Shown: positions 1 through 64,000 of the stretch, piece by piece | Layout: each line of letters begins with the position of its first letter | How positions within the stretch are numbered: the first letter of the stretch is position 1 | NCBI GenBank assembly: GCA_029261715.1 | Contig: JAJDAT010000016.1 | Coordinates: 124,001-188,000 of the forward strand | Direction of reading: 5' to 3' | DNA: 64,000 bases | From: Nitrospinia bacterium | Lineage (GTDB): Bacteria > Nitrospinota > Nitrospinia > Nitrospinales > JAJDAT01 | Position numbers and translations under genes: made by a program | The notes under the pieces: model-generated | Told to the model about the DNA's origin: nothing | What the model saw: only the letters and a program-made list of their open reading frames with translations | Database searches by the model: none

Positions 1-1
1 T

Positions 2-430
2 CCTGAAAATGCATGTATCCTGGTGTATAACGTCGCTTTAGAAAAAAAAATAAATAAGAGTCTGGCCTTACGATTTCCAGAAATGGAAAAACAATTAAAA
101 ACCATTAATAGCCAGTTAGTGGATCTCATAGAACCTTTCAACAATAAGTACATATATGACCCTAAAATGAAGGGTAAGTCTTCAATTAAAGCTATCCTTC
201 CAGTGTTAGTTCCAGAAATGGAAGAAGCCTATAAAAACTTAAATATCAAAAATGGAATGATGGCAATGGGGGCTTTTTTTAATTTGCAGGGAAACCAAGA
301 CAGTAACGAAAAAAATAAAATCCGCCAGGATTTATTAGATTATTGTAAATTGGACACTTTGGCCATGGTAAAAGTATGGCAATATTTAAATAATTTATTT
401 CCAGCTCTAACCCCCCAAAAAACAAAATAA
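2..430 (+). CDS. DUF2779 domain protein, C-terminal part (5' end outside window)
   Basis: The frame is open from base 2, so the gene starts upstream; the GTG at 23 is internal. The last ~140 residues match the end of the DUF2779 family. They include a stretch on compact loop residues (DPKMKGKSSIKAILP), a GGMA-like segment read here as GMMAMGAFF, and a closing YCKLDTLAMVKVW signature. That closing tyrosine/aspartate motif resembles the last motif of DEDD-type 3'-5' exonucleases, and upstream parts of this family often carry a RecB-like nuclease domain. A nuclease role is therefore inferred and is not visible in this fragment. No operon partner follows: the next gene starts 220 bases downstream. 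Confidence 0.75.
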   Translation, partial: PENACILVYNVALEKKINKSLALRFPEMEKQLKTINSQLVDLIEPFNNKYIYDPKMKGKSSIKAILPVLVPEMEEAYKNLNIKNGMMAMGAFFNLQGNQDSNEKNKIRQDLLDYCKLDTLAMVKVWQYLNNLFPALTPQKTK

Positions 431-653
431 ATCAGCCGCTCCCCAGATGTAAATCAAGTAAAGATTCATAACGCTTTCTTGCAAAACCGATATTTTTTTT
501 GTTAAATCAAGATCGGTATCAATTCAAGGGAGCTTCAATTAATTAGATTTCAAATCCCCTACCCCTTGAAAATAAGGACTTCACGATAAACTTAAATCTT
601 CGAAAAAATCCTTAAATCCACCAAAACCGACCTCTATTTTCTAAGGAGACGTC

Positions 654-998
654 ATGTCCGAAAGTCTTTTCACTAAAATACTTCTCAAAAAAATTCCGGG
701 AGATATCGTTTTTGAAAATGATCGGATTTTTGCCATAAATGATATTAATCCACAAGCTCCAGTCCATATACTCATCATTCCTAAAGAGCAAATCACAACT
801 CTCAACGATTTAAAAGGCGAGCATAAAGAGCTGATGGGAGAAATGTTTATAGTCGCTAAAGATTTAGCCAAAAAAATGGGATTCGATGAAAACGGTTATC
901 GAGCCGTAATAAATTGTAATATGGATGGCGGTCAATCGGTGTACCATATCCATCTACATTTGCTTGCCGGTCGTCATATGGAATGGCCTCCTGGTTAG
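654..998 (+). CDS. HIT family (histidine triad) nucleotide-binding protein, HinT-like
   Basis: This is a full-length 114-residue histidine triad protein. The triad HIHLHLL lies near the C-terminus, followed by the WPPG tail usual for HINT proteins, and the N-terminus has FTKILLKKIPGDIVFEND, where the adenine pocket forms. HINT proteins hydrolyse purine nucleoside phosphoramidates and acyl-AMP in the cytoplasm. A strong ribosome binding site (AAGGAG) lies eight bases before the ATG, which fixes the start. It stands alone between a DUF2779 gene and a convergent metal exporter gene, so the context gives no pathway. Confidence 0.93.
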   Translation: MSESLFTKILLKKIPGDIVFENDRIFAINDINPQAPVHILIIPKEQITTLNDLKGEHKELMGEMFIVAKDLAKKMGFDENGYRAVINCNMDGGQSVYHIHLHLLAGRHMEWPPG

Positions 999-1019
999 GA
1001 GATAGAATTAACTATTTTC

Positions 1020-1646
1020 TCAGGTAGGCGAAAACTCTGTTAAACGTTTAATTTCTTCTTTAGATTCTTTTAGAATTTGTAAAGAAGACTTAAGTATAAT
1101 AATACCGATAATCGCCCCAATCGCTAAATCTGGCCAGGAAGAATTGGTAAAAGAAACCCCCGCCGCCGCTATTAGGACTCCAAAGTTGGCTATAACATCG
1201 TTACGAGTGCACAACCAGACCGACCTCATGTTTATATTTCTATCTCTAAACTTCATGAGAATAGCCGCGCATATAAAGTTTGCGCATAAAGCCAACGCGC
1301 CAACTACGCCAATAATGCCTGCATCTGGCATTTGAGGATTAAAAAAACGATATCCTCCAGAAACTATGGCTAAAAGCGTAAAAAAAGCCATCGAGATCCC
1401 TTTGATATAAGCGGCTCTGGCGCCAAATAAAGGGGTTTTCCCTATAGCTAGAATCGTTATCAAATAAAAACCGGAATCGCCCAACATATCTACCGAATCG
1501 CCCAACAAAGCGCGAGACTCTCCTATCCAACCATACGCTTGCTCCAAAAAAAACATGGTCAGATTGATGCCAAATGCCCACCATAGAGCTATTTCGGGTT
1601 CCTTTTCCAAACCTTTTTCGGTGCTTGTAGCGGCAACTTCCATCAC
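1020..1646 (-). CDS. Cation diffusion facilitator (CDF) family transporter, short form
   Basis: A 208-residue polytopic inner-membrane protein with five to six hydrophobic segments. The CDF metal site is recognisable: LLGDSVDMLGDSG in the second helix gives the DxxxD pair, and the fifth helix has CTRNDVIAN where the canonical motif is HxxxD, so the usual histidine is changed. The cytoplasmic C-terminal domain of full-size CDF proteins (~300 residues) is missing, as in other short members. It would export Zn2+, Co2+ or a similar ion using the proton gradient. GTG at 1646 and ATG at 1643 are both possible starts. It lies 49 bases downstream of a ZnuA-like gene, which supports a shared metal-handling role. 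Confidence 0.8.
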   Translation of the reverse strand: MMEVAATSTEKGLEKEPEIALWWAFGINLTMFFLEQAYGWIGESRALLGDSVDMLGDSGFYLITILAIGKTPLFGARAAYIKGISMAFFTLLAIVSGGYRFFNPQMPDAGIIGVVGALALCANFICAAILMKFRDRNINMRSVWLCTRNDVIANFGVLIAAAGVSFTNSSWPDLAIGAIIGIIILKSSLQILKESKEEIKRLTEFSPT

Positions 1647-1695
1647 AAAATTAATATCAGATATGAGTTTTACATCTGCATAGGTTTAAAATTAC

Positions 1696-2598
1696 TTAAT
1701 CCAACGCTTTAGAAAATGCTTTAGCTACCACCAATAGATTTTCTAAATAATCTTCCGCAACGGGGTCTACGGCCTCAACTCTTGCTCCTAAAGCGCCAGC
1801 AATTTTTTGCGCCGCAGTTTTGCTAAACTGTTTTTGAACAAAAACCACTTTGACTCCCAGTTCTTTTCCCAGTTGCATAATTTTACCAAGAGAACGCGAC
1901 CCCGGTTCTTTTCCTTCAACCTCGACGGCAATCTGGCTCAGTCCATAGGCTTTAGCAAAGTATCCCCAAGAAGGATGAAAAACTAAAAATTTTCTCTGTT
2001 GAACAGATCTCAGCGTTTCTTTAATTTGTAAATCTAAATTGTTCAAATCATCCACAAACTTTTCGTAATTACTTTCAAAAACTTTCTTGCGATGTGGAAT
2101 TAGCTCGATTAACGCTTCTTTAATATTTTTTGCGATAACTTTAACTATTTTAGGATCGGTCCAGATGTGCGGATCTTTTCGGTTATTCTCCATATGAGAA
2201 TGACCCGAGGTCTCCTCTTTTAAATCCACATGCTCAAACATATTTTCCATATTAATCAAAGTAACGCCTTTATGAGTATCGACAATGGCCATATCTTTAT
2301 TTGCCGAAATAATACGCGTCGACCAAACAGATTCAAACGGAACTCCAATTCTAAAAAATGCAGGAGCTTTTGCTAACCTCACCATTTGTTTTGGATTGGG
2401 ATTATATGTAACTGGGTTTTGTCCCTGGCCTACCAACGCTTCCGCGATAACCCAAGGTCCGCCAATTCGTTCGACGAAATATTTTTGCGGAAGAATACTG
2501 ACAAAAACGCGAATTGGCTCGGCAAAAACTTTATCCGGCAAATTCAATATCGCGCATAAAATAAGAAAAGAAAATAATTTAGATAATTTCAAATACAT
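1696..2598 (-). CDS. ZnuA-like metal ABC transporter substrate-binding protein (orphan)
   Basis: A 300-residue periplasmic binding protein of the ZnuA/cluster-9 family with an N-terminal signal peptide of about 26 residues. DPHIWTDP, FHPSWGYFA and EVEGKEP are the diagnostic family segments, and the short loop HSHMENNRKD resembles the His-rich loop of zinc binders. The first metal histidine of the family, normally in an HxYEP-type segment near residue 60-65, is replaced: the sequence reads VTYNPNPKQM. Three of four expected ligands thus remain. No ABC ATPase or permease lies nearby; the only partner is the CDF exporter downstream. It may scavenge or buffer zinc, or work with a transporter elsewhere. 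Confidence 0.85.
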   Translation of the reverse strand: MYLKLSKLFSFLILCAILNLPDKVFAEPIRVFVSILPQKYFVERIGGPWVIAEALVGQGQNPVTYNPNPKQMVRLAKAPAFFRIGVPFESVWSTRIISANKDMAIVDTHKGVTLINMENMFEHVDLKEETSGHSHMENNRKDPHIWTDPKIVKVIAKNIKEALIELIPHRKKVFESNYEKFVDDLNNLDLQIKETLRSVQQRKFLVFHPSWGYFAKAYGLSQIAVEVEGKEPGSRSLGKIMQLGKELGVKVVFVQKQFSKTAAQKIAGALGARVEAVDPVAEDYLENLLVVAKAFSKALD

Positions 2599-2670
2599 AT
2601 TAATTTCAAACTATTAAAAACGAGGACATTCTATTTCTTCAATCGTCTAATTAAGAGAGAAGAAGTTGCT

Positions 2671-4332
2671 TTAATCAATATCGTCAAAAACGCCTGTGGC
2701 AAGACTCTTGCGGGCGGTACGCGCTTCTTGTTCAGCTCTGGCGATTCCGTCATCGTAGTCGTTTTGGTCTACAAAACTTAAAACAGGTTCCATTTTGGGG
2801 TGGCGCTTTAAATACAATTTAGACATATTTTGAACCAAACGCCGATACTTTGGATGGCCGCTTCTTTGGCTGCGTAACTCGACTAAATGTCCTAACTCTC
2901 TCAAATTCATTCCCATATTCCATCGGATTAAATGATTGAACAGAGGAGCATACTGAGCTTCCTTAACCATCCCTGCGCTTATAAAATCGCGATAAAGATT
3001 TTCGGAACGATCATAGCATTCTTGTACAAGCTCGCTTTTTCCAATTTCCTTTATTTCTCCCGGTATGGAATAGCCAAGAGAAATTCCAATATCTTGTCTT
3101 TGCTGAGTGAGCATTCGATGTCGCTGCAAATCCCGATACTCTGCAAAACCGGCAATCAAATCAAATTGAATAGGATAGCCATATTCTAAACCACGACCGG
3201 GACGATCGCGTTTTGTTTTACGGTCTCCTATATACGTATTAAATATTTCGTCTTGTTTTTCTTCTGGAAGCGACTTAACAACTTCACGAATTTGCTCGGT
3301 CGAAACCTTTACATACGGAAAGAGAATAGACGCCAACATGTTAACTTGTAAATCCTCTGGTTGATCCTCTAACAAAACCGCTTCCGGATTCGGACCAATT
3401 TTAATTCCTTTAAAAAGAGCATCCGCTAACGCTTGCATCTTATTATTATTTGTTGCGTAATAATCGTTTCGCGCAGCTCTTTTGATAAACGTGGGAATTT
3501 GATGATTGAGAGCCTTTTGAATATTCTCCGCCAACGATTGAGCTTCATGCAAATCTTGCGACATTAATTTAGAAATCAAATTGGAATAAAATCTTCCGTT
3601 CCCAACCAAGCCCAAATTCGCCTTTGTCGAAGCCGGTAATATACATCGTATAACGTCGCAAGCGGCGCTGCGAATCGTGAAACCATAGGCAATTCGGTGG
3701 GCTCTTCGTTCGTTATCGTCGATCAATTCACTTTGTTTGAGCGTTAAGGTTCCTTCCGCCCTTTCGACTTCGATTTTAAAATCTTCTTGCGGAAGTCGCT
3801 TCTGAAACAACTCCTTCATTGGCTCTACCAGCGAAGCGTAAGCCTCAAAAATAAAGTCCATCGTTTGTACATACTTCCCCCCCAAACCTGACTCCATAAT
3901 ATTGGCAGGTCGAACATAACGCCACTGACCATTTTTTTGAACGTCGTATAAAACGTAACGAGTCGACTCTTCAATTGGAGATCCTCCAATTCGGCAGTCC
4001 TCGATAATTTTTGTCATCAGGTTAGAAACTTCCTCAATGCATAACGGAGCGACAGCCAATTCCGCAACCGATTCATCGCCGTATTTATTAACGACGCGAT
4101 CAATCATTTCGCTGCCTTTGACCTCATTAGCCTTCCCTTGTTCGTCAAGAAATTCTCTAACAATAGTTTCTTTAAAACCGGTAGGCGCTCTACTATATCT
4201 GGCCAAAGCGGCGCCAATAACTTCTGGATTCAAATTTTTTAAGGAAAAAACCGTCGCCTCTGTATCGGTCAAATAAGGCGTCAGAATCTCCCTTTCCCGT
4301 TCGGTTAAGTCGTCAGTCCGTCCCGGTTTCAT
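2671..4332 (-). CDS. Tandem ThyX-fold protein (FAD-dependent thymidylate synthase family)
   Basis: 553 residues, about twice the length of a usual ThyX. The first half has GDESVAELA followed by EESTRYVLY, which align with the GHxSxxEH and QxSxRY parts of ThyX, but the RHR that should lie between reads DCR. The second half has LQRHRMLTQQRQ, keeping RHR but not the following serine motif, and ends with LRELGHLVELRSQRSG. Canonical ThyX makes dTMP from dUMP with FADH2 and methylene-THF; with both motifs altered, catalysis is not assured. An open frame runs up to 4467, but the start is taken at ATG 4332 because it overlaps the end of the SUMF gene by 20 bases and the upstream residues do not look like family sequence. 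Confidence 0.85.
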   Translation of the reverse strand: MKPGRTDDLTEREREILTPYLTDTEATVFSLKNLNPEVIGAALARYSRAPTGFKETIVREFLDEQGKANEVKGSEMIDRVVNKYGDESVAELAVAPLCIEEVSNLMTKIIEDCRIGGSPIEESTRYVLYDVQKNGQWRYVRPANIMESGLGGKYVQTMDFIFEAYASLVEPMKELFQKRLPQEDFKIEVERAEGTLTLKQSELIDDNERRAHRIAYGFTIRSAACDVIRCILPASTKANLGLVGNGRFYSNLISKLMSQDLHEAQSLAENIQKALNHQIPTFIKRAARNDYYATNNNKMQALADALFKGIKIGPNPEAVLLEDQPEDLQVNMLASILFPYVKVSTEQIREVVKSLPEEKQDEIFNTYIGDRKTKRDRPGRGLEYGYPIQFDLIAGFAEYRDLQRHRMLTQQRQDIGISLGYSIPGEIKEIGKSELVQECYDRSENLYRDFISAGMVKEAQYAPLFNHLIRWNMGMNLRELGHLVELRSQRSGHPKYRRLVQNMSKLYLKRHPKMEPVLSFVDQNDYDDGIARAEQEARTARKSLATGVFDDID

Positions 4333-5242
4333 ATTGGGAATCCTTCGCGCAACGGAATCCGGTATCGTTGAACCGGACCTCCGGCAAACTCCACCGGCGA
4401 AAAGCGCCGTGAAGCGTATCAGGGTTGTTGATCCAAGAACCTCCGCGAACGATTTTATATTTTCCATCCGGAGACCCTTGAGGATTTCTCAGGGGAGAAT
4501 TTCTGTAATAATCTAATTGATACCAATCGGAGACCCATTCCCAAACATTGCCTGCCATATCATGAACTCCGTATATAGAGGCGCCTTTTGGATGAGTTCC
4601 AACTGGAGAAAGCGTTTTTATTCCTTGCCATTTCTTTTTATAAACAGCGCGATCTCTCGTAACCGGTTCGTTTCCCCAGGGATAAAGTTTCCCAGAAGGA
4701 CCGCGAGCGGCTTTCTCCCATTCCGCTTCTGTTGGGAGCCTTTTTCCACGCCAACGACAATAAGCGTCCGCATCGTGCCAACTAACTTGTATAACTGGCT
4801 GCTTACTAATTATCTTGGGAAACGAAACGCCATCCCATAAATTTCCGTCTTTACAGCCTTTCGTCGTGCAAGAATCGTCCAATGCCGAACGCGCTCCAGT
4901 CGCCAGCGCAAATTCCATGTAATCAGCGTTCGTTGTTTCGTAACGGTCGATCCAATATTCTTTCAAATAAACCGAATGCCGAGGACGTTCATCGCGAAAC
5001 CACCATAATTTACATCCCTTATCAAAATTTTTACATGAATTATAGTATTGCGTTGTTTGCTGGAATGAAGATCCCATATAAAAATTGCCTTCAGGAATAC
5101 GCGCCATATCCGAATAATTTTCAGCAGAGTTCTTCGCTATCAACTCCTTCACTTTGTTATCTGTTACCGCCTCTGAAATGGGCACAGAAACAGGAAGCGT
5201 TAAAACGCTAATAAAAATATAAACGGCGATAATTAAAGGCAT
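4313..5242 (-). CDS. SUMF-fold (formylglycine-generating-enzyme-like) exported protein
   Basis: 309 residues with an N-terminal hydrophobic signal, then a complete FGE-sulfatase domain. The domain shows IPEGNFYMGS, WIDRYETTNADY, LPTEAEWEKAARG, YPWGNE, MAGNVWEWVSDW, RGGSW and a closing GFRCA. The two catalytic cysteines of true formylglycine-generating enzymes are absent after RGGSW, so it is unlikely to convert sulfatase cysteines and is more likely a structural or accessory SUMF protein. It belongs to a leftward group with DUF4149 (48-base gap) and the tandem ThyX gene (20-base overlap, so translationally coupled). It is one of three SUMF genes in the window. Confidence 0.9.
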   Translation of the reverse strand: MPLIIAVYIFISVLTLPVSVPISEAVTDNKVKELIAKNSAENYSDMARIPEGNFYMGSSFQQTTQYYNSCKNFDKGCKLWWFRDERPRHSVYLKEYWIDRYETTNADYMEFALATGARSALDDSCTTKGCKDGNLWDGVSFPKIISKQPVIQVSWHDADAYCRWRGKRLPTEAEWEKAARGPSGKLYPWGNEPVTRDRAVYKKKWQGIKTLSPVGTHPKGASIYGVHDMAGNVWEWVSDWYQLDYYRNSPLRNPQGSPDGKYKIVRGGSWINNPDTLHGAFRRWSLPEVRFNDTGFRCAKDSQYETGTD

Positions 5243-5289
5243 GAAGCAGTCCGGCGGATCAAAATCTAAAAGGAAGGCAATGGGTTAAC

Positions 5290-5817
5290 TCACTCGTCCC
5301 TAAATCGCATCATCTCTTTTCCATGAATATAGAAACAAGACAATCCTAAAATCATGTTAACGGTATATAACCATGTCAACTTTTGGTGATATCTATCAAA
5401 TTGAATCTGTAATTTTTTATTTTCTGGAGAAGCTTTTTTTAGTTTATCTATTTCATGCATTTCTGGCCGAAGAACACCTCCAATATAAATAGCCAGAACT
5501 ATCATAACGGCCAGAAAAACCTCGCGGGTGTATTTCTTCTTCGTAACGACTTGTTTTTCATAGCCGCCTGATTTCCATTTCCCCGCCAAAAACTTTAAAA
5601 CTTCCGCAATCAATATGATTGCAATACAGGTATAAATAATATTGACGTTAAAAACGTCCATTATTTTATTCATTATTTTGCTAGCGACAAGCGGTTGTTC
5701 TTTAAGATTAATTCGAACCATGATCTCGACTAAAATACCGAGCAAAAACATGCCTCCCACCCAAAACGCGAGAGAAACCAAATGCAACCAATTAAATATA
5801 AGTAGCGTCCGTCTCAT
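5290..5817 (-). CDS. DUF4149 (TMEM205-like) membrane protein
   Basis: 175 residues with four predicted membrane helices, at about residues 5-30, 55-75, 95-115 and 145-165. The opening LHLVSLAFWVGGMF and the basic loops fit the DUF4149/TMEM205-like family, whose biochemical role is not known. The gene starts 8 bases after a small single-helix membrane protein and lies 47 bases before a SUMF gene, suggesting one transcript. Nothing in the sequence suggests a cofactor site beyond the helix-one histidine and tryptophan that are conserved in the family. Confidence 0.75.
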   Translation of the reverse strand: MRRTLLIFNWLHLVSLAFWVGGMFLLGILVEIMVRINLKEQPLVASKIMNKIMDVFNVNIIYTCIAIILIAEVLKFLAGKWKSGGYEKQVVTKKKYTREVFLAVMIVLAIYIGGVLRPEMHEIDKLKKASPENKKLQIQFDRYHQKLTWLYTVNMILGLSCFYIHGKEMMRFRDE

Positions 5818-5825
5818 CTTATTTT

Positions 5826-6179
5826 TTACCTTCCGCCAGAAACTCGTTTCCGATACCCAACAAAACTATCGTCAATTTCTTTTTTCAATTTTTCGGCCTG
5901 CCTTTGGGCATAAGTCTTATCGCCAAAACCAGAACGAACCGTCGATCCTGTCTGATTTCTATTAACCGTATTTAAAATAGACAGATAAATCACGCCATAT
6001 AGAAAGGCAAACGTATACAAAAAAAGGGGGATAAAGGATTTAAGCCGTTTCTTCTCTTTCTCGGATTTACTGGTCCAATGCCGATCAAAAAAAGACTTAA
6101 ATATGCCTTTTGGTTTTCCTTCCAAGACCGAAACTCTTTCCGCCGGATAAATTGATAAGTTCGCGTTCAATAGTAGCAA
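5826..6179 (-). CDS. Small single-helix membrane protein of unknown function
   Basis: About 117 residues with one clear membrane helix (SFIPLFLYTFAFLYGVIYL) flanked by basic residues, and a charged C-terminal tail ending in arginine and glycine. I do not recognise a family. The frame begins with TTG at 6179 and has no obvious ribosome binding site, so the first ~20 residues are uncertain. It ends 8 bases before the DUF4149 gene, with which it is probably cotranscribed. The gene is divergent from aroA, and the ~100 bases between them should hold promoters for both directions. Confidence 0.55.
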   Translation of the reverse strand: MLLLNANLSIYPAERVSVLEGKPKGIFKSFFDRHWTSKSEKEKKRLKSFIPLFLYTFAFLYGVIYLSILNTVNRNQTGSTVRSGFGDKTYAQRQAEKLKKEIDDSFVGYRKRVSGGR

Positions 6180-6283
6180 AATCCCAATTCATAAACAAGC
6201 AAACCGGCGCCATCCCTACCCCCCTTTTATGATATAGTTCCTGTTTTAAATCAAACATTTCCCAAGTATGGAGACCTCGGCAA

Positions 6284-7543
6284 TTGATCGAAATTAAAAC
6301 CTCAGGCCCTTTAAAAACAACCGTAAAAACGCCTCCTTCAAAAAGTTACACCAATCGAGCTTTACTCGTTTCCGCTCTAGCGGAAGGAGAAAGCGTGGTC
6401 GAAAACCCCCTATTTAGCGATGATACTCATTTTATGTGTCAGGCTTTAAAGGACTATGGGGTATCGGCTGAAAAAGAAGACAATGCATTTCGCATAAAAC
6501 GATCAGAATCCCAATTAGGCGCTCCTCAAAATGAAATTTATGTTGGCAATGCCGGAACTACCATGAGGTTTCTTACTACTTTCGCCTGTTTGGCAAAGGG
6601 AGAAACAAAATTGAACGGCGACGAGAGGATGCTGGAACGCCCTATTGGCGATCTTCTCACGTGTTTGCAATCCCTTGGAGTGAATGCAAAAGCCGATCTA
6701 GGCAATCAATGTCCACCGTTAACCATTCAAGGCGGTAACGTCCGCGGAGGCAAAGCCGGGCTTGCTGGCAATAAAAGCAGTCAATATCTAACGTCTGTCC
6801 TGCAATGCGCTCCTTATTTTGATAACGATACGCAGATTAATATAGTAGGAGAGCTAACTTCCAAGAGTTATATTGATATTACGTTGGAAGTCATGTCAGC
6901 TTTCGGCGTTTCGGTAGAAAATAACGACTACCAGCAATTTTCCGTCAAAGCTGGTCAAAAGTACAAACCACGTGTTTATCGAGTTGAAGGAGACGCCTCT
7001 AGCGCTTCCTATTTCATCGCCGCCGCCGCCGTTTCCGGAGGCGAAGTGACCGTAACCGGTTTAAATCCTAACAGCGTCCAGGGAGATATTAAATTTGCCG
7101 ATGTTATGGTTCAGATGGGCTGCTCGGTAGAAAAAAAATCGGACAGTATCATCGTTCGAGGCGGACCGTTAAAAGGCATTCATGTCGATATGAATAACAT
7201 GCCAGACACGGCCCAAACTTTGGCTGTGGTGGCTCTCTTCGCAGAAGGCGAAACCGTTATAACGGGTATTGGCAACTTAAAAATTAAAGAAACCGACCGC
7301 ATCGAAGCGTTAGCCACTGAGTTAACACGTCTTGGCGCGGAGGTTAAAGCGGGTTCCGATTTTCTTGTAATAAGACCTGGGGAATACCGACCTGCTGAAA
7401 TTGAAACTTACAACGACCACCGGATGGCCATGAGTTTTGCCCTGGCCGGTTTAAAGATACCGGGGGTTAAGATAAAAAATCCTCAATGTGTCGGAAAATC
7501 CTTCCCGGATTTTTTCGACCGATTTCAAGAAATGTATGAGTAA
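6284..7543 (+). CDS. aroA: 3-phosphoshikimate 1-carboxyvinyltransferase (EPSP synthase)
   Basis: 419 residues, the usual length. It joins shikimate 3-phosphate and phosphoenolpyruvate in the chorismate pathway in the cytoplasm. Visible motifs are [12 protein letters not shown] (shikimate-3-phosphate binding), [10 protein letters not shown] (PEP site), a KSSQYLTS segment, NDMPDTAQT-like [12 protein letters not shown] and [10 protein letters not shown]. The alanine/glycine pattern of GNAGT at the glyphosate-sensitive site is the ordinary form. The start is a TTG at 6284 with GGAG ten bases upstream. Its stop overlaps the ATG of the DUF255 gene, so the two genes are translationally coupled. Confidence 0.95.
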
Positions 7544-9623
7544 TCCAAAATACACCAACGAACTAGTACACGAAAAAAGCCCCTACCTTCTACAACACGC
7601 GCACAACCCCGTCAATTGGCGCCCCTGGGGCGATAAAGCGTTTGAAATCGCTAAAAAAAAAAATAAGCCCGTCCTCGTCAGCATCGGTTACGCAACCTGC
7701 CACTGGTGCCATGTCATGGAAAGAGAATCCTTCGAAAACGAAGAAACCGCCAAGATAATGAACGAGAGCTTCGTCTGCATCAAAGTCGACCGCGAAGAAC
7801 GGCCAGATGTAGACAGCGTTTACATGAAATCGCTACAAACCCTGGGTCAACAAGGCGGCTGGCCATTGAACGTTTTTATAACTCCCGCAGGCATTCCTTT
7901 TTACGGAGGCACTTATTTCCCTCCCGAAGGTCGCTACGGTATGTCCTCTTTCCAAGATGTGCTCAAATTTCTTTTAAACATTTGGCACAACGAGCATGAA
8001 AAGGTCGAGAAACAAGGCAAAGCTATATCCGAGGCCTTAAAAGACCAATTTGCCTTAGAAAAAGCTGGAGAGAAAGACTCTTTCACTTTCGATGGAGAAG
8101 AACGAACCGTTAAACTTTTTGAATCTTCTTTCGACAACATAAACGCCGGATTCAAATTTCAGCAACAAAACAAATTTCCGCCAAGTATGGGGTTATCTTT
8201 TTTACTGCGATATTATCGGCGAACAGGCCATAACCTATCCCTAGAAATGACGCAAGCTACCCTTCGCGCCATGAAACATGGCGGAATCTACGACCAAATC
8301 GGCGGCGGCTTATCCCGGTACAGCACCGACTACCGATGGCTAGTTCCTCATTTTGAAAAAATGATGTACGACAACGCTTTGTTCGCAATAAGCCTGATCG
8401 AAACATTTCAAGTGTGTGGCCAACAAGAGTTTGCCGAATGGGCTTGCGACGTTTTCCAATACATAGATCGTGATATGACCTCGCCTGAAGGTGGAATCTA
8501 TAGCGCAGAAGACGCCGATAGCGAAGGAGTTGAAGGTAAGTTTTATGTCTGGACGCTTGAGGAAATACAAGAAATTTTAGGACGCGAAACCGCTTCCATT
8601 GTCGTTCCCTATTACAACGTTACCGAACAGGGAAATTTTGAGAAGAAGAATATACTCAATGTTAAACAAACGCTCTCTGTATTTTCCAAAGCAAATGGAT
8701 TCCACATTGATCAAGTAAGAGATAGATTGCAGGAAGCCAGGGAAAAACTACTGGAAGTCCGTAACAAACGTATACGACCGCTATTAGACGATAAAATCTT
8801 AGCGTCATGGAACGGGCTGGCCATAATCGCCTTCGCAAAAGCCGGTCGCGTTTTAGAAAACCAAGACTTGATCGGCAAAGCTGCAAAGTCCTGCCAATTC
8901 ATTTTTGATAAACTAACGACTCCAGAAGGCAGACTCTTACGACGCTACCGAGAGGGAGAAGCTAAATACGACGCTTATCTTTGCGATTACGCATCCGTCG
9001 CTCTCGCTTGTTTGGAATTATACGAAGCGACCTACAAACCCGAGTACATAGATAAAGCGCGCGGCTTGATGCAAATCGTTGCGGAAAAATTTGCCGCCGA
9101 TAACGGCGCTTTTTACGAAACTGCCGAAGACGCAGAGAAATTAATCATCAGACAAATTACCGGTTACGACGGAGTGGAACCTTCTGGCAACAGCGCTGCG
9201 GCAATGGCATTCCTTAAACTTTCCGCTTACGATGTCGATCCAGAATGGGAAAAGCAAGGTTTAGGAATCTTGATGGTTTTCCAAGATGACTTGATGGAAT
9301 ATGGTTTGAACTCGCCCTATATGATGCAGGCGGCGCATTTGTACCTGGGAGGCGCGAAAGAAGTTGCCGTCATCGGGAAACGTGACGATGCGGGAACCGA
9401 AGAGTTTCTAACTGCAATTCGAACGGGATTTTTTCCGCAAGCTGTTTTTGCGTTTGCTTACGAAGATGAAATAGCCGCAACCCCTGTCAAATTATTGCAA
9501 GACCGGAAATTGGTAAACGGTAAAGCGGCGGCGTATGTCTGTCGACGCGGAACCTGCTTAGCCCCAGTAACAAGCGTCAAAGAGCTACACGCCCTACTAG
9601 ACGACGACTATAAAGAAGGTTAA
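7536..9623 (+). CDS. YyaL/DUF255 thioredoxin-domain protein (SPATA20-like)
   Basis: 695 residues. The N-terminal ~165 residues form a thioredoxin-like DUF255 domain with [14 protein letters not shown], so the CxxC pair is present. The rest is an (alpha/alpha)6-barrel resembling glycoside hydrolases and N-acylglucosamine 2-epimerases, with [43 protein letters not shown] and [12 protein letters not shown], all typical of the family. Its substrate is unknown. The start is set at ATG 7536, which overlaps the aroA stop and immediately precedes the conserved [19 protein letters not shown] block; the longer open frame from 7488 lies inside aroA. Confidence 0.92.
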
Positions 9624-10280
9624 CAAGCCCTCCTAGCCAAAACTTCATAAAAACTCTTTAAGGGGTGAGACCCTGCCCATGCAATCTCGTCCCCATTAGT
9701 CCCTTTTCATGGACGCCAGACGCAAGGTCCGGTTCTCCGAGCCTCACAGTCTAGACGTCCGTATAAGCGACACTCATTTAAAAGCAATTCCGGCGCCACA
9801 AAAACAAACAAAATATTGACGATAATTTAATAAGGCTTTTTTGCTTTCCATTTATTTCGGGGACGATCAAATACCTGACATTGAGCAATCAAAATACATC
9901 CATTTAAAGCCTTGTTTCTGTATGATGTGTCTAGATTGATGTCATCTATTTAAGTGTCGGGTTAATAATTAGAAACGCCAAATATTACACAAACACAGCA
10001 TCCAAAAAAGATTTCAAATTCAAAACGATGTAAACCCCTCCCGTTTATTTCTCTTTCATAAAGCGCCTCTACCATTTTCCCTATAGCGCTTTTAATACAA
10101 AGTGATAATGAACCTCAATAAAATTCTAAAGATTCAAAGAACGGCAATCCTGCATCAAAAATATATTCTAATTAAGATTTTTTTTTAATTGCAAAACCCA
10201 TGAAACAAGAGTAAATTTTTGGAAAACCAATACAACTACCTTAAAACCATCTATTTAAAAAAACATTTAAGGAGGTCATC
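9624..10280 (+). other. Long leader region upstream of the first CxxCH protein gene
   Basis: No convincing gene in 657 bases. At 9755-9845 it holds the first copy of a 90-base block that recurs at 11791-11880 before the paralogous gene. The two copies align without gaps and differ at 17 positions by my count. Both contain the conserved core GCCACAAAAAC and AATATTGACGAT. The rest is AT-rich with long A and T runs and holds no clear hairpin terminator. Confidence 0.5.
9755..9845 (+). repeat. Upstream duplicated block, copy 1
   Basis: Ninety-base block matched without gaps by 11791-11880. It marks the left part of a tandem duplication that covers the CxxCH gene and its surroundings. The shared ATATTGACGAT stretch could contain promoter elements for both paralogs, but no well-spaced -10 box is evident. 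Confidence 0.75.
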
Positions 10281-11543
10281 TTGAAAAAACTCATCCCCTT
10301 ACTTCTTATCTTAAGCTTAGGAATTGGCCTTTCTAACGCTTCTGCTCAAACTGTAGAGTGTCCATTTGATCCTGCGTGGCTAACAAGCAATAAGGAGCTA
10401 CCCAAAAAAGTCCAAACAGGCTATGGCACGGAGTGTAATTTTCACCGCCTTGTAATGCAATATTTCGCCTACGAAACCCGTGGCTCATCACCTGAATTCT
10501 TGGAGTGGATGCCCGTTCAGGGAGTTTTTGGTCCCGACTCCCAACTATTGCCAACCGTAGTTGCTTGGAACCACCCAGAAGAAGCTTTTCAAAAAATATC
10601 TACAGACATACCTAAGCTTGAGAAAAACCAAATTGCCTCCAACCTAACCAAGCAAGCTGGCTCGGGACACCCTTTATTAGATCAATCAACAGATCTTATA
10701 AATTACACTTTTTACGATGTTCGCATGAATGAAACCATGTATAACTTCATCACTAAGGATTGCAAACTTTACTACAATTCCACTACCGGGTATAGCTCTT
10801 GTACAAATCCAAATTTTAAAGGTGATAAAACTCGTTATCCCGAAGGTTCTGTTGAAATCAAAGTCGCTTGGAAAGTAATACCTGACAATGCTAATACTAT
10901 AAACCCATTTATCACCACAACGGGTTGGGTTTCACACACAGGCAAGGACTACAAGCCAGTTACTTTAGGAATGGTGGGTTATCATCTTGTCATCGCCACG
11001 AAAGCTCATCCAGAGTTCATTTGGGGGACTTTTGAGCATCGATTTAACAGTCCTAACTGCCATACCGATTTATCTGCTAGCAGCAAAGTATCATGGTCCT
11101 ATTACAATCTAAACTGTGAGACTAACTGTGAACCCAACCATTTCTATACAAATCCGAAAACAAAAGAACCCAAAAAAACACAAGTTTGTTTAGTCGAACC
11201 ACAAGGTAAAGGCGACCCAGAAAACATTGACGCCGTGAAAAAAATAAACAATAGCTTTTTTATTCAGGCAGGGCTTAAACAACCCACTCTTGCTGCATAT
11301 AGGTTTGGTGGCAGTCTTTGGACAAAAGGCGGAGTTCCACCAATTATACTAGCTGGCAAACTTTCTCCTCAAACTGGCTCGACCCTATTGGCAAATAGCG
11401 TCGCTGAAACCTACAAACAAAGCGAAAATTGTTTTGCTTGTCACAATTACACTGGAGAAGGTGGAGACACGGCTTTAAATGTGAGCCATATCAATTTTGT
11501 AGTCCCAAATAAAAGCGCCGCTATAAAAAAGGTAAAAAAATAG
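10281..11543 (+). CDS. Secreted CxxCH (c-type haem) protein, tandem paralog 1
   Basis: 420 residues with a signal peptide ending near ASAQ at residue 23. A single haem-binding motif, CFACHNY, lies about 30 residues from the C-terminus. The middle has EIKVAWKV, LGMVGYHLVIATKAHPEF and IWGTFEHR, matching a family of periplasmic cytochrome c-like proteins of unknown function that share a W-K-V and IWSTFEH pattern. The start is TTG 10281, with AAGGAGG seven bases upstream. The protein has many extra cysteines (CxxxC pairs around 270-285), suggesting disulfides. A paralog follows 685 bases downstream. An electron-transfer role is inferred only from the haem motif. Confidence 0.75.
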   Translation: MKKLIPLLLILSLGIGLSNASAQTVECPFDPAWLTSNKELPKKVQTGYGTECNFHRLVMQYFAYETRGSSPEFLEWMPVQGVFGPDSQLLPTVVAWNHPEEAFQKISTDIPKLEKNQIASNLTKQAGSGHPLLDQSTDLINYTFYDVRMNETMYNFITKDCKLYYNSTTGYSSCTNPNFKGDKTRYPEGSVEIKVAWKVIPDNANTINPFITTTGWVSHTGKDYKPVTLGMVGYHLVIATKAHPEFIWGTFEHRFNSPNCHTDLSASSKVSWSYYNLNCETNCEPNHFYTNPKTKEPKKTQVCLVEPQGKGDPENIDAVKKINNSFFIQAGLKQPTLAAYRFGGSLWTKGGVPPIILAGKLSPQTGSTLLANSVAETYKQSENCFACHNYTGEGGDTALNVSHINFVVPNKSAAIKKVKK

Positions 11544-11565
11544 ACGGCTGCGGGCATTAAGTAAT

Positions 11566-11788
11566 GGCGGTTAGCCTCTACTTCCCTGGACCCTTTGGCA
11601 AACTCCTTGAAGTTTGTCGAAGGGTCGCTTGGCTTTGGCCACAGAATGCACAGAAGAGCACAAAAGAACCGTTGAGCCACAGAAGGTTTACCTAAGCAAA
11701 CCAGCCAGTCCCACTCCAATAAATGTTCCAATACCATAACCCAGCGTACCGCATAAAATAGCGGGAGCGGTAAGATACCCCTACTCCT
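11566..11788 (-). pseudogene. Remnant of the 3' end of the DUF819 gene, left by tandem duplication
   Basis: On the minus strand, bases 11688-11773 encode the exact last ~25 residues of the DUF819 protein (LTAPAILCGTLGYGIGTF and onward to GLAGLLR and the stop). Downstream of that stop the non-coding bases 11566-11687 match those at 13405-13506. Left of about 11788 the similarity stops, and right of 11791 the block duplicated from 9755 begins, so the duplication junction lies at 11788-11791. It cannot be a functional gene because only the tail is present. Confidence 0.85.
11589..11626. repeat. REP-like imperfect palindrome, copy in first duplicated unit
   Basis: GACCCTTTGGCAAAC and GTTTGTCGAAGGGTC form an imperfect stem around a short loop. 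The same palindrome occurs at 13428-13465 in the second duplicated unit, and its CCCTTCGACAA core resembles REP-like repeats common in bacterial intergenic DNA. Confidence 0.65.
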
Positions 11789-11790
11789 CA

Positions 11791-11880
11791 ACGTCTGCAT
11801 AAGAGACGCTAATATAGGGGCGATTCCAGAGCCACAAAAACGAACAAAATATTGACGATGATCTAATAAAGCTTTTTTCC
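11791..11880 (+). repeat. Upstream duplicated block, copy 2
   Basis: Gap-free match to 9755-9844, beginning immediately right of the truncated DUF819 tail. It places the repeat unit boundary at about 11790. The copy starts with CGTCTGCATAAGAGACG, which can form a small hairpin. Confidence 0.75.
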
Positions 11881-12227
11881 CGCTTTATTTGAATCACGCA
11901 ATGACTCCGAACATCTTTCACATTCCATAAAAATTCCTATATCGGAATCAACCAAACCTTCCCAACATCACTCCTTCTTAGCGCCATATTTTCCCGTAGG
12001 GCTATCACCACAAAACATAAAGAACTCTCTACAAAAATTTAAAGATTTAAAGGACAGCTTTTTTTTCCTCACAATATATAGTTATTAAGAATTTTTTTTC
12101 ATTTGAAAAAATATAAAAATGTAGGTACTATTTCGGAGAGTCAAAGTATTTTCGACTATTTACTACCTACGACCCAATGCAATTTGTTTTTAAGCAATTT
12201 GCTTCATGCGTATCAAAGGAGGTCGTC

Positions 12228-13400
12228 GTGAAAAAATTTATCCCCCTACTTTTTACCCTAGGTCTATTTCTGGGTAGTTCTAACGCCTGGGCACAGTATC
12301 CGCCCACTCTGTTTTGTTTTGCAGATTCATCCTGGTTAAGCCCTCATCCACTTCCCCCTGAAGTTCCTGGAGAAAATAATCCAGGTGGAGCCAGCCTGTG
12401 TCAATTTCATCAATTTACAACAGAATATTTCTTATCGGAAACCTATTGGAATGGCAAAGGTAGCAATCCAGAATTCCTAAACTGGATGCCCGCCCAAGGC
12501 GTGTTTGACGCCCAAGGTAATGTTCTGGCAAACCCAACACCATGGGGACAACAGCCTAAAGAGCTTATAGATCTTTGCACTGGAATGACTGGGGCGACAC
12601 CGCCAGTTATTTCAAATTTAGTCAAACAAGCAGGTTCCGCTGATCCTTTGATTGACCAAAATAATAATTATACGTTTTATGACGTCCGGATGAATAAAAC
12701 GCAATACGATTTCACGATCAAATGCGGCCTTCAAGGCAATAGAACTTGCAGTAAAACTTCGGACACTCGTTATCCAGGAGGATCGATCGAACTCAAAATC
12801 GGATGGAAAATATTAACAAACGCCGACAATCCTAATAATTATATTTCAGTCCCTGGGTGGGTAAAAAAACCTGGAGCCTCAAATTGCTCCAAGCAAACAT
12901 TGGGAATGGTGGGTTATCACATTGTTATTGCAACGCCAAAACACCCCGAATTCATTTGGGGAACTTTTGAACATAAGGGCAATAATCCGGTTTGCGAACA
13001 ATTAAACGCTCCCGCTCCTACAGGTGGCTGGGCTTATTACAAAGACAATTCAAATTTAAATACATACATCGCTGGCAAACCAACCAATGTCTGTTCAGAA
13101 AATCCACAAGGCGGCGGCACAGGAGAAAATATCCGAGATATAATATTTTTAAACGCGAGTTACGAGTCGATTTTAGCCGGACAGAATTCTCCTCTTTCCA
13201 ATTATAAATTTATCGGCAGTGTGTGGACAAAAGACGGATTACCATCGGTCACGGCTAATCAAGTCAACCAGAGGGGATCCTTGAGTTTGGCCAATAGCGT
13301 AGCTGAAACTTATACCCAGGATACAGATTGCTTTGGGTGCCATCGCTTTAGCGGCGTCAGCAAAGGTCTTGCCGTTTCACATATAAACCAAATAAATTAA
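12228..13400 (+). CDS. Secreted CxxCH (c-type haem) protein, tandem paralog 2
   Basis: 390 residues, about half identical to the preceding paralog along the whole length. The signal peptide ends near AWAQ; the haem motif CFGCHRF sits close to the C-terminus. Shared blocks include YTFYDVRMN, SIELKIGWKI, LGMVGYHIVIATPKHPEF, IWGTFEHK and SLANSVAETY. The start is GTG 12228 behind AAGGAGG; the longer frame from 12177 would put 17 extra residues before the signal peptide. It lies just upstream of the convergent DUF819 gene. The presence of two diverged copies suggests different partners or conditions, but this is not shown by the sequence. Confidence 0.78.
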   Translation: MKKFIPLLFTLGLFLGSSNAWAQYPPTLFCFADSSWLSPHPLPPEVPGENNPGGASLCQFHQFTTEYFLSETYWNGKGSNPEFLNWMPAQGVFDAQGNVLANPTPWGQQPKELIDLCTGMTGATPPVISNLVKQAGSADPLIDQNNNYTFYDVRMNKTQYDFTIKCGLQGNRTCSKTSDTRYPGGSIELKIGWKILTNADNPNNYISVPGWVKKPGASNCSKQTLGMVGYHIVIATPKHPEFIWGTFEHKGNNPVCEQLNAPAPTGGWAYYKDNSNLNTYIAGKPTNVCSENPQGGGTGENIRDIIFLNASYESILAGQNSPLSNYKFIGSVWTKDGLPSVTANQVNQRGSLSLANSVAETYTQDTDCFGCHRFSGVSKGLAVSHINQIN

Positions 13401-13427
13401 CTTAGGCGGTTGGCCCCTGCCTCCCTG

Positions 13428-13465
13428 GACCCTTTGGCAAATTTCTTGAAGTTTGTCGAAGGGTC
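13428..13465. repeat. REP-like imperfect palindrome, copy in second duplicated unit
   Basis: Same palindrome as at 11589-11626, with a few base changes in the loop. It sits between the convergent ends of the second CxxCH gene and the DUF819 gene and might act as a weak bidirectional terminator. Confidence 0.6.
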
Positions 13466-13506
13466 TCTTGGCTTTGGCCACAGAAGAACCGTTGAGCCAA
13501 AAAGGT

Positions 13507-14652
13507 TTACCTAAGCAGACCAGCCAATCCCACGCCAATAAACGTTCCGATCCCATAACCCAGCGTACCGCATAAAATAGCGGGAGCGGTAAGGTGTCCC
13601 CACCCCTTTGCCGAAGCCATGGCGGCGGCGGTTGTCGGGCCGCCCATATTCGCGTTACTGGCAACTAACAAATCTTGTAGATCCATTTTAAAAAGCTTTC
13701 CACCTACCAGAGTGACGATAAGATGAATCGTCAAAATCGTTGCCGCAAAGAAAAAAAGCGCAGGTCCCTTTTCAACCGCGGTCGCGAAATGCGCCGACGC
13801 TCCAAGAACCGCGAAAAAGATCTGCATCAAAACGATTCCCAACGCTTCTGGGTTTCCCATCCTCACAATCAACTGTGAAGCAAAAGTTCCCATTGAGATC
13901 GACAACAATGTAATGATTAAAATCCCAGAACCCATTAAACCTAATTCGCGTTCTATTTCAAATCCAATCGCGCAAATTATAACGCTGAACGAAATAGACA
14001 AAGCTAAATTTCTAGGTTTCATGCCGCGTATCTCGTCTGGAATTTCTTTCTGACTGGGTTGCGGTTTCACATTCAATCGTTCTTCTTCCTCAAAATCAAA
14101 AACCTTTTGAATCAGTTTAAACGTCGACAACGAAAATAAAATGAAGAAGAACAGCGTCATCAAAAGGTTATCGGCGGCGGCTCCCGCAGACAACAAAGAA
14201 CCGTCTTCCAATCCCAACGCTTTTGACGCCGAAGCGTAGTTTATGGAACCTCCTATATAGCTCGCGCAGAAAACCCCCATCAATTTCCATCCTTCTTCTC
14301 CTAATGGAACAATGGCGAAAGCGACAACCGTTCCAAGAACAGTCCCAAACGCTCCTAAGGCAAAAGCTCCCAGAAGAGAACGGGCTTCTTTAAAAATTTT
14401 TCCAAGATGAGTTTTGAAAAGAAGTAACGGAATAGCTAGAGGAACCAGGTAAGACCAAACAATATCGTACAGAGGAGCGGCGGGAGGAATAATATTTAGG
14501 TTGGACAGTAGAAACGCGAAAAACATCGTCGCAACCGCGCCAGATATTTTCTTGCCCCAGGGAGTTTTTTCAGCCCAAAATCCGAATATCGCAGCCGCCA
14601 GCAACGCTGCCAACAATGCCCAATGATTATCGGAAGAAATTAGCGATCCCAT
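13507..14652 (-). CDS. DUF819 family membrane protein (YjcL-like)
   Basis: 381 residues with about ten hydrophobic helices and a charged cytoplasmic loop near residues 185-205. FCASYIGGSINYASASKALG and SNANMGGPTTAAAMA are the hallmark repeated segments of DUF819, a family with a transporter-like fold and unknown substrate. The inverted pseudo-repeat of the SNANMGGP-type motif suggests two related halves, as in secondary transporters. Its last 85 bases are duplicated as a remnant at 11688-11773. No gene partner lies upstream within 90 bases. Confidence 0.88.
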   Translation of the reverse strand: MGSLISSDNHWALLAALLAAAIFGFWAEKTPWGKKISGAVATMFFAFLLSNLNIIPPAAPLYDIVWSYLVPLAIPLLLFKTHLGKIFKEARSLLGAFALGAFGTVLGTVVAFAIVPLGEEGWKLMGVFCASYIGGSINYASASKALGLEDGSLLSAGAAADNLLMTLFFFILFSLSTFKLIQKVFDFEEEERLNVKPQPSQKEIPDEIRGMKPRNLALSISFSVIICAIGFEIERELGLMGSGILIITLLSISMGTFASQLIVRMGNPEALGIVLMQIFFAVLGASAHFATAVEKGPALFFFAATILTIHLIVTLVGGKLFKMDLQDLLVASNANMGGPTTAAAMASAKGWGHLTAPAILCGTLGYGIGTFIGVGLAGLLR

Positions 14653-14742
14653 CTGGCGATTATAATCTATTTTTGGAGAATCGAAAAACTAATTAGGATC
14701 TTTAATTAGCCACAGAATACACAGAAAAAACACAGAAATTTA

Positions 14743-15114
14743 CTAATTAACAATTCTCTTAGGTTCATATTTACTTTGACCAAAATTAATCAACAGTCCC
14801 ACTTTTAGGTTAGTCGCTTTTAAATAATTGATCAATTGAGCCTCATGCCTTGAATCCATTTCTTTTTCGGCTTTCAATTCGACGAGAACCTTCCCATCTG
14901 CCAACAAATCAGCAACATAGTTTCTCACTGATTGATCTTTATAAAAAACCTCAATTGATTTTTGATTTTCTACTTCTAGTCCCTGCAATTTTAATTCAAG
15001 AATAAATGCTCGCTGATAAATTTTTTCTAAGAAACCGTAACCTAATTCTTTATAAACCTCAAAAGCCGCTCCAATTATTTTATGAGTCAAATTTTTATAT
15101 AAATATTCTTCCAT
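14743..15114 (-). CDS. GxxExxY family protein (PD-(D/E)XK nuclease-like)
   Basis: 123 residues when started at ATG 15114 (MEEYLYKNLT). GYGFLEKIYQRAF is the name-giving GxxExxY motif, and VADLLADGKVLVELKAEK gives the D-(E/D)xK core of the PD-(D/E)XK nuclease fold. Members are common and often lie near repeats, but their role is unproven. An open frame extends upstream to 15174, yet that part reads through a palindromic repeat and is not conserved family sequence. The gene ends with PKRIVN, the usual family ending. Confidence 0.85.
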   Translation of the reverse strand: MEEYLYKNLTHKIIGAAFEVYKELGYGFLEKIYQRAFILELKLQGLEVENQKSIEVFYKDQSVRNYVADLLADGKVLVELKAEKEMDSRHEAQLINYLKATNLKVGLLINFGQSKYEPKRIVN

Positions 15115-15140
15115 ACTCGGTTTTTCTTCTGTGTTTTTCG

Positions 15141-15190
15141 GAGCTTGTGCTGAGTACTTCGACAAGCTCAGCACAAGCTCTGTCGAAGTA
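15141..15190. repeat. REP-like element with two interleaved perfect inverted repeats
   Basis: GAGCTTGTGCTGAG (15141-15154) pairs perfectly with CTCAGCACAAGCTC (15167-15180), and TACTTCGACA (15155-15164) pairs perfectly with TGTCGAAGTA (15181-15190). The arms alternate, so the two hairpins are mutually exclusive or could form a pseudoknot-like fold. It lies between the divergent GxxExxY and lipoprotein genes. Confidence 0.8.
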
Positions 15191-15299
15191 ATTTCTGTGG
15201 CTATAAAAGGTTTTTAAAGATGGTTTCACCAAGTTAAAGTTTGGTATATAATACCCCCATTTTTTACATAAAATACGGATAAATATTGGATAAAAACAT

Positions 15300-15698
15300 A
15301 TGTTCATAAAATTATTTAAACGCTACGTGGTTCTTGGAATCGCGCTTTTATTTACGGCTTCCTGCGGCGGAAGCGCTGCGTTACCAGTACAAACCGTACA
15401 CCAGGGGGACTCCTTCAAATCTTGCAAAGGTATCGAATGGGAATTAGGCGAACTTAAAAAAGATATGCAAGAAATATCTGGAAGCCAAGGAACTTCCGCT
15501 GGCGCAAATCTGGCTCTATTAATTTTATCCGGTCCTCTTTCATTAGACCCTGGCGTCGCTCAAAATAATGAAATGAAAGCTTTTATACAACGGTATAACC
15601 ACTTACTAAAATTAGGAAGTACAAAAGGGTGCGTCACTGATAAGAAGCCATTGACTATAAATGAATCAACTTCAATGCCAGAAGGGGACAACTATTGA
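15300..15698 (+). CDS. Small lipoprotein of unknown function
   Basis: 132 residues. A hydrophobic signal ends in the lipobox FTASC, so the mature protein would start with a lipidated cysteine at residue 22. The rest is short, with two further cysteines and no recognisable domain. Its stop codon overlaps the TTG start of the next lipoprotein gene (TTGA arrangement), so the pair is translationally coupled and may work together in the envelope. Confidence 0.7.
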   Translation: MFIKLFKRYVVLGIALLFTASCGGSAALPVQTVHQGDSFKSCKGIEWELGELKKDMQEISGSQGTSAGANLALLILSGPLSLDPGVAQNNEMKAFIQRYNHLLKLGSTKGCVTDKKPLTINESTSMPEGDNY

Positions 15699-16303
15699 AA
15701 GCTCTTAAAATACTCTATACGAAATTAGCTTTTTCCTGGGTTTTGATTTTTTTATTTACTGGTTGCTCAGTCAAATACCCACTTGCTTATGTTCGATCTA
15801 ACAACCAAACAAAACTTTTCAATTCTAGTGTTGCAAAAGTTTATATTTATCCTTTTCAAGATAAACGAGCAAATCCAAATGAATTAACCATTAGAGGTTT
15901 TGCTGGATCTGCCAATTCTTACGCATCGGAAGTCCCTCTTAAAAACATTGTTTATCAAGGCATTAAACAAGAACTTAAACAAAAAGGACTTACCTTAGCG
16001 AATACCCTCGAAGAGTCCAATGGTTATATAAAGGGTACTTTGAATGCTTTTGAATTTAGCATGGCAACAAGCGGCAATAAGTCTGCGAGAACATCGCTCG
16101 ATATTCAAGTGTATTCAGTAAAGGGGCAAAAACTTAAATGGGAAGGAACCACCGAAGCCTTTTCAATGGATCATATTCAAAGCTTTGGAGAGTCCTTCGT
16201 TCATTCACCCGAGAGAGTTATGAATGGCGTCATTAATAAATTGATTCAAAGGGCTGTGAATAATCCGGATTTTCAGGACGCTCTTTTTAAATTATCAAGC
16301 TAA
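15695..16303 (+). CDS. YajG-like lipoprotein
   Basis: 202 residues with lipobox LFTGCS at about residues 20-25. The mature part, with AKVYIYPFQDKRANP near its start and alternating beta-strands then a C-terminal helix, resembles the YajG/DUF4136-like group of outer-membrane-associated lipoproteins, whose function is not known. I cannot assign a precise family. It starts with TTG at 15695, overlapping the previous lipoprotein gene, and ends 7 bases before a convergent VTT remnant. Confidence 0.6.
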   Translation: MKALKILYTKLAFSWVLIFLFTGCSVKYPLAYVRSNNQTKLFNSSVAKVYIYPFQDKRANPNELTIRGFAGSANSYASEVPLKNIVYQGIKQELKQKGLTLANTLEESNGYIKGTLNAFEFSMATSGNKSARTSLDIQVYSVKGQKLKWEGTTEAFSMDHIQSFGESFVHSPERVMNGVINKLIQRAVNNPDFQDALFKLSS

Positions 16304-16310
16304 GGAAATC

Positions 16311-16643
16311 TTATAAAAGTCGTTTGAAGATGATTTCGAAGAAGTAACAGTATATAAAAATAGGAATGGGGAGTCCTATGAAGGTGCCTAAAAAATAACG
16401 ACTGAATGGAACCTTAGCTATAGCCAATGCATAGTTCAATGCTGGAACGGTCTGGAATATTAATCTCAATATTGCAACTGACAATATGGGATGATCGTCC
16501 AATTTCTCAAAAATTTTATCGGCTAATTTGCTATCCAAACTGCGTAATGCGTCGCCGCCGATAGAATGGATTAAGAAAAAACTAATCGTCGACGAACATA
16601 AAGCCGCGCAATAAGTAACAACGCCTCCCCATTCTTTATCCAA
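16311..16643 (-). pseudogene. Truncated VTT-domain (TVP38/TMEM64, DedA-like) protein
   Basis: 110 residues covering only the C-terminal part of the VTT domain, including a glycine-rich loop (SIGGDAL) and the ILRLIFQTVPALNYALA helix typical of TVP38/TMEM64. In-frame codons just upstream read AGAVFA, which also fits the family, but they are preceded by a TGA stop at about 16662-16664, and further upstream no family sequence appears. The first ~90 residues of a normal member are thus gone. It may still be translated from TTG 16643, but I regard it as a remnant. Confidence 0.6.
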
Positions 16644-16812
16644 CGCGAAAACGGCTCCCGCTCACCATGACAATTATTTGATTTTTTTATGAAAATGTTT
16701 GGCTTATGAAAGACAGGTTATTGTGATAAAATCCAATCGCTTTTTTAAATGTTTCTTGTAAAGAAGTCGGTTGATAGTTGTTTTGGTTTATTGTTGTGCC
16801 ATTGGAGGTTTT

Positions 16813-17334
16813 ATGAAGTACGCAGCTCTAGTTTGTTCGATGATTTTTATGTTTACCGGATGTACATCTTTTTACCAAAGGGTCGATCTTGAAGATTCGT
16901 TAAATGGCGCAAAGTTAGAAAAAAATAAAGGGGTATTCATTTCTATGCCTCCTGATGGTAGTTACGGAAATACAAAATACGCAGGTTCTGGCTCCATGAC
17001 GGTGCAAGCGGTACAAAGAGCATTTGCTCGTTATACAAACACTATCAAGTTATCCGCATGTTTGAAAAGAGACGAGTGCCTAACAGAAGCTGTCCAAGCA
17101 AAGTCTAGTTACCAGGTTTTTCCAGAGATCTTACATTGGGAAGATAGGGCAACAGAGTGGTCGATGCTACCTGATCGTATAGAGATCAAATTTATAGTTA
17201 TCGATGTTAGCTCCAATAAAGTGGTTAACTCGGTGATCCTTAAAGGAGAAAGTAAAATTTCTACCTGGGGAGGAGACCACCCTGTAGATCTGCTGCAAGA
17301 GCCCATCGATAATTATGTGTCTACGTTGTACTAA
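16813..17334 (+). CDS. DUF4823-like lipoprotein
   Basis: 173 residues from ATG 16813, which has GGAGG close upstream; the longer frame from 16771 lacks such a site. Lipobox MFTGCT lies near residue 18. The sequence PPDGSYGNTKYAGSGSM followed by a helix is the recognisable core of DUF4823 lipoproteins, whose role is unknown. It stands between the VTT remnant and a REP-like patch and shares the envelope-lipoprotein theme of this 2 kb stretch. Confidence 0.7.
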   Translation: MKYAALVCSMIFMFTGCTSFYQRVDLEDSLNGAKLEKNKGVFISMPPDGSYGNTKYAGSGSMTVQAVQRAFARYTNTIKLSACLKRDECLTEAVQAKSSYQVFPEILHWEDRATEWSMLPDRIEIKFIVIDVSSNKVVNSVILKGESKISTWGGDHPVDLLQEPIDNYVSTLY

Positions 17335-17471
17335 TAGGGTGTTTTCTTCGCCGTTCCTATTCCTTTTTTTCTTGACCTTGAACTCTTTGCTTCCGGAGCT
17401 TGTCCTGATGCACTCGAAGGGCCTCTTTGCGGTAAAAAGATTTTTCGTTCATCCTTTTCTGTGGCCAAGGT
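17335..17471. repeat. REP-like sequence patch between convergent genes
   Basis: Contains GAGCTTGTCCTGATG and CACTCGAAGGGCC, the two parts of a REP-like repeat related to those at 11.6, 13.4 and 15.1 kb, plus a T-rich run. It lies between the ends of the DUF4823 and Rieske-GltB2 genes. Confidence 0.45.
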
Positions 17472-19079
17472 TTACCGGACACCGCCGTAGGGGATTCCGG
17501 TTAGGTCGGACATATCCTTTTTCCAGGTCACTAAATCGTCAACATTTAGTCCGCTCAATTTATCGTGTCCACAGGCTCGGGCCATTACTTTCATCAACTC
17601 GACGGACGCTTTGAAAAAGTTAGCTAATCGTTGAGCTGATTCTTGAACAACTAATCTTTCTCGCAAATGTTCTTTTTGGGTCGCTATCCCCACGGGACAG
17701 TTATTGGTGTTACAGGCTCGCATACCAATACAACCTATCGCTTGTAATGCGGAGTTTGAAACGGCGATTGCATCCGCTCCTAAAGCCAACGCCTTTACGA
17801 AGTCGGCTGGAATTCGCAACCCGCCCGTTATGACTAAACTGACGTCGGTTCTCTCCAACGAATCTAAATATCTTCTCGCACGCGCCAATGCGGGAATAGT
17901 TGGCACCGAAATATTATCGCGAAAAATAAGAGGGGCTGCTCCAGTACCACCGCCACGTCCATCCAAAATAATGTAATCCACTCCTACTTTTAATGCGGCG
18001 TCTATATCAGCTTCAATTTTTTGCGCCGACAGTTTATAGCCAATCGGAATACCGCCGGTTTCTTCGCGAACTTGGTCCGCAAAATCTTTAATCTGACTCA
18101 GCTCTGTCCAATCAGGAAAACGTGGCGGCGAGATTGCCGATTCGCCTTCTTTCAGTCCGCGCACTTCAGCAATTTTTCCTTTTACTTTGTCTCCGGGGAG
18201 ATGTCCGCCAGTTCCTGTTTTTGCGCCTTGCCCGCCTTTAAAATGAAATGCCTGACATTGCTTCACTTTATCCATTGAAAAACCAAATCGTCCGGACGCC
18301 AGTTCGTACAAGTATCTGTTGTTTGCAGCTTGTTCTTCTGGAAGCATGCCACCTTCGCCGCTACAGATACCCGTTCCGGCTTGCTCGGCTCCCATCGCTA
18401 GCGCGACCTTGGCTTCTTCCGACAACGCGCCAAAGCTCATATCAGAAACGAATAATGGAATATCCAGCTTCAATGGTTTTTTAGTTTTTGGACCGATCAC
18501 AACTCCTGTCTCTACGGGATCTTCGTCCAGTAATGGCAGTCTCGACAATTGCGCGGTTACGAATTGGATATCTTCCCAGATGGGCAATTCTTGTTTTGGA
18601 ACACCCATTGCTCCGACTCGCCCATGGTGTCCTAATTTGGACAATCCATTTTTTGCCATCTCCTGAATAAATCCCACATGTGGCTCTGCGTCAGCTCCAT
18701 GAGTATCCGCATAAAGCCCCTGATAGGCTTCTCGATTGAATGGTTGCGGATGTTCTTTCTCCCATTCGCCAATTTCTTCTTCATCCACGTAAACGCGATC
18801 GTTTTCAATCCATGAAGAAAACTTAGCCAACTGCTCGTCGTTATCGTACTCGCTGATACCGGTGTCTACTCGGAAATCCCATTTATGGACGCCGCAAATC
18901 AGGTTGTCTCCGTCGACATGCCCATCCGCCAGTAGGGCGTCGCGATGCAGGCACCTACCATAAAAAACTGAAACTAAGTCGTCGTAACGCACCACGACTA
19001 AGTCAACATTAGCGACTAGTGCGTAAGCGGGTTGTCGATCGTTTAAATTATTCCAATCAGCGATTTCGATTTTTTTCAT
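17472..19079 (-). CDS. Rieske [2Fe-2S] plus GltB2-type (glutamate synthase FMN domain) fusion
   Basis: 535 residues. Residues 1-100 form a Rieske domain with CLH at 43-45 and CGVH at 62-65, the complete C-x-H ... C-x2-H ligand set. Residues ~150-535 form the FMN-binding central domain of glutamate synthase, with GGQGAKTGTGGHLPG, ILDGRGGGTGAAP, and the 3Fe-4S cysteine region CIGMRACNTNNCPVGIATQ. There is no glutaminase (amidotransferase) domain, so it is a GltB2-like oxidoreductase, not classical GOGAT. The Rieske domain could feed electrons to the flavin. It is a single gene, not in an obvious operon. Confidence 0.9.
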   Translation of the reverse strand: MKKIEIADWNNLNDRQPAYALVANVDLVVVRYDDLVSVFYGRCLHRDALLADGHVDGDNLICGVHKWDFRVDTGISEYDNDEQLAKFSSWIENDRVYVDEEEIGEWEKEHPQPFNREAYQGLYADTHGADAEPHVGFIQEMAKNGLSKLGHHGRVGAMGVPKQELPIWEDIQFVTAQLSRLPLLDEDPVETGVVIGPKTKKPLKLDIPLFVSDMSFGALSEEAKVALAMGAEQAGTGICSGEGGMLPEEQAANNRYLYELASGRFGFSMDKVKQCQAFHFKGGQGAKTGTGGHLPGDKVKGKIAEVRGLKEGESAISPPRFPDWTELSQIKDFADQVREETGGIPIGYKLSAQKIEADIDAALKVGVDYIILDGRGGGTGAAPLIFRDNISVPTIPALARARRYLDSLERTDVSLVITGGLRIPADFVKALALGADAIAVSNSALQAIGCIGMRACNTNNCPVGIATQKEHLRERLVVQESAQRLANFFKASVELMKVMARACGHDKLSGLNVDDLVTWKKDMSDLTGIPYGGVR

Positions 19080-19532
19080 AAAGGAGCCTCAGTAAATAGA
19101 AATGGGTCGTCTAGAATAGTCGTTTAAAGTAAGGAAATCTTACACGGCATTATCAAATAATAGCGCTTCTTCGAAACTACAATAAGAGGAATTTACTTTA
19201 TTTGAGTGGGGAATTATAGAGAAGGAATTAACCTAGATCCTTCGCCCTTTCTGCGAAAGGACTCTAGGATGACGTCGATAATAACTTTTAACTTATCTCA
19301 TAATTCATCTTGCTGACACTTGTAAACTTAGTTCCTCAAAAAGGAACTAGTTTTATTGAATCGAGGCAAGATCCTTCACCGAACTTAAAAGTTCGCTTCA
19401 GGAAGACACGCAATGGTGTCTGGATAATTCTGCTTCCGCATTCAATAAACGCACAATGCAATGCATACGCGTGGAACGAATTTCTAGACTAATCAGGGAA
19501 CGGAGATTTCTCTTTTGCGGGAATCTTTTGAA
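19080..19532. repeat. Intergenic region with palindromic repeats
   Basis: No gene seen. An imperfect palindrome at 19232-19268 starts with CCTAGATCCTTCGC and ends with GCGAAAGGACTCTAGG. A second set at about 19370-19425 includes GAACTTAAAAGTTC and AGACACGCAATGGTGTCT, each able to fold into a short hairpin. These resemble dispersed REP-like units. Confidence 0.5.
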
Positions 19533-21206
19533 TCAGCCTGAGTGGCCTTTAGCTCCTGCGAGATCGGCTCCATCTAAATCGGCCCCGTCTAAATCAGCTC
19601 CGGTTAGATTCGCTTTAGCAAGGGAGGCTTCGCCAAATTTAGCTCCGGATAAATTAGCGTTTTCTAAATTGCTCTCGCCTAAATTTGCTTTTTGAAAATC
19701 AGCACGCCGCATATTAGCTCCTGTAAATACGCCTTTTTCCAAAGTAGCTTCGTTAAATTTAGCTCCAGAAAACTCCGCATTTTTAAATTCGCTTTCGGAG
19801 AAATCGACTTTTTGAAGATCGGCGCCCGCTAAAAAAGCTCCTTCTCCTTTGGCTTTAAAGAATTTAGCTTCGACAAGATTAGAACGGCTGAAATCCGCTT
19901 TTTCAATCATGGCTTCGGAAAAATCCGCTCCTGATATTATGGAACCGCTCAAATCCGCTCCAGCCAATTCGGCTTTCATGAATTTCCCTCGGGTCAAATC
20001 GGTTCGGCTCAGTTGAGCTCCATTGAGTTTGCCTTCTGGTAGTTTTACTCGGCTTAAGTTTGCCCCGGAAAGATCGGTCGATTTTAAATTTGCGGCGGTC
20101 ATATCGGCGATATTTAAATCAGCTTCGGCGAGGTTGCTGCCTTCCAAGTCTGTTCTACGAAAAAGCGCACTGCTCAATTTGGTTCGGCTTAAGTCGGAAT
20201 TATGAACTGTTGCGTCTGTGAAATCGATCTGCGCTAAATCGGCGCGAGTCAAATTGGTATTCAACAACTTCGCTTCGGCCATATTGGCGCCTTTTGCTGA
20301 CGCTCGAATCAGGACCGTATCTGTAAAATCAGCCGCATAAAAATTCCCCTGGTTAAGCTTGGAATCAGAAAGATCGGCTTTTTTGAAATTCACATTTTTA
20401 AAATTAGCTCGACTTAAATCGCATTCGATAAACTTTGATCCCTCTAAATTAGCGCGAGAACAGTTGGCTTTGGAAAACGTCATCTCTTTAAATTCCATTC
20501 CGCTAAAATCACATTCAGCAAGATTCGTGCGGCGAAAGTCGGCGCCCTCTATGTTTGTTTTTCTTAAATCATGCCTAGAGAGATTGGCATCGCTCAAATT
20601 TGCGCTTGCGAAATCTGTTTCGTCGAGTTCAGCATCGGAGAAATCCGCTTGCGATAAATTTGCGCCTTCAAAACTTGTTTTAGTAAGAACACTCTCGGAA
20701 AAATTAGCCTCGGTCAATTCCGCTTCGTGTAATTCAGCTTCTGTGAAATCGCACTTTTCAAAATTTGCGCCTTCAAGAATAGCTTCGTTAAGATTGACTT
20801 CTTTTAAATTGGCTCCCGTAAAATCGAGACCAGACATATCCAATCCGGAAAGATCTAATCCTCCAAGGTCAGTCCCTGCAAAGGTAAAAACTTCCTCTTC
20901 GGGTTCTTCAACTTTTTCTAAGGCTTCGCCTGGTTCTGCATCTTCTCCTTCAGCTTCGGTCTTTTCTTCACCTTCAACTTCGGTCTCTTCTTCGCCTTCC
21001 GCTTTTTCTCCCTCTTCGAGTTCCTTAACTTCCTCAGTTCCTTCTACAGACTCTTCCTCGTCTTCCACGTCGTCGTCTTCGCTTTTTACTTCGGTAACGG
21101 AGATTTCAATTTCGCTTTCTTCATCTTCTGCAGCCGCTTGCGCTTCCGCCCATTCAGCTAACTCCACTAGCTTTTGTTCAACTTCTTCCCGGGTAAAATC
21201 TGCCAT
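19533..21206 (-). CDS. Long pentapeptide-repeat protein with acidic N-terminal region
   Basis: 557 residues. Residues 1-30 are helical, residues ~30-100 are almost entirely Glu/Asp-rich with threonine and serine, and residues ~105-550 are an uninterrupted run of A(D/N)LxX-type pentapeptides (for instance GADLDGADLDGADLAG near the end). By sequence rule the run would form a right-handed quadrilateral beta-helix of about 20 coils. No membrane helix or signal is seen. Some members of this fold mimic DNA and inhibit gyrase; the acidic leader would fit interaction with a basic partner, but function is unassigned. A second, shorter pentapeptide gene is at 27721. Confidence 0.88.
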   Translation of the reverse strand: MADFTREEVEQKLVELAEWAEAQAAAEDEESEIEISVTEVKSEDDDVEDEEESVEGTEEVKELEEGEKAEGEEETEVEGEEKTEAEGEDAEPGEALEKVEEPEEEVFTFAGTDLGGLDLSGLDMSGLDFTGANLKEVNLNEAILEGANFEKCDFTEAELHEAELTEANFSESVLTKTSFEGANLSQADFSDAELDETDFASANLSDANLSRHDLRKTNIEGADFRRTNLAECDFSGMEFKEMTFSKANCSRANLEGSKFIECDLSRANFKNVNFKKADLSDSKLNQGNFYAADFTDTVLIRASAKGANMAEAKLLNTNLTRADLAQIDFTDATVHNSDLSRTKLSSALFRRTDLEGSNLAEADLNIADMTAANLKSTDLSGANLSRVKLPEGKLNGAQLSRTDLTRGKFMKAELAGADLSGSIISGADFSEAMIEKADFSRSNLVEAKFFKAKGEGAFLAGADLQKVDFSESEFKNAEFSGAKFNEATLEKGVFTGANMRRADFQKANLGESNLENANLSGAKFGEASLAKANLTGADLDGADLDGADLAGAKGHSG

Positions 21207-21363
21207 GTTCCGATTCCTATAGGTTGTTCTGTCTATTCAAAACGAGCGCGACAAAGAAAATATTCCCTGACCGCTTTTTACGTCTAATTAACGATTTCAA
21301 ACCTTACACAATATCCTAGCAAAGGCAGGAACGCAAGAGGCTGAAGGAATTATTATCGGGTCT

Positions 21364-21525
21364 TTATGTATTTTTTACGAAGCTATAAATCGTTGTTTTT
21401 AGCTCTTCTGGCAGTACTTTTCTATGATTTTGCTCAATCCAACCAGCAACCATCCCATAATATGCCTCGGCAACAGAGAAAGAGTCCAGAATCTGTAAGT
21501 TTTATTGGTTTGCAATCGACTTCAT
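21364..21525 (-). pseudogene. Possible small gene interrupted by an in-frame TAA
   Basis: On the minus strand, an ATG at 21525 reads MKSIANQ, then TAA, then continues in the same frame as NLQILDSFSVAEAYYG and on to a normal-looking helical C-terminus ending KNT and a stop at 21364. A CAA-to-TAA change would explain the break. No ribosome binding site is evident, and I do not recognise the family. It may be a decayed remnant or chance. Confidence 0.3.
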
Positions 21526-21615
21526 AATATAAACTAAAGTTTATTAATGAGTAAATAGGAGCGTAAGAAAAACGTTTTTCGAACTATAAAACCAATACTG
21601 TTTTTAATCGCGGTT

Positions 21616-22221
21616 TTGATTTTTCCCTACAATTGGAGAACCGCTCAAGCATCTGAAATGATCGAGATTCCCTCTGGTTCTTTTCAAGCTGGCGACTCGG
21701 AGAATGGAGCTCTTAAAACTATAGAATTAGAACAATTTTTCATTGACCGTTTTGAGATTACAAACCAGGAATTTTCAAGCTGGGCTGAAAATCACACCTT
21801 CTATCCGGGAGCCGAGGCTCATCCCGCCACCCAAGTTACCTGGCAAGAAGCAAATGATTACTGTATCGCTCAAAACAAACGACTGCCGAGTTCAAATGAA
21901 TGGGAAAAAGCGGCCCGTGGGTTGGATGGACGCGTTTATCCCTGGGGCAACAAAAAATTAAAAAAGAAGGCGCATCCTTTTCACTCGGGCATCGTTAAGC
22001 GAAAAGTTGGACTTAATAAAAGAGACATTTCTTATTTTGGCGTTCGCGATATGGCTAGCTCGGTTTGGGAATGGACGGCAACGACCCGCGAGAACCAAAA
22101 AATCATTCGCGGAGGATTGTGGAATCTCCATTTAGATTATGAATATGGCAAAACATTTGACGTCGCTTTGGCATCGCCAGAACGGCGATTTATTTTTTTA
22201 GGGTTTCGATGCGCACGATGA
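21616..22221 (+). CDS. Small SUMF-fold exported protein paired with a molybdoenzyme
   Basis: 201 residues from TTG 21616. The SUMF domain shows IPSGSFQAGD, FFIDRFEITNQEFSSW, RLPSSNEWEKAARG, YPWGNK, and closes with GFRCAR. The FGE catalytic cysteines are absent. Codons upstream of 21616, back to a TAG at 21556, read like the start of a signal peptide (basic residues then LFLIAVLIF) but contain no ATG, GTG or TTG, so the true start is unclear; AGGAG at 21557-21561 suggests one near 21568. The stop overlaps the start of the molybdoenzyme gene, so the two are coupled. Confidence 0.8.
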   Translation: MIFPYNWRTAQASEMIEIPSGSFQAGDSENGALKTIELEQFFIDRFEITNQEFSSWAENHTFYPGAEAHPATQVTWQEANDYCIAQNKRLPSSNEWEKAARGLDGRVYPWGNKKLKKKAHPFHSGIVKRKVGLNKRDISYFGVRDMASSVWEWTATTRENQKIIRGGLWNLHLDYEYGKTFDVALASPERRFIFLGFRCAR

Positions 22222-22946
22222 CAAGATTTTCACGCAGAATTTTTTTAGTTTATTTAACGGAATTCGTTACGGTTTTTCTGGGGATTTTTGGTTTCCGCTC
22301 TTCGGCTAAAGGAGCCAGTTCCGGCGTTTATAAAGGAACGCCTTTTATTGGAAAAACACGAGAAAATCCATTTCAAAAGTTTTACATCAACTACTGGAAA
22401 CCCTTTCTCAGAGTGGATGGAGAAAGATGGACTTTACGAGTTCACGGATTATGTGAAAATCCACAAACGTTTTCCTTAAGCCAATTGGAAGCTTTTCCTA
22501 AAAAAACTCAAACCTCGCGCCTCAAATGCGTGGAATGTTGGTCGGCTAAAGCAGAGTGGACAGGGTTTCATTTTTCCGAGCTAGACCAGTTGACGAAACC
22601 TTTACCTGAAGCAAAAGGCATCGTTTTTCGTTGCGCTGACGATTACCTGGAAGCGGGACTGAGGGAGGATTTTTTACAACCACGATCGCTCATGGTTTAC
22701 GCCATGAACGGCAAACCGCTATCAGATGGGCACGGGTTTCCGCTTCGGGTTATCATGCCTTTTAAATACGGTTACAAAAATCCTAAGGCCATTTTAGAAA
22801 TTGAATATGTCAAGGAACCGCCTTACGGAACGTGGAGCAAAATCGGCCCTTATTCGGCAGATGGCACTATTTTACCTGGATACGACCACCCGCTGGACCA
22901 GGGTGGTAAAACTCGAAAAATATATGGCGGAGAAATTCCTTACTAA
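22218..22946 (+). CDS. Tat-exported molybdopterin oxidoreductase, sulfite oxidase/MsrP fold
   Basis: 242 residues. SRRIFL near the N-terminus followed by a hydrophobic stretch is a twin-arginine export signal. The sulfite-oxidase fold (PF00174) is shown by LRVHGLCENPQ, the molybdenum-ligand region RLKCVECWSAKAEWTG, PLSDGHGFPLRVIMP and GYKNPKAILEIE. It is short, without the dimer domain, as in MsrP/YedY. ATG 22218 overlaps the SUMF stop (ATGA); an ATG at 22209 is also possible. It may oxidise or reduce a sulfur compound or methionine sulfoxide in the periplasm. No YedZ-type membrane haem partner is present. Confidence 0.88.
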   Translation: MTRFSRRIFLVYLTEFVTVFLGIFGFRSSAKGASSGVYKGTPFIGKTRENPFQKFYINYWKPFLRVDGERWTLRVHGLCENPQTFSLSQLEAFPKKTQTSRLKCVECWSAKAEWTGFHFSELDQLTKPLPEAKGIVFRCADDYLEAGLREDFLQPRSLMVYAMNGKPLSDGHGFPLRVIMPFKYGYKNPKAILEIEYVKEPPYGTWSKIGPYSADGTILPGYDHPLDQGGKTRKIYGGEIPY

Positions 22947-23266
22947 ATAACGATCACTAACCCGCCATCTTTTATTTGGACTTTATAAGTAGACATGGAA
23001 AGGGATTTGTTAAACTTGCATAAACCGTTTCTCACATGCCAGGGGGTATCGTCCCGTGGGCAAATCACATAGAGCCCCTGCAATTCGCCAATACCTAGTT
23101 GTCCGGAACACCGTTTACATTCATTGGTAATCGAGTAAAATTTACCCTTTACATTAAATAAGGCAATTCCATACTCATAGCCTGTTAAAGGGTGCTCAAA
23201 CTCAACAACCTTTCCTGTTCCTTCTGCGGGAGCATCGCTCAAATCGGCGATTTTAACTTCAGCCAT
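22943..23266 (-). CDS. Degenerate Rieske-fold protein
   Basis: 107 residues with Rieske-like layout. Where the canonical ligands would be C-x-H and C-x2-H, this protein has Cys50-Lys-Arg52 and Cys69-Pro-Arg-Asp72, so both histidines are lost while cysteines 50, 53, 69 and 83 remain. It cannot bind a standard Rieske cluster; a cysteine-only cluster or purely structural role is possible. It converges with the molybdoenzyme (4-base overlap of stops) and follows a small unknown gene with an 8-base overlap. Confidence 0.7.
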   Translation of the reverse strand: MAEVKIADLSDAPAEGTGKVVEFEHPLTGYEYGIALFNVKGKFYSITNECKRCSGQLGIGELQGLYVICPRDDTPWHVRNGLCKFNKSLSMSTYKVQIKDGGLVIVI

Positions 23267-23555
23267 CTATTTTTTTCAATTCCTCATCAGTGGGTAAGGT
23301 AGCCCCCCAGGTATCACGAAAATAAGTTTCTAACGCATAGCGGAATTTACCTTTTAAATGAGGCAGTTTTTCGGCAGATTCGTGGTCAAATTGAACATAT
23401 TCTTCCGCTCTTTTAGCCGTTTCTTCATCTCTTTTTACTTTGGGATCAATCAGAGAATCTCCAAAGGGAAACGTCGCTACAATCAGATTATTTCCCATTT
23501 TAATCCATTTTCCTAATAACAGTCGTTCTTCATCCGAACCGGGTGAAATTGACAT
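23259..23555 (-). CDS. Small protein of unknown function coupled to the degenerate Rieske gene
   Basis: About 98 residues from ATG 23555, which has GGAGG ten bases upstream; a TTG at 23609 would add 18 hydrophobic residues. The sequence is soluble-looking, with alternating charged helices and an aromatic C-terminal part (RYALETYFRDTWGA). I recognise no family. The overlap of its stop with the ATG of the degenerate Rieske gene indicates joint translation. Confidence 0.6.
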   Translation of the reverse strand: MSISPGSDEERLLLGKWIKMGNNLIVATFPFGDSLIDPKVKRDEETAKRAEEYVQFDHESAEKLPHLKGKFRYALETYFRDTWGATLPTDEELKKIDG

Positions 23556-23732
23556 TCCGGCAAAACCTCCAAAAAAGCTAATAGCGAGGCCATTCCATAA
23601 AACAACCAACGCTTGATAAAATTAAAGGGAATTCATGTCTTTATTGCATTTTAAGGCGGTATTAAGGTAGCATATTCGATACTAAAATTTCAATTTACCA
23701 TTACAATTACGAAAACTTTTTAGGAAGAAGAC

Positions 23733-24269
23733 ATGTCTCAAGAATCAGAATCGGAAAAAACAGCGGAAGATTGGTTTAACGAAGGCGTGGCGCTTGGCCG
23801 CATTCAAAAAAACGAAGAGTCTATCAAAGCATACGGAAAAGCTGTCGAGCTGGACCCAAGCCATTTCAAAGCCTGGTACAACATGGGGCTTCGCTACGGG
23901 AAAATTCCGCAAAATTTAAAAGCTGCCGATTGTTTTAAAAAAGCCCTAGAAATTCAAGGGGAAGACCCTATGGTTCATTACTGCCTTGCGGTTGTCAGCA
24001 ATTTGAGCGGACAAGTTGAACAAGCCGTTAAGCATTACGAGGAAGCGGTACGAATCAATCCTAACTTTGCGAAGGCCTACAGTAATTTAGCTATGGTGCA
24101 CTACTCGATAAAAAAGGGAAAACCCACCATTTCTAACCTCATAAAAGCTAAAAAATTATTTGAGGAACAAGGCGACGCACAAATGGCTTCAACCGCCGCT
24201 GATTTGCTAAAAGAATGCTACGCCGAATTTAAATTAAACCCTGCTGATTTTAACGGAAACGGTTCCTAA
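23733..24269 (+). CDS. TPR protein
   Basis: 178 residues with at least three tetratricopeptide repeats: ESIKAYGKAVELDPSHFKAW, KAADCFKKALEIQGEDPMVH and QAVKHYEEAVRINPNFAKAY. No signal peptide or membrane segment is seen, so it is probably cytoplasmic. AGGAAGAAG before ATG 23733 provides the ribosome site. It precedes the flavoprotein disulfide oxidoreductase by 14 bases and may share its transcript. TPRs mediate protein contacts, but the partner is not visible. Confidence 0.8.
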   Translation: MSQESESEKTAEDWFNEGVALGRIQKNEESIKAYGKAVELDPSHFKAWYNMGLRYGKIPQNLKAADCFKKALEIQGEDPMVHYCLAVVSNLSGQVEQAVKHYEEAVRINPNFAKAYSNLAMVHYSIKKGKPTISNLIKAKKLFEEQGDAQMASTAADLLKECYAEFKLNPADFNGNGS

Positions 24270-24283
24270 CTCTTATTTCCCAT

Positions 24284-25657
24284 ATGGACTACGACGTCAT
24301 TGTTATCGGCGGCGGTTCCGCTGGTTATTCAGCTGCCGATACCGCTCAAAGCGCCGGGGCTAAGGTTGCTATTTTGGATTCTGGCCCTTTAGGAGGGCTT
24401 TGCATTCTGCGCGGTTGTATGCCGTCTAAAGCGATTTTGAGATCTTCCGAGATTATGGCTCTGACCGCTCGGACACAGGAGTTTGGATTAGCTCCTGTCG
24501 CTACGAAAGCAAACTTAAGCGCAATCATTGACCGTAAAAATCGCTTAATTGGCGAATTTGCCGACTACCGCATCGAGCAACTTAATAATCCACGGTTTGA
24601 TTTAATCCAAGAAAAAGGCTCCTTTAACTCCCCGCACGAAATTCAAGTAGGCTCCAAAAAACTTTCAGCTAAAAATTTTATTATCGCAACTGGCTCGGTT
24701 ATTGCCGATTTCCCAATTCCCGGCTTAAAAGAAGCGGGATTTATAACTAGCGACCATGCTTTAGAAATGCGCGAAATGCCTGAATCTATGATCGTTTTGG
24801 GAGCTGGCCCAGTGGCTACCGAATTGGCTCAATTTTTTTGCCGAATAGGCGTCAAAGTTTCCCTCATTCAGAGGAGTGGTCATATTTTTTCTTCCAGCGA
24901 CGAGGATTTAGCTCGGCCTGTAGAGGCTCAACTCCGCGAAGAAGGAATGGACGTTTACACAGGCACTAAACTCACCCAATTTACACGTAACAGCAACCTC
25001 ACAACCGCTCATTTCACTCATGAAGGCCAAGAAAAAACTGTTGCTGCGCAGACTGTTTTGCAGGCTTTAGGCAGACGAGCCAATATCGACGGACTCAATT
25101 TAGAAGCGGCTGGAGTTGATCTTGATAGAGGAAAGATTAAAGTCGACCTGGAAATGCGGACCAGCCAAAACCATATTTTTGCGGTAGGAGACGTCAATGG
25201 CGTTCACGAAGTTGTCCATACGGCAATTTGGCAAGGGGAGCTAGCCGCCCAAAACGCCGTATTGACAGATCAAACTCCCAGTCGTTTTGACGACCGGTTA
25301 AAAGCCAATATTACCTTCACAGATCCTGCCGTTGCAAGCGTAGGATTGACCGAAAAAGAATGCAAGGCAGAAAATATTCCTTACCTGACAGCCTCTTACC
25401 CTTTTAACGATCATGGGAAATCGATGTGTTTAGGAGAAACTCGCGGTCATGTTAAATTGATGTGCGCCCCTGATACCGGGAAAATAATTGGTTCGCATAT
25501 TGTTGGCCCTGGGGCTGCAGAGATGATTCACGAACTGATAGCAGTTATGTATTTCAACGGAACTGTTAAAGACTTAGCTAAGATTCCGCACTACCACCCA
25601 ACTCTATCTGAAATATTGACCTACCCCGCCGAAGAGCTTGCCGAAAAATTAATGTAA
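24284..25657 (+). CDS. Flavoprotein disulfide oxidoreductase (dihydrolipoamide dehydrogenase-like)
   Basis: 457 residues of the class I pyridine nucleotide-disulfide oxidoreductase family. GGGSAGYSAA is the FAD dinucleotide fold, LCILRGCMPSK holds the redox pair Cys40/Cys45 (CxxxxC), VLGAGPVATELAQF is the NAD(P) fold, FAVGDVNG closes the FAD site and HYHPTLSEIL provides the active-site His-Glu of the partner subunit. The GLCILRGC form is slightly unlike canonical lipoamide dehydrogenase (GTCLNVGC), so related mercuric or soluble enzymes are also possible. No 2-oxoacid dehydrogenase subunit lies nearby. Confidence 0.88.
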   Translation: MDYDVIVIGGGSAGYSAADTAQSAGAKVAILDSGPLGGLCILRGCMPSKAILRSSEIMALTARTQEFGLAPVATKANLSAIIDRKNRLIGEFADYRIEQLNNPRFDLIQEKGSFNSPHEIQVGSKKLSAKNFIIATGSVIADFPIPGLKEAGFITSDHALEMREMPESMIVLGAGPVATELAQFFCRIGVKVSLIQRSGHIFSSSDEDLARPVEAQLREEGMDVYTGTKLTQFTRNSNLTTAHFTHEGQEKTVAAQTVLQALGRRANIDGLNLEAAGVDLDRGKIKVDLEMRTSQNHIFAVGDVNGVHEVVHTAIWQGELAAQNAVLTDQTPSRFDDRLKANITFTDPAVASVGLTEKECKAENIPYLTASYPFNDHGKSMCLGETRGHVKLMCAPDTGKIIGSHIVGPGAAEMIHELIAVMYFNGTVKDLAKIPHYHPTLSEILTYPAEELAEKLM

Positions 25658-25660
25658 CCT

Positions 25661-25688
25661 CTTTTACACGATGAATATATTGTAAAAG
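25661..25688. terminator. Hairpin between convergent genes
   Basis: CTTTTACA at 25661-25668 pairs with TGTAAAAG at 25681-25688 around a 12-base loop. It sits between the ends of the flavoprotein and TPR genes. No strong U-run follows in either direction, so terminator function is tentative. Confidence 0.4.
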
Positions 25689-25689
25689 C

Positions 25690-26193
25690 TCACAATTTAG
25701 AGTTTACTCTCTTAGCGTCTATTTTTTTCTTTATGGATTCTATGTATTTTTTTGCCAATTCGTCTTTAGGGTTCAACTGCAAAACTTGATGAAACATCCA
25801 AATAGCGTCGTCCCATTTTTCTTGGCGATTAAATAAAAGTCCTAAATTGAAATTGGCATCGCAATAATCCGGCGTTAACTCAAGAGCTTTTTTGTATTTC
25901 CACTCCGCTTCTTCGAATAAGTTTTGTTTAAAATAAACGTTACCCAAATTGTTATGAGCCTTAGCAAACTCTGGGTCAATTTCTAACGCCTTCCGGTACT
26001 CTTCCTTCGCTTCTTCATACTTCTTTTGATGCGCATAAAGGTTACCGCGAGCGTTATACACTTCTGCCGAATCGGCTTCTTTATCCGTTTCGGGTTTTGG
26101 CGTTCTAGATTTTTTGGGTTCTAATCGCCAAATGGTCCACCCAATCACGCAAACCAACAAACTTACGCCTATAACAATATATGGCGTTTCCAT
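25690..26193 (-). CDS. Membrane-anchored TPR protein
   Basis: 167 residues. An N-terminal membrane helix (residues 5-25) is followed by a charged linker and three to four TPR units (YEEAKEEYRKALEIDPEFAK, FEEAEWKYKKALELTPDYCD, WDDAIWMFHQVLQLNPKDEL). The repeat face would probably lie in the cytoplasm or periplasm next to the membrane. It follows the DUF1566 gene by 3 bases, so the two form an operon. Confidence 0.8.
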   Translation of the reverse strand: METPYIVIGVSLLVCVIGWTIWRLEPKKSRTPKPETDKEADSAEVYNARGNLYAHQKKYEEAKEEYRKALEIDPEFAKAHNNLGNVYFKQNLFEEAEWKYKKALELTPDYCDANFNLGLLFNRQEKWDDAIWMFHQVLQLNPKDELAKKYIESIKKKIDAKRVNSKL

Positions 26194-26196
26194 TTT

Positions 26197-26742
26197 TTAT
26201 TTTCCAGGATTACGAAAAGCGCGAACACCCAGAGCAAAACACATTTTCTTTTCTAGATTCAAAATATGCCCAGTTCGCATATCAATAGCTCCAGCGCGAG
26301 TTTCTCCATCAACCTCAGAAGACCATACCCAATAAGCGGCGCCTTCCGCAAAAATAGTATCTAGATTTAATGTATATTCTTCTTTCCAATCTCTAAAGAT
26401 TGTCCCGATCTTATTTGTTTTTGAACGTTCTACAATTCCATTTGGCCACTTTGAAATATCGTCCAATGTTGGAACTTTCCAATCAGAATGTCCGCCAGTC
26501 TTTAAACTTTTAACATAAGTCATAGCGTCGGTCCAATTCATGCATTTACCCGTTTGATTCCAACTATCTTCCTTAGTCCATTGAAAACCACTTTTACTAT
26601 CGGTTATTGTACCGTCTCCGTTATCTTTGAAACGCGGGGCGCCCGCAAAAGACGACATTCCAATTCCCCAATCGATTAAAGTCAAAACAACCAAATAAAA
26701 TAATCCAACTACCAATTTACGTTTTATCGCTAGCAACTTCAT
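26197..26742 (-). CDS. DUF1566 (Lcl C-terminal) domain exported protein
   Basis: 181 residues from ATG 26742. After a signal-like hydrophobic stretch it shows RFKDNGDGTITDSKSGFQW, then KCMNWTDAMTYVK and the SDWKVPTLDDIS core of DUF1566, a lectin-like fold common in exported proteins. The cysteine in KCMNW and one near the C-terminus could form a disulfide. It precedes the TPR gene by 3 bases. Substrate or ligand is unknown. Confidence 0.75.
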   Translation of the reverse strand: MKLLAIKRKLVVGLFYLVVLTLIDWGIGMSSFAGAPRFKDNGDGTITDSKSGFQWTKEDSWNQTGKCMNWTDAMTYVKSLKTGGHSDWKVPTLDDISKWPNGIVERSKTNKIGTIFRDWKEEYTLNLDTIFAEGAAYWVWSSEVDGETRAGAIDMRTGHILNLEKKMCFALGVRAFRNPGK

Positions 26743-27197
26743 AACATCTCTCAAAAAAGGTTATAGAATTATTTTAGGGACAACTAAGCTGACAACATAA
26801 AGTTTTCAGGCTATCCCCAGAAAAACTTGCTCCTGTCAGAGAAGGTCTAAGTTATTGCCATCTAAGCAAGTGTCACATTAATAATAAATTTTCCAAAGCT
26901 GTTGTGTTTTTGGCCTGGTTTTTTTATATTGAATCCCACAAGTGGGTTTAATTTCCTGTGACTTGCCACGTATTTTAATATAACGTTATATTAGGATATT
27001 ACGTACACTTGTGGCAAGGTTGCGCATTGAGATATTTCACATTATGCGCTTAATAAATATTAAGCAAGTTTAAAAAATTGGCTTTAATCGGGTCAATATT
27101 CTATGCTTAAACAAGGTTCCAAAAAGTTTATTAAAAAAAAACAGATCTAACGCACCTTCTTTTTCAAACAACCTCAAGTATCGGAGATTTGACAGAT
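26743..27197. other. Intergenic region with a dispersed repeat
   Basis: No gene is seen. It holds copy 1 of the CCCACAAGTGGG repeat (26926-27018) plus AT-rich DNA with poly-A runs before the next start. GGAG at 27183-27186 serves the downstream gene. Confidence 0.5.
26926..27018. repeat. CCCACAAGTGGG repeat, copy 1, with long inverted ends
   Basis: AATCCCACAAGTGGGTTTAA at 26932 and CTTGCCACGT at 26962 recur with identical 30-base spacing at 56572 and 56602. In this copy CTTGCCAC (26962-26969) pairs with GTGGCAAG (27011-27018), and the core between contains the palindrome AATATAACGTTATATT. Confidence 0.75.
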
Positions 27198-27680
27198 ATG
27201 GAGGAAAATATACAAACCGAACCAGCCGACCAAAAAAAAGACCGCTTTTACAGCAGGTTTTTTTTAGCGACAGCTATCGTTTTATCTTTCGCAATTACTG
27301 GCTGGTACTATCTTAATAATCCTCCAGCCGAAGGCATTGAAAAAAGGATGAAAATGTTTTTCGCAAAAAATGCGAAAAACGTTACGGAATTTTTAAGAAT
27401 GACCCGCGATGAACAAAAAGCTTATGCTGAAAGGAACAAACATCCCTTTTATAGTAAATATATTAGCGCCTCTGAAACTTCCAGATTAAATATTCGCGGA
27501 CAAGTTCATAATTCAGTGGATTATAAACCCACGCAATATTGGTTTAATTTGGGTTTCATGTGGGCAATTTTCTTTTTGAGTAGTTGGTTTATTGGAGTGA
27601 TGATACAAGCGGCTATCCAAATAAATCGCACTAAAGATATCGAAATAAAAGCGGAAAAAGAGAAGAATAAAAATACTTAA
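27198..27680 (+). CDS. Two-helix membrane protein of unknown function
   Basis: 160 residues. Membrane helices lie near residues 22-39 and 110-135, with a ~70-residue basic middle segment that should face the periplasm, and a charged tail. I recognise no family. Start ATG 27198 has GGAG at a spacing of 11; a TTG at 27189 is too close to that site. It converges with a pentapeptide gene. Confidence 0.6.
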   Translation: MEENIQTEPADQKKDRFYSRFFLATAIVLSFAITGWYYLNNPPAEGIEKRMKMFFAKNAKNVTEFLRMTRDEQKAYAERNKHPFYSKYISASETSRLNIRGQVHNSVDYKPTQYWFNLGFMWAIFFLSSWFIGVMIQAAIQINRTKDIEIKAEKEKNKNT

Positions 27681-27720
27681 CCGAATCCTTTTATAACTAT
27701 TGAAGAAATAGAAATCACTT

Positions 27721-28149
27721 CTATTTAAATCCTAAAAAACATTTGAGCTTTTTGAGAATGGTATTTTGCCTAGCTTTTTTCTTCTTATCGCTAGGCAATT
27801 CAATAATCCCTGCCGAACCTGTCACTTCGGCTTGATTCAATATTGCACCTGTTAAATCAGCTCCCGACAAGTCAGCTTCAATTAAACTCGCCTTAGTTAA
27901 ATCGGCGTTTTCCAAACGAGCGTTTTTAAGAATTGCGCGTTTAAAAAATGCGCCTTTAAGGTTGGCATTTTGAAAATCCGCGCCCGAAAAATCTGATCTT
28001 CTTAAATCTGCTTTACTCAAATCCGCTTCCCGAAAACTCTTGCCAGAAAAATCCAAACAAGATAAATCATGTCCAGATAATTTCAACTTTTTTCCTGGTT
28101 TTAAAAGAGCTTGAAACATTTTTTTTCGAGCGCTGTCTTTTGATTCCAT
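27721..28149 (-). CDS. Short pentapeptide-repeat protein
   Basis: 142 residues. After a short basic leader (KKLKLSGHD) come about 15 pentapeptides of the A(D/N)LxX type, such as EADLSKADLRRSDFSGADF. The C-terminal 30 residues are basic (KKKKARQNTILKK). It is the small relative of the protein at 19533 but has a basic, not acidic, flank. Role unknown. Confidence 0.82.
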   Translation of the reverse strand: MESKDSARKKMFQALLKPGKKLKLSGHDLSCLDFSGKSFREADLSKADLRRSDFSGADFQNANLKGAFFKRAILKNARLENADLTKASLIEADLSGADLTGAILNQAEVTGSAGIIELPSDKKKKARQNTILKKLKCFLGFK

Positions 28150-28200
28150 AGGACCGATAAATTATAGCGACAAACAATATTTAATTCTCAATATTGTATC

Positions 28201-28391
28201 TCAAAACTTGAATTGAAGCTTGAGACCAAATATTCCAGACAAAATAAAGGCTAGAAAAAACAACCTTAGCAACGTTTTTGGTTCGTCAAACAATAATATT
28301 CCCACAACTTCCGTTCCTAGTACCCCGATCCCTGTCTAAATTGTGTAGGCGGCTTCAAGCGGCAAGGTATTCAACGAAAGAGGAAGAAATT
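28201..28391 (-). pseudogene. Decayed SMR (EmrE/SugE-type) multidrug transporter, C-terminal part
   Basis: The minus-strand frame reads LSLNTLPLEAAYTI, then a TAG at 28336-28338, then TGIGVLGTEVVGILLFDEP and KTLLRLFF, ending in GLKLQFKF. This is the third and fourth helix of a small multidrug resistance protein, with the family tryptophan (TGG) of AYxxWTGIG mutated to a stop. The first half, including the membrane-embedded glutamate helix, is missing: a TAA lies just upstream. It is a dead gene. Confidence 0.8.
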
Positions 28392-28500
28392 AATAATTCA
28401 AAAACCATGAAAACCAGATTGTTTTTTTAATACTTTTGTAACCAACGCGACGAAATCATTTTTTTATTTTTATAGGTTACAATTTACTCAATCAAACGAA

Positions 28501-28606
28501 TTAAGAGGGCCTCTAATGATCCATGCTTTTAACTGATTTGCTATCGCCTGGTCCTTGGCAACAATGACTAGGTTCATGGCCAATCTTATTTTTAGAGGTT
28601 TCCTTA
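28501..28606. repeat. Dispersed element with inverted ends and conserved inner stem, copy 1
   Basis: Begins TTAAGAGGGCCTCTAA and ends TTTTTAGAGGTTTCCTTAA, which can pair as terminal inverted repeats. Inside, CCTGGTC pairs with GACTAGG. The second copy at 56754-56861 keeps this stem with compensating changes. No open frame is present. It may be a miniature inverted-repeat element or a structured RNA. Confidence 0.7.
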
Positions 28607-28689
28607 ATTAAATTGGCTATTAGACTTGTTAACGCGGTAAAATTATTCCATCTGAAATAACTTTCACGACTTAATCTGGGAAATTTGCA

Positions 28690-29475
28690 ATGGATGTAAA
28701 CGCTATTCGTTTTACTATTTTTCTTGGCGTCTTTGCCCTAATGCTTTTACTAGAATCTCTAATCCAACGTCATCCAACTGTAGATTCTAAGCCCCGTCGA
28801 TTTGCTATTAACTTAGGACTAACGGGCGTAGATATTATTCTGGTCAAATTTCTTTTTGGAACAGCCGCTGTAGGAGCGGCTGTTTTTACAAACGATCACT
28901 CTTGGGGCGTTTTAAATTATTTGAATTGGCCCATTTGGTTGGAAGCTACTCTTGCCGTCATATTATTGGATTTTTCGATTTACGTCCAACACGTTGTCGT
29001 GCACATGATTCCATTTTTCTGGAGATTCCACAAAGTCCATCACACAGACTTAGATTTGGACGTTTCATCTGCATTGCGTTTCCATCCCATCGAAATTATT
29101 GGGTCTTTGCTATTTAAAATTTCGATCATATTTGCCTTAGGTCCATCGCCATTAACAGTAATGATTTTTGAAGCTATTCTAAACGGAATGGCTCAGTTCT
29201 CGCATTCCAACATTAAGTTACCCGAAAAGATGGACTCAATAATGCGTTGTTTTTTTGTAACGCCAGATATGCACCGAATTCATCATTCAGAAGAAATAGA
29301 CGAAACAAACTCCAACTATGGATTTAATTTTTCTATCTGGGATCGAGCTTTGGGAACTTACATTCCAGAAGCTCGTAAACCTCAACCAGAAATTATTTTA
29401 GGGATTAAGGAATTTAAAGACCCTAAAGAGGTATCATTTTTAAACTTACTCATGATTCCATTTAGAAAAATCTAA
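28690..29475 (+). CDS. Fatty acid hydroxylase / sterol desaturase family membrane protein
   Basis: 261 residues with four or five membrane segments. The di-iron histidine clusters of the superfamily are all present: HVVVHMIPFFWRFHKVHH around residues 100-117 and HRIHHSEE near 200, with a further RFHP near 127. Such enzymes hydroxylate or desaturate lipids using O2 and a membrane electron donor. The exact lipid is not predictable. It lies 23 bases upstream of a small membrane protein gene. Confidence 0.88.
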   Translation: MDVNAIRFTIFLGVFALMLLLESLIQRHPTVDSKPRRFAINLGLTGVDIILVKFLFGTAAVGAAVFTNDHSWGVLNYLNWPIWLEATLAVILLDFSIYVQHVVVHMIPFFWRFHKVHHTDLDLDVSSALRFHPIEIIGSLLFKISIIFALGPSPLTVMIFEAILNGMAQFSHSNIKLPEKMDSIMRCFFVTPDMHRIHHSEEIDETNSNYGFNFSIWDRALGTYIPEARKPQPEIILGIKEFKDPKEVSFLNLLMIPFRKI

Positions 29476-29498
29476 AGAGCCGAGCGCAATAATATTCA

Positions 29499-29708
29499 AT
29501 GAGCCCAAGATACTACATCATTTCCACTTTAGTCATTTTGGCTATTTCTGTAGCTATTGGCTTTATAACTCAAAAAAAAAGCCCCAAGGAAATAGCTATG
29601 ATCTATTTGTGGACAGCTCTGGGCTTTTTAGTAATTGTGGGTCTGCTTTATGGATTTGCTAAAGTTTTAACTATTTTGGGAATCGCCGAAGGAAGTTTTA
29701 CCGTATAA
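29499..29708 (+). CDS. Small two-helix membrane protein
   Basis: 69 residues, two hydrophobic helices (residues 7-24 and 36-58) separated by a short KKSPKE loop. No family is recognised. It follows the fatty acid hydroxylase by 23 bases and precedes another two-helix protein by 49 bases, so the three may be one operon around a membrane oxygenase. Confidence 0.6.
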   Translation: MSPRYYIISTLVILAISVAIGFITQKKSPKEIAMIYLWTALGFLVIVGLLYGFAKVLTILGIAEGSFTV

Positions 29709-29757
29709 TTAAAAGAATTATATCAAAGTAATTTGGCTGATTTTAAGAGGAGGGATA

Positions 29758-30006
29758 ATGTTTGACGGAGAACCATTAGTTTTTTCCCCATTCATGATTT
29801 TTGTTTTGGGGCTCTCGTTTTTAGTTATTTCTTATTTTTTAGGTATGCTTTTGCACTCTTCGTTTATGTACGAAGATAAAAATAATATGAAAAAGAATAG
29901 TAAAAGGGCTTGGACCTTATGTATGTCGGCGGGTGTCGGGATTACTTTTTGGATGTTTTTTTACGGTTACTACACAAATATTTACTTGCCCGCTAATCTC
30001 GGATAA
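29758..30006 (+). CDS. Small two-helix membrane protein
   Basis: 82 residues, with hydrophobic segments near 12-32 and 55-75 joined by a charged KNNMKKNSKR loop. No family is recognised. GAGGAGGG just before ATG 29758 is a strong ribosome site. The stop codon lies inside the loop of the downstream hairpin terminator. Confidence 0.6.
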   Translation: MFDGEPLVFSPFMIFVLGLSFLVISYFLGMLLHSSFMYEDKNNMKKNSKRAWTLCMSAGVGITFWMFFYGYYTNIYLPANLG

Positions 30007-30020
30007 CGGGCAAGTAAATA
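29979..30020. terminator. 14-bp hairpin between convergent genes
   Basis: TATTTACTTGCCCG at 29979-29992 pairs perfectly with CGGGCAAGTAAATA at 30007-30020 around a 14-base loop. GC-rich core with AT flanks on both sides fits a bidirectional intrinsic terminator between the small membrane protein and the minus-strand gene. Confidence 0.75.
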
Positions 30021-30026
30021 CTTTCT

Positions 30027-30377
30027 TTATCTCGCTAAGACCTCTAACAAACGCTGGCAATCAGTTTTGTAATTTATAAAATCGTTCTTTTCCTGCTCTG
30101 TTAGATCGTCCGTCATAAACTCTTCCAAAAGTTCTATCGCATCGTTTAAACCTGTTGCGGCCAAATCTAAATCAGTTTCAACTAAAGCATAAATGGAAGG
30201 ATTTTGCCTTAATTTTTCCAAAACTCTCGTATATTTGCCTTTATATTGCAATAAATTGTCTTTTTTCGTAGTCGATTTAGTGTTCTTCAATTCAACATTT
30301 ATATCCGAAATGGAGTCGTTCAACGCCATTTTTATCGTTTCTATATCTTTATCTGTAATCGATGCCAAGGACTTCAT
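30027..30377 (-). CDS. Helical cytoplasmic protein of unknown function
   Basis: 116 residues, almost all predicted helix with heptad-like leucines and many charged residues (EIIELLEEFMTDDLTEQ-type pattern in its second half). No signal peptide, cysteine pair or known domain. It stands alone between a terminator and a ~300-base gap before the tRNA gene in which I see nothing more than AT-rich DNA. Confidence 0.55.
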   Translation of the reverse strand: MKSLASITDKDIETIKMALNDSISDINVELKNTKSTTKKDNLLQYKGKYTRVLEKLRQNPSIYALVETDLDLAATGLNDAIELLEEFMTDDLTEQEKNDFINYKTDCQRLLEVLAR

Positions 30378-30674
30378 TAGCTTTTATTTTCCAATCGATA
30401 ATTATAAATTTAATAATCCAACTCTTTAATGATACTCAAATATAACATAATTATTTTCTATACATAAAAGTTGTTTTTAAAAAATTTTGTAACCTTTTAA
30501 AAGACTAAAATCTCCAATTCAAAAACAAGAGTAAATAGCTTTTAAACTAATAAAACGGCTAGGGCTACTCAAAAACAAGATTAGGATGAGTGAGCCAATA
30601 AGGCGTTTCGACATTAATTTTATATAATGGGAAAAAGATCGTTGAAGCTTTAGGACTTTCGGGCACAAAAGAAA

Positions 30675-30747
30675 TGGGCCCACCAGGATTCGAACCTGGG
30701 ACCGACCGGTTATGAGCCGGGGGCTCTACCAACTGAGCTATGGGCCC
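30675..30747 (-). tRNA. tRNA with CAT anticodon (Met elongator or Ile2)
   Basis: On the minus strand the 73 bases start GGGCCCATAGCTCAGTTGG and end TGGGCCCA, forming a 7-bp acceptor stem with A as discriminator. The anticodon loop CTCATAA gives CAT. The T arm carries GGTTCGAATCC. The CCA end is not encoded. CAT with a G-rich acceptor stem could be elongator tRNA-Met or tRNA-Ile2 (lysidine-modified); sequence alone does not settle which. It lies 15 bases downstream of rpoD. Confidence 0.93.
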
Positions 30748-30762
30748 GATAAGTGATTCCCG

Positions 30763-32532
30763 TTATCCTTCGATAAAACTCCTCAACTTTTTACTCCGGC
30801 TGGGATGGCGCAACTTCCGCAGCGCTTTTGCTTCAATTTGACGTATTCGCTCGCGTGTAACGGCAAAGTCTTGCCCAACTTCTTCTAAAGTATGCTCAGA
30901 ATCCAGGCCTATGCCAAATCGTTTTCGAAGCACTTTTTCTTCGCGTGCGGCTAAAGTCCCCAATACCTTCATCGTCTGGTCTTTCAAGTTTTTCTTAACC
31001 ACAGAATCGATTGGAGACATTACTTTTTTATCTTCAATAAAATCGCCAAGATGACTATTTTCCTCTTCACCAATTGGCGTTTCCAAGGAAATAGGCTCTT
31101 TGGCAATTTTCAAGACTTTTCGGACTTTTTCTACAGGAAGCGACATCTTATCCGCAATTTCTTCTGGAGAAGGCTCCCGGCCTAACTCTTGAACTAAATG
31201 GCGTGAAACTCGAATTAGTTTGTTAATTGTTTCGATCATATGCACAGGTATTCTTATCGTTCGCGCTTGATCTGCTATGGCTCGAGTGATGGCTTGACGA
31301 ATCCACCAAGTCGCGTAAGTACTGAACTTATACCCTCGGCGATATTCAAATTTTTCCACAGCCTTCATGAGTCCAATATTTCCCTCTTGAATCAAATCCA
31401 AAAACTGTAAGCCACGGTTGGTATATTTTTTAGCAATACTCACTACCAATCTCAAATTCGCTTCGGCTAGTTCTCGCTTTGCGGTTTTGTCTTTAACCCG
31501 TGCGCGCGCAATGGCTCTAACTGTAGAGAGTAAATAATCTTTAGTTGTGGCGGTTTGTTTTTCGATACTCTTAATTTTTCTACCAGCAGCCAAAGATATT
31601 TTGTTGTACTCCTCAAACTTTACTCTGGTCAGTTCTTTGCCATTCGAAAGCTTTACAGTCTTGCCCTTTTTCGTTTTAAACAACTTTTTCACATCGCTAA
31701 AAGGAACTCCCAGCCTTTTTTCGATATTTTTTTCTTGCTTCCCCGCTTCTCTAATTTGAGCGGCAATTCCATAAATTAATTCAATAATTCGATCCATTTC
31801 ATCATCGCAAAGATTGAGATCGCGAACGGATTGATCGATTATATTTTTTTGTTTTTTCTCTTCAGCTTCTAATTTTGTTCTCATTTTCTCAGACAAACTA
31901 GAAGCGGAAAGTCGTTTACGTATCGTCTGTAACTTTAGATCTTGAGCTTTAATAGTTCGAATTGCTTTCAAAGCCGTTTTACGCTCTTCGCCTTCGTCTC
32001 TTTCTTTTTTCTCTTCAGGGTCGTTATTCTCTACGAGTTCTAAAACGTTGACTTCACTTTTCTTTATTAAATCGCCAAGTGTAATAATCTCGCCGATCGT
32101 CACTGAACAGCTAGCAACAGCAGAAATAACCTCGTTTTGCCCCGCTTCGATTCTTTTAGCAATTTCGACCTCACCTTCCCTTGTAAGCAGAGAAATAGTT
32201 CCCATTTCTCGCAAGTACATGCGTACGGGGTCATCTATGCTAACAGCATCGCTTTTGGTTTCCTGGACTTCTCCTTCAGGTTGCTCGTCCTCTTTTTCAT
32301 CCGTATCTTCGACTCGGTTTATCGCTAATTTCTCGCCTTTTAAGGCAGTATCGACTATATCGATCTCATTTTCGCCAAACAAATGCATCAAGTCATCGAT
32401 TTGTTCCGGCGCAACAACATCGGATGGCAATACATCGTTAACCTCTTCGTAAGTCAAGTAACCTTTTTCCTTACCCAGGGAAATCAATTGGTTAATTTCG
32501 CTTGAATCAGTGATCTTCTCGGGATTTGCCAT
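30763..32532 (-). CDS. rpoD: RNA polymerase primary sigma factor (sigma-70)
   Basis: 589 residues. Region 1.1 is present at the N-terminus. Region 1.2 has [16 protein letters not shown], region 2 has [21 protein letters not shown] and [16 protein letters not shown], and region 4 has [21 protein letters not shown]. The long non-conserved region between 1.2 and 2 fits a Gram-negative primary sigma. It recognises -35/-10 promoters. It follows dnaG by 37 bases, the order of the classical macromolecular-synthesis operon (without rpsU in the window). Confidence 0.97.
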
Positions 32533-32569
32533 TGCTAAGTGTTCTCCTCAGTTTAAGGTTAAAGCGAAA

Positions 32570-34381
32570 TTAAAAGGAAACGGCCACTTGATTTAACGAA
32601 GATTTCATCTCTTTCACCAACTGTTGCAATTGGCGAGAGCGCTCCGTTTGACCTTGTTTTTCCGCTTCGTTCCTTTGTCTTCTAAGCTCTTTTATTTTTT
32701 TCTCTAAATGACGAGATTTGATTTTCCGAAGACAATCTAAGGCGGATTCTTCGGGGTTTTCAAACGTCAATTGAGAAACTCCAATGAGGGTCAAAACCTT
32801 TCTTTCTTCCTCATCATCAATCAACTCTATAATTTGGGCCGGCTCCAATGACAATCCCGATTTAGATTGTCGTTGAAATGCTTGGATAATCCCTTGATAT
32901 TTTGGATCGTTAATTTCTTCCAATTCAACCCGGTCCAAGATTTTTTGGGCTAAAACTGAATTATTGCCAATTAAATGAACTAAATAGTACTCCTCAGGAT
33001 ATTTAACCTCCTCTTTACGGGAAGGCTCTGCTTTCCCCAAAAACGGTTTTCGACTTTCAACCGTTTTCTTTAATTCCCCTAAAAGGGTTTTATCATCAAT
33101 GACTAACACTTCAGAAAGCAGCTTAACAGCCTCAGACCTTTCAATATGATTATTCAAACCTGAAAGAAATGGAGCCAACTTCTCTACAATCGCCCTCTTC
33201 TTGCCTGGGACGATTGTGCCTACGTCGGAAACTGTCTTTCGAATAAAATATTCCCAAAAAGGTTTAGCCTGATCGGCCAAATCTAAAAATGACTGAGGAC
33301 CTTGTTTTTGTATGAAAGAGTCCGGATCGTCTCCTTCCGGTAATTTAATCAGCGCAATATTCAATCCCTGCTCTGCTAAGGCTTTATAACCTTTTTCAGC
33401 TGCGTTCTGGCCGGCTTGGTCAGAGTCAAAAACTAAAACTATATTCTTTGTATAATTTTTTAGTAAAGATACTTGCTTAGGCGTTAAAGCTGTTCCACAT
33501 GTAGCTACTGTATTTTTTATACCAGCTTGGTGCGCTCTAATTTGATCGAAATACCCCTCAAATATAAAAACCCGGTTTTCTTTTCTAATGCTTTCCTTAG
33601 CGAGATTTAATCCAAATACTTGATCTCCTTTTTTATAAATCTCAGTTTCCGGAGAATTTAGATATTTGGCTTCCTGATCGCTTTTAACGATTATCCTGCC
33701 AGCAAAACCCAGTATTCTACCACGCACATCCTTAAGAGGGAAAATTATTCTTGCCCTAAATCGGTCATAATAAATGTCGTCTTTATGATCTGGTCCAGCT
33801 TTTTCCTTTTTTTTAATTAAACCTGCCTTATCTAGATCAATATGGGGCGTTTTATGAGATTTGACAAAATAATCTTTCAAATTTCTCCAACTTTGCGCAG
33901 CCCATCCTAATTGATACGTTTTTATGGTTTCGTCGGAAATGTCTCTTGATATTAGATACTCTAAAGCCTCATTGGATTTAGAATTATTGACTAAATTTTG
34001 AGAAAAATAATCTGCCGCCTTTTTATTCAAACCTTCAATTTTTTGCGTAAGACTTCTTTCACCTGGAAAACTCTGTGAGGATTCATCTTTAGGTAAAGAA
34101 ATATTAAATCTGTAAGCTAATTTTTCAACCGTTTCAACAAAAGAAATACTCTCTTGCACCATGATAAACTTAAAAACATTCCCACCCTCTCCACAACCAA
34201 AGCAATGATAAATCTGCTTAGCAGGGCTTACAGTGAATGACGGAGTCTTCTCAGGGTGAAATGGGCAAAGTCCTTTAAAATTTTGTCCATTTTGCTTAAT
34301 TTGCATGTAGTCAGAAATAATTTCGACTATATCTGCCCTTGTCCGAATCTCATCAATAACTTGTTCAGGAATGTAACTCAA
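32570..34381 (-). CDS. dnaG: DNA primase
   Basis: 603 residues. The zinc-binding domain has Cys39-x2-His42 and Cys60-x2-Cys63; the TOPRIM core shows VFIFEGYFDQIRAHQAG and VLVFDSDQAGQNAA with the usual glutamate and aspartates; the C-terminal region ends in helices that bind DnaB. Primase makes RNA primers at the fork. It is transcribed with rpoD. The upstream ~320 bases hold no rpsU or other gene. Confidence 0.97.
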   Translation of the reverse strand: MSYIPEQVIDEIRTRADIVEIISDYMQIKQNGQNFKGLCPFHPEKTPSFTVSPAKQIYHCFGCGEGGNVFKFIMVQESISFVETVEKLAYRFNISLPKDESSQSFPGERSLTQKIEGLNKKAADYFSQNLVNNSKSNEALEYLISRDISDETIKTYQLGWAAQSWRNLKDYFVKSHKTPHIDLDKAGLIKKKEKAGPDHKDDIYYDRFRARIIFPLKDVRGRILGFAGRIIVKSDQEAKYLNSPETEIYKKGDQVFGLNLAKESIRKENRVFIFEGYFDQIRAHQAGIKNTVATCGTALTPKQVSLLKNYTKNIVLVFDSDQAGQNAAEKGYKALAEQGLNIALIKLPEGDDPDSFIQKQGPQSFLDLADQAKPFWEYFIRKTVSDVGTIVPGKKRAIVEKLAPFLSGLNNHIERSEAVKLLSEVLVIDDKTLLGELKKTVESRKPFLGKAEPSRKEEVKYPEEYYLVHLIGNNSVLAQKILDRVELEEINDPKYQGIIQAFQRQSKSGLSLEPAQIIELIDDEEERKVLTLIGVSQLTFENPEESALDCLRKIKSRHLEKKIKELRRQRNEAEKQGQTERSRQLQQLVKEMKSSLNQVAVSF

Positions 34382-34704
34382 TGTTCAGAATATCTTCCCA
34401 AGGAAGATTAAAAAGAGCGATTTGAGGAAAGTAGCGTTCACAAAATCGCACGAGTTGGTTAGCTGAAGTTTTCGTAAGTCACGTAATTTAATAGGAAAAA
34501 TGCTTTCAAGGTGAAATATACAAACTCCTTAGGAATTTGTCAATACTGAGAGCCATTTTCAATAAATTAAAAACCGCCAAACTATTTACAGCCAAATATC
34601 AGTTAATTACAGCGAAAAAATGCCCTATTTTTCTTCAAATTATACTCAAGTTTTTGCTCTCTTGAAAATATCTTTCAGAAAAAACGACTCTTTAATCGTA
34701 ATAG
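34382..34704. other. Intergenic region without gene
   Basis: No open frame of note on either strand, and no hairpin stronger than random. It should contain the promoter of the dnaG-rpoD unit, but I see no clear pair of boxes. Confidence 0.4.
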
Positions 34705-36345
34705 TTAGTTTGAATTAATCTTTTCTCTAATTGAATAAAGCTTTAAAAAGGCTTTTTCCTTTTCTCCTCTCCGGTCTAAATATATGATTTCTTTCAATCC
34801 TGCCTCTAACCAGCTTGGAAACCGAGCGCCAAAACTCTTCAACACTTTTTCTGCAGAATCGGGGTCCCCTTGTGCCAAATTCATAATAATTAATCTGAAA
34901 AAAGCTTGTCTTGCCATTGGACCTTTTTCCATAATTGAAAATAAGATCCTATACGCCTGAGAAAATTCACCGGCCGATTGAAAAATATCAGCCATTTTAA
35001 ATAATCTTGATATCTCAATTTGTCCGTAGTTTGTTTTTAAATACTCGTCCGCCGATTGTTCCCAATTACGTTCAAAAGCATAAGCATTCCCCAAATTCAC
35101 CTTCTTCTGATGCTGTGAAATATTGCGTTTACTATCCACATCGACCCAAAAAGAAGAACTACTTTTCCAATCATAAATTCGAACCATCGTTAAAACAATC
35201 CATGCCAACATAAAAAAAACGCTTATTTTAAACCTTATCCTTAAGCTCCCAATTAAACAGACACAACCGGCTAGTAACAAACTAAACCCCAAAAAACTTA
35301 AATATTGGTATCGATCCGCCAAATAAATATGCCGCGAAATAATGTTTGTGTATTCAAGTAAACCGCCTAGATATATAACTCCACCGCAAAGAAGTGATTT
35401 CTTTTGAATTGAAAAACAAGATAAGTTTCTCAAGTTTTTGATTAGATAAAATAAAAAACCTGCTCCAACGAATACAACCGCTATTGCAAACGAATCAAAT
35501 ATTCTTTCGGAAGAAATTAAATAAAGACCACTTAGGTTAAAAGGTAACAAAGCTAGCTTGATAAAATAAACGTATAGGTAGACAAAAAAACCAAAATGCG
35601 TTGAAAAAGTCCAACCTAACGCAGGATCAACGGCATTATCTGCAAGAGCTAGGGGATAAGTAATCAAAACAAAACCCCCAACTATTCCATTTGCAATTAC
35701 CTGAAACATCCATATTTTTTTAACAGGGCTTTTAATAAAAAATATCTCAAAAACCAAAATAATCGCTGGAATCACTATTACTGTAGGCTTTGTACCCATA
35801 CCAATAATTAAACAAAGAATTGAAAGTATCCAATGTTTAAACGGAATTTTGGGAGCCTTAGTTCCTAGTAAATAAATATAAACAGCGATCAAACCAAATA
35901 ATAGCGAAAGCGTGTCTTTTCTATTTGCAGCCCAAACTACAGCTTCCACTTGAATTGGATGGATCCCAAAAAAACAACCCGCTAACCAAGCTAATCCCAC
36001 GTTTTGAGTTAATCGAAATACAATCTTAAAAACCAAAAGCGCGTTTAACGTATGAATGATGAGATTATCTAGATGGAATCCCACTGGGTTGAGTCCCCAA
36101 ATGAGATAATCCAAATAGTTTGACAAAATGTAAATAGGATCGTAAAACCCTGCCGTTGATTGTGTAAATACTGTTTTTAAGGCTTTCCAACTAAATTCAC
36201 TTATCAGTGGATTTCCAAGAATTGCGTAAGAAGAGTCGTCAAAATTAATAAAATCGTTGGCAGTAACGTGTATGAACGTTAAAAATATGATTAAAAGCAG
36301 GGAAACTTCAGGTCGAAGTTCGTTATGAGAGGAAAGTTTGTCCAA
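34705..36345 (-). CDS. GT-C-like membrane protein with TPR tail (TMTC-like)
   Basis: 546 residues. About ten membrane helices in the first ~400 residues; an early NFDDSSYAILGNP and HPIQVEAVVWAANRKDTLS are typical of GT-C O-mannosyl/O-GlcNAc-type proteins such as TMTCs. The C-terminal 120 residues are helical TPR-like repeats. It probably transfers a sugar from a lipid carrier or helps assemble a glycan at the periplasmic face. It follows the namZ-like gene by 27 bases, so both are in one unit. Confidence 0.75.
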   Translation of the reverse strand: MDKLSSHNELRPEVSLLLIIFLTFIHVTANDFINFDDSSYAILGNPLISEFSWKALKTVFTQSTAGFYDPIYILSNYLDYLIWGLNPVGFHLDNLIIHTLNALLVFKIVFRLTQNVGLAWLAGCFFGIHPIQVEAVVWAANRKDTLSLLFGLIAVYIYLLGTKAPKIPFKHWILSILCLIIGMGTKPTVIVIPAIILVFEIFFIKSPVKKIWMFQVIANGIVGGFVLITYPLALADNAVDPALGWTFSTHFGFFVYLYVYFIKLALLPFNLSGLYLISSERIFDSFAIAVVFVGAGFLFYLIKNLRNLSCFSIQKKSLLCGGVIYLGGLLEYTNIISRHIYLADRYQYLSFLGFSLLLAGCVCLIGSLRIRFKISVFFMLAWIVLTMVRIYDWKSSSSFWVDVDSKRNISQHQKKVNLGNAYAFERNWEQSADEYLKTNYGQIEISRLFKMADIFQSAGEFSQAYRILFSIMEKGPMARQAFFRLIIMNLAQGDPDSAEKVLKSFGARFPSWLEAGLKEIIYLDRRGEKEKAFLKLYSIREKINSN

Positions 36346-36372
36346 AGGTTCTAAGTAAACCCTTAGAAAAGG

Positions 36373-37554
36373 TTAGTAAAGTAAATATTTTTTTCTGATT
36401 TCCTGGAAACGTTCTCTATCGTTTTTCCAAGATGCTTCAATATCTCCTAACTCATGTTTAGGCGATAGCCAAAATTCGCGCAATTCATTAGAGCCATAAA
36501 GCAAATCGATTGCTGACCGATCTGCAACAAATTCATAAGGCTCTTTTCTCCATTCAAATTCCTCTGGGAATAATTTCGAAACTGCCTTAATCACTGCAAT
36601 ACCAGTTAAAAGCGATTTAAATTCTGTTCGGTCTGTAACATGGATAAAAACTCCGCCACAAACCTGGTTTGCCCATTTTTGAAATGTTGGTTTAAAATAA
36701 TGCGGACGAAAAAATACTCCAGGCAGATCCTTTTCGTTTAATTCATTAGCAAGCATTGCCGAATCGATATAAGGCGCCCCAACAAGCTCAAATGGTTGAG
36801 TTGTCCCTCTACCTTCAGAAAGGTGTGTCCCTTCAATCAAACACATACCTGGATAAACAATCGCTGTGTCCAATGTTGGCATATTAGGTGAAGGAGAAAC
36901 CCATGGTAATCCTGTCTCGTCATACCACATTTCTCTTTTCCACCCTTCCATTGGAACAACCTTTAAATCGCAATCAAGTTCAAACTCTTCTTTAAAAAGT
37001 TGCGCAAGCTCACCTACAGTCATCGCGTGGCGATTCAGTAAAGGATACTGTCCAACAAAAGACCGTTGATCTTCCTGAACTAGATTACCTTCAATTTGAA
37101 TTCCATCAATAGGGTTTGGACGGTCGCAAACAACTAAACGGACTCCAGCCTCCTTACATACTTTCATGCAATTAGCCATCGTATAAATAAATGTGTAATA
37201 CCTGGCCCCTATATCTTGGACATCAAAAAGGAGGGCATCAATTCCCTTAAACGCTTTAACATCTGGGGTTAAGGAACTTGAATCTTTTCCATATAAACTT
37301 TCAACTAATAACCCAGAAATCGGGTCTTTCGCGTCTGGCACCTCAGCCATATCCTGGTCCACCCCATATAGACCATGTTCTGGAGCGAATAATTTAACGA
37401 TCTTCAAATCGTTCATATTTTTTAAATGAACGATAGAATGAATATAATCTTTGGTTAAACTCGTATGGTTTACAACAAGTCCTAAGTTCGTCCCCTGGAT
37501 ATATTGAGCCGGTTTTTTCAAAAAAATATCTAACCCTGAAAGAACTTTAACCAA
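36373..37554 (-). CDS. DUF1343 / NamZ-type exo-beta-N-acetylmuramidase
   Basis: 393 residues, no clear signal peptide. Family blocks are LVVNHTSLT, FAPEHGLYG, SLYG, LLFDVQDIGARYYTFIYTM, CDRPNPI and EGTHLSEGRGTTQPFE near residue 250. The family hydrolyses N-acetylmuramic acid from muropeptide fragments. Without a visible export signal it is likely a cytoplasmic recycling enzyme. It is cotranscribed with the GT-C protein downstream. Confidence 0.9.
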   Translation of the reverse strand: MVKVLSGLDIFLKKPAQYIQGTNLGLVVNHTSLTKDYIHSIVHLKNMNDLKIVKLFAPEHGLYGVDQDMAEVPDAKDPISGLLVESLYGKDSSSLTPDVKAFKGIDALLFDVQDIGARYYTFIYTMANCMKVCKEAGVRLVVCDRPNPIDGIQIEGNLVQEDQRSFVGQYPLLNRHAMTVGELAQLFKEEFELDCDLKVVPMEGWKREMWYDETGLPWVSPSPNMPTLDTAIVYPGMCLIEGTHLSEGRGTTQPFELVGAPYIDSAMLANELNEKDLPGVFFRPHYFKPTFQKWANQVCGGVFIHVTDRTEFKSLLTGIAVIKAVSKLFPEEFEWRKEPYEFVADRSAIDLLYGSNELREFWLSPKHELGDIEASWKNDRERFQEIRKKYLLY

Positions 37555-37644
37555 TTTATTATCCCTTATAATTCTATTTCTTTTATGATTTGACTAAAAT
37601 CTTATGTGAACAACTCTAAAATATCTTTTTTGGCTAGTTTTAGG

Positions 37645-37679
37645 CAAAAAAAAGCCGATAGGGGAAACCCCTATCGGCT
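37645..37679 (-). terminator. Strong intrinsic terminator of the secreted-protein gene
   Basis: On the minus strand, AGCCGATAGGGG and CCCCTATCGGCT form a near-perfect 11-12-bp stem with a 3-4 base loop, followed by eight T residues. It ends the gene at 37703 and insulates namZ. Confidence 0.9.
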
Positions 37680-37702
37680 AATTTTTTATTACTTACGAAT
37701 TC

Positions 37703-38170
37703 TTACTCAACCGCACCGATATTAATCGTTGGGTGATCAAGCTCACAGTCTTTGTTAGATACCAAAACTTCTTTGGAGTAACCTTTACGATTTTGATTCA
37801 TTTGACGTCGATATTGATCATCAGAGTTATCGCCTTGACAGTCGCCAACAACATTTCCTCGAACAGAAGCTTCTTCAACAGTTCGTTCAGCTTTCCAAGA
37901 ATTATCAGTTTGAGATTGACCAAATTGCCAATCAACATTAATTCCAGAAGCAGAGTTTCTAGACATAGCAGCTCCAGAAGCGCGGTTAACCGCGTCAGTC
38001 AAAGCTCGTTGTCGAGCGCCCATTTGCATCATGGTCTGACCAACACCCATTACGCTTTGGTCTTGTTGTGAATAAGCTCCAGGAACAGTGTCATCCGCGA
38101 TTGCTACGCTACCGAAAGCAAATACAGAAGCGAAAGCCAAAACAGCGGCTATAGCTAAGAATTTTTTCAT
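37703..38170 (-). CDS. Small secreted protein of unknown function, probably abundant
   Basis: 155 residues with a clean signal peptide cleaved near SVAIADD (residue 26). The mature part is rich in Gln, Asn, Ser and Met with two cysteines (GDCQG and KDCELD) likely forming a disulfide. No family is recognised. It has a strong ribosome site (GGGGAGG), a monocistronic setting, a strong terminator, and a long leader with possible promoter at 38304-38332. These hint at high expression. A periplasmic or surface role is likely. Confidence 0.7.
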   Translation of the reverse strand: MKKFLAIAAVLAFASVFAFGSVAIADDTVPGAYSQQDQSVMGVGQTMMQMGARQRALTDAVNRASGAAMSRNSASGINVDWQFGQSQTDNSWKAERTVEEASVRGNVVGDCQGDNSDDQYRRQMNQNRKGYSKEVLVSNKDCELDHPTINIGAVE

Positions 38171-38303
38171 TATTAAGCCTCCCCAAGATAGTTTTACTAG
38201 TTAAATATTTAATACATAAACAGCGAAAAGCTCTCAACCGGGAATCTAACGCTCTTTATGCCAACCTATATAGCCCGTTAACAAATTACGTTTCTTTGGT
38301 GCG

Positions 38304-38332
38304 AATTTATAACCTTAGCGATCATTTGTCAA
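38304..38332 (-). promoter_or_regulatory. Probable sigma-70 promoter for the secreted-protein gene
   Basis: On the minus strand TTGACA (38327-38332) is separated by 17 bases from TAAATT (38304-38309); TATAAA overlaps that box with 15-base spacing. The start codon is ~135 bases downstream. Confidence 0.45.
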
Positions 38333-38497
38333 TGAAAAAAACCCTTTAAAACCTTAAAAAGACCAATTTTTTAACCAAAAAAATTTTCTAGAAATTGCTT
38401 CTTCTAATAAAGGGTATTAAAATCCCACTAACTCAATGAAATTAAAGGTTTTTTACTAACAAAGAAAAATTGTTTGAAACAAAAGTGATTCGTCTAC

Positions 38498-38526
38498 TTG
38501 GAAACAAAACATTAATAAATTATAAT
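38498..38526 (+). promoter_or_regulatory. Probable sigma-70 promoter for the DUF2203 gene
   Basis: TTGGAA (38498-38503) and TATAAT (38521-38526) are separated by exactly 17 bases. The ATG is 32 bases further on. Confidence 0.6.
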
Positions 38527-38557
38527 CAAAATTAACCTTTTCACCCCCACAGATGGA

Positions 38558-38938
38558 ATGACATTTAAAAAATACTTTACCGTTGAAGAAGCCAACTCTC
38601 TAATTCCTCATCTTTTAAAAACAGTTCCAGAAATTCAGAGCTTATCCCAAACACTATCTAAAAAATTTCCGGATGTAAAAAAAGCATGGAAAAAAGCAAA
38701 CGAAAATGGGGGTAGCGCCCAGGGTCCCGAATACTTAGTCTTTGCTTTAAAATTCAATTCGTTACTAAATGATCTTAAAGATAAAGGTTGTGTAATGAAA
38801 GGAATTGATCAAGGTTTGATTGATTTTCCAGCAATACGAGAAGGGAAAGAAGTATTTCTTTGCTGGAAAAACCCAGAAACGAAAATCACTCATTGGCATG
38901 ATATAGATTCAGGGTTTGCTGGTCGGCAAGAGCTGTAA
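38558..38938 (+). CDS. DUF2203 family protein
   Basis: 126 residues. The opening FTVEEANSLIPHL, then CVMKGIDQGLIDFPA and EVFLCWKNPETKITHWHDID closing with GFAGRQEL are all diagnostic of DUF2203, whose role is unknown. The family has a helical hairpin and a small beta part with a histidine pair. Its stop is one base from the convergent HisN-like gene. Confidence 0.85.
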   Translation: MTFKKYFTVEEANSLIPHLLKTVPEIQSLSQTLSKKFPDVKKAWKKANENGGSAQGPEYLVFALKFNSLLNDLKDKGCVMKGIDQGLIDFPAIREGKEVFLCWKNPETKITHWHDIDSGFAGRQEL

Positions 38939-38939
38939 T

Positions 38940-39719
38940 TTACGACCAACCTTCTTTCACTAAAACTCTTTTCACTGATTCAGCTAAACTTTTATTTCCC
39001 ACTATTGCCGATCCCTCGCGAATATCGTTTTGGTCGCCTCGAAAATTTATAAACACTCCGCCAGCTTCTTCAGCTAAAACTTTTAAAGGGGCAAAATCCC
39101 AAATATAGGCCCAAGGATCTACCATAACGTCTACCGCTCCCCGAATCGCTAAAATATGACCAAATGCGTCTGGATAGGTACGGATTAAGCTTGCCTCACG
39201 GCTTAAATTTTCCAGTAAAAATAAGCACTCCTTCTCTTTAAAGCAATATCTATCTGCAGTTGCGACTAATGATTTTGTGATTTGCGTTTCTTCGGACACC
39301 TTAACCTTTAAGTCACCACAATAAGCTCCCTGCCCTTTAACTCCCCAATAAGTCTCCCCTAAAGCCGGAAATGAAACGATTCCAATGACGGGCTCTCCAT
39401 GATGTAGAAGCGAAATCAAAATAGAATAAAAAGGTAATCCTCGGATAAATGAACGGGTTCCATCTATTGGGTCGACAGTCCAAACCCATTCTCCTTTCTC
39501 CGTCTCAGCGCCAAACTCTTCTCCGATAATCCCATGGCCAGGAAAGTTTTTTGAAATATGTTTTCGCAAAATTTCCTCAGTATTTTTATCAGCTATAGTA
39601 ACCGGGCTTTGATCTTCCTTTAGCTCTATTTTAAATTCCGATCTAAACCATTTCAAAGTTTCCGCGATTGCGGGTTCCAAAAAAGAAAGCGCCGTATCTT
39701 TTGCTTCCATCAAATCCAT
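38940..39719 (-). CDS. Inositol monophosphatase family, histidinol-phosphatase HisN-like
   Basis: 259 residues. Metal motifs DPIDGTRSFIRGLP (first site, with GEEFG upstream) and WDFAPLKVLAEEAGG (second site) are complete. The IRGLP form after DGT is closer to HisN-type histidinol phosphatases than to inositol monophosphatase (usually DGTTNF). It could dephosphorylate histidinol phosphate or another sugar/polyol phosphate. No his gene adjoins. ATG at 39719 or 39710 is the start. Confidence 0.82.
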   Translation of the reverse strand: MDLMEAKDTALSFLEPAIAETLKWFRSEFKIELKEDQSPVTIADKNTEEILRKHISKNFPGHGIIGEEFGAETEKGEWVWTVDPIDGTRSFIRGLPFYSILISLLHHGEPVIGIVSFPALGETYWGVKGQGAYCGDLKVKVSEETQITKSLVATADRYCFKEKECLFLLENLSREASLIRTYPDAFGHILAIRGAVDVMVDPWAYIWDFAPLKVLAEEAGGVFINFRGDQNDIREGSAIVGNKSLAESVKRVLVKEGWS

Positions 39720-40107
39720 TTCGTGTGCCCTTTAAAAGACGTTTATTTGATTTACTACCAGGGATAGTCTAGACCAAATTTAGAAAAACAAAAATAACCA
39801 AAAAATTAATAATCAACCTAAAACATGTCTATATCTATAACTGATTTAAAGGCTAAAAACCCAAGTCCAGCAAAAGTTTCATCTTTAAAACCAAGAGTTA
39901 ACCGTTAGAAAGCTGGTAAAACTTCATAATGAGTTAATAGCTAGACTAAACCTGAATGTTGATAATCTCGTTATTTAATGATTTTATTTCGAAGGACTAA
40001 ACCAGTTTTTCCATACATAAGGATAAAATAGAAGGGTTTACTTTATTTATCAAGCTCGGTAAACTAATGGTTTCGCAGTCATCAATCATCTAACAAGCGC
40101 AAATTTT
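39720..40107. other. Intergenic region without convincing gene
   Basis: A 27-codon frame from ATG 39824 has no ribosome site and no recognisable sequence, so I do not call it. No strong hairpin. AT-rich. Confidence 0.4.
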
Positions 40108-41010
40108 ATGCAAAGCAACAAGCAGGTAATGGTTGGGATCGTTTTCGCTTTTTTTATCACTATTGCGTTCACCTTAACCATCGTATGGGAAATTAAGAAA
40201 TCAATAGAGTACGACGAAAAAGTCAAAAAAATACAAGCTAAATCTAAAAACCTTGTTGTCGACGACAATCGGGACTTTAGTATTTATGAAACTATGGTAG
40301 GAGACGACGCTCGAGAAATGGTTTTAATACCAGAAGGAGTTTTCACTCGCGGTTCCGACTCTGGCGGTTACGATGAAAAACCAGAAAAGGAAATTTATCT
40401 TGACGCCTATTTCATAGACAAACATGAAGTATCTGTAAAAGATTATGACGTCTTTAGACGCGCCGCAAATTATGTCAAACCATCGGTTCCATTTTTTCAA
40501 GGAGACCAATCCGTTTTAGACACGCCAGAATTTCCTGTTGTGGGCGTTTCATGGTTAGACGCTACTAATTTTTGTAAATGGGCGGGTAAGCGATTGCCTA
40601 ATGAAGCAGAATGGGAAAAGGCCGCGCGTGGAACTCATGGATTAGTTTATCCATGGGGAAATAAATTTTTGCAAAAGCGAGCCAATATCGCTGGCGAGGC
40701 TGACGGTCACAAATACATGAGCCCCATTGGAAGTTTCCCTATGGGTCGAAGCGTATATGGAATATTCGATATGGCGGGAAATGCGTCGGAATGGGTAGCA
40801 GACTTTTACGATCAATTTTACTACAAAGAATCGCCTATCATGAATCCAACCGGTCCTGAAAAAAAGAAAAACTATGTTTTCCGAGGAGGCTCCTGGGACG
40901 CGCGTAAAGTAGACGTTCGGACTACAAAACGATTTGCCGCTAATTCAGGGAGAAAAGACAGCATAGTGGGCTTTCGTTGCGCTCGCGATAAAGACAAAGC
41001 AAAAAGTTAA
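40108..41010 (+). CDS. SUMF-fold protein with N-terminal membrane anchor
   Basis: 300 residues. A membrane helix at residues 9-27 anchors a periplasmic SUMF domain with IPEGVFTRGSD, AYFIDKHEVSVKDY, GVSWLDATNFCKWAGKRLP, AEWEKAARG, YPWGNK, MAGNASEWVADF, RGGSW and a final GFRCAR. The FGE catalytic cysteines are lacking, so formylglycine formation is not expected. It stands alone, followed by a hairpin terminator. Confidence 0.9.
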   Translation: MQSNKQVMVGIVFAFFITIAFTLTIVWEIKKSIEYDEKVKKIQAKSKNLVVDDNRDFSIYETMVGDDAREMVLIPEGVFTRGSDSGGYDEKPEKEIYLDAYFIDKHEVSVKDYDVFRRAANYVKPSVPFFQGDQSVLDTPEFPVVGVSWLDATNFCKWAGKRLPNEAEWEKAARGTHGLVYPWGNKFLQKRANIAGEADGHKYMSPIGSFPMGRSVYGIFDMAGNASEWVADFYDQFYYKESPIMNPTGPEKKKNYVFRGGSWDARKVDVRTTKRFAANSGRKDSIVGFRCARDKDKAKS

Positions 41011-41020
41011 ATATTAATTT

Positions 41021-41049
41021 CCGGTCGATGGATGACTTTCATCGACCGG
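41021..41049 (+). terminator. 10-bp hairpin after the SUMF gene
   Basis: CCGGTCGATG (41021-41030) pairs with CATCGACCGG (41040-41049) around GATGACTTT. The downstream T-run is weak, so efficiency is uncertain. Confidence 0.6.
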
Positions 41050-41213
41050 CGTCTCTTATTAATTTCGATCTTTCCAAACGATTAAAAGCCAGAGTCTAAC
41101 AAACAAATTATATACGAATTGCCAAACAAGCTTGATTAACTGACAATAATAAGCGCCGCTCCAAATACCTCCACACAATTCAACGTCCCCACAAACTGTT
41201 ATTTAAAATCTTA

Positions 41214-42515
41214 CTAATTTCGCGAGGAATAATATTTTTTTATGCTGGCGCCAATTTCTTTGGCAAGTATATCGTTGCCGATTTGGTTGTAATGACAGCA
41301 ACTATCTTTATATAAAGTATCTGTTTCATTTTTAAAAATACCCGTTAAATCGACAAACTGGACACCCATTTCGTTTAACTCCAGGCCTGCTTTTATCAAT
41401 ATAGGATAACCTGTTTGAACAGGGTCGGCATGCGCAGCATCTGGAAAGTAAACGCTTTTCCTCTCCCATTTACTCAAAGGTTTTGAACCTTTAAAATACT
41501 GATTTGGTTGTAAATAATGAAAATACTCGATACCTTTTGCTTTTAAAACATCATTCATTTGTCGAGAACTATTTTTCCAAAATTCAGCAAAATCTAGGGC
41601 AACTTGTTCAGAAGAATTGAGCAAATAATCTGGCCCAATTTCTTGCGTAGATTTAGCGTTAGCTTTCGTTTCTACATGAATTTTATTATCAATAGTTATC
41701 AACTCGTTTAATATTTTATTCTTCAATGAATGCCAAATTACTAAAAAAAAGTTACTAGACTTAAATGGATTCTTCGAAAACAAATTCCTCAGTTCTTCCC
41801 GTTCTTTCTTCAATTCAACGCCTTTACTTAAAAGCTCGATTATCTTTTCACTCATAGATTTAGCGGCATAAACATTCCACTGCCTTGGGTAAAATGGATA
41901 AACTCCTTCAGGCATATTCTCTATTTGCGGAAGCGCAACTTCGTTAAACCCATCAATATTGATAACCACATCAATATCGGCGCCAAGAGCTAGAAACCAA
42001 TTTATAGCTAATAATTGTTGAGGCTGCTTCATACCACCCAAAGCCAATGAAATAATTTCAACTTTTTGTTTTCGAAAGATATCAATCTCTTCAAGAACTT
42101 TGATTAAGCTCTCCCTAGAATACAAAAAAAGCTGTAAAGCAACAGAACCTCCAGTAATAGCTATCCGAATCTCCCCATTTCTTTTTTTTGCTAGAGGAGA
42201 CGGACCAAAAAAACCAAAAGGATTTACCGGAATTTGAATAATACGATCATCAAAAATATGTCTATTTTTTCGAAAATCTCTTATAAAACCAAGATAAGGG
42301 TGAAGAATATGTTCCCTTATATTTGTTTCAAATAAGCCCGCTTTTGTTTGCAATTGAAATTCTTCAGATTCCTTGAAAGGAACTAATGAAGCTTGGATTT
42401 CTTCCCTGGGAAGAGGCTGCCCATATTTGATGTAAAAAAAACCATATGCTCCTAGCTCAACTAAAAAAATCGTCCCTAAAGAAATAGCTAAAATGCTTAA
42501 TATTTTTTTTAACAT
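41214..42515 (-). CDS. Membrane-anchored SGNH-like protein
   Basis: 433 residues. An N-terminal anchor (residues 5-28) is followed by an SGNH/GDSL-hydrolase-like domain: block I as ITGGSVA with the GGS at 122-124, an NIDGFNEV segment for the Asn block, and CHYNQIGNDILA near the end giving a Cx(H) region in place of the usual DxxH. It may be an O-acyl esterase or acyltransferase-like protein acting on a surface glycan. It is one of five SGNH-type genes in the right third. Confidence 0.65.
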   Translation of the reverse strand: MLKKILSILAISLGTIFLVELGAYGFFYIKYGQPLPREEIQASLVPFKESEEFQLQTKAGLFETNIREHILHPYLGFIRDFRKNRHIFDDRIIQIPVNPFGFFGPSPLAKKRNGEIRIAITGGSVALQLFLYSRESLIKVLEEIDIFRKQKVEIISLALGGMKQPQQLLAINWFLALGADIDVVINIDGFNEVALPQIENMPEGVYPFYPRQWNVYAAKSMSEKIIELLSKGVELKKEREELRNLFSKNPFKSSNFFLVIWHSLKNKILNELITIDNKIHVETKANAKSTQEIGPDYLLNSSEQVALDFAEFWKNSSRQMNDVLKAKGIEYFHYLQPNQYFKGSKPLSKWERKSVYFPDAAHADPVQTGYPILIKAGLELNEMGVQFVDLTGIFKNETDTLYKDSCCHYNQIGNDILAKEIGASIKKYYSSRN

Positions 42516-42940
42516 TTTTTATTGAAGTAATTTTATGGAGCTAAAATAAAACATGGGGAGGTAGGAAACGCCTTTTATTAAATTCTTCTGAAAAAGCAAA
42601 GAACTAATAATTTTCTTTTAAGCCTACAAGTACAGTTATTAAAAAGATTACAAACTCACTCACCTCTATTTGAGGCTTGTTTCGTTTGTATCGCCTAGAT
42701 ATTATGTACTTGAATGATAATTCTTAGAGATCATTATCAGATACCTTGTCTCACTCTCGAAATTTTATTTTTGCCGATCAAAATTTTAACGAAAACTTAT
42801 TATCCCACTTACATATAAACATTGGAACGGTTGAAAATGATTTTTACCACAAATCAACGATCAATCTACCACGTCTTTAACTTATCGACAGTTAAAAACC
42901 CATTCTCATATACATTTTTTTGCAGGTATCAGGTTAACCT
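42516..42940. other. Divergent intergenic region with an inverted repeat
   Basis: No gene seen. TGATAAT (42715-42721) and ATTATCA (42733-42739) are exact Fur-type half-sites, but they are 11 bases apart, where a classical Fur box has one, so regulation by Fur is only a hint. The rest is AT-rich. Confidence 0.35.
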
Positions 42941-44755
42941 TTGAAGAATTTTTTTCTACTCAGTTCTCTTTTTATATTTGGAATCTTGGTAACAGCAGAG
43001 GGATACTTCCGTTTTTTTTCACCGCAGCCAATTTTTGAAAATCACACGACAGCTAACTTTGGAACTCCAAATTCATTTCGTCCAAAATTAAAAAGAAATT
43101 TTGATTTTGTGGGTTTTCCTTTCGAGGTTAAAACTGATTCCAAAAGTTTGCGAAGTTTCAGCGAAACTCCTTATAAAAAACAAAAAAATGTTTTTAGAGT
43201 TTTATGTATTGGAGGATCTATCTTTGCGGCATCTGGCGTAAACAACAACGAAACATTCGCTTATTACTTGAACAAGAAACTAAATACAAAAGCATCAGGA
43301 ACTAACTTTGAAGCGATAAACGCCGGGAAAAACACATGGGAACTTGCAGATTTTTTCACCTACTTTAAAAACGAGGGATATAAATATCAACCAGATTTGA
43401 TTATCATTTATTTCCATACTGGCGAATTAATGGGAATGGACTTTTCTGAGTTAGAAGCCGATAAGTTGACGCTAAAAAGACTGTCCAAAAATCAGGTCGA
43501 AATTACAATCGGTGGGTTGAATTTTAACGAAAGATTAAACCCAACAGCCGCAGCAGCATTAAACTTTATCCAAAGTATTCCCCTTTACGATTTCTTTTTT
43601 TTCAATTCACATTTAACAAGAATTCTAGAAAAACAAATTAGGGAACGCTTAATTTTTCCAGTGGAACCTTCTCAAAAATCTAAGAAACTCAACTTGAAAT
43701 CCTTTATGGAAAATTGGGATTTAAAACCCGGGGATTTAGTTACTTGGAAAACGGACTATGGAAAAACTACAAATCTAACTTTTTACCAATCCAAAGCAGC
43801 GATATATAATATAGCGTTAGCGCGTTTCATGGAGCTAACGGAAAAATCTAAAACAAAAGTTTTGTTTTTATCCGTTCCATCCCCAAAAGAAATATTAGGA
43901 CTTGAAGTCAACTTCTCGGAAACTAAACCATTTCAAACAACAAAAAATCCTAATTTATATTGGTTAGAATTACTTCAACCTCTGACAGAAATTCAGAACT
44001 CAAGTATGGTTCCGCTCAATTTCCCTAATAAAATTCACTGGACCCCAGCTGGACACAACGCGACGGCGACTATCGTTTCTAATTTCATGACTGCAGAAAA
44101 ACTCCTGCCTTTAAATCCAGCTTCATCCAATATTCAAACCAAGACCGAAGCTTTTTCTCAATCTCTGCGTCAATCCAACAATCGAATTTCCGACTTATTA
44201 AAGAACCAAGGTTATGACTTATATATAAAAGGCATGGTCAATAAAAATTTGGGACGATTAAATCAGGCAGAATCTTTTTTAACTCGTTATTTAAAAATTT
44301 CTCCACAAACTCAAAAACCCATGTGGCATTTAGGAAATTTATATTTTTTAAAAAAAGAGTTTAAAAAATCGATTAAGTTTACGACTTTGGCTGTTGAAAA
44401 TGGTTATATAAAAACTGACGCAGTATACGCATTACTGGGTAAATCCTATTTCAATCTTCAACAATATGATAAAGCTGAAGATTTTTTTAAAAAAGCTCTG
44501 GAGTATTCTCCAAACTATTTTCGAAATCGTTTAAATTTCGCTCGGTTACTGTTTTCTAAAAAACGCTATGAGGAATGCTTGGAGCAGCTATTGACTGCAA
44601 ACACATTATTCCCAAACCAAATAGAAACGCTGATGGGAATTACAAGCGTTTATTTAAAATTGGGACAAAAGCAAAAAGCAAAAGAAGCTTTGCAAAACAT
44701 TTTAAAATTCGCCCCTCAAAACCAAGCTGCGACACACGCTCTTAAAGAAATGTAA
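42941..44755 (+). CDS. Membrane-anchored SGNH-like protein with C-terminal TPRs
   Basis: 604 residues. Anchor at residues 3-25; SGNH-like domain with LCIGGSIFAASGV (GGS at 91-93) and NKIHWTPAGHNATA near 365, where the DxxH aspartate is replaced by Asn. Residues ~420-600 hold four to five TPR units (YDKAEDFFKKALEYSPNY and others). The start is a TTG at 42941. It combines a hydrolase-like head and an interaction tail, and may organise glycan-modifying partners encoded around it. Confidence 0.65.
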   Translation: MKNFFLLSSLFIFGILVTAEGYFRFFSPQPIFENHTTANFGTPNSFRPKLKRNFDFVGFPFEVKTDSKSLRSFSETPYKKQKNVFRVLCIGGSIFAASGVNNNETFAYYLNKKLNTKASGTNFEAINAGKNTWELADFFTYFKNEGYKYQPDLIIIYFHTGELMGMDFSELEADKLTLKRLSKNQVEITIGGLNFNERLNPTAAAALNFIQSIPLYDFFFFNSHLTRILEKQIRERLIFPVEPSQKSKKLNLKSFMENWDLKPGDLVTWKTDYGKTTNLTFYQSKAAIYNIALARFMELTEKSKTKVLFLSVPSPKEILGLEVNFSETKPFQTTKNPNLYWLELLQPLTEIQNSSMVPLNFPNKIHWTPAGHNATATIVSNFMTAEKLLPLNPASSNIQTKTEAFSQSLRQSNNRISDLLKNQGYDLYIKGMVNKNLGRLNQAESFLTRYLKISPQTQKPMWHLGNLYFLKKEFKKSIKFTTLAVENGYIKTDAVYALLGKSYFNLQQYDKAEDFFKKALEYSPNYFRNRLNFARLLFSKKRYEECLEQLLTANTLFPNQIETLMGITSVYLKLGQKQKAKEALQNILKFAPQNQAATHALKEM

Positions 44756-44923
44756 TAGTCCCTTATTCCTAAAATCAAATTGATTATGGTCCGAACTTTT
44801 TTATTGAACCGTGAGCTTTTCGGAAACTAGGAAAATCAACTCAAAGCAATTTGAACGCCTTGATCAATTAATTCGCAGTGTGAAGAAGAAGTTCACAATA
44901 AAGCAGATTGACCTAACCAAAAT

Positions 44924-46450
44924 TTAAGGAAAAAATAAACTTGGAGATTCTTTTGGAATTAATAACTCATTATTCAAGTACTTCTTAAAAAGCGGCGTTG
45001 GAGGGTCGGCTTTACGAATATAAATATCGGCGATTAATCCTTTAAAAATCAAAGCCCAGCCTTCTAACTTCTGTAGCTCACCATTCTTTCTACTGGAAAC
45101 TATTACATTGGTCTTAGGATAGAGAGGTAAAATATTTTCCCAACCTGGCATTCCTTCTTCAAAAACAAGAAAATGCACAAAAGTTTTGTTTGGGTAAACA
45201 GTCCAAAACCTGCCGTCAATAGAAACCTTAGATTTAGGACGTTTCCATATGAAATACTCCCCCCAATCGAAGGGAGTTAATAAATTTCCGTCGATTTGAT
45301 TTTTCTCCATAAACTGCGCCGCATAGACAGGGAACGTCAAAGGGTTTACAACAATTTTAAAATCCTTATTAAAATATTTTTGAAATACAACGCCTACTTG
45401 TAAAAGGCTTACCACTAAAACAACCGCAACGGTTGCCGTTTTCCGGTTCTCAAAAAATTTCTTTCCCAACTGAAAAAATCTAAAACGCCGACTAATTTCC
45501 GATAAATTGAAGAGAATAAAGAGCGAGGAAAATATACTCGCAATGGCGATATGTCGGACATGGCTAAAAGCGAAATAAATGGAAACCAAAACTACAACAA
45601 TTTCCCAAGGTTCTTTTCGACGTTTTGAAGAAAAAGAAACAAGAGCAAAAAATGCAATCGCCTTAAAATATATAAATTTTGTATCAAGCAGGCTTAGGCC
45701 TTTCCATTCCGAAATATCTCTAGGCTTTGAGACCGTTTCTAAAAAAAATAAGAGCAGTTTATATCCATATGGATTTACAAATAATGCGCAAAATGAAAAA
45801 GTAAATATGAGACAAAGAGTACTATCTATCGACTTCTTTTGAAAAATAGAGCGAATGCTTTCGACAAAAACTATGCATCCAAAAAATCCAAGACCCGCTA
45901 AAACGCCTCCATGCAAATTTGTCCATAAGACAAAAATAATTGGAAACGTCTTTAGCCACTTCTTATTCCCATCGAAATACTTGTAAATAGAAACGATTAG
46001 AATAGCCGAAAAAAGCAGTGACAATATTTGAGGACGAGTCGCAAAGCGGATCGTAAACACTGCGGTTAATAGTGTAAAAAACAAAACGTAAATAAAAAGA
46101 TTTTTTTCTTTTGAAAAATAAAAGTTAGATAATAACCAGACGACACTGAATCCAACAATCAATTTAAATATCAATAAACCGGTCGAATCAAAATATAAAT
46201 AAATCAAATAAAACAATACCTCCGTCAACCATTCATGATTTATCCAAGGAAAACCATTGGCCGTATAAGAATAACTATCAACTGATGGGATAAAGCCCTT
46301 TTCCCAAATCTCCTTGCCAAATTGAATGTGTCCCCACAAATCGGTATCTGCTTCCAAAAAAGAAAAAGCCATTGCCGAAAATGCATATACAAAAAAACAA
46401 ACGGCGTATCGAAGTAGATTGTCTTCATCTCTGAAACTGAAAGTTTTCAT
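44924..46450 (-). CDS. GT-C-like polytopic membrane protein
   Basis: 508 residues with about ten membrane helices. The opening ADTDLWGHIQFGKEIWEKG and SVDSYSYTANGFPWINHEWL is a recurrent signature of a bacterial membrane family related to GT-C glycosyltransferases, with an acidic pair early (DTD) that could be catalytic. The last ~120 residues are a soluble beta/alpha domain. A lipid-linked sugar donor is likely but not proven. It stands alone between convergent and divergent neighbours. Confidence 0.65.
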   Translation of the reverse strand: MKTFSFRDEDNLLRYAVCFFVYAFSAMAFSFLEADTDLWGHIQFGKEIWEKGFIPSVDSYSYTANGFPWINHEWLTEVLFYLIYLYFDSTGLLIFKLIVGFSVVWLLSNFYFSKEKNLFIYVLFFTLLTAVFTIRFATRPQILSLLFSAILIVSIYKYFDGNKKWLKTFPIIFVLWTNLHGGVLAGLGFFGCIVFVESIRSIFQKKSIDSTLCLIFTFSFCALFVNPYGYKLLLFFLETVSKPRDISEWKGLSLLDTKFIYFKAIAFFALVSFSSKRRKEPWEIVVVLVSIYFAFSHVRHIAIASIFSSLFILFNLSEISRRFRFFQLGKKFFENRKTATVAVVLVVSLLQVGVVFQKYFNKDFKIVVNPLTFPVYAAQFMEKNQIDGNLLTPFDWGEYFIWKRPKSKVSIDGRFWTVYPNKTFVHFLVFEEGMPGWENILPLYPKTNVIVSSRKNGELQKLEGWALIFKGLIADIYIRKADPPTPLFKKYLNNELLIPKESPSLFFP

Positions 46451-46639
46451 AATAGAAAAATCATTTTATTTACGGCAAAAGAATAAAAAATGTTTTGCTA
46501 ATCGCGCTCAAAATTAATAAAATTCCAAAAATTAAAACTATGACAATTCTGTAAAATCATCACTTTTTAAAGCGTTATCTAAAACATCAAAAAAAATTCT
46601 GAACCTTTATTTAAGTTTTTTTAAAAAAAATAAAAGGCT

Positions 46640-49600
46640 ATGTCTCGTCGCGCCGTCATTTTATTAGTTTTTGTCATTGTAGTCTGTTTAAGTTTCTGGC
46701 TCATCTCTCGCTACCCAGCCCTGGGAGGCAAAGCCGCCATGTCCGGAATGGAAGCATTTGACGATCCGTTGACCCATAACGCACACTTTACGCTTCCTCC
46801 AGGATCCCCAACCTACAAACGAATTCTTTATTCCACCCTTAATTGGTACGAAACTAATTGGCGTGGAATGTTTTTTGGGCTTGTTTTAGCTGGAGGCTTT
46901 CTAGCATTACTCAATCACTTACCCAAACGCCCATCCTCAAAACCATTCGTAAATAGTTTTTTTGGTATGTTAACTGGCACTCCACTCGGAGTTTGCGTGA
47001 ATTGCGTAGCTCCTATTGCTAAAGGTATTTATGAAGCTGGCAGTAAAATGGAAACCGCATTGGCTGTTATGTTCAGCTCTCCAACTCTCAACGTGGTTGT
47101 TTTAACCATGTTGTTTTCTATTTTTCCATTTTACATGGCTATTGCGAAATTAGCCTCGACCTTTTTTCTGATACTCGTCGTGATCCCTTTAATTTCTAAA
47201 AACAAAACGATTACAGGGATTTCTGAAAAAAACCAATTAGAAAACACAATTTGCGAGCTTCTTCCCGAAGATGAAAGTTGGTTGGAAGCTCTCAAGGGAA
47301 CTATTCACGATTACTGGAAGAGCTTTAGTTATATTTTTATCAAAACGGCTCCCTTGATGCTATTGGCCGGATTTTTGGGAGCTACATTTAGCCAGTTATC
47401 CGATTTTGACCGGTTAATCGGACTCGATCCAAATTGGAGAAACTTAGCGGCTCTCTCGCTGATGGGAACATTTCTCCCCCTTCCCATCGCCTTCGATCTA
47501 ATGCTAGCTCAGGCTATGATGATCTCTGGTCTTTCTCCTGGCTTAGTCATGGTCATGTTATTTACTTTGGGAACTTTTAGCGTCTACTCCGCCATGATTG
47601 TTTACCAAACGTTTTCCTTTAGGCTCGCCGCTGGACTTTTTTTAATCGTTGCCGCAATTGGAGCTGCTAACGGACTGCTAGTGCATCAATACTCCGAACA
47701 CAAGTTTTTAAGTTGGCTGGAGTCTTACAATAAAATTGTTGTCGCAGAAGAACCTAAAATTACGAATAAAAATACTTTTACAGCGCCAACTCCGCAAGAA
47801 TTTTTAATAAGCCAAACTGAAAGTCGCTCCTTCAATCCTATTTGGGAAAATAATCAGGTATTAATATCCTCTATTTCCCATACTCCAAAATCGCAAGATG
47901 GCTCAAAACCCTTCTCAACTATCTTAGGGCCAACTTTGGGTATCGGATACTCTAATAAACTAACCCCTAACACATTTTTCGATCCTTTATTTTATGGTAG
48001 AGGTATCGCTTCCGGAGATTTTGATAAAGACGGTTGGATTGACTTAGTAACTGCCACAAACAACGGATTTGAACTCTATCAAAATCTCAATGGTAAGAGA
48101 TTTCAAAAAATTCCTCTTCCAATAAATAATTTATCAGGAAAACAATCTATCACAGTCGCCATGGCAGACTTTGATAATGACGGTTGGTTGGATATTTTCT
48201 TTACAACCCTTGGAGATGGAAATCATATTTGGTTAAACCCATTGAGCTCTGGGAAAACTTCTCCTCTCATTCCAGTTCCTAATGGTAACGCGTTTTTAAC
48301 AAGCGCCACAGCCTTCTCTGATTTAAACAACGACAAATTTTTGGACATTGTAAACGGTAATTATTTTTTGGGAACGTTAACAAAAGAACCAGTTGATGCC
48401 GCAGTTGATCAACTAATTATCAATAACAATTTAAAATTCGATCAAGTCCCACTCAAAGGCATCCCAGGACAAACGCACTCAGTTTTATTTGCCGATTTTG
48501 ACAACAACGGAAAAACTGATTTGGCTATTGGAAATGACTATCGAGTAGCAGACGCTTATTATTTAGGCAAGGGAAATGGGAATTTTGAGAAAATTAAAAA
48601 CAGTCAAGGAATCATACCCAAAACTCCCCAAAATACTATGAGTATCGACTCTGGAGATTTCGATAATAATCTTATTCCAGATCTTTATATGGCAAATATT
48701 GGATTATCAAAAGGAACTGCGGTGGTCGCAAATGTTTTTGGTAAAAAAATGAAAGAAGCTGGCGAGACCTTTTGTTTATCTGGAAAGAGTGTTCTCACAA
48801 CAAAAGAATGTCAAAAACAAAACCGGATGACAACGCTTCTTAATCCGGAGAAAAAAGATTCTTCCGAACGATGCTTAAAGTTAGACTCGAAATCCGAAAT
48901 CCGACAATGCATGGCAATGCGGCTAGCGCTAATGGCAATAAAACGTAAAGACAAAAGTCTATGCGCAAAAATCGTCGAAGATTTGCCTTTAATTCAAAAT
49001 TTATGCGAAAAATACTTTCAATCTAAATTTGTCAAGGCCAAGTTCGACGAGGAAATTCCAATGAAAACACATATGAATATTTTACTTCAAGGCGAGAAAT
49101 CTGGAGTTTTTACCGATATTTCAGACACAACAAATATTGCTCCAGGTGAATGGAGCTGGAACGCCAAATTCGCCGATTTAGATAATGACGAGTGGCAAGA
49201 CCTATACATAGTTAATGGAGTGCCTATAACGCAAGATTTCACACCCAACGTTTTCTTTCACAATCAGAAAGGAAAAACATTTTCTTCAGCCGCTAAAAAA
49301 TTCGGATTGGATGACTTCGACCATAGCTCGTCATACACCTACATAGATATCGACCGAGATGGAGATTTGGATATCATCGCAAATACGCTTTACGGACCAT
49401 TTAAAGTTTATTGGAACAACCTAATTAACCAGAACGGAATCTCGTTTAAGTTACGAGATGACATCGCAAACCGATTTTGTATTGGCTGCAAGATAACCAT
49501 TTATTATGGCGATGAGAAAAAACAATTTAGGGAAATCAAGGCCGGAGGAGGGTTTCATTCATTTGACGCCCCAGAAGCTTATTTTGGGCTAGCGTCACAT

Positions 49601-49708
49601 AAACAAATAGCTCGTTTGGATATCAGATGGTCAAATGGAGAAATTAACCAAATCAATCAACCTCTTACCGCTAATTATGAATATCAGATTACCAGGAAAA
49701 ACAAATAA
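46640..49708 (+). CDS. Fusion: ArsP-type permease, FG-GAP repeats and ASPIC/UnbV domain
   Basis: 1022 residues. Residues 1-370 match the ArsP_1/DUF318 permease fold, with GTPLGVCVNCVAPIAKGIYE (cysteine pair in the membrane core) and a second set of helices. Residues ~430-900 hold at least seven FG-GAP/VCBS calcium-type repeats (for example DFDNDGWLDIFF and DLDNDEWQDLY). Residues ~690-770 insert a cysteine-rich helical segment with about seven Cys. The last ~70 residues are an ASPIC/UnbV domain (ending RLDIRWSNG). Such a permease-propeller fusion is unusual. It may export a metal/metalloid or a thiol-bound ion with a periplasmic sensor-like cap. Confidence 0.85.
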   Translation: MSRRAVILLVFVIVVCLSFWLISRYPALGGKAAMSGMEAFDDPLTHNAHFTLPPGSPTYKRILYSTLNWYETNWRGMFFGLVLAGGFLALLNHLPKRPSSKPFVNSFFGMLTGTPLGVCVNCVAPIAKGIYEAGSKMETALAVMFSSPTLNVVVLTMLFSIFPFYMAIAKLASTFFLILVVIPLISKNKTITGISEKNQLENTICELLPEDESWLEALKGTIHDYWKSFSYIFIKTAPLMLLAGFLGATFSQLSDFDRLIGLDPNWRNLAALSLMGTFLPLPIAFDLMLAQAMMISGLSPGLVMVMLFTLGTFSVYSAMIVYQTFSFRLAAGLFLIVAAIGAANGLLVHQYSEHKFLSWLESYNKIVVAEEPKITNKNTFTAPTPQEFLISQTESRSFNPIWENNQVLISSISHTPKSQDGSKPFSTILGPTLGIGYSNKLTPNTFFDPLFYGRGIASGDFDKDGWIDLVTATNNGFELYQNLNGKRFQKIPLPINNLSGKQSITVAMADFDNDGWLDIFFTTLGDGNHIWLNPLSSGKTSPLIPVPNGNAFLTSATAFSDLNNDKFLDIVNGNYFLGTLTKEPVDAAVDQLIINNNLKFDQVPLKGIPGQTHSVLFADFDNNGKTDLAIGNDYRVADAYYLGKGNGNFEKIKNSQGIIPKTPQNTMSIDSGDFDNNLIPDLYMANIGLSKGTAVVANVFGKKMKEAGETFCLSGKSVLTTKECQKQNRMTTLLNPEKKDSSERCLKLDSKSEIRQCMAMRLALMAIKRKDKSLCAKIVEDLPLIQNLCEKYFQSKFVKAKFDEEIPMKTHMNILLQGEKSGVFTDISDTTNIAPGEWSWNAKFADLDNDEWQDLYIVNGVPITQDFTPNVFFHNQKGKTFSSAAKKFGLDDFDHSSSYTYIDIDRDGDLDIIANTLYGPFKVYWNNLINQNGISFKLRDDIANRFCIGCKITIYYGDEKKQFREIKAGGGFHSFDAPEAYFGLASHKQIARLDIRWSNGEINQINQPLTANYEYQITRKNK

Positions 49709-49788
49709 GAACTATTATCCCTACGAATCTCTTGTTAAAATAAACGATCAATTTATTTAACATTAATTCTATTATTTTAGGGGATCCA

Positions 49789-50403
49789 ATGCCTCGACTA
49801 TTAGCGAACCGAATCCTTACCATTCTTTGTTTTACCGGGTTAATTGGACTTTTATTATCCCCATCTCAATCCAACGCTAAATCCTCTGTTGCTGTTTCTT
49901 CAAACAATCAAGACTATGGATTTTGTTACGACATAAAAGACCAAGCCACAGCGGAAAAATGCGCCATGCATTATTGCACTGAAGCCAGCGATAATTGTAA
50001 AACAGTCGTATCTTGTAAAGGTTCCGGTTTTGGGGCTGTTTTCCAAAATTACACTGCAGAACCCGGAAAAGGCACTGCTATCAGCCCTAAAAGCTCTGTT
50101 ACTGTCGCCGTCTGCGACAAAAAAACAACCACCAGCGCCAGAGATGCAGCGGAAATAGCTTGCAAAAAAGCAAGTAAAGAAAAGAATCCAACGTTGGGCC
50201 TGGTTTATTGTTATGAAAAAGCATTCTGGTACGATACTGTCGAGATGGAATCCAAAGCGGCGACAAAAGCTCCTGAAAATAAGTGGTGCGATTACGCTAC
50301 AGAATTGTCAGGAATTGCTTCTTTTGAAGATTGTTTAAAATCGTTACGATTCCCAAATCCGAAAAAAGACTGCAAACAAAAAGCAAAAGTTTGGTGCGAT
50401 TAA
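49789..50403 (+). CDS. Secreted cysteine-rich DUF4189-like protein
   Basis: 204 residues. Signal peptide ends near SNAKSS. The mature part contains about 12 cysteines, with YGFCYDIKDQATAEKCAMHYC at its start, resembling DUF4189 repeats (Cys pairs around C...C.AV). It follows the permease fusion by 80 bases and its cysteine pattern might bind metal or thiols in the periplasm. Function unknown. Family assignment is moderate. Confidence 0.6.
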   Translation: MPRLLANRILTILCFTGLIGLLLSPSQSNAKSSVAVSSNNQDYGFCYDIKDQATAEKCAMHYCTEASDNCKTVVSCKGSGFGAVFQNYTAEPGKGTAISPKSSVTVAVCDKKTTTSARDAAEIACKKASKEKNPTLGLVYCYEKAFWYDTVEMESKAATKAPENKWCDYATELSGIASFEDCLKSLRFPNPKKDCKQKAKVWCD

Positions 50404-50535
50404 AATTCGCACAAGAAATAATATTCATTTAATTTCTAAGCTTCGGCTGTCTTTCTACCGACCTTGAGATAAAGCTAATAGAATATCCAGCGACTTAATT
50501 GCACCACCAAAGTAACTATAAAAAATTCTTTCCTA

Positions 50536-51521
50536 GTGCAAAAAAAAATTACAAAAGTAATTTACATTCTGACCGCTAATTTAATTGTCCTGATAATTCT
50601 TGGCTTAATCGTCGAAATTGGCGGACAAATTTACGCCTATTTTAATCCTGCATATAAAATTCTTCCATTTAAACCTCACCCCACTTTAGGCTGGAGATTT
50701 ATACCAAATTCCGAGCATATTACAACTGGTAATCATTGGTATGCCCGCGAATTCAGTTCTAAAACAAAAATAAATTCTATGGGGTTTAGAGACAAGGAAA
50801 GGACTTTTGAAAACCGTAAAAATACTTTGAGAATCGCTTTATTGGGAAACTCAATGATCGCAGGCCGCCAATTAGACTTTGAAAAAACGGCAGGCCAATT
50901 ATTAGAAAAAAAATTAAATCAAGAGTTAAAAGAAAAAACGGGCAAATCTTTTGAAGTTTTAAACTTCGGAGTGCCTGGTTATGGAATTGATCAATTTCTT
51001 TTAAACTGGAATAGCTTTACTTCTAAGTTTAACCCCGATTTCGTTTTTATTTATATCTTTGAAAAAAATTTCTTTCGAACAATTTCTCCCAGTTGTCCAC
51101 CCTTTATAAAAAACTTATCAGGCAATTCCGAAACCACGAAAAAGACGAAAAAACTTGGAAACATATAAAATATGAAGGAGATTCCAAACACTTTCCTTCT
51201 TGGGAAACTAATAACTTAGTAAATTTAAAATTACTTAGCAAATTGGGTAAATTAGTTAATAAAAATAAAAGCGATTTCATTATTATTGATTCGTTTAAAT
51301 TTCATAACGATTTTAGTCCTCCTATCGACTTTGCTTCTAACTGGCTTAAAAATCTTAGTGATTATTCTAAATTTGGATACATCCCTTTATACAACCCGCT
51401 TAATGAAGCCAAAAACCGTGGAATACCTATGGTGTGGAAATATGATGCTCACTTAAATGAACACGGAAATGAAATATTCGCAAATTCTATGTTTAAATAT
51501 TTGAAAAATAAATTGACCTAA
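50536..51521 (+). pseudogene. Broken SGNH-like protein (internal deletion and frameshift)
   Basis: Frame one (50536-51168) gives an anchor, ALLGNSMIAGRQLDFEKTAG and NFFRTIS, then runs into unrelated residues and stops. Frame two (from 51093) continues with KHFPSWETNNLVNLKLL and YDAHLNEHGNEIFA. Both halves match the intact paralog at 61140 in order, but ~120-140 residues between RTIS and KHFPSW are missing and the frame changes at 51084-51100. Block I also has GNS where the paralog has GDS. The gene is inactivated. Confidence 0.8.
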
Positions 51522-51583
51522 ATTATGTTACAACTGGCGAGTTATTCTCATAATTGACGACATAATTTGTTCCGGAATTTTTC

Positions 51584-51764
51584 ATGTCCAACTCCATAAA
51601 AAAAACTAAATTTTTAAACCCAAAGTTAACGCTACCTCTGATCGTTCTTTTTTCTATTTTACGTCGCCACTGAAACCAGCATAAGGATAATCACTGAAGA
51701 AGAATGCATTATTGATAAATCTTGGTGGGGGCGTTATATCAAAGGAAACTTGAATCTCGACTGA
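51584..51764 (+). pseudogene. Possible small membrane protein broken by a T-run frameshift
   Basis: From ATG 51584, one frame gives a basic N-terminus and a hydrophobic stretch (KLTLPLIVLFSI). After the T6 run at about 51648-51653, the other frame continues as FYVATETSIRIITEEE, then CIIDKSWWGRYIKGN and a stop at 51764. Joined they read like one short membrane protein or the N-terminus of a lost SGNH-type gene. Start and function are uncertain. Confidence 0.35.
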
Positions 51765-51858
51765 CTCCAAACCTGCCGCAAAAACGTTTTGGAATCATCA
51801 ATTCGGCATGCCAAGTGTGGAACACAGACTAATAACGCTTTCAAACTTGTTTTTTAAA

Positions 51859-53637
51859 ATGAGAAAAATTCCTAAAACCTTTTTCAAACTATCCGCTTCG
51901 CTTTTTCTCGTTTTTTTTATCATTGAATTATTGGAAGTCTACTTATGGAATGATAAAAATTCCATCCACAATTCACATGGGTTTCGGGACAAAGAGTACT
52001 CATATAAAAAGCCAGAAAATATTTTCAGAATTTTAGTCTTGGGAGATTCTCAAACATTAGGACAAGGAATTAAACGCCTCGAAGATACATGGCATAAAAA
52101 GCTAGAAGTTTTGATGAATGGAGGTTTCAATCATCCAAAGTTTGAAGTAATCAGTTTGTCAGGCGGAGGTTGGAATACAGACACTCAACTTTACGAGTTA
52201 TTTAAAAGAGGCTTTAAGTATAATCCCAATTTAATTATTATTGGTTTTAATCATAATGACGTTCCTGTCCCTCATGCCTCTAAATGCAAAAATCGAGAAA
52301 TTAAATTCTTTCCAGACTTAAAAGTTATTAGCTGGTTTAGAAAAAATTCAAAAGTTTACCAATTGATTGAATTCCGACTAAATCGTCTATTAGAAACTCT
52401 TGAGCAAAAACCTGGATATGCTGATTGCATTAATCGGCGCTTTGAATCCCGTGGATGGCATATGGAAGAAGTTTATTTAGATACTATTCTTATGTCGGCA
52501 CAAATAAAGAATATCCCACTCATGTTAACAACGCTACCGTTGCTACATAAGCTTGGAGACGATTATCCCTTAAAAAAAGCTGATCTTAAGATTCAAAAAT
52601 ATTGCACGGATAGAGCAATAACATATTTGGACTTATTCACTGAAGGATTCAAAGGATTAAACTCCACCCCGCTAAGAGTTTCAATTACAGATCGACATTT
52701 AAATGAAGTAGGCACCGAAGTTGTTTCTCAAACTCTATTTAAAAAACTGAAGGCATTAAAAACATATAAATACTTACCAAAATTTAGCGGCGCTTTTGAT
52801 TTTAAAGACCTTCTAGATCAAAAAAAGATAGTTGTGGAATTAGATAAAAAGTTTTCAGAATTAATAAATCAAAACAGTAATGTTGTAATAAACTTTCAAG
52901 ACGAACAACTAAAAGTAATAAAACACCTTAGAACACTTGAATATGTCAATACCCTCGGCAATCAAATTGACCAAAAAATCATTAAAGTAAATTTAGATTT
53001 AGATGGAAACTTTAGAAAAAGTGAAATTGTCACTCATAAAAAAAACGCCCCCAATCTTTATTTCCAAAACAATAAATATCAAAATGGAACACACTATCTG
53101 GCGCGAGGAATAAAAACACAACAAGGAAATATTTTAAAAAAAACCGAAAAGTTGTTTTTAGGAAATCACATCTCAACAGGATCCACTTCAAAAATCAAAC
53201 TTTTTCCTAATCTCGAATTTATGGACCCCAAAAGTTTAGAAGTTGCCTTTTCTGAAGAAGAAAAACCAAAGTCACAACTCTCAAACTTAGAAACTTTTGA
53301 AACAATATCTAAATTCATTAAATTAAATCCAAATTTATTTTTCGATTTTAGAAACAAAGGATATATTTTAAAAAACAAATTCGACAAATTGCCCCGATTG
53401 GAAAAAATCCTAATCTATAAAGAAATGGAATGGACAAAATATCTTTTTACTCTAGCTAAACTAGGACATAGTAGATATATAGATTCGCTGATAAAAGATA
53501 TTTTAAAATATAATCCAGTACCTGTTTTGCTACGATCTATAGAACGCTATTATTTTCTAAACAAAAAATTCAAAGAATTAGACCAACTTTATCAATCAAA
53601 TCCAACTATGCCTAACAGGTTTCAGATTCATAATTAA
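51859..53637 (+). CDS. Membrane-anchored SGNH-hydrolase-like protein, long form
   Basis: 592 residues from ATG 51859 (a longer frame from 51808 is possible; neither has a good ribosome site). Anchor in residues 8-27; block I LGDSQTLGQGI; SLSGGGWNTD and GFNHNDV for the Gly and Asn blocks; DRHLNEVGTEVVSQ giving the catalytic Asp-x-His. All four SGNH blocks look intact. The C-terminal ~270 residues are an AT-rich, lysine-rich region without a known domain. An esterase or acyltransferase-like role on an envelope glycan is plausible. Confidence 0.75.
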   Translation: MRKIPKTFFKLSASLFLVFFIIELLEVYLWNDKNSIHNSHGFRDKEYSYKKPENIFRILVLGDSQTLGQGIKRLEDTWHKKLEVLMNGGFNHPKFEVISLSGGGWNTDTQLYELFKRGFKYNPNLIIIGFNHNDVPVPHASKCKNREIKFFPDLKVISWFRKNSKVYQLIEFRLNRLLETLEQKPGYADCINRRFESRGWHMEEVYLDTILMSAQIKNIPLMLTTLPLLHKLGDDYPLKKADLKIQKYCTDRAITYLDLFTEGFKGLNSTPLRVSITDRHLNEVGTEVVSQTLFKKLKALKTYKYLPKFSGAFDFKDLLDQKKIVVELDKKFSELINQNSNVVINFQDEQLKVIKHLRTLEYVNTLGNQIDQKIIKVNLDLDGNFRKSEIVTHKKNAPNLYFQNNKYQNGTHYLARGIKTQQGNILKKTEKLFLGNHISTGSTSKIKLFPNLEFMDPKSLEVAFSEEEKPKSQLSNLETFETISKFIKLNPNLFFDFRNKGYILKNKFDKLPRLEKILIYKEMEWTKYLFTLAKLGHSRYIDSLIKDILKYNPVPVLLRSIERYYFLNKKFKELDQLYQSNPTMPNRFQIHN

Positions 53638-53828
53638 AAATAATCCAATGTTTTTAATATGAAGCCATCCCGTTTTGCTGGTAGAAAATAGCAAAAACCC
53701 TTTATGCATAAAGAATTAAAAAAACAATTTAATAGTATTAATTTTATCTATATAAATATTGAAGCCAGAAACTTTATTGTAAAAAAAATCTAGCCGTCCA
53801 AAATGATTGAAAAAATATAAATTATAAA

Positions 53829-54935
53829 ATGAAAGTAATTATTTTCACTGATTCTTATTTGCCACATCGGAACGGAGTCTCTTCTTCGATTGATCGCCAA
53901 GTAAAAACTCTAAAAAAGAACAGTAACAATGTATTGACTGTAGGTCCTAACAATTTAGAAACAGATATTAAAATTAAATCCAAGATTATTTTCAAAACAA
54001 GTGACCCTAGATTTTCACTCTTCGTTCCTATAAAACCTTTTAGGAAGTTACGATCAATTGGAAAGATCGATATTCTTCACATCCATACCCCCTTTTCATT
54101 TGGAGTATTAGGTTTAATTTACGCAAAGAAATATAAGATCCCCGTTGTATACACACACCACACAGATTTCTCACATTACTTCCATTACGTTCCTGCACTA
54201 AACAATATGTTTGGGAAAAAAGCTTCATTTTTTTTTTACAACAAATTTCTAAATTGTATTGACATAATTATTACTCCATCTGAAGATTCAAAAGACAAGC
54301 TTTTATCAACATATAAAATCGATAAAAAGAAAATCCGAGTAATCCATACTCCAATAGAGTTAAATACCAATATTTATGAAAACACTCATCAAAAAAAATC
54401 ATTCGATCTAGTATTTATTGGTCGCCTATCTCCTGAGAAAAATATTTTTTTAATAGGTAATGTTATAAAAAGTTTACTTTCCAAATTACCAAAAATGAAA
54501 ATCGCACTAATTGGAGATGGAATTAAAAAACAGTGGATACAACTCAAGTTAAAAAATTTTATTAATAAAAACGTTTTCTTTTTAGGGGAAATGAATAATA
54601 TAAAAGTTCAAGATATAATAAAAACTTCACGGTTTTGCCTTTTCCCATCTATCACTGAAACTCAAGGCTTAGTCATTCAAGAGGCGTGGGCAAACGGAGT
54701 GCCTATAATAACCGTCTCATGCAAGTTAACAAGAAAAGTTATAAAGAATGGAATAAACGGTTGGGTTTGTTTAAATTCACACGAGGATTTAGAAAAAACA
54801 ATTTTTTCACTAATAAAGAGTAAGCAACCTGATTTGAACCAAATATTTAATTGCATAAACAGCGCTAAGAAATACTCAACAAAAAATTGGTATAAAATTT
54901 ATAGAAACATGCTAAGTGAAGAGCTTTCAATATGA
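53829..54935 (+). CDS. Glycosyltransferase family 4 protein
   Basis: 368 residues. N-terminal Rossmann fold opens with FTDSYLPHRNGVSSSI, typical of GT4 enzymes such as MgtA/PimB types, and has THHTDFSHYF. The nucleotide-sugar part shows FIGRLSPEKNIFLI and PSITETQGLVIQEAWANGVP, the E-x7-E donor motif. It transfers a sugar from a nucleotide donor, probably to a lipid or glycan at the cytoplasmic membrane face. Its stop overlaps the start of the next membrane protein gene. Confidence 0.9.
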   Translation: MKVIIFTDSYLPHRNGVSSSIDRQVKTLKKNSNNVLTVGPNNLETDIKIKSKIIFKTSDPRFSLFVPIKPFRKLRSIGKIDILHIHTPFSFGVLGLIYAKKYKIPVVYTHHTDFSHYFHYVPALNNMFGKKASFFFYNKFLNCIDIIITPSEDSKDKLLSTYKIDKKKIRVIHTPIELNTNIYENTHQKKSFDLVFIGRLSPEKNIFLIGNVIKSLLSKLPKMKIALIGDGIKKQWIQLKLKNFINKNVFFLGEMNNIKVQDIIKTSRFCLFPSITETQGLVIQEAWANGVPIITVSCKLTRKVIKNGINGWVCLNSHEDLEKTIFSLIKSKQPDLNQIFNCINSAKKYSTKNWYKIYRNMLSEELSI

Positions 54936-55459
54936 AAAAAAACAGTGACATTCTAATGAAAGAGTATGAAATATCCAAAGAAAGTATTAAATCTGTAATG
55001 ACTCTTCTGGTAGGTGTGGCAGCTCCAATTTTAACTCTATCCGCAGTAATATGGAGACTTGCATTTTTAGGAAATCAAGTTCATGAACAATCAATTTATA
55101 TAGTATTGTTACTTATTAACTTTTTGATCGCATTTACGGTTTATCAAAATGTTCAAATAATTGCTCTCCAAATGCATATAAAATCTTTGGAAAAACAACT
55201 TCGAAACACAAAAATATTTAGGTGGGAGTCACAAATCGCCCGTGTTTGGTACGGAGAATCCAATTTGGCAAAAATATTTAACTCTACTCTAGGTATTCCT
55301 ATCATACTAATTATGATAATTCTATACAATGAGCTTTTCAAAATAATCGGACCTGGGCAAGCTTTTTGGTGGATAATTTTAATGAACGCTGGATATATAG
55401 GCATAATAATATACTGCTTATTCACTATTGGGGGGAAATTAAAAAAAGTAATTAGCTGA
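54932..55459 (+). CDS. Four-helix membrane protein coupled to GT4
   Basis: 175 residues with four hydrophobic segments (about 25-48, 55-73, 118-135, 145-165). The ATG lies in the ATGA overlap with the preceding glycosyltransferase, so the two are translated together and probably act on one membrane substrate. No family is recognised. Confidence 0.7.
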   Translation: MKKNSDILMKEYEISKESIKSVMTLLVGVAAPILTLSAVIWRLAFLGNQVHEQSIYIVLLLINFLIAFTVYQNVQIIALQMHIKSLEKQLRNTKIFRWESQIARVWYGESNLAKIFNSTLGIPIILIMIILYNELFKIIGPGQAFWWIILMNAGYIGIIIYCLFTIGGKLKKVIS

Positions 55460-55689
55460 AGCTGAACTACGCATATTGTGGTCGCCAGAATTATTAATTA
55501 TGAGCTAAATTAATTTAAAATAAATCATATTTAAAATCACACCGAAAACTGCCGTTTTCTATTTCGCTAATTTCACTCCTCGTATTCACTAGTTTTATAA
55601 ATGACAATAACCTACGAGTGATTTCTGAAGTATTACCATTAAAACTAATTTAATAATTTATAATTGAATTTAGAGAGTCGTACTAAAAC

Positions 55690-56451
55690 ATGAGAATCTT
55701 TAGCTGGAATGTAAATGGTATTCGCGCCATCTTAAAAAAAGATTTTTTGAATTGGATTGAAGAAGAATCTCCCGATGTGGTATGCCTTCAGGAGACTAAG
55801 GCCAATTCAGATCAGGTTGATTCAGATATATTCCCTCCAAAAGGATATACCGCCTATTGGAACTCGGCTGAGCGAAAGGGGTACAGCGGAGTTTTGACAT
55901 TGACGAAAAAAAAGCCAAAATCCGTGGCAATGGGAATGGGTATCGAAGAGTTTGATATTGAGGGTAGGATTGTTCGAACAGAATTTCCAAAATTTGATTT
56001 ATTAAATGTCTATTTTCCAAACGGCACATCTGGAGAAGAGAGACTCGATTATAAAATGCGTTTTTACGATGCGTTTCTAAATCACTGTGAAGATCTAAAA
56101 AAATCTGGGAAGAAATTAATAGTCACAGGCGATGTCAATACCGCCCATTGTCCCATTGACCTAAAAAATGATAAAGCCAACCAGAAAAACTCAGGGTTTT
56201 TACCCCAAGAAAGAGCTTGGGTTGATAAATTTATAGAACATGGGTTTGTGGATACATTTCGCGCATTAAATCCAGATAAAGTTCAATACTCATGGTGGGC
56301 TTATAGATTTAACGCTAGAGCTAGAAATATTGGATGGCGTATAGACTATTTTTTTGTGACTAAGGCTTTAATGAAAAATGTAAAAGATGGGTTTATTGAA
56401 GACCAAGTGATGGGCTCAGATCACTGCCCAATAGGTTTAGATATTAAATAA
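55690..56451 (+). CDS. xth: Exodeoxyribonuclease III (AP endonuclease)
   Basis: 253 residues, normal length. Motifs are FSWNVNGIRAIL, VVCLQETKA (metal Glu), TGDVNTAH (Asp/Asn), RIDYFFVT and GSDHCPIGLDI (catalytic Asp-His). It cleaves at abasic sites and has 3'-5' exonuclease activity on duplex DNA. No operon partner: it lies between an AT-rich accessory stretch and the repeat-containing gap. Confidence 0.95.
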   Translation: MRIFSWNVNGIRAILKKDFLNWIEEESPDVVCLQETKANSDQVDSDIFPPKGYTAYWNSAERKGYSGVLTLTKKKPKSVAMGMGIEEFDIEGRIVRTEFPKFDLLNVYFPNGTSGEERLDYKMRFYDAFLNHCEDLKKSGKKLIVTGDVNTAHCPIDLKNDKANQKNSGFLPQERAWVDKFIEHGFVDTFRALNPDKVQYSWWAYRFNARARNIGWRIDYFFVTKALMKNVKDGFIEDQVMGSDHCPIGLDIK

Positions 56452-56565
56452 TCAAGCTTTTAAGGTATCTCCAGTAATTCAATATTTTTACTTACGGTAA
56501 CTCGCAAGTCCTTATTTCATAAGGTCCGTTCGTAGCCAAAAACAGTTTTTAGAGGCCCCCTTTAT

Positions 56566-56640
56566 CTATTTAATCCCACAAGTGGGTTTAATTCCCCGCA
56601 GCTTGCCACGTCTTTTAAAATAATGCTTTTTATAGGTGCA
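56566..56640. repeat. CCCACAAGTGGG repeat, copy 2
   Basis: AATCCCACAAGTGGGTTTAA (56572-56591) and CTTGCCACGT (56602-56611) match copy 1 at the same spacing. The right arm GTGGCAAG present in copy 1 is not found here. Confidence 0.7.
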
Positions 56641-56753
56641 ACATATATGTTGCCGTCCGCTTACGGCGAGGGTATTCATTTAATCTCTCCGAAGATTTTT
56701 ATGGTTTTTTACCTTTAAGTAGCCTCATAATAAAGCATACAAAATTCATAAAT

Positions 56754-56861
56754 TTAAGAGAACCTCTAATAATTAACATTTATACTGGTTTGCTATCACC
56801 TAGCCCTTAAATTCATGGGCTAGGCTCTTGGCAATTTTGAATTTTTAGAGATCTCCTTATA
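56754..56861. repeat. Dispersed element with inverted ends and conserved inner stem, copy 2
   Basis: TTAAGAGAACCTCTAA at the left and TTTTTAGAGATCTCCTTA at the right form inverted ends. Inner stem CCTAGCCC / GGGCTAGG is longer than in copy 1 and differs from it at paired positions. It lies 113 bases before the PreP-type gene. Confidence 0.7.
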
Positions 56862-56973
56862 TACCTTTTAAATCTGCCTTTAGAGTTTTTGTTTAGCGAC
56901 AATAAAACAACATTATTAGTTTTCTCACTATAAATAAAAAATAGTTACGCTTTATATATTGAAAGGAATCCAA

Positions 56974-59901
56974 ATGACTTTGGAAGTTGGAAAAAATTAC
57001 CACGGGTTTAACCTGAATAAACAAGAGAAAATCGACGAATTAAATTCTTTGGCTTTAATTTTCGAACACGAAGCCACGGGCGCTGAAATCCTTATAATGG
57101 AAAACGACGACGACAATAAAGTTTTTAGCGTAACTTTTAAAACTCCTCCAGAAAACGATACTGGCGTCGCCCATATTTTAGAACATAGCGTCTTATGCGG
57201 CTCTAGGAAGTACCCCGTTAAAGAACCATTTATGGAGCTGATGAAAGGAAGTCTTAAAACATTTCTTAACGCGATGACCTTTCCCGATAAGACCATGTAT
57301 CCGGTAGCGAGTAGAAATAAAAAAGACTTATTTAATTTAATGAGCGTCTATATAGACGCGGTGTTTTTTCCGAAGATTTCCAAAGAAACATTTATGCAAG
57401 AAGGTTGGCATCACGAACTTGAATCTGCAGATAGCGAAATAATCTATAAAGGCGTTGTGTTTAATGAAATGAAAGGAGTGTTTTCGGACCCCGAAAGCGT
57501 TCTAGATCGTTATTTAAATCACTCATTATTTCCAGACACGACTTATGGTTTTGAATCTGGCGGCGATCCCGACAACATTCCAGATTTAACTTACGAAGAA
57601 TTTAAAGAGTTTCATAAAAAACATTATCACCCTTCCAATAGCAGAATTTTCCTTTACGGAGATGGCGATACTTTAGAGTACTTAGAGTTCATGCAGAAGA
57701 ATTTTCTGAATGAATTTACCAGGCAGACCCCAGATTCTTTGATCAATTTTCAACCTAAATTTCTCGAACCGAAGCGCGAGGAAATTCATTATTCAATCGC
57801 CAAAGAGGAATCAGAAGAGAACAAGACCTTTATCACTGTTGGATTGGTGCTTCATAAGTCTGTAGATCAAGAACACTGCATGGCATTCAATATTTTAAGC
57901 CACTTACTTTTAGGAACACCCGCTTCTCCACTTAGAAAAGCTCTTATTGAATCGGGACTTGGAAGTGAAGTTATTGGCGGCGGTTTTGACGATCAAAGAT
58001 TGGAAACAGTTTTTGCTGTGGGCTTAAAAGGAACTGAAAAAGAAAACGAGGAAAAAATACTCGATTTAATTTTCGGTGTTTTAAAAGAGTTAGCCGAAAA
58101 AGGAATCGAAAAAGATATGGTTAAGGCGGCGGTTAATACAGTCGACTTTAAATTACGCGAAGCCAACTTTGGAGGATTTTCTAAAGGCATTGTTTACAAC
58201 ATTCAATCTCTTGGTTCCTGGTTATACGACGGAGATCCATTAATGCATCTAAAGTATGAAGAGATAATGAAAACAATCAGACAAAAATCCGAAGATGGAT
58301 ACTTCGAAGGTTTAATTCGCGATAATCTTTTAAGCAATCGCCACCGAAGTGTTGTAGTTGGTATCCCTAAATCCGGCTTAACCGAAGAAAAGGATGAAGA
58401 AACAAAAAAGAAATTAGCGGATTACAAATCAAAATTAAAAGCTAGCGAACTAGAGCTAACCGAGAAAGAGACCAAAAAACTTCAGGACCTGCAGCTCATT
58501 CCAGATCCACCAGAAGCTTTGGCCACATTACCCAAACTAGGTATTGAAGATTTAGGAGACGCTCCAGCTGAGTTTCCAATAGAAGAAAAACGGCAAAATT
58601 CTCCAAAAGTTTTATTTCACGATTTATTTACAAACAAAATTGCTTACGTACAAGTAGGATTTGATACAAAAGCCGTCCCAGTTGATCAACTGCAATATTT
58701 ATCATTGTTGGGGCGTTTGATTCTTGAAATGGGAACTAAAAAGAGCAGCTATGTTGAAATTACTCAGAGGATGGGAATTCATACTGGGGGAATTAGAACC
58801 AGCCACTTTTCATCTCTTCGTCTAGCCGATAAAAATAAAATCGTATCGCAATTATTTTTCAGCGGGAAAGCCGTATTAGATAAATTAGGAGAATTGTTTG
58901 ATATTTATCGAGAACTTTTAGGAGAGTTTGATTTCTCCGATTCAAAACAGTTATTAGATATTATCCGCAGCGCAAAAGCAGATATGGAAGCCTCTATTGT
59001 GCCGGCAGGCAACCAATACGTTATTTCCAGATTGAATGCATATACCTCTGCCATTGGAAGATATGACGAATTTACTGGCGGATTGGCATATTTTAGGTTT
59101 CTAGAAAACTTATTAGAAAGAGTCGAAAAAGACCCAGAGGAAGTGGCTAATTCCTTTTCTAATGTAGCCAATCTAATTTTTTCTCAAGACAATATGCTTG
59201 TTAATGTCACTTCAGAGTCGGAAGATTATTCGAATTTTGAACGAGAAATAAACTCATTATCTCAAGTGTTTCCAGAAAAAGGAAAAGGCGAGGCCGCTTT
59301 AGAACTTCCTTCCTATAATTTAAACGAAGCTTTTTTAACGGCAGGAAATATTCAATACGTAGGCAAAGGGGCAAACCTATACGATTGGGACTATAAATAT
59401 TCTGGAAAGTTTGAAGTCCTCAAAGCTATTCTAAATACTCAATACCTTTGGGAAAACGTCCGAATGAAAGGTGGAGCTTATGGATGCTCTGCAGCTTTTG
59501 ATTATTACAGCGGAGATTTTGCGCTAGTCTCTTACCGTGACCCTAACTTAAGCGAAACGTTAAGCGTTTACGACGAAATACCTGATTTTATATCTAACTT
59601 AGATTTAACAAAAGATGAATTAGATAAATTCATTATTGGCTGCGTAGGTAGGTTAGATCCACCATTAACCTCCGACCGAAAGGGATCCATCTCAATGGTA
59701 GATTCTTTAACCGGAATGACGCACGAGTTAAGACAAAAAAAGCGAGAAGAACTTATGTCAACAACCCTTAGCGATATTCGAGAGTTTGCTCCTTTGTTCC
59801 AAAAAATAAAGGAGTCTGGTTTAATTTGCGTATTGGGTAATGAAGGAAAAATTAAAGAATCCGAAAGTTCTTTTGATCATTTGGTAAAAGTTTTTAATTA
59901 A
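56974..59901 (+). CDS. Presequence protease family (M16C) metallopeptidase
   Basis: 975 residues from ATG 56974, which has AAAGGA just upstream. The inverted zinc motif HILEH lies at residues 67-71, with the third ligand Glu in GVVFNEMKG near 150. The C-terminal half shows the catalytically inactive second M16 pair and the RMKGGAYGC substrate-binding loop. The length and HxxEH type match PreP, which degrades unfolded peptides in a closed chamber. No signal peptide: probably cytoplasmic or loosely exported. It is monocistronic. Confidence 0.92.
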   Translation: MTLEVGKNYHGFNLNKQEKIDELNSLALIFEHEATGAEILIMENDDDNKVFSVTFKTPPENDTGVAHILEHSVLCGSRKYPVKEPFMELMKGSLKTFLNAMTFPDKTMYPVASRNKKDLFNLMSVYIDAVFFPKISKETFMQEGWHHELESADSEIIYKGVVFNEMKGVFSDPESVLDRYLNHSLFPDTTYGFESGGDPDNIPDLTYEEFKEFHKKHYHPSNSRIFLYGDGDTLEYLEFMQKNFLNEFTRQTPDSLINFQPKFLEPKREEIHYSIAKEESEENKTFITVGLVLHKSVDQEHCMAFNILSHLLLGTPASPLRKALIESGLGSEVIGGGFDDQRLETVFAVGLKGTEKENEEKILDLIFGVLKELAEKGIEKDMVKAAVNTVDFKLREANFGGFSKGIVYNIQSLGSWLYDGDPLMHLKYEEIMKTIRQKSEDGYFEGLIRDNLLSNRHRSVVVGIPKSGLTEEKDEETKKKLADYKSKLKASELELTEKETKKLQDLQLIPDPPEALATLPKLGIEDLGDAPAEFPIEEKRQNSPKVLFHDLFTNKIAYVQVGFDTKAVPVDQLQYLSLLGRLILEMGTKKSSYVEITQRMGIHTGGIRTSHFSSLRLADKNKIVSQLFFSGKAVLDKLGELFDIYRELLGEFDFSDSKQLLDIIRSAKADMEASIVPAGNQYVISRLNAYTSAIGRYDEFTGGLAYFRFLENLLERVEKDPEEVANSFSNVANLIFSQDNMLVNVTSESEDYSNFEREINSLSQVFPEKGKGEAALELPSYNLNEAFLTAGNIQYVGKGANLYDWDYKYSGKFEVLKAILNTQYLWENVRMKGGAYGCSAAFDYYSGDFALVSYRDPNLSETLSVYDEIPDFISNLDLTKDELDKFIIGCVGRLDPPLTSDRKGSISMVDSLTGMTHELRQKKREELMSTTLSDIREFAPLFQKIKESGLICVLGNEGKIKESESSFDHLVKVFN

Positions 59902-60328
59902 CTAGAACTAAATCAAAGACTAGTCAAATCAGTAAAAACACTTACGCGAATCAAAGAATCTCAAATTTAGGTGAATAAAAGCTACTATCACACTCAATTT
60001 TGAGACAAAAAAGACTATAACCACATTATTTTAATTTTTTATGTGGTTATAGTCGCTTTGGGGAAACTATTGCCCATTTTAAAGCCAAAAATAAAATCCC
60101 TGCGGACAAACACCTTCCTTCAAAAAAAAGTTTAAACCACTAAAAAATAAGGATTTTTTTGGCTCCCCTAGCAAAACTAAGACATTAAATCTATTTTCGG
60201 CATAATTCATGCATTAATTTCTGTAGAGAGGTTGAAACGCCAAAAATCCAACATTAAAGATTTTAGCGTTTCGCTAGCGCAAACAAACTTATGCTTAGAA
60301 TTTAAGTTTTCTACTTAAGGAGAAGAAA
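59902..60328. other. Intergenic region with a 14-bp hairpin
   Basis: No gene until the small ORF at 60329. The hairpin at 60013-60054 is its main feature; the rest is AT-rich. Confidence 0.5.
60013..60054. terminator. 14-bp perfect hairpin downstream of the PreP-type gene
   Basis: GACTATAACCACAT pairs with ATGTGGTTATAGTC around a 14-base AT loop. It is 110 bases past the stop and lacks a following U-run, so it may be a terminator, a repeat, or an RNA end-stabiliser. Confidence 0.5.
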
Positions 60329-60487
60329 ATGTTGAACCGCAGAGAAATTCTACAACTCTTGAAAGAAATTGGAATTACGAGCATGGATGAAATCAAAATA
60401 ACTTGCCGAATTTACGAAAATTATTTTCAAGATCCTTTTGGCGGCAGATTTTCTCCAAAGGAAACAGACATAATGGCTTTACAATAA
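60329..60487 (+). CDS. Small protein of 52 residues, unknown function
   Basis: ATG 60329 has a strong ribosome site (AAGGAGA). The protein starts MLNRREILQLL, has a short helix-turn pattern in the middle and ends GGRFSPKETDIMALQ. The well-formed start, codon-like composition and charged-helical layout support a real gene. No family is recognised. Its stop overlaps the 3' end of the convergent tpx-like gene by 9 bases. Confidence 0.65.
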   Translation: MLNRREILQLLKEIGITSMDEIKITCRIYENYFQDPFGGRFSPKETDIMALQ

Positions 60488-61057
60488 AGATTCAGCCGCT
60501 TTAAACGCTTTTTCCATATCTGGCAATTCTGCCAATTTGGAAACAATTTCTTTATAGCGGACAACTCCATCTTTATCTAAAACAAAAACTGCGCGAGCCA
60601 AAAGACGATTTTCTTGGATCAATAATCCAGACGCTTTTCCAAATGACGCGTCTCGATAATCCGATAGAAAAATCAAATTGTTAATTTTGGCTTTTTTAGA
60701 AAAGCGTTTCTGAGCGAATGGTAGATCGCGACTAATAGTAATCAAATTAGTCTTTTTGTCTAAACCATGATTTTCTTCGCTCAAAATATGAGTTTGCTTT
60801 TCGCAAGTAGGCGTGTCTAAAGAAGGCACCACACTTAAAATAGTAACCTTACCTTTAAACGAATCCAAAGCAGTCATTGCTAAAGATAAATTTGGAAGTT
60901 CAACTTTAGGCAACGGTTTACCCACCTCTATATGATTGCCAAACAACGTTAGAGGAGCGCCACCCAAAGAGATTTTTACAACATCCCCTCCAAAAGCAGT
61001 TGCTACCTGAAAAAAACTAAAAAGCATAATACTCGGAAGCAAGAAAAGCTTTTTCAT
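60479..61057 (-). CDS. Exported thiol peroxidase (Tpx) lacking the resolving cysteine
   Basis: 192 residues with a signal peptide of ~24 residues. VVPSLDTPTCEKQT carries the peroxidatic Cys85 in the Tpx motif. The family's resolving cysteine, normally in DLPFAQKRFC, is Ser120 here (DLPFAQKRFS), so it would work as a one-cysteine enzyme and need an external thiol. It probably reduces peroxides in the periplasm. The gene is alone, upstream of an SGNH gene. Confidence 0.88.
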   Translation of the reverse strand: MKKLFLLPSIMLFSFFQVATAFGGDVVKISLGGAPLTLFGNHIEVGKPLPKVELPNLSLAMTALDSFKGKVTILSVVPSLDTPTCEKQTHILSEENHGLDKKTNLITISRDLPFAQKRFSKKAKINNLIFLSDYRDASFGKASGLLIQENRLLARAVFVLDKDGVVRYKEIVSKLAELPDMEKAFKAAESLL

Positions 61058-61139
61058 AATACTAAGTCCTCTTTATAGATAATTTGATTTACCTTCTAAA
61101 AACCGTAAAAACAGTTTACTCATCTCTCAATTCATAATA

Positions 61140-62555
61140 TTACTTTGTAAATTCTTTTTGTAACAAATTAAACATTACGTCTGCAAAAATCTCATTTCCT
61201 TTTTCGTTTAGATGTGGATCGTACTTCCACTTAACTTGAATTCCATTATTTTTTGATTCGTTTAATTTTTTATAAAAAGGGATATATTTAAATCCATAAA
61301 ACCGAGATAATTTTTCTAACCAAATAGAAGAGAAGTTCATATATTGAGTAAAATGGTTAAAAAATTTAAACGAATCCATTATTATAAAGCGACCTCCAGA
61401 TTGCTTGACTGTATTACCTAAAATCTGGAATATTTTTAGATTTACCAAATTCGTCGTAAGCCAAGTAGGAAAATTTTTGTCGTCTCCAATAAACATTTTT
61501 TCCTCATTGTGGTCATGCTTCACTCTTTTTTTATTAGAAATCGAATTGATCTTGTCAGAAATGGAAACAAAAATATCAGAAAGAAAAAAACTCGCTGGTA
61601 TTTTACTAGTTCTTTCTCCTTCCATTTTTTTCTCGATATATAGGTTTTGTTTTTCAAGAAACTTTTCATAATCGCTTGGTGGGTAAATACTGAGGGGCAA
61701 ACGTTCTAAAAGCGAAATCACTTCGGAGCTTTTTTTGCTTTCGACAAGAGCCTTGATTCGTTCTAAGTTGATTTTATTTATATATAAATAATCGAGAATA
61801 AAATCATCTAATTCTTTTTTGTATAAACTTCTTGGAAGTTCTTTTTTAATTGTTGAAAGCGGTCTAATGTACAAACAATCCAGATCTTCTAAATCATAAA
61901 GTCCAAACATTCCCTGTTGACACCATGTATTTGAAATCGATCTGAAATAGTTTTTATCAAAAATATTAACAAACACATAATCGGGTTTAAACGCAGAGGC
62001 AAACTTCGTCCATGTTAAATATGTTTGATCCAATCCATACCCTGCAACGCCAAAATTTAACACTTCAAAGTTTTTTCCCGTTATTGCTCCAAACTCTTCG
62101 TTTAGTTTTTTTTCCAAAAGTTGACCGGCTGTTTTATCAAAATCGACTTCTCTCGCCGCAATCATAGAATCCCCCAAAAGAGCTATCCGTACAGTGTTTT
62201 TCTCTCTTTGAATTTTTCTTTCAAAATCCCTAAACCCCTGAGAGTTTATTTTAACTTGCGGACTAAACTCGCGAGCATACCAGTGTTGACCGGTATGCGT
62301 GTGTTCTGAGCTGGGCAAAAACTTCCATCCCAATAACGAATCTGGAACTAAAACTAAGTTTATATATGAAGGATTCAAATAACCATAAACTTGGCCTCCA
62401 ATTTCAACCACAACTCCTAAACTAATTAAACACAATAAACTAGCCAGGAAAATAAAAACTGCTTTCAGCCTAAAATAAAAAAATAAAAAAATTATGTAGG
62501 AAAATAAACCAACGGCAAGTAACGACAAAATAAAGTATGGGAAGGTAATATTCAT
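61140..62555 (-). CDS. Membrane-anchored SGNH-like protein (intact paralog of the broken copy)
   Basis: 471 residues. Two hydrophobic segments near residues 5-60 are followed by IALLGDSMIAAREVDFDKTAG (block I with GDS), NFGVAGYGLDQ, and a C-terminal DPHLNEKGNEIFAD giving the Asp-x-His. Overall order matches the pseudogene at 50536, with ~130 extra residues in the middle that the pseudogene lost. Likely acts on a surface glycan or lipid. It starts 17 bases downstream of the mutS2 stop on the same strand, so it may be transcribed with mutS2. Confidence 0.72.
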   Translation of the reverse strand: MNITFPYFILSLLAVGLFSYIIFLFFYFRLKAVFIFLASLLCLISLGVVVEIGGQVYGYLNPSYINLVLVPDSLLGWKFLPSSEHTHTGQHWYAREFSPQVKINSQGFRDFERKIQREKNTVRIALLGDSMIAAREVDFDKTAGQLLEKKLNEEFGAITGKNFEVLNFGVAGYGLDQTYLTWTKFASAFKPDYVFVNIFDKNYFRSISNTWCQQGMFGLYDLEDLDCLYIRPLSTIKKELPRSLYKKELDDFILDYLYINKINLERIKALVESKKSSEVISLLERLPLSIYPPSDYEKFLEKQNLYIEKKMEGERTSKIPASFFLSDIFVSISDKINSISNKKRVKHDHNEEKMFIGDDKNFPTWLTTNLVNLKIFQILGNTVKQSGGRFIIMDSFKFFNHFTQYMNFSSIWLEKLSRFYGFKYIPFYKKLNESKNNGIQVKWKYDPHLNEKGNEIFADVMFNLLQKEFTK

Positions 62556-62571
62556 TATCAGGTATCTAAAA

Positions 62572-63999
62572 TCAAAATTCTACGATTGTGACACCATCGC
62601 CACCTTCTTCTCGCTCCCCAGGAATAACCCGTTTTCCAATTCCGCAACTTTGAAGATAATCGCGAACGAATCTTTTAATTTTCCCCATGCCATGTCCGTG
62701 ATTGATTTTCACTCGATCCACATTATTTAATAGGGCTTGATCTATAAAAGATTCTAATGCAGTCTTGGCTTCTTCAACTCGCATTCCATGTAGGTTGCAG
62801 GAAAATTGTGGGTTCGAATTAGTTTCTGCATGTATGGTAAATTTTACTTCTTGGTTATTCGCTTTGTTTTGTCTATTTCTTTCTCTTGGATGTCCTTTAA
62901 TTTTTTTTGCATCCACAAGAGAATCTAAATTACCTATACGAATTCGCAGTTTATTTTTACTTTTCGGATCTTCTAATAAATATCCCTTTGTTCCATATTC
63001 GCTAAGAATCACAGGGTCGCCTTCTCTAAGCTCTGCCGCTGGAACGTTCCATTGTGAAAAATCAGCTAGGTTAGCGTTTCGCATGGATTTATCTACAAAG
63101 TGGATTTTATTCTCGGCTCGCTTGATTGAACCTGTGCTTTTAGATTTTTTAGCGTGGTCAACAATTTGCCGAATTTCTCGTTTAGATTCTTGAACCGTTT
63201 TTTTCAACCGTTTAGCTTTTTCTTTTTCAAATTCTTTTTCTTTTTCAGACAACCTTTCCGCTGCATCTTCACTTTCTTTTCTCAGTTCTCGGGCTTTATA
63301 AAGGTCAGCCTGAATTCGGTCCTTATCCTTTTCTAAATTCAACTTTTGCCTATGTAACGACTCCAAAAGTGATGCGGCGCGGTTATCGTTCAAATCGTAG
63401 ATTTCTCGGGCGCGACGTATAACATTAGAATCCAGCCCTAGCCTTTCAGCCGTTTCTAAAGCCGCGCTCCTTCCTGGAGCGCCCAGTATAAGTTTGAAAG
63501 TTGGTCTCGATTGATCTTCATTAAACTCCATACAAGCGTTTACAAAACCTTTTTCAGTTTGGGCTATCGTTTTTAAAGCAAGATAATGGGTTGACACAAA
63601 AGTGGATATTCCCCTTTCGTTTAACTCTCGCAAAATTGCTTCAGCTAAGGCTGCTCCCTGTGCAGGGTCTGTTGCAACACCTAATTCGTCTAGTAAAACC
63701 AGCGAACCAGCAGGAGAATAATCTAAAATATGAATCATTTTTTTTAAATGCGCCGAAAATGTAGATAAGCTCTCCGCAATATTTTGATCGTCCCCTATAT
63801 CTGCATAGATTTTCGGGAAAAACGGTATTTCTGAATTTTCGTCTACTGGTAATAATAAACCAGCTCGCGCCATTAAAGACATAGAGCCAATGGTTTTCAA
63901 AACAACCGTTTTACCGCCAGTGTTCGGTCCAGAAATAACGACAGTAGACGTTCCTATTTCAGTCACAATATCGTTTGCCACAACAAATTGGCCATTTAG
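62572..63999 (-). CDS. mutS2: MutS2 family protein, C-terminal part (5' end outside window)
   Basis: At least 475 residues; the frame stays open to the window edge (LNGQFVVAND precedes the apparent GTG at 63981). The Walker A GPNTGGKT, signature and Walker B (VLLDELGVATDP) of the MutS ATPase come first, then a charged coiled coil, and the C-terminal Smr nuclease-type domain with KINHGHGMGKIKRFVRDYLQ. MutS2 acts on recombination intermediates and, with Smr, on stalled ribosomes. The N-terminal third is missing only because of the window limit. Confidence 0.93.
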   Translation of the reverse strand, partial: LNGQFVVANDIVTEIGTSTVVISGPNTGGKTVVLKTIGSMSLMARAGLLLPVDENSEIPFFPKIYADIGDDQNIAESLSTFSAHLKKMIHILDYSPAGSLVLLDELGVATDPAQGAALAEAILRELNERGISTFVSTHYLALKTIAQTEKGFVNACMEFNEDQSRPTFKLILGAPGRSAALETAERLGLDSNVIRRAREIYDLNDNRAASLLESLHRQKLNLEKDKDRIQADLYKARELRKESEDAAERLSEKEKEFEKEKAKRLKKTVQESKREIRQIVDHAKKSKSTGSIKRAENKIHFVDKSMRNANLADFSQWNVPAAELREGDPVILSEYGTKGYLLEDPKSKNKLRIRIGNLDSLVDAKKIKGHPRERNRQNKANNQEVKFTIHAETNSNPQFSCNLHGMRVEEAKTALESFIDQALLNNVDRVKINHGHGMGKIKRFVRDYLQSCGIGKRVIPGEREEGGDGVTIVEF

Positions 64000-64000
64000 T

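Follow-up and report, generated by a model that had tools for sequence, protein, structure and literature searches.

The window analysed here, a stretch of 64,000 nucleotides from a Nitrospinia bacterium, contains dispersed repeats with inverted ends and an inner stem in which paired bases have changed together. This raises the question of whether each repeat is a functional RNA or a folded MITE, the two readings that a first-pass annotation of the sequence had offered. We conclude that the repeats represent a new family of IS5-type MITEs, the hairpin core of which is conserved and is predicted to contain tandem G.A pairs. The features within the window are as follows.

28501-28607, + strand: family A MITE copy 1, from TTAA to TTAA (model R1, 90.1 bits; alignment A1)
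28501-28516, + strand: left terminal inverted repeat of copy 1, TTAAGAGGGCCTCTAA, read from the sequence (family consensus, TTAAGGGNACCTCTAA)
28589-28607, + strand: right terminal inverted repeat of copy 1, TTTTTAGAGGTTTCCTTAA, read from the sequence
28546-28573, - strand: inner hairpin of copy 1, stem and loop (arms 28546-28553 and 28566-28573)
28574-28575 and 28544-28545, - strand: GA flanking the inner hairpin of copy 1 on each side
56459-56564, + strand: family B MITE copy, with ends as in family A and a different middle (model R2, 97.2 bits; R1, 19.4 bits)
56459-56462, + strand: left target duplication TTTA of the family B copy, read from the sequence
56561-56564, + strand: right target duplication TTTA of the family B copy, read from the sequence
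56754-56860, + strand: family A MITE copy 2 (model R1, 112.7 bits)
56799-56824, - strand: inner hairpin of copy 2, CCTAGCCC/GGGCTAGG (arms 56799-56806 and 56817-56824)

The two family A copies correspond to those described in the first-pass annotation, with model limits one base off the ends given there, and both contain the common termini and the internal GATTTGCTATCRCCT-type segment (28535-28549 in copy 1 and 56787-56801 in copy 2). The inner stems are also as described, that of copy 1 (CCTGGTC/GACTAGG) including one G.T pair and that of copy 2 pairing perfectly. The + strand RNA folds of both copies beat those of dinucleotide shuffles (z of -3.7 for copy 1 and -4.7 for copy 2). The count of two copies was too low, since the window contains a third, the family B copy, which begins 8 nt past the end of the ORF at 55690-56451 (Exo_endo_phos) and lies 190 bp ahead of the second family A copy, and the 5.3-Mb source genome contains about 95 distinct copies in both orientations when families A and B are united. 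A DNA search of this genome gave 18 matches at E<0.01, the family B sequence model gave 64 at E<=0.01, and a family A covariance model built from 22 copies gave 85 at E<=0.1.

The anatomy of the copies is that of a MITE. The element is about 107 bp long (nearly all copies fall between 104 and 110 bp) and ends in terminal inverted repeats, TTAAGGGNACCTCTAAAAA and its reverse complement; the end pattern TTAGAGGNNCCCTTAA, with one mismatch allowed, matched the source genome 46 times, as compared with once for the reversed control. No coding capacity was found in the copies and no transposase ORF lies inside them, in agreement with the initial description. Identical 4-mers occur at both ends in 33 of 83 copies, as expected of a TTAA-like 4-bp target duplication. 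The proposed search for target-site duplications was borne out by nine matching 4-mers other than TTAA (TTAT, CTAA, TTTA, TAAA, and TATC), against 1.6 expected by permutation (P=1e-4). At shifted offsets the same test gave 0-3 matching non-TTAA pairs, but 8 at offset +1, a value that we take to be a putative side effect of the T- and A-rich flanks beside TTAA. Placement is intergenic, often near ORF ends, with 77 of 83 copies outside open frames of at least 75 codons, and the orientation bias relative to tandem neighbouring genes is weak (29 versus 17).

Mobility is also evident among relatives. Copies are present in 18 of the 61 genomes searched (the source genome and 60 of its order), one of which, G044, contains 57. 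An element of G044 (in stretch L229) is missing from the orthologous site of G050, a genome of the same genus, where the flanking genes almost abut. With its short length (<500 bp), terminal inverted repeats, target duplications, dispersed copies, and presence or absence between relatives, the family shows the features by which MITEs are classed here. At the intergenic site orthologous to L229 in a further genome, G033, a shortened MITE that belongs to a different subfamily and lacks the hairpin centre lies near 2490-2560 of L353. The flank of the L229 element itself carries two other short dispersed repeats (L229:404-505 and L229:233-301), each of them numerous in G044 and in relatives from its genus.

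The inner stem is preserved by compensating changes, as had been claimed from two copies. Among 22 copies, 8 pairs of the inner stem showed two-sided changes, as compared with 3.3 after shuffling (0/500), and the terminal stem showed none above chance. With 51 copies, the inner P2 stem had 52 two-sided cells versus 24.7 shuffled (0/2000) and the terminal stem 34 versus 33.4; the shuffles leave relatedness in place, which is controlled for internally by the terminal stem of these copies. Across the order, where hairpins were anchored by flanking sequence alone and the first two pairs were excluded, pairs 3-7 of the inner stem were paired in 83.6% of cells versus 56.0% shuffled (0/2000), with 86 different stem sequences in 122 copies. 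On the minus strand, GA stands on both sides of the stem base, and by our reading of the predicted geometry these bases would form tandem G.A pairs. The bases around the stem (TCGC...GCTCRTGG) are conserved, which suggests that some factor recognises the core and counts against a pure foldback, which would not need them. A kink-turn core was rejected by hand inspection, the three-base bulge being missing. From the + strand fold the family B stem had appeared broken, a reading that was rejected; the main stem of this family pairs on the minus strand only, through three G-U pairs.

Despite this covariation, resident copies do not appear to be maintained. In 17 young B copies, the substitution rate was 6.4% for the left terminal repeat and 6.8% for the right, 5.6% for the spacer, 7.0% and 11.8% for the 5' and 3' arms of the stem, and 15-16% for the 4-bp targets. 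The one exception was the right P1/loop segment TCGTAGCC, which had few changes (1.5%, 2/136) and may be under some selection. Younger A copies were 85.0% paired versus 78.3% shuffled, and older ones 60.6% versus 54.8%. Purifying selection on resident copies was thus not detected, either in the substitution rates of the young B copies or in the older copies, which lose the stem. These results fit a model in which copies decay neutrally once inserted and the structure is kept up in the source elements. Because the stem changes at about the rate found elsewhere, old copies lose it, and the orientation bias is weak, the constraint probably acts on the transposing source elements, without each copy being kept as an RNA gene.

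Elements that could move such copies were found in other genomes. The 19-bp end, with one free base, occurs in at least 119 public-genome stretches from many phyla, and for most of the matches listed an inverted partner lies at a distance of 85-320 bp. In a Sulfurimonas stretch (L085), the partner end is 1285 bp away and an IS5-family transposase is enclosed, and in L107, L117, L159, and L171 transposase fragments adjoin the matching ends. The order to which the source genome belongs also yielded a complete IS of 1296 bp (L333 of G006), which has an IS5-family transposase (288.6 bits to NF033581), ends GGTGACCTCTAAAA/TTTTAGAGACGCCC, and the target duplication TTAT/TTAT; L334, L336, and L338 are partial cases. 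Matching ends together with the matching type of duplication were found in L085 and L333. A hairpin core was not found in the IS ends examined, apart from one weak match in L336. Since no transposase of the IS5_4/NF033581 kind was found in the source genome (assembly 96.9% complete), where only a distant relative (46 bits) occurs, the ends around which do not match, mobilisation of the MITE in trans by an IS5-family transposase would hold there by analogy, and the element may be stranded or may have been moved by a transient IS.

We consider it quite probable that the family is an IS5-type MITE moved in trans, with a paired core hairpin and decaying resident copies. An IS5-family transposase (NCBIfam IS5_4 type) would recognise in trans the ends GGGNACCTCTAAAAA and put the body of about 100 bp into a TTAA-like 4-bp target, which would be duplicated. 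The module between the ends is a hairpin with GA flanks on the minus strand, the stem sequence of which is free to change while it remains paired, and the resident copies then decay without visible selection. The ends, the target duplication, the copy number, an empty site, the matching IS, the covariation, and the flat decay are all observed. Presumably, transposition requires this hairpin, which would most likely fold the short DNA such that the two ends meet in the synaptic complex; as a body of this length would be stiff, a folding centre would help them meet. We therefore favour, as an inference, a role of the core at the DNA level in end-synapsis.

Of the two readings initially offered, the MITE is supported by the inverted termini, the many copies, the 4-bp duplication, the empty orthologous site, and the matching IS5-family IS, and a functional RNA in the resident copies was not supported. 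According to the latter, every resident copy would be transcribed and its hairpin selected as a regulatory RNA, an mRNA stabiliser, or a processing site. The covarying stem, the conserved internal-loop bases, and the possible tandem G.A pairs are what such an RNA would show, as is the excess of G-U over A-C in minus-strand stems (74 versus 39, anchored by sequence), some of the wobbles counted being fixed in the family B master. In family A alone, however, the numbers are 26 and 18, a difference that did not look significant by eye, and an asymmetry of this kind is also seen in the terminal repeats; the sequence-anchored asymmetry is mild and was dropped as a proof of RNA. Together with the flat substitution rates of the youngest subfamily, with similar values for the stem, the spacer, and the terminal repeats, the old copies without a stem, the weak orientation bias, and the lack of an Rfam match at gathering or relaxed thresholds, it makes this reading very improbable. 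Covariation in a dispersed repeat is thus insufficient for calling a functional RNA.

The hairpin could instead serve the parasite at the RNA level, if read-through transcripts fold, insertions near genes are thereby tolerated, and only such sources persist. Intergenic placement often near ORF ends, stems kept in spreading lineages, and the toleration of G-U on the minus strand, as in the family B stem, agree with this; there is also precedent (PMC10969869 and PMC2229807) in Correia/NEMIS and ERIC, for which such a role has been proposed, with processing by RNase III. The orientation bias, on the other hand, is not strong, and we regard this explanation as rather unlikely. Nor do we think it likely that the covariation is purely mutational, arising when template switching at a quasi-palindrome copies one arm onto the other with no selection. 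That would account for compensation in the short-loop stem and none in the distant terminal stem, but the asymmetric internal loop beside the stem has been kept, and not repaired into a perfect palindrome, and mismatches and wobbles are still common.

Consistent with the initial statement that no known family matches, neither Rfam nor a literature search for the terminal repeat, in which the titles listed had no bearing on repeats or transposons, revealed the family. MITEs with stable folds and with IS5-type ends are already known, as seen in PMC5896051, PMC4596501, PMC10969869, and PMC2229807. Among the closest are the IS5-family MITEs of Porphyromonas gingivalis (BrickBuilt, MITEPgRS/MITE464; PMC4596501), which are likewise non-autonomous, match IS5-family ISs in their ends, have duplicated 4 bp at some sites, and contain long stem-loops; their ends are GAGACCTTTGCA, however, in place of GGGNACCTCTAAAAA, and BrickBuilt has 23-nt tandem repeats and matching ISs in its own genome, unlike the present family. 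Correia/NEMIS of Neisseria, RUP of pneumococcus, and RU-3 share a length of about 100-155 bp, terminal repeats, and folded transcripts, and RUP also a likely trans-acting IS (PMC2229807), but they are TA-ended, RUP is IS630-related, and a covarying core with flanking GA is not described in the source passages drawn on here. CIR of Caulobacter/Brucella is likewise an intergenic repeat, the RNA fold of which is shared between genera (PMC2229807), but it has two arms with a GANTC loop and other ends. QMITE1 and QMITE2 of Coxiella (PMC5896051) are MITEs with stable folds, some yielding small RNAs, but measure 190-400 bp, with duplications of 7-9 bp in QMITE2. The NF033581-type ISs (L085, L333) share terminal repeats and the TTAA-like 4-bp duplication, and differ in their length of about 1.3 kb with a transposase and in that no hairpin core was found in those examined.

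Folded interiors were also seen in MITEs with matching ends in other taxa. After removal of the terminal 20 bp, the interiors of 63 such MITEs among the matches listed had a median fold z of -5.0, and 52 of the 63 had z < -2, values that are slightly too low because the better of the two strands was taken, a mild bias. MITEs are usually portrayed as eroded remains of ISs, the middle of which does not matter. In this family, no counterpart of the middle was found in the related ISs examined, pairing persists across the order while the sequence turns over, and folded middles are also present in unrelated MITEs with matching ends from many phyla, so that the need for a folding core in very short transposons becomes a testable question. 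We raise only as a tentative possibility that there is a widespread class of IS5-type MITEs in which a structured core, covarying in this order and of other shapes across phyla, is an essential cis-acting part of transposition.

Two further groups were observed among the MITEs with matching ends. A second group, of 148-150 bp (L083, L097, L118, L128, L136, L139, L146, and L179), occurs in Nitrosomonas-like, Nitrospirae, gamma- and deltaproteobacterial contigs and shares at its centre a motif of the GGAG-CATAT...ATATG-TGAGC type; this group resembles a further family with a structured core. The 107-bp MITEs of Streptococcus danieliae (L087:4667-4773 and 6393-6499) are an exception to the folded-core trend, their interiors folding weakly (z about -0.7). 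Elsewhere in the window, a 1022-aa ORF at 46640-49708 joins an ArsP_1 permease-like region to FG-GAP repeats and an ASPIC/UnbV domain. Such a combination is unusual and may result from a fusion or from an assembly join.

Follow-up and report, generated by a model that had tools for sequence, protein, structure and literature searches.

Does a single open reading frame in a Nitrospinia genome join a membrane transporter to a β-propeller, and if so, what could such a chain move? The frame lies at 46640..49708 (+ strand) of the window, the whole 64,000-nt stretch of DNA that we analysed. The initial annotation read it as an ArsP-type permease followed by FG-GAP repeats, a Cys-rich insert and an ASPIC/UnbV domain, and knew of no described system with this layout. 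Our literature search agrees, having found nothing on a fusion of UnbV, FG-GAP and permease domains; the joining of an ArsP_1-type permease to a predicted periplasmic propeller, a layout conserved across phyla, is apparently undescribed.

A permease, a propeller and a UnbV domain share one chain

The frame runs uninterrupted for 1022 aa from an ATG start, with zero internal stops. Pfam places ArsP_1 (PF03773) at residues 100-349 (52.1 bits, cut-off 32.3), FG-GAP_3 over 5 stretches of the 1022-aa chain (126 bits) and UnbV_ASPIC (PF07593) at residues 948-1010 (45 bits, cut-off 23.4), each above its curated cut-off, which confirms that permease, propeller and UnbV domain occupy one 1022-residue chain. 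AlphaFold2 (AF2) modelling of the full chain (34-sequence input; mean pLDDT 85, pTM 0.78) upholds the same layout.

All features lie on the + strand. The permease has nine transmembrane (TM) helices in the AF2 model. TM1 (residues 3-32, 46646..46735) is delimited by its AF2 helix and loop charge and holds the near-invariant residues of FWxxSRYPxLxxK, while the core, TM2-TM9 (residues 58-368, 46811..47743), is supported by the Pfam match and the model. A variable linker of low pLDDT (residues 369-398, 47744..47833) leads into part one of the propeller (residues 399-689, 47834..48706), a helical insert (residues 690-812, 48707..49075), part two of the propeller (residues 813-930, 49076..49429) and the ASPIC/UnbV domain (residues ~931-1020, 49430..49699), the last delimited by Pfam, AF2 and a fold match.

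The fusion recurs across phyla

We surveyed relatives and found that the fusion recurs across several phyla. Homologues over most or all of its length occur in 31 of 63 genomes of the same order (Nitrospinota/Nitrospinaceae), with full-length identities of 55-57% within Nitrospinota and ~24-48% in other phyla. Counting the genomes that served as starting points, the fusion is present in 8 of 321 sampled gammaproteobacterial genomes (one of the eight, G120, carrying a second fusion type, and one further match, G389, being unfused), in 2 of 240 alphaproteobacterial genomes and in 5 of the 241 genomes that made up the Bdellovibrionota sample, which also yielded one separate-gene form. One MAG labelled 'Flavobacteriales' carries the fusion and may be mis-binned, since none of the others among 198 genomes of that phylum does. 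The permease domain also lies under an FG-GAP-annotated gene on eight closed Roseobacter plasmids from isolates; seven of the eight copies were examined, and one consists of three annotated pieces. Their sole annotation, 'FG-GAP-like repeat-containing protein', hides the permease-propeller architecture. A search for viral or phage homologues of the fusion found none.

Because the layout is conserved over its full length across Nitrospinota and other phyla, the fusion is neither a chance arrangement nor a mis-joined frame. The initial annotation had considered that an assembly error might have joined two genes; the full-length homologues have the identical join, which rules this out. Some MAG copies contain internal stops, and in G031 a single contig (C1:835395-836012) holds what appear to be decayed remnants of the fusion gene, the matching frames being interrupted by stops. 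The two-gene appearance of the G018/L143 copy was set aside as no clear case of natural fission; one frame crosses unknown bases there, which points to a contig gap.

The permease half carries an invariant CxNC motif

In the AF2 models, the permease consists of TM1 and two four-TM halves, TM2-5 and TM6-9, whose helices break at matching places. The broken helices TM3, TM4, TM7 and TM8 bear the invariant columns: C119-V-N121-C122 sits at the break in TM3 (46994..47005), S147, P148 and N151 in TM4, D286 in TM7 and S314 in TM8. We propose that C119, N121 and C122, with these residues of the other three helices, form a candidate site for a thiophilic ion.

The N-terminal part might have lacked the ArsP fold altogether, yet both the HMM match and profile-profile comparison assign it to ArsP_1 (hhalign against three ordinary ArsP_1 permeases: 99.2%, E 7e-20). 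No solved structure matched the permease half significantly by sequence or fold. All 32 members of the permease subfamily that we examined carry the motif G[VIL]CxNC, with CxNC in place of the CSC or CTCC of ordinary ArsP_1 members. The Cys positions overlap in the alignment, the CTCC of YraQ-like members occupying the place of CxNC. In a tree of the 32 members and three outgroups, the subfamily splits from the outgroups with support 100/99, with long outgroup branches and a poorly resolved deep part. By sequence, the CxNC permeases form one subfamily. The fusion lies outside two equivalog families as scored by NCBIfam models, reaching 45 bits against SaoE (NF040736; cut-off 325) and 25 bits against SO_0444 (NF033936; cut-off 300). 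The label 'ArsP-type' stands at the broad level of PF03773 only, and there is no sign of arsenic; hints of a substrate come from copper genes, beside unfused relatives only.

The N-terminus carries positive charge, as does the TM2/TM3 loop. Together with nine TM helices, this would place the propeller, by parity, on the periplasmic side, a location that its paired Cys also favour, and we predict a cytoplasmic N-terminus.

The propeller is split by a six-Cys insert

Seven DxDxDG-type motifs, with conserved Asp columns on AF2 strands, start at D460, D510, D561, D619 and D673 in part one and at D846 and D903 in part two. Judged by these motifs, the propeller probably binds calcium, in line with the calcium-like ion that had been suggested for it. 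The insert, helical in the AF2 model, separates the fifth from the sixth motif and contains C712, C724, C745, C757, C775 and C789 as three C-x(11-13)-C pairs. An insert of ~7 Cys had been annotated; the insert is there, with six conserved Cys. The same six, at spacings of ~12, 18-24, 12, 18 and 14, recur in 26 of the 30 fused chains that we examined. In five other members (L045, L046, L138, L139 and L160), the linkers carry 6-26 Cys, an even number every time, and the even counts in insert and long linkers would fit disulfides. These long linkers (in L045, residues 345-817) are built of C-x(~11)-C repeats that resemble the propeller insert.

The best solved match of the propeller half is CRTAC1 (9etn; sequence E 1.9e-24, fold E 1.8e-18). 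CRTAC1-like FG-GAP/UnbV proteins range from bacteria to humans, and to our knowledge they have no clear bacterial role.

Permease and propeller were probably joined more than once

In the propeller tree, a branch supported at 100/99.9 sets the main fused clade apart. The L136 fusion has a CRTAC1-like propeller that lacks the six-Cys pattern and groups with standalone proteins, and a single clade of all fusions received an AU p of 0.034 when tested against its position. On this sequence evidence, L136 is probably a second, independent fusion. At L141, a UnbV propeller, an SCO1 protein (PF02630, E 3e-31) and the permease are encoded by separate, closely spaced genes. From the L136 fusion and the L141 operon, we conclude that the two modules were probably joined more than once, and both cases indicate a functional coupling of permease and propeller. 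A search for further unfused members in ~1,300 genomes returned L135 and the separate-gene L141 only. In two unrelated lineages, standalone FG-GAP/UnbV proteins directly adjoin the fusion (L044, 12963-15311; L047, 3864-6071).

Gene neighbourhoods give sparse hints of the cargo

The one relative that is clearly standalone, L135, has a gene for MbnP (TIGR04052, 258 bits, cut-off 140) on one side and a gene for MbnH (TIGR04039, 494 bits, cut-off 362.85) on the other. A gene for a two-haem cytochrome c lies upstream of the fusion and overlaps it in L140/L159. Another PF03773-type permease, SO_0444, is required by cells growing under stress from Cu or Zn (PMC3219624), and a member of its family in Nitratiruptor is induced by Cu and Cd and adjoins a cytochrome c gene (PMC10092412). 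The MbnP family is today named copper-binding by NCBIfam, while a 2013 survey of MbnP/MbnH noted that no data then tied close MbnP homologues to copper (PMC3621798). We favour Cu(I) or another thiophilic ion because of MbnP/MbnH at L135, SCO1 at L141, cytochrome c at L140/L159 and the SO_0444 precedent, each of these copper links being one single case or a distant relative and the MbnP/MbnH and SCO1 neighbours being one case each.

Copper or redox neighbours occur in only a few of ~28 lineages; for the most part, the fused gene is solitary or set among unrelated genes. Nitrospinota have no conserved operon around the fusion; their recurring neighbours, identified by eye as CrcB-like and glutaminyl-tRNA-synthetase-like, belong to one branch only. 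In the window, the fusion is surrounded by genes for SGNH hydrolases, a TPR protein and a glycosyltransferase, which are uninformative about metals. An SGNH/GDSL-type hydrolase (LA_2490-like; 50536-51521, +) is present as two ORFs, 50536-51168 and 51093-51521, and appears frameshifted or mis-sequenced because these overlap in different frames; the proteins at 42941-44755 and 51808-53637 also contain related SGNH-like stretches.

The secreted 12-Cys protein that had been noted after the fusion is indeed encoded there (49789-50403, +), with a weak DUF4189 match. Its proposed membership of the system does not hold. Among 100 genomes searched, homologues of this protein occur in the window's own genome only, where one paralogue (38% identity) lies elsewhere; 0/99 relatives have one. 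In the survey for linkage, the protein never adjoined the fusion in the relatives examined, and we rejected it as a system member.

Rhodobacterales present a different setting. At eight loci (L154, L156, L157, L158, L161, L137, L152 and L155), often on plasmids, the fusion follows Sel1-repeat proteins, a small secreted protein of no assigned family (present at seven of the eight) and an S74/tail-fibre-like protein, in that order, and is itself followed by giant Ig-like or tail-collar proteins. Sulfotransferase genes occur near L130, L131, L154, L155 and L156 (a raw occurrence). At L131 (4857-17266), the fusion lies between a preceding NRPS gene and a sulfotransferase gene, another large related protein comes next, and the locus is possibly inside a natural-product cluster.

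A proposed exporter and its alternatives

Transport, its direction and calcium binding are all predictions from sequence and structural models. We consider it fairly likely that the protein is an exporter whose periplasmic propeller acts in transport. In the fuller reading that we prefer, at somewhat under even confidence, the protein exports a thiophilic ion, Cu(I) being the likeliest, and a tethered calcium-binding propeller in the periplasm receives the cargo or gates its exit; Cu(I) itself as the cargo is a tentative assignment. In such a mechanism, an inner-membrane exporter would have its own periplasmic partner built into the chain. The CxNC site would bind the ion, which would then be moved outward in the way suggested for SO_0444, a related Cu/Zn permease. 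Stiffened by calcium and disulfides, the propeller would sit over the exit and accept or hand over the cargo, or gate the exit. In unfused relatives, SCO1 or MbnP/MbnH from separate genes could serve as the acceptor. Several observations weigh against this reading: copper or redox neighbours are few, the genes around the fusion in the window carry no metal signal, the Rhodobacterales copies lie in a conserved surface-protein cluster, and ordinary ArsP_1 permeases have Cys motifs unlike CxNC.

That conserved Rhodobacterales run, together with the sulfotransferase genes, the NRPS gene before the L131 fusion and the SGNH hydrolases and glycosyltransferase close by in the window, would instead fit cell-surface building, in which the permease transports a small molecule, such as a sulfur compound, that is required for modifying extracellular proteins or glycans while the propeller docks secreted partners. 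We regard this as unlikely: the neighbours are clade-specific and absent from the Nitrospinota and Bdellovibrionota copies examined, and the invariant Cys-bearing membrane site suggests a thiophilic cargo. The same surface clusters, and the fact that integrin-like FG-GAP propellers often bind partners, are also consistent with a loss of transport that left the permease as a membrane anchor or sensor for a propeller working in adhesion or as a scaffold. Invariant residues would not be expected to gather at the helix breaks of an anchor, however, and the standalone L135 permease retains them; we consider such a loss improbable.

The cargo could alternatively be reduced sulfur or a thiol (thiosulfate, sulfide, persulfide or a cysteine-like compound) rather than a metal. 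Of the ordinary permeases compared, its nearest kin are YraQ-like, with CTCC in the same place, and one YraQ-like permease adjoins a YeeE/YedE family gene; yet we saw no sulfur-uptake gene beside the scanned CxNC members, and L135 lies within an MbnP/MbnH pair, so we consider a sulfur cargo improbable. Export of organoarsenicals, as by ArsP with an accessory domain, draws on the Pfam family that ArsP and the fusion have in common. With no ars gene among the scanned neighbours and the SaoE and SO_0444 scores far under their cut-offs, we give it very little credence.

Comparison with known systems

A bolder proposition, which we think unlikely, is an as yet undescribed exporter class in which a calcium-stabilised periplasmic propeller with a disulfide-bonded helical insert is fixed covalently over an ArsP-type exit and passes the ion straight to an acceptor; one chain would then do the work that falls elsewhere to separate SCO1 or MbnP/MbnH-type partners. 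The ArsP_1 permeases, for the most part named just 'permease', gain an architecture with a predicted periplasmic domain, and the permease link, seemingly arisen more than once, hints that at least one CRTAC1-like branch works in transmembrane export. Cultured, plasmid-bearing Roseobacters open the fusion to genetics; cultured carriers include Tropicibacter oceani (WP_282302541.1), Tateyamaria omphalii (WP_076630843.1) and Phaeobacter sp. G2.

Among known permeases, the fusion is most like the YraQ-like branch of ArsP_1 (PF03773, TC 2.A.119), sharing two four-TM halves with an extra N-terminal TM, a Cys motif in the first half and the high-scoring profile match (99.2%); the 1+4+4 arrangement is a known variant among ArsP_1 permeases (PMC7176098). 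Ordinary ArsP_1 members have CTCC or CSC, whereas the fusion has CxNC, D286 in its second half and a C-terminal propeller with Cys insert and UnbV domain. The SO_0444 family Cu/Zn efflux transporters and SaoE match it weakly yet significantly. The MbnP/MbnH copper-protein pair is connected to the subfamily through L135, where a standalone permease lies between both genes; unlike in L135, neither gene was seen near the window gene or any fused homologue. CRTAC1 and bacterial ASPIC-UnbV proteins have the same FG-GAP propeller followed by UnbV, but those compared are without a permease, and the six-Cys insert pattern marks the main fused clade apart from them.
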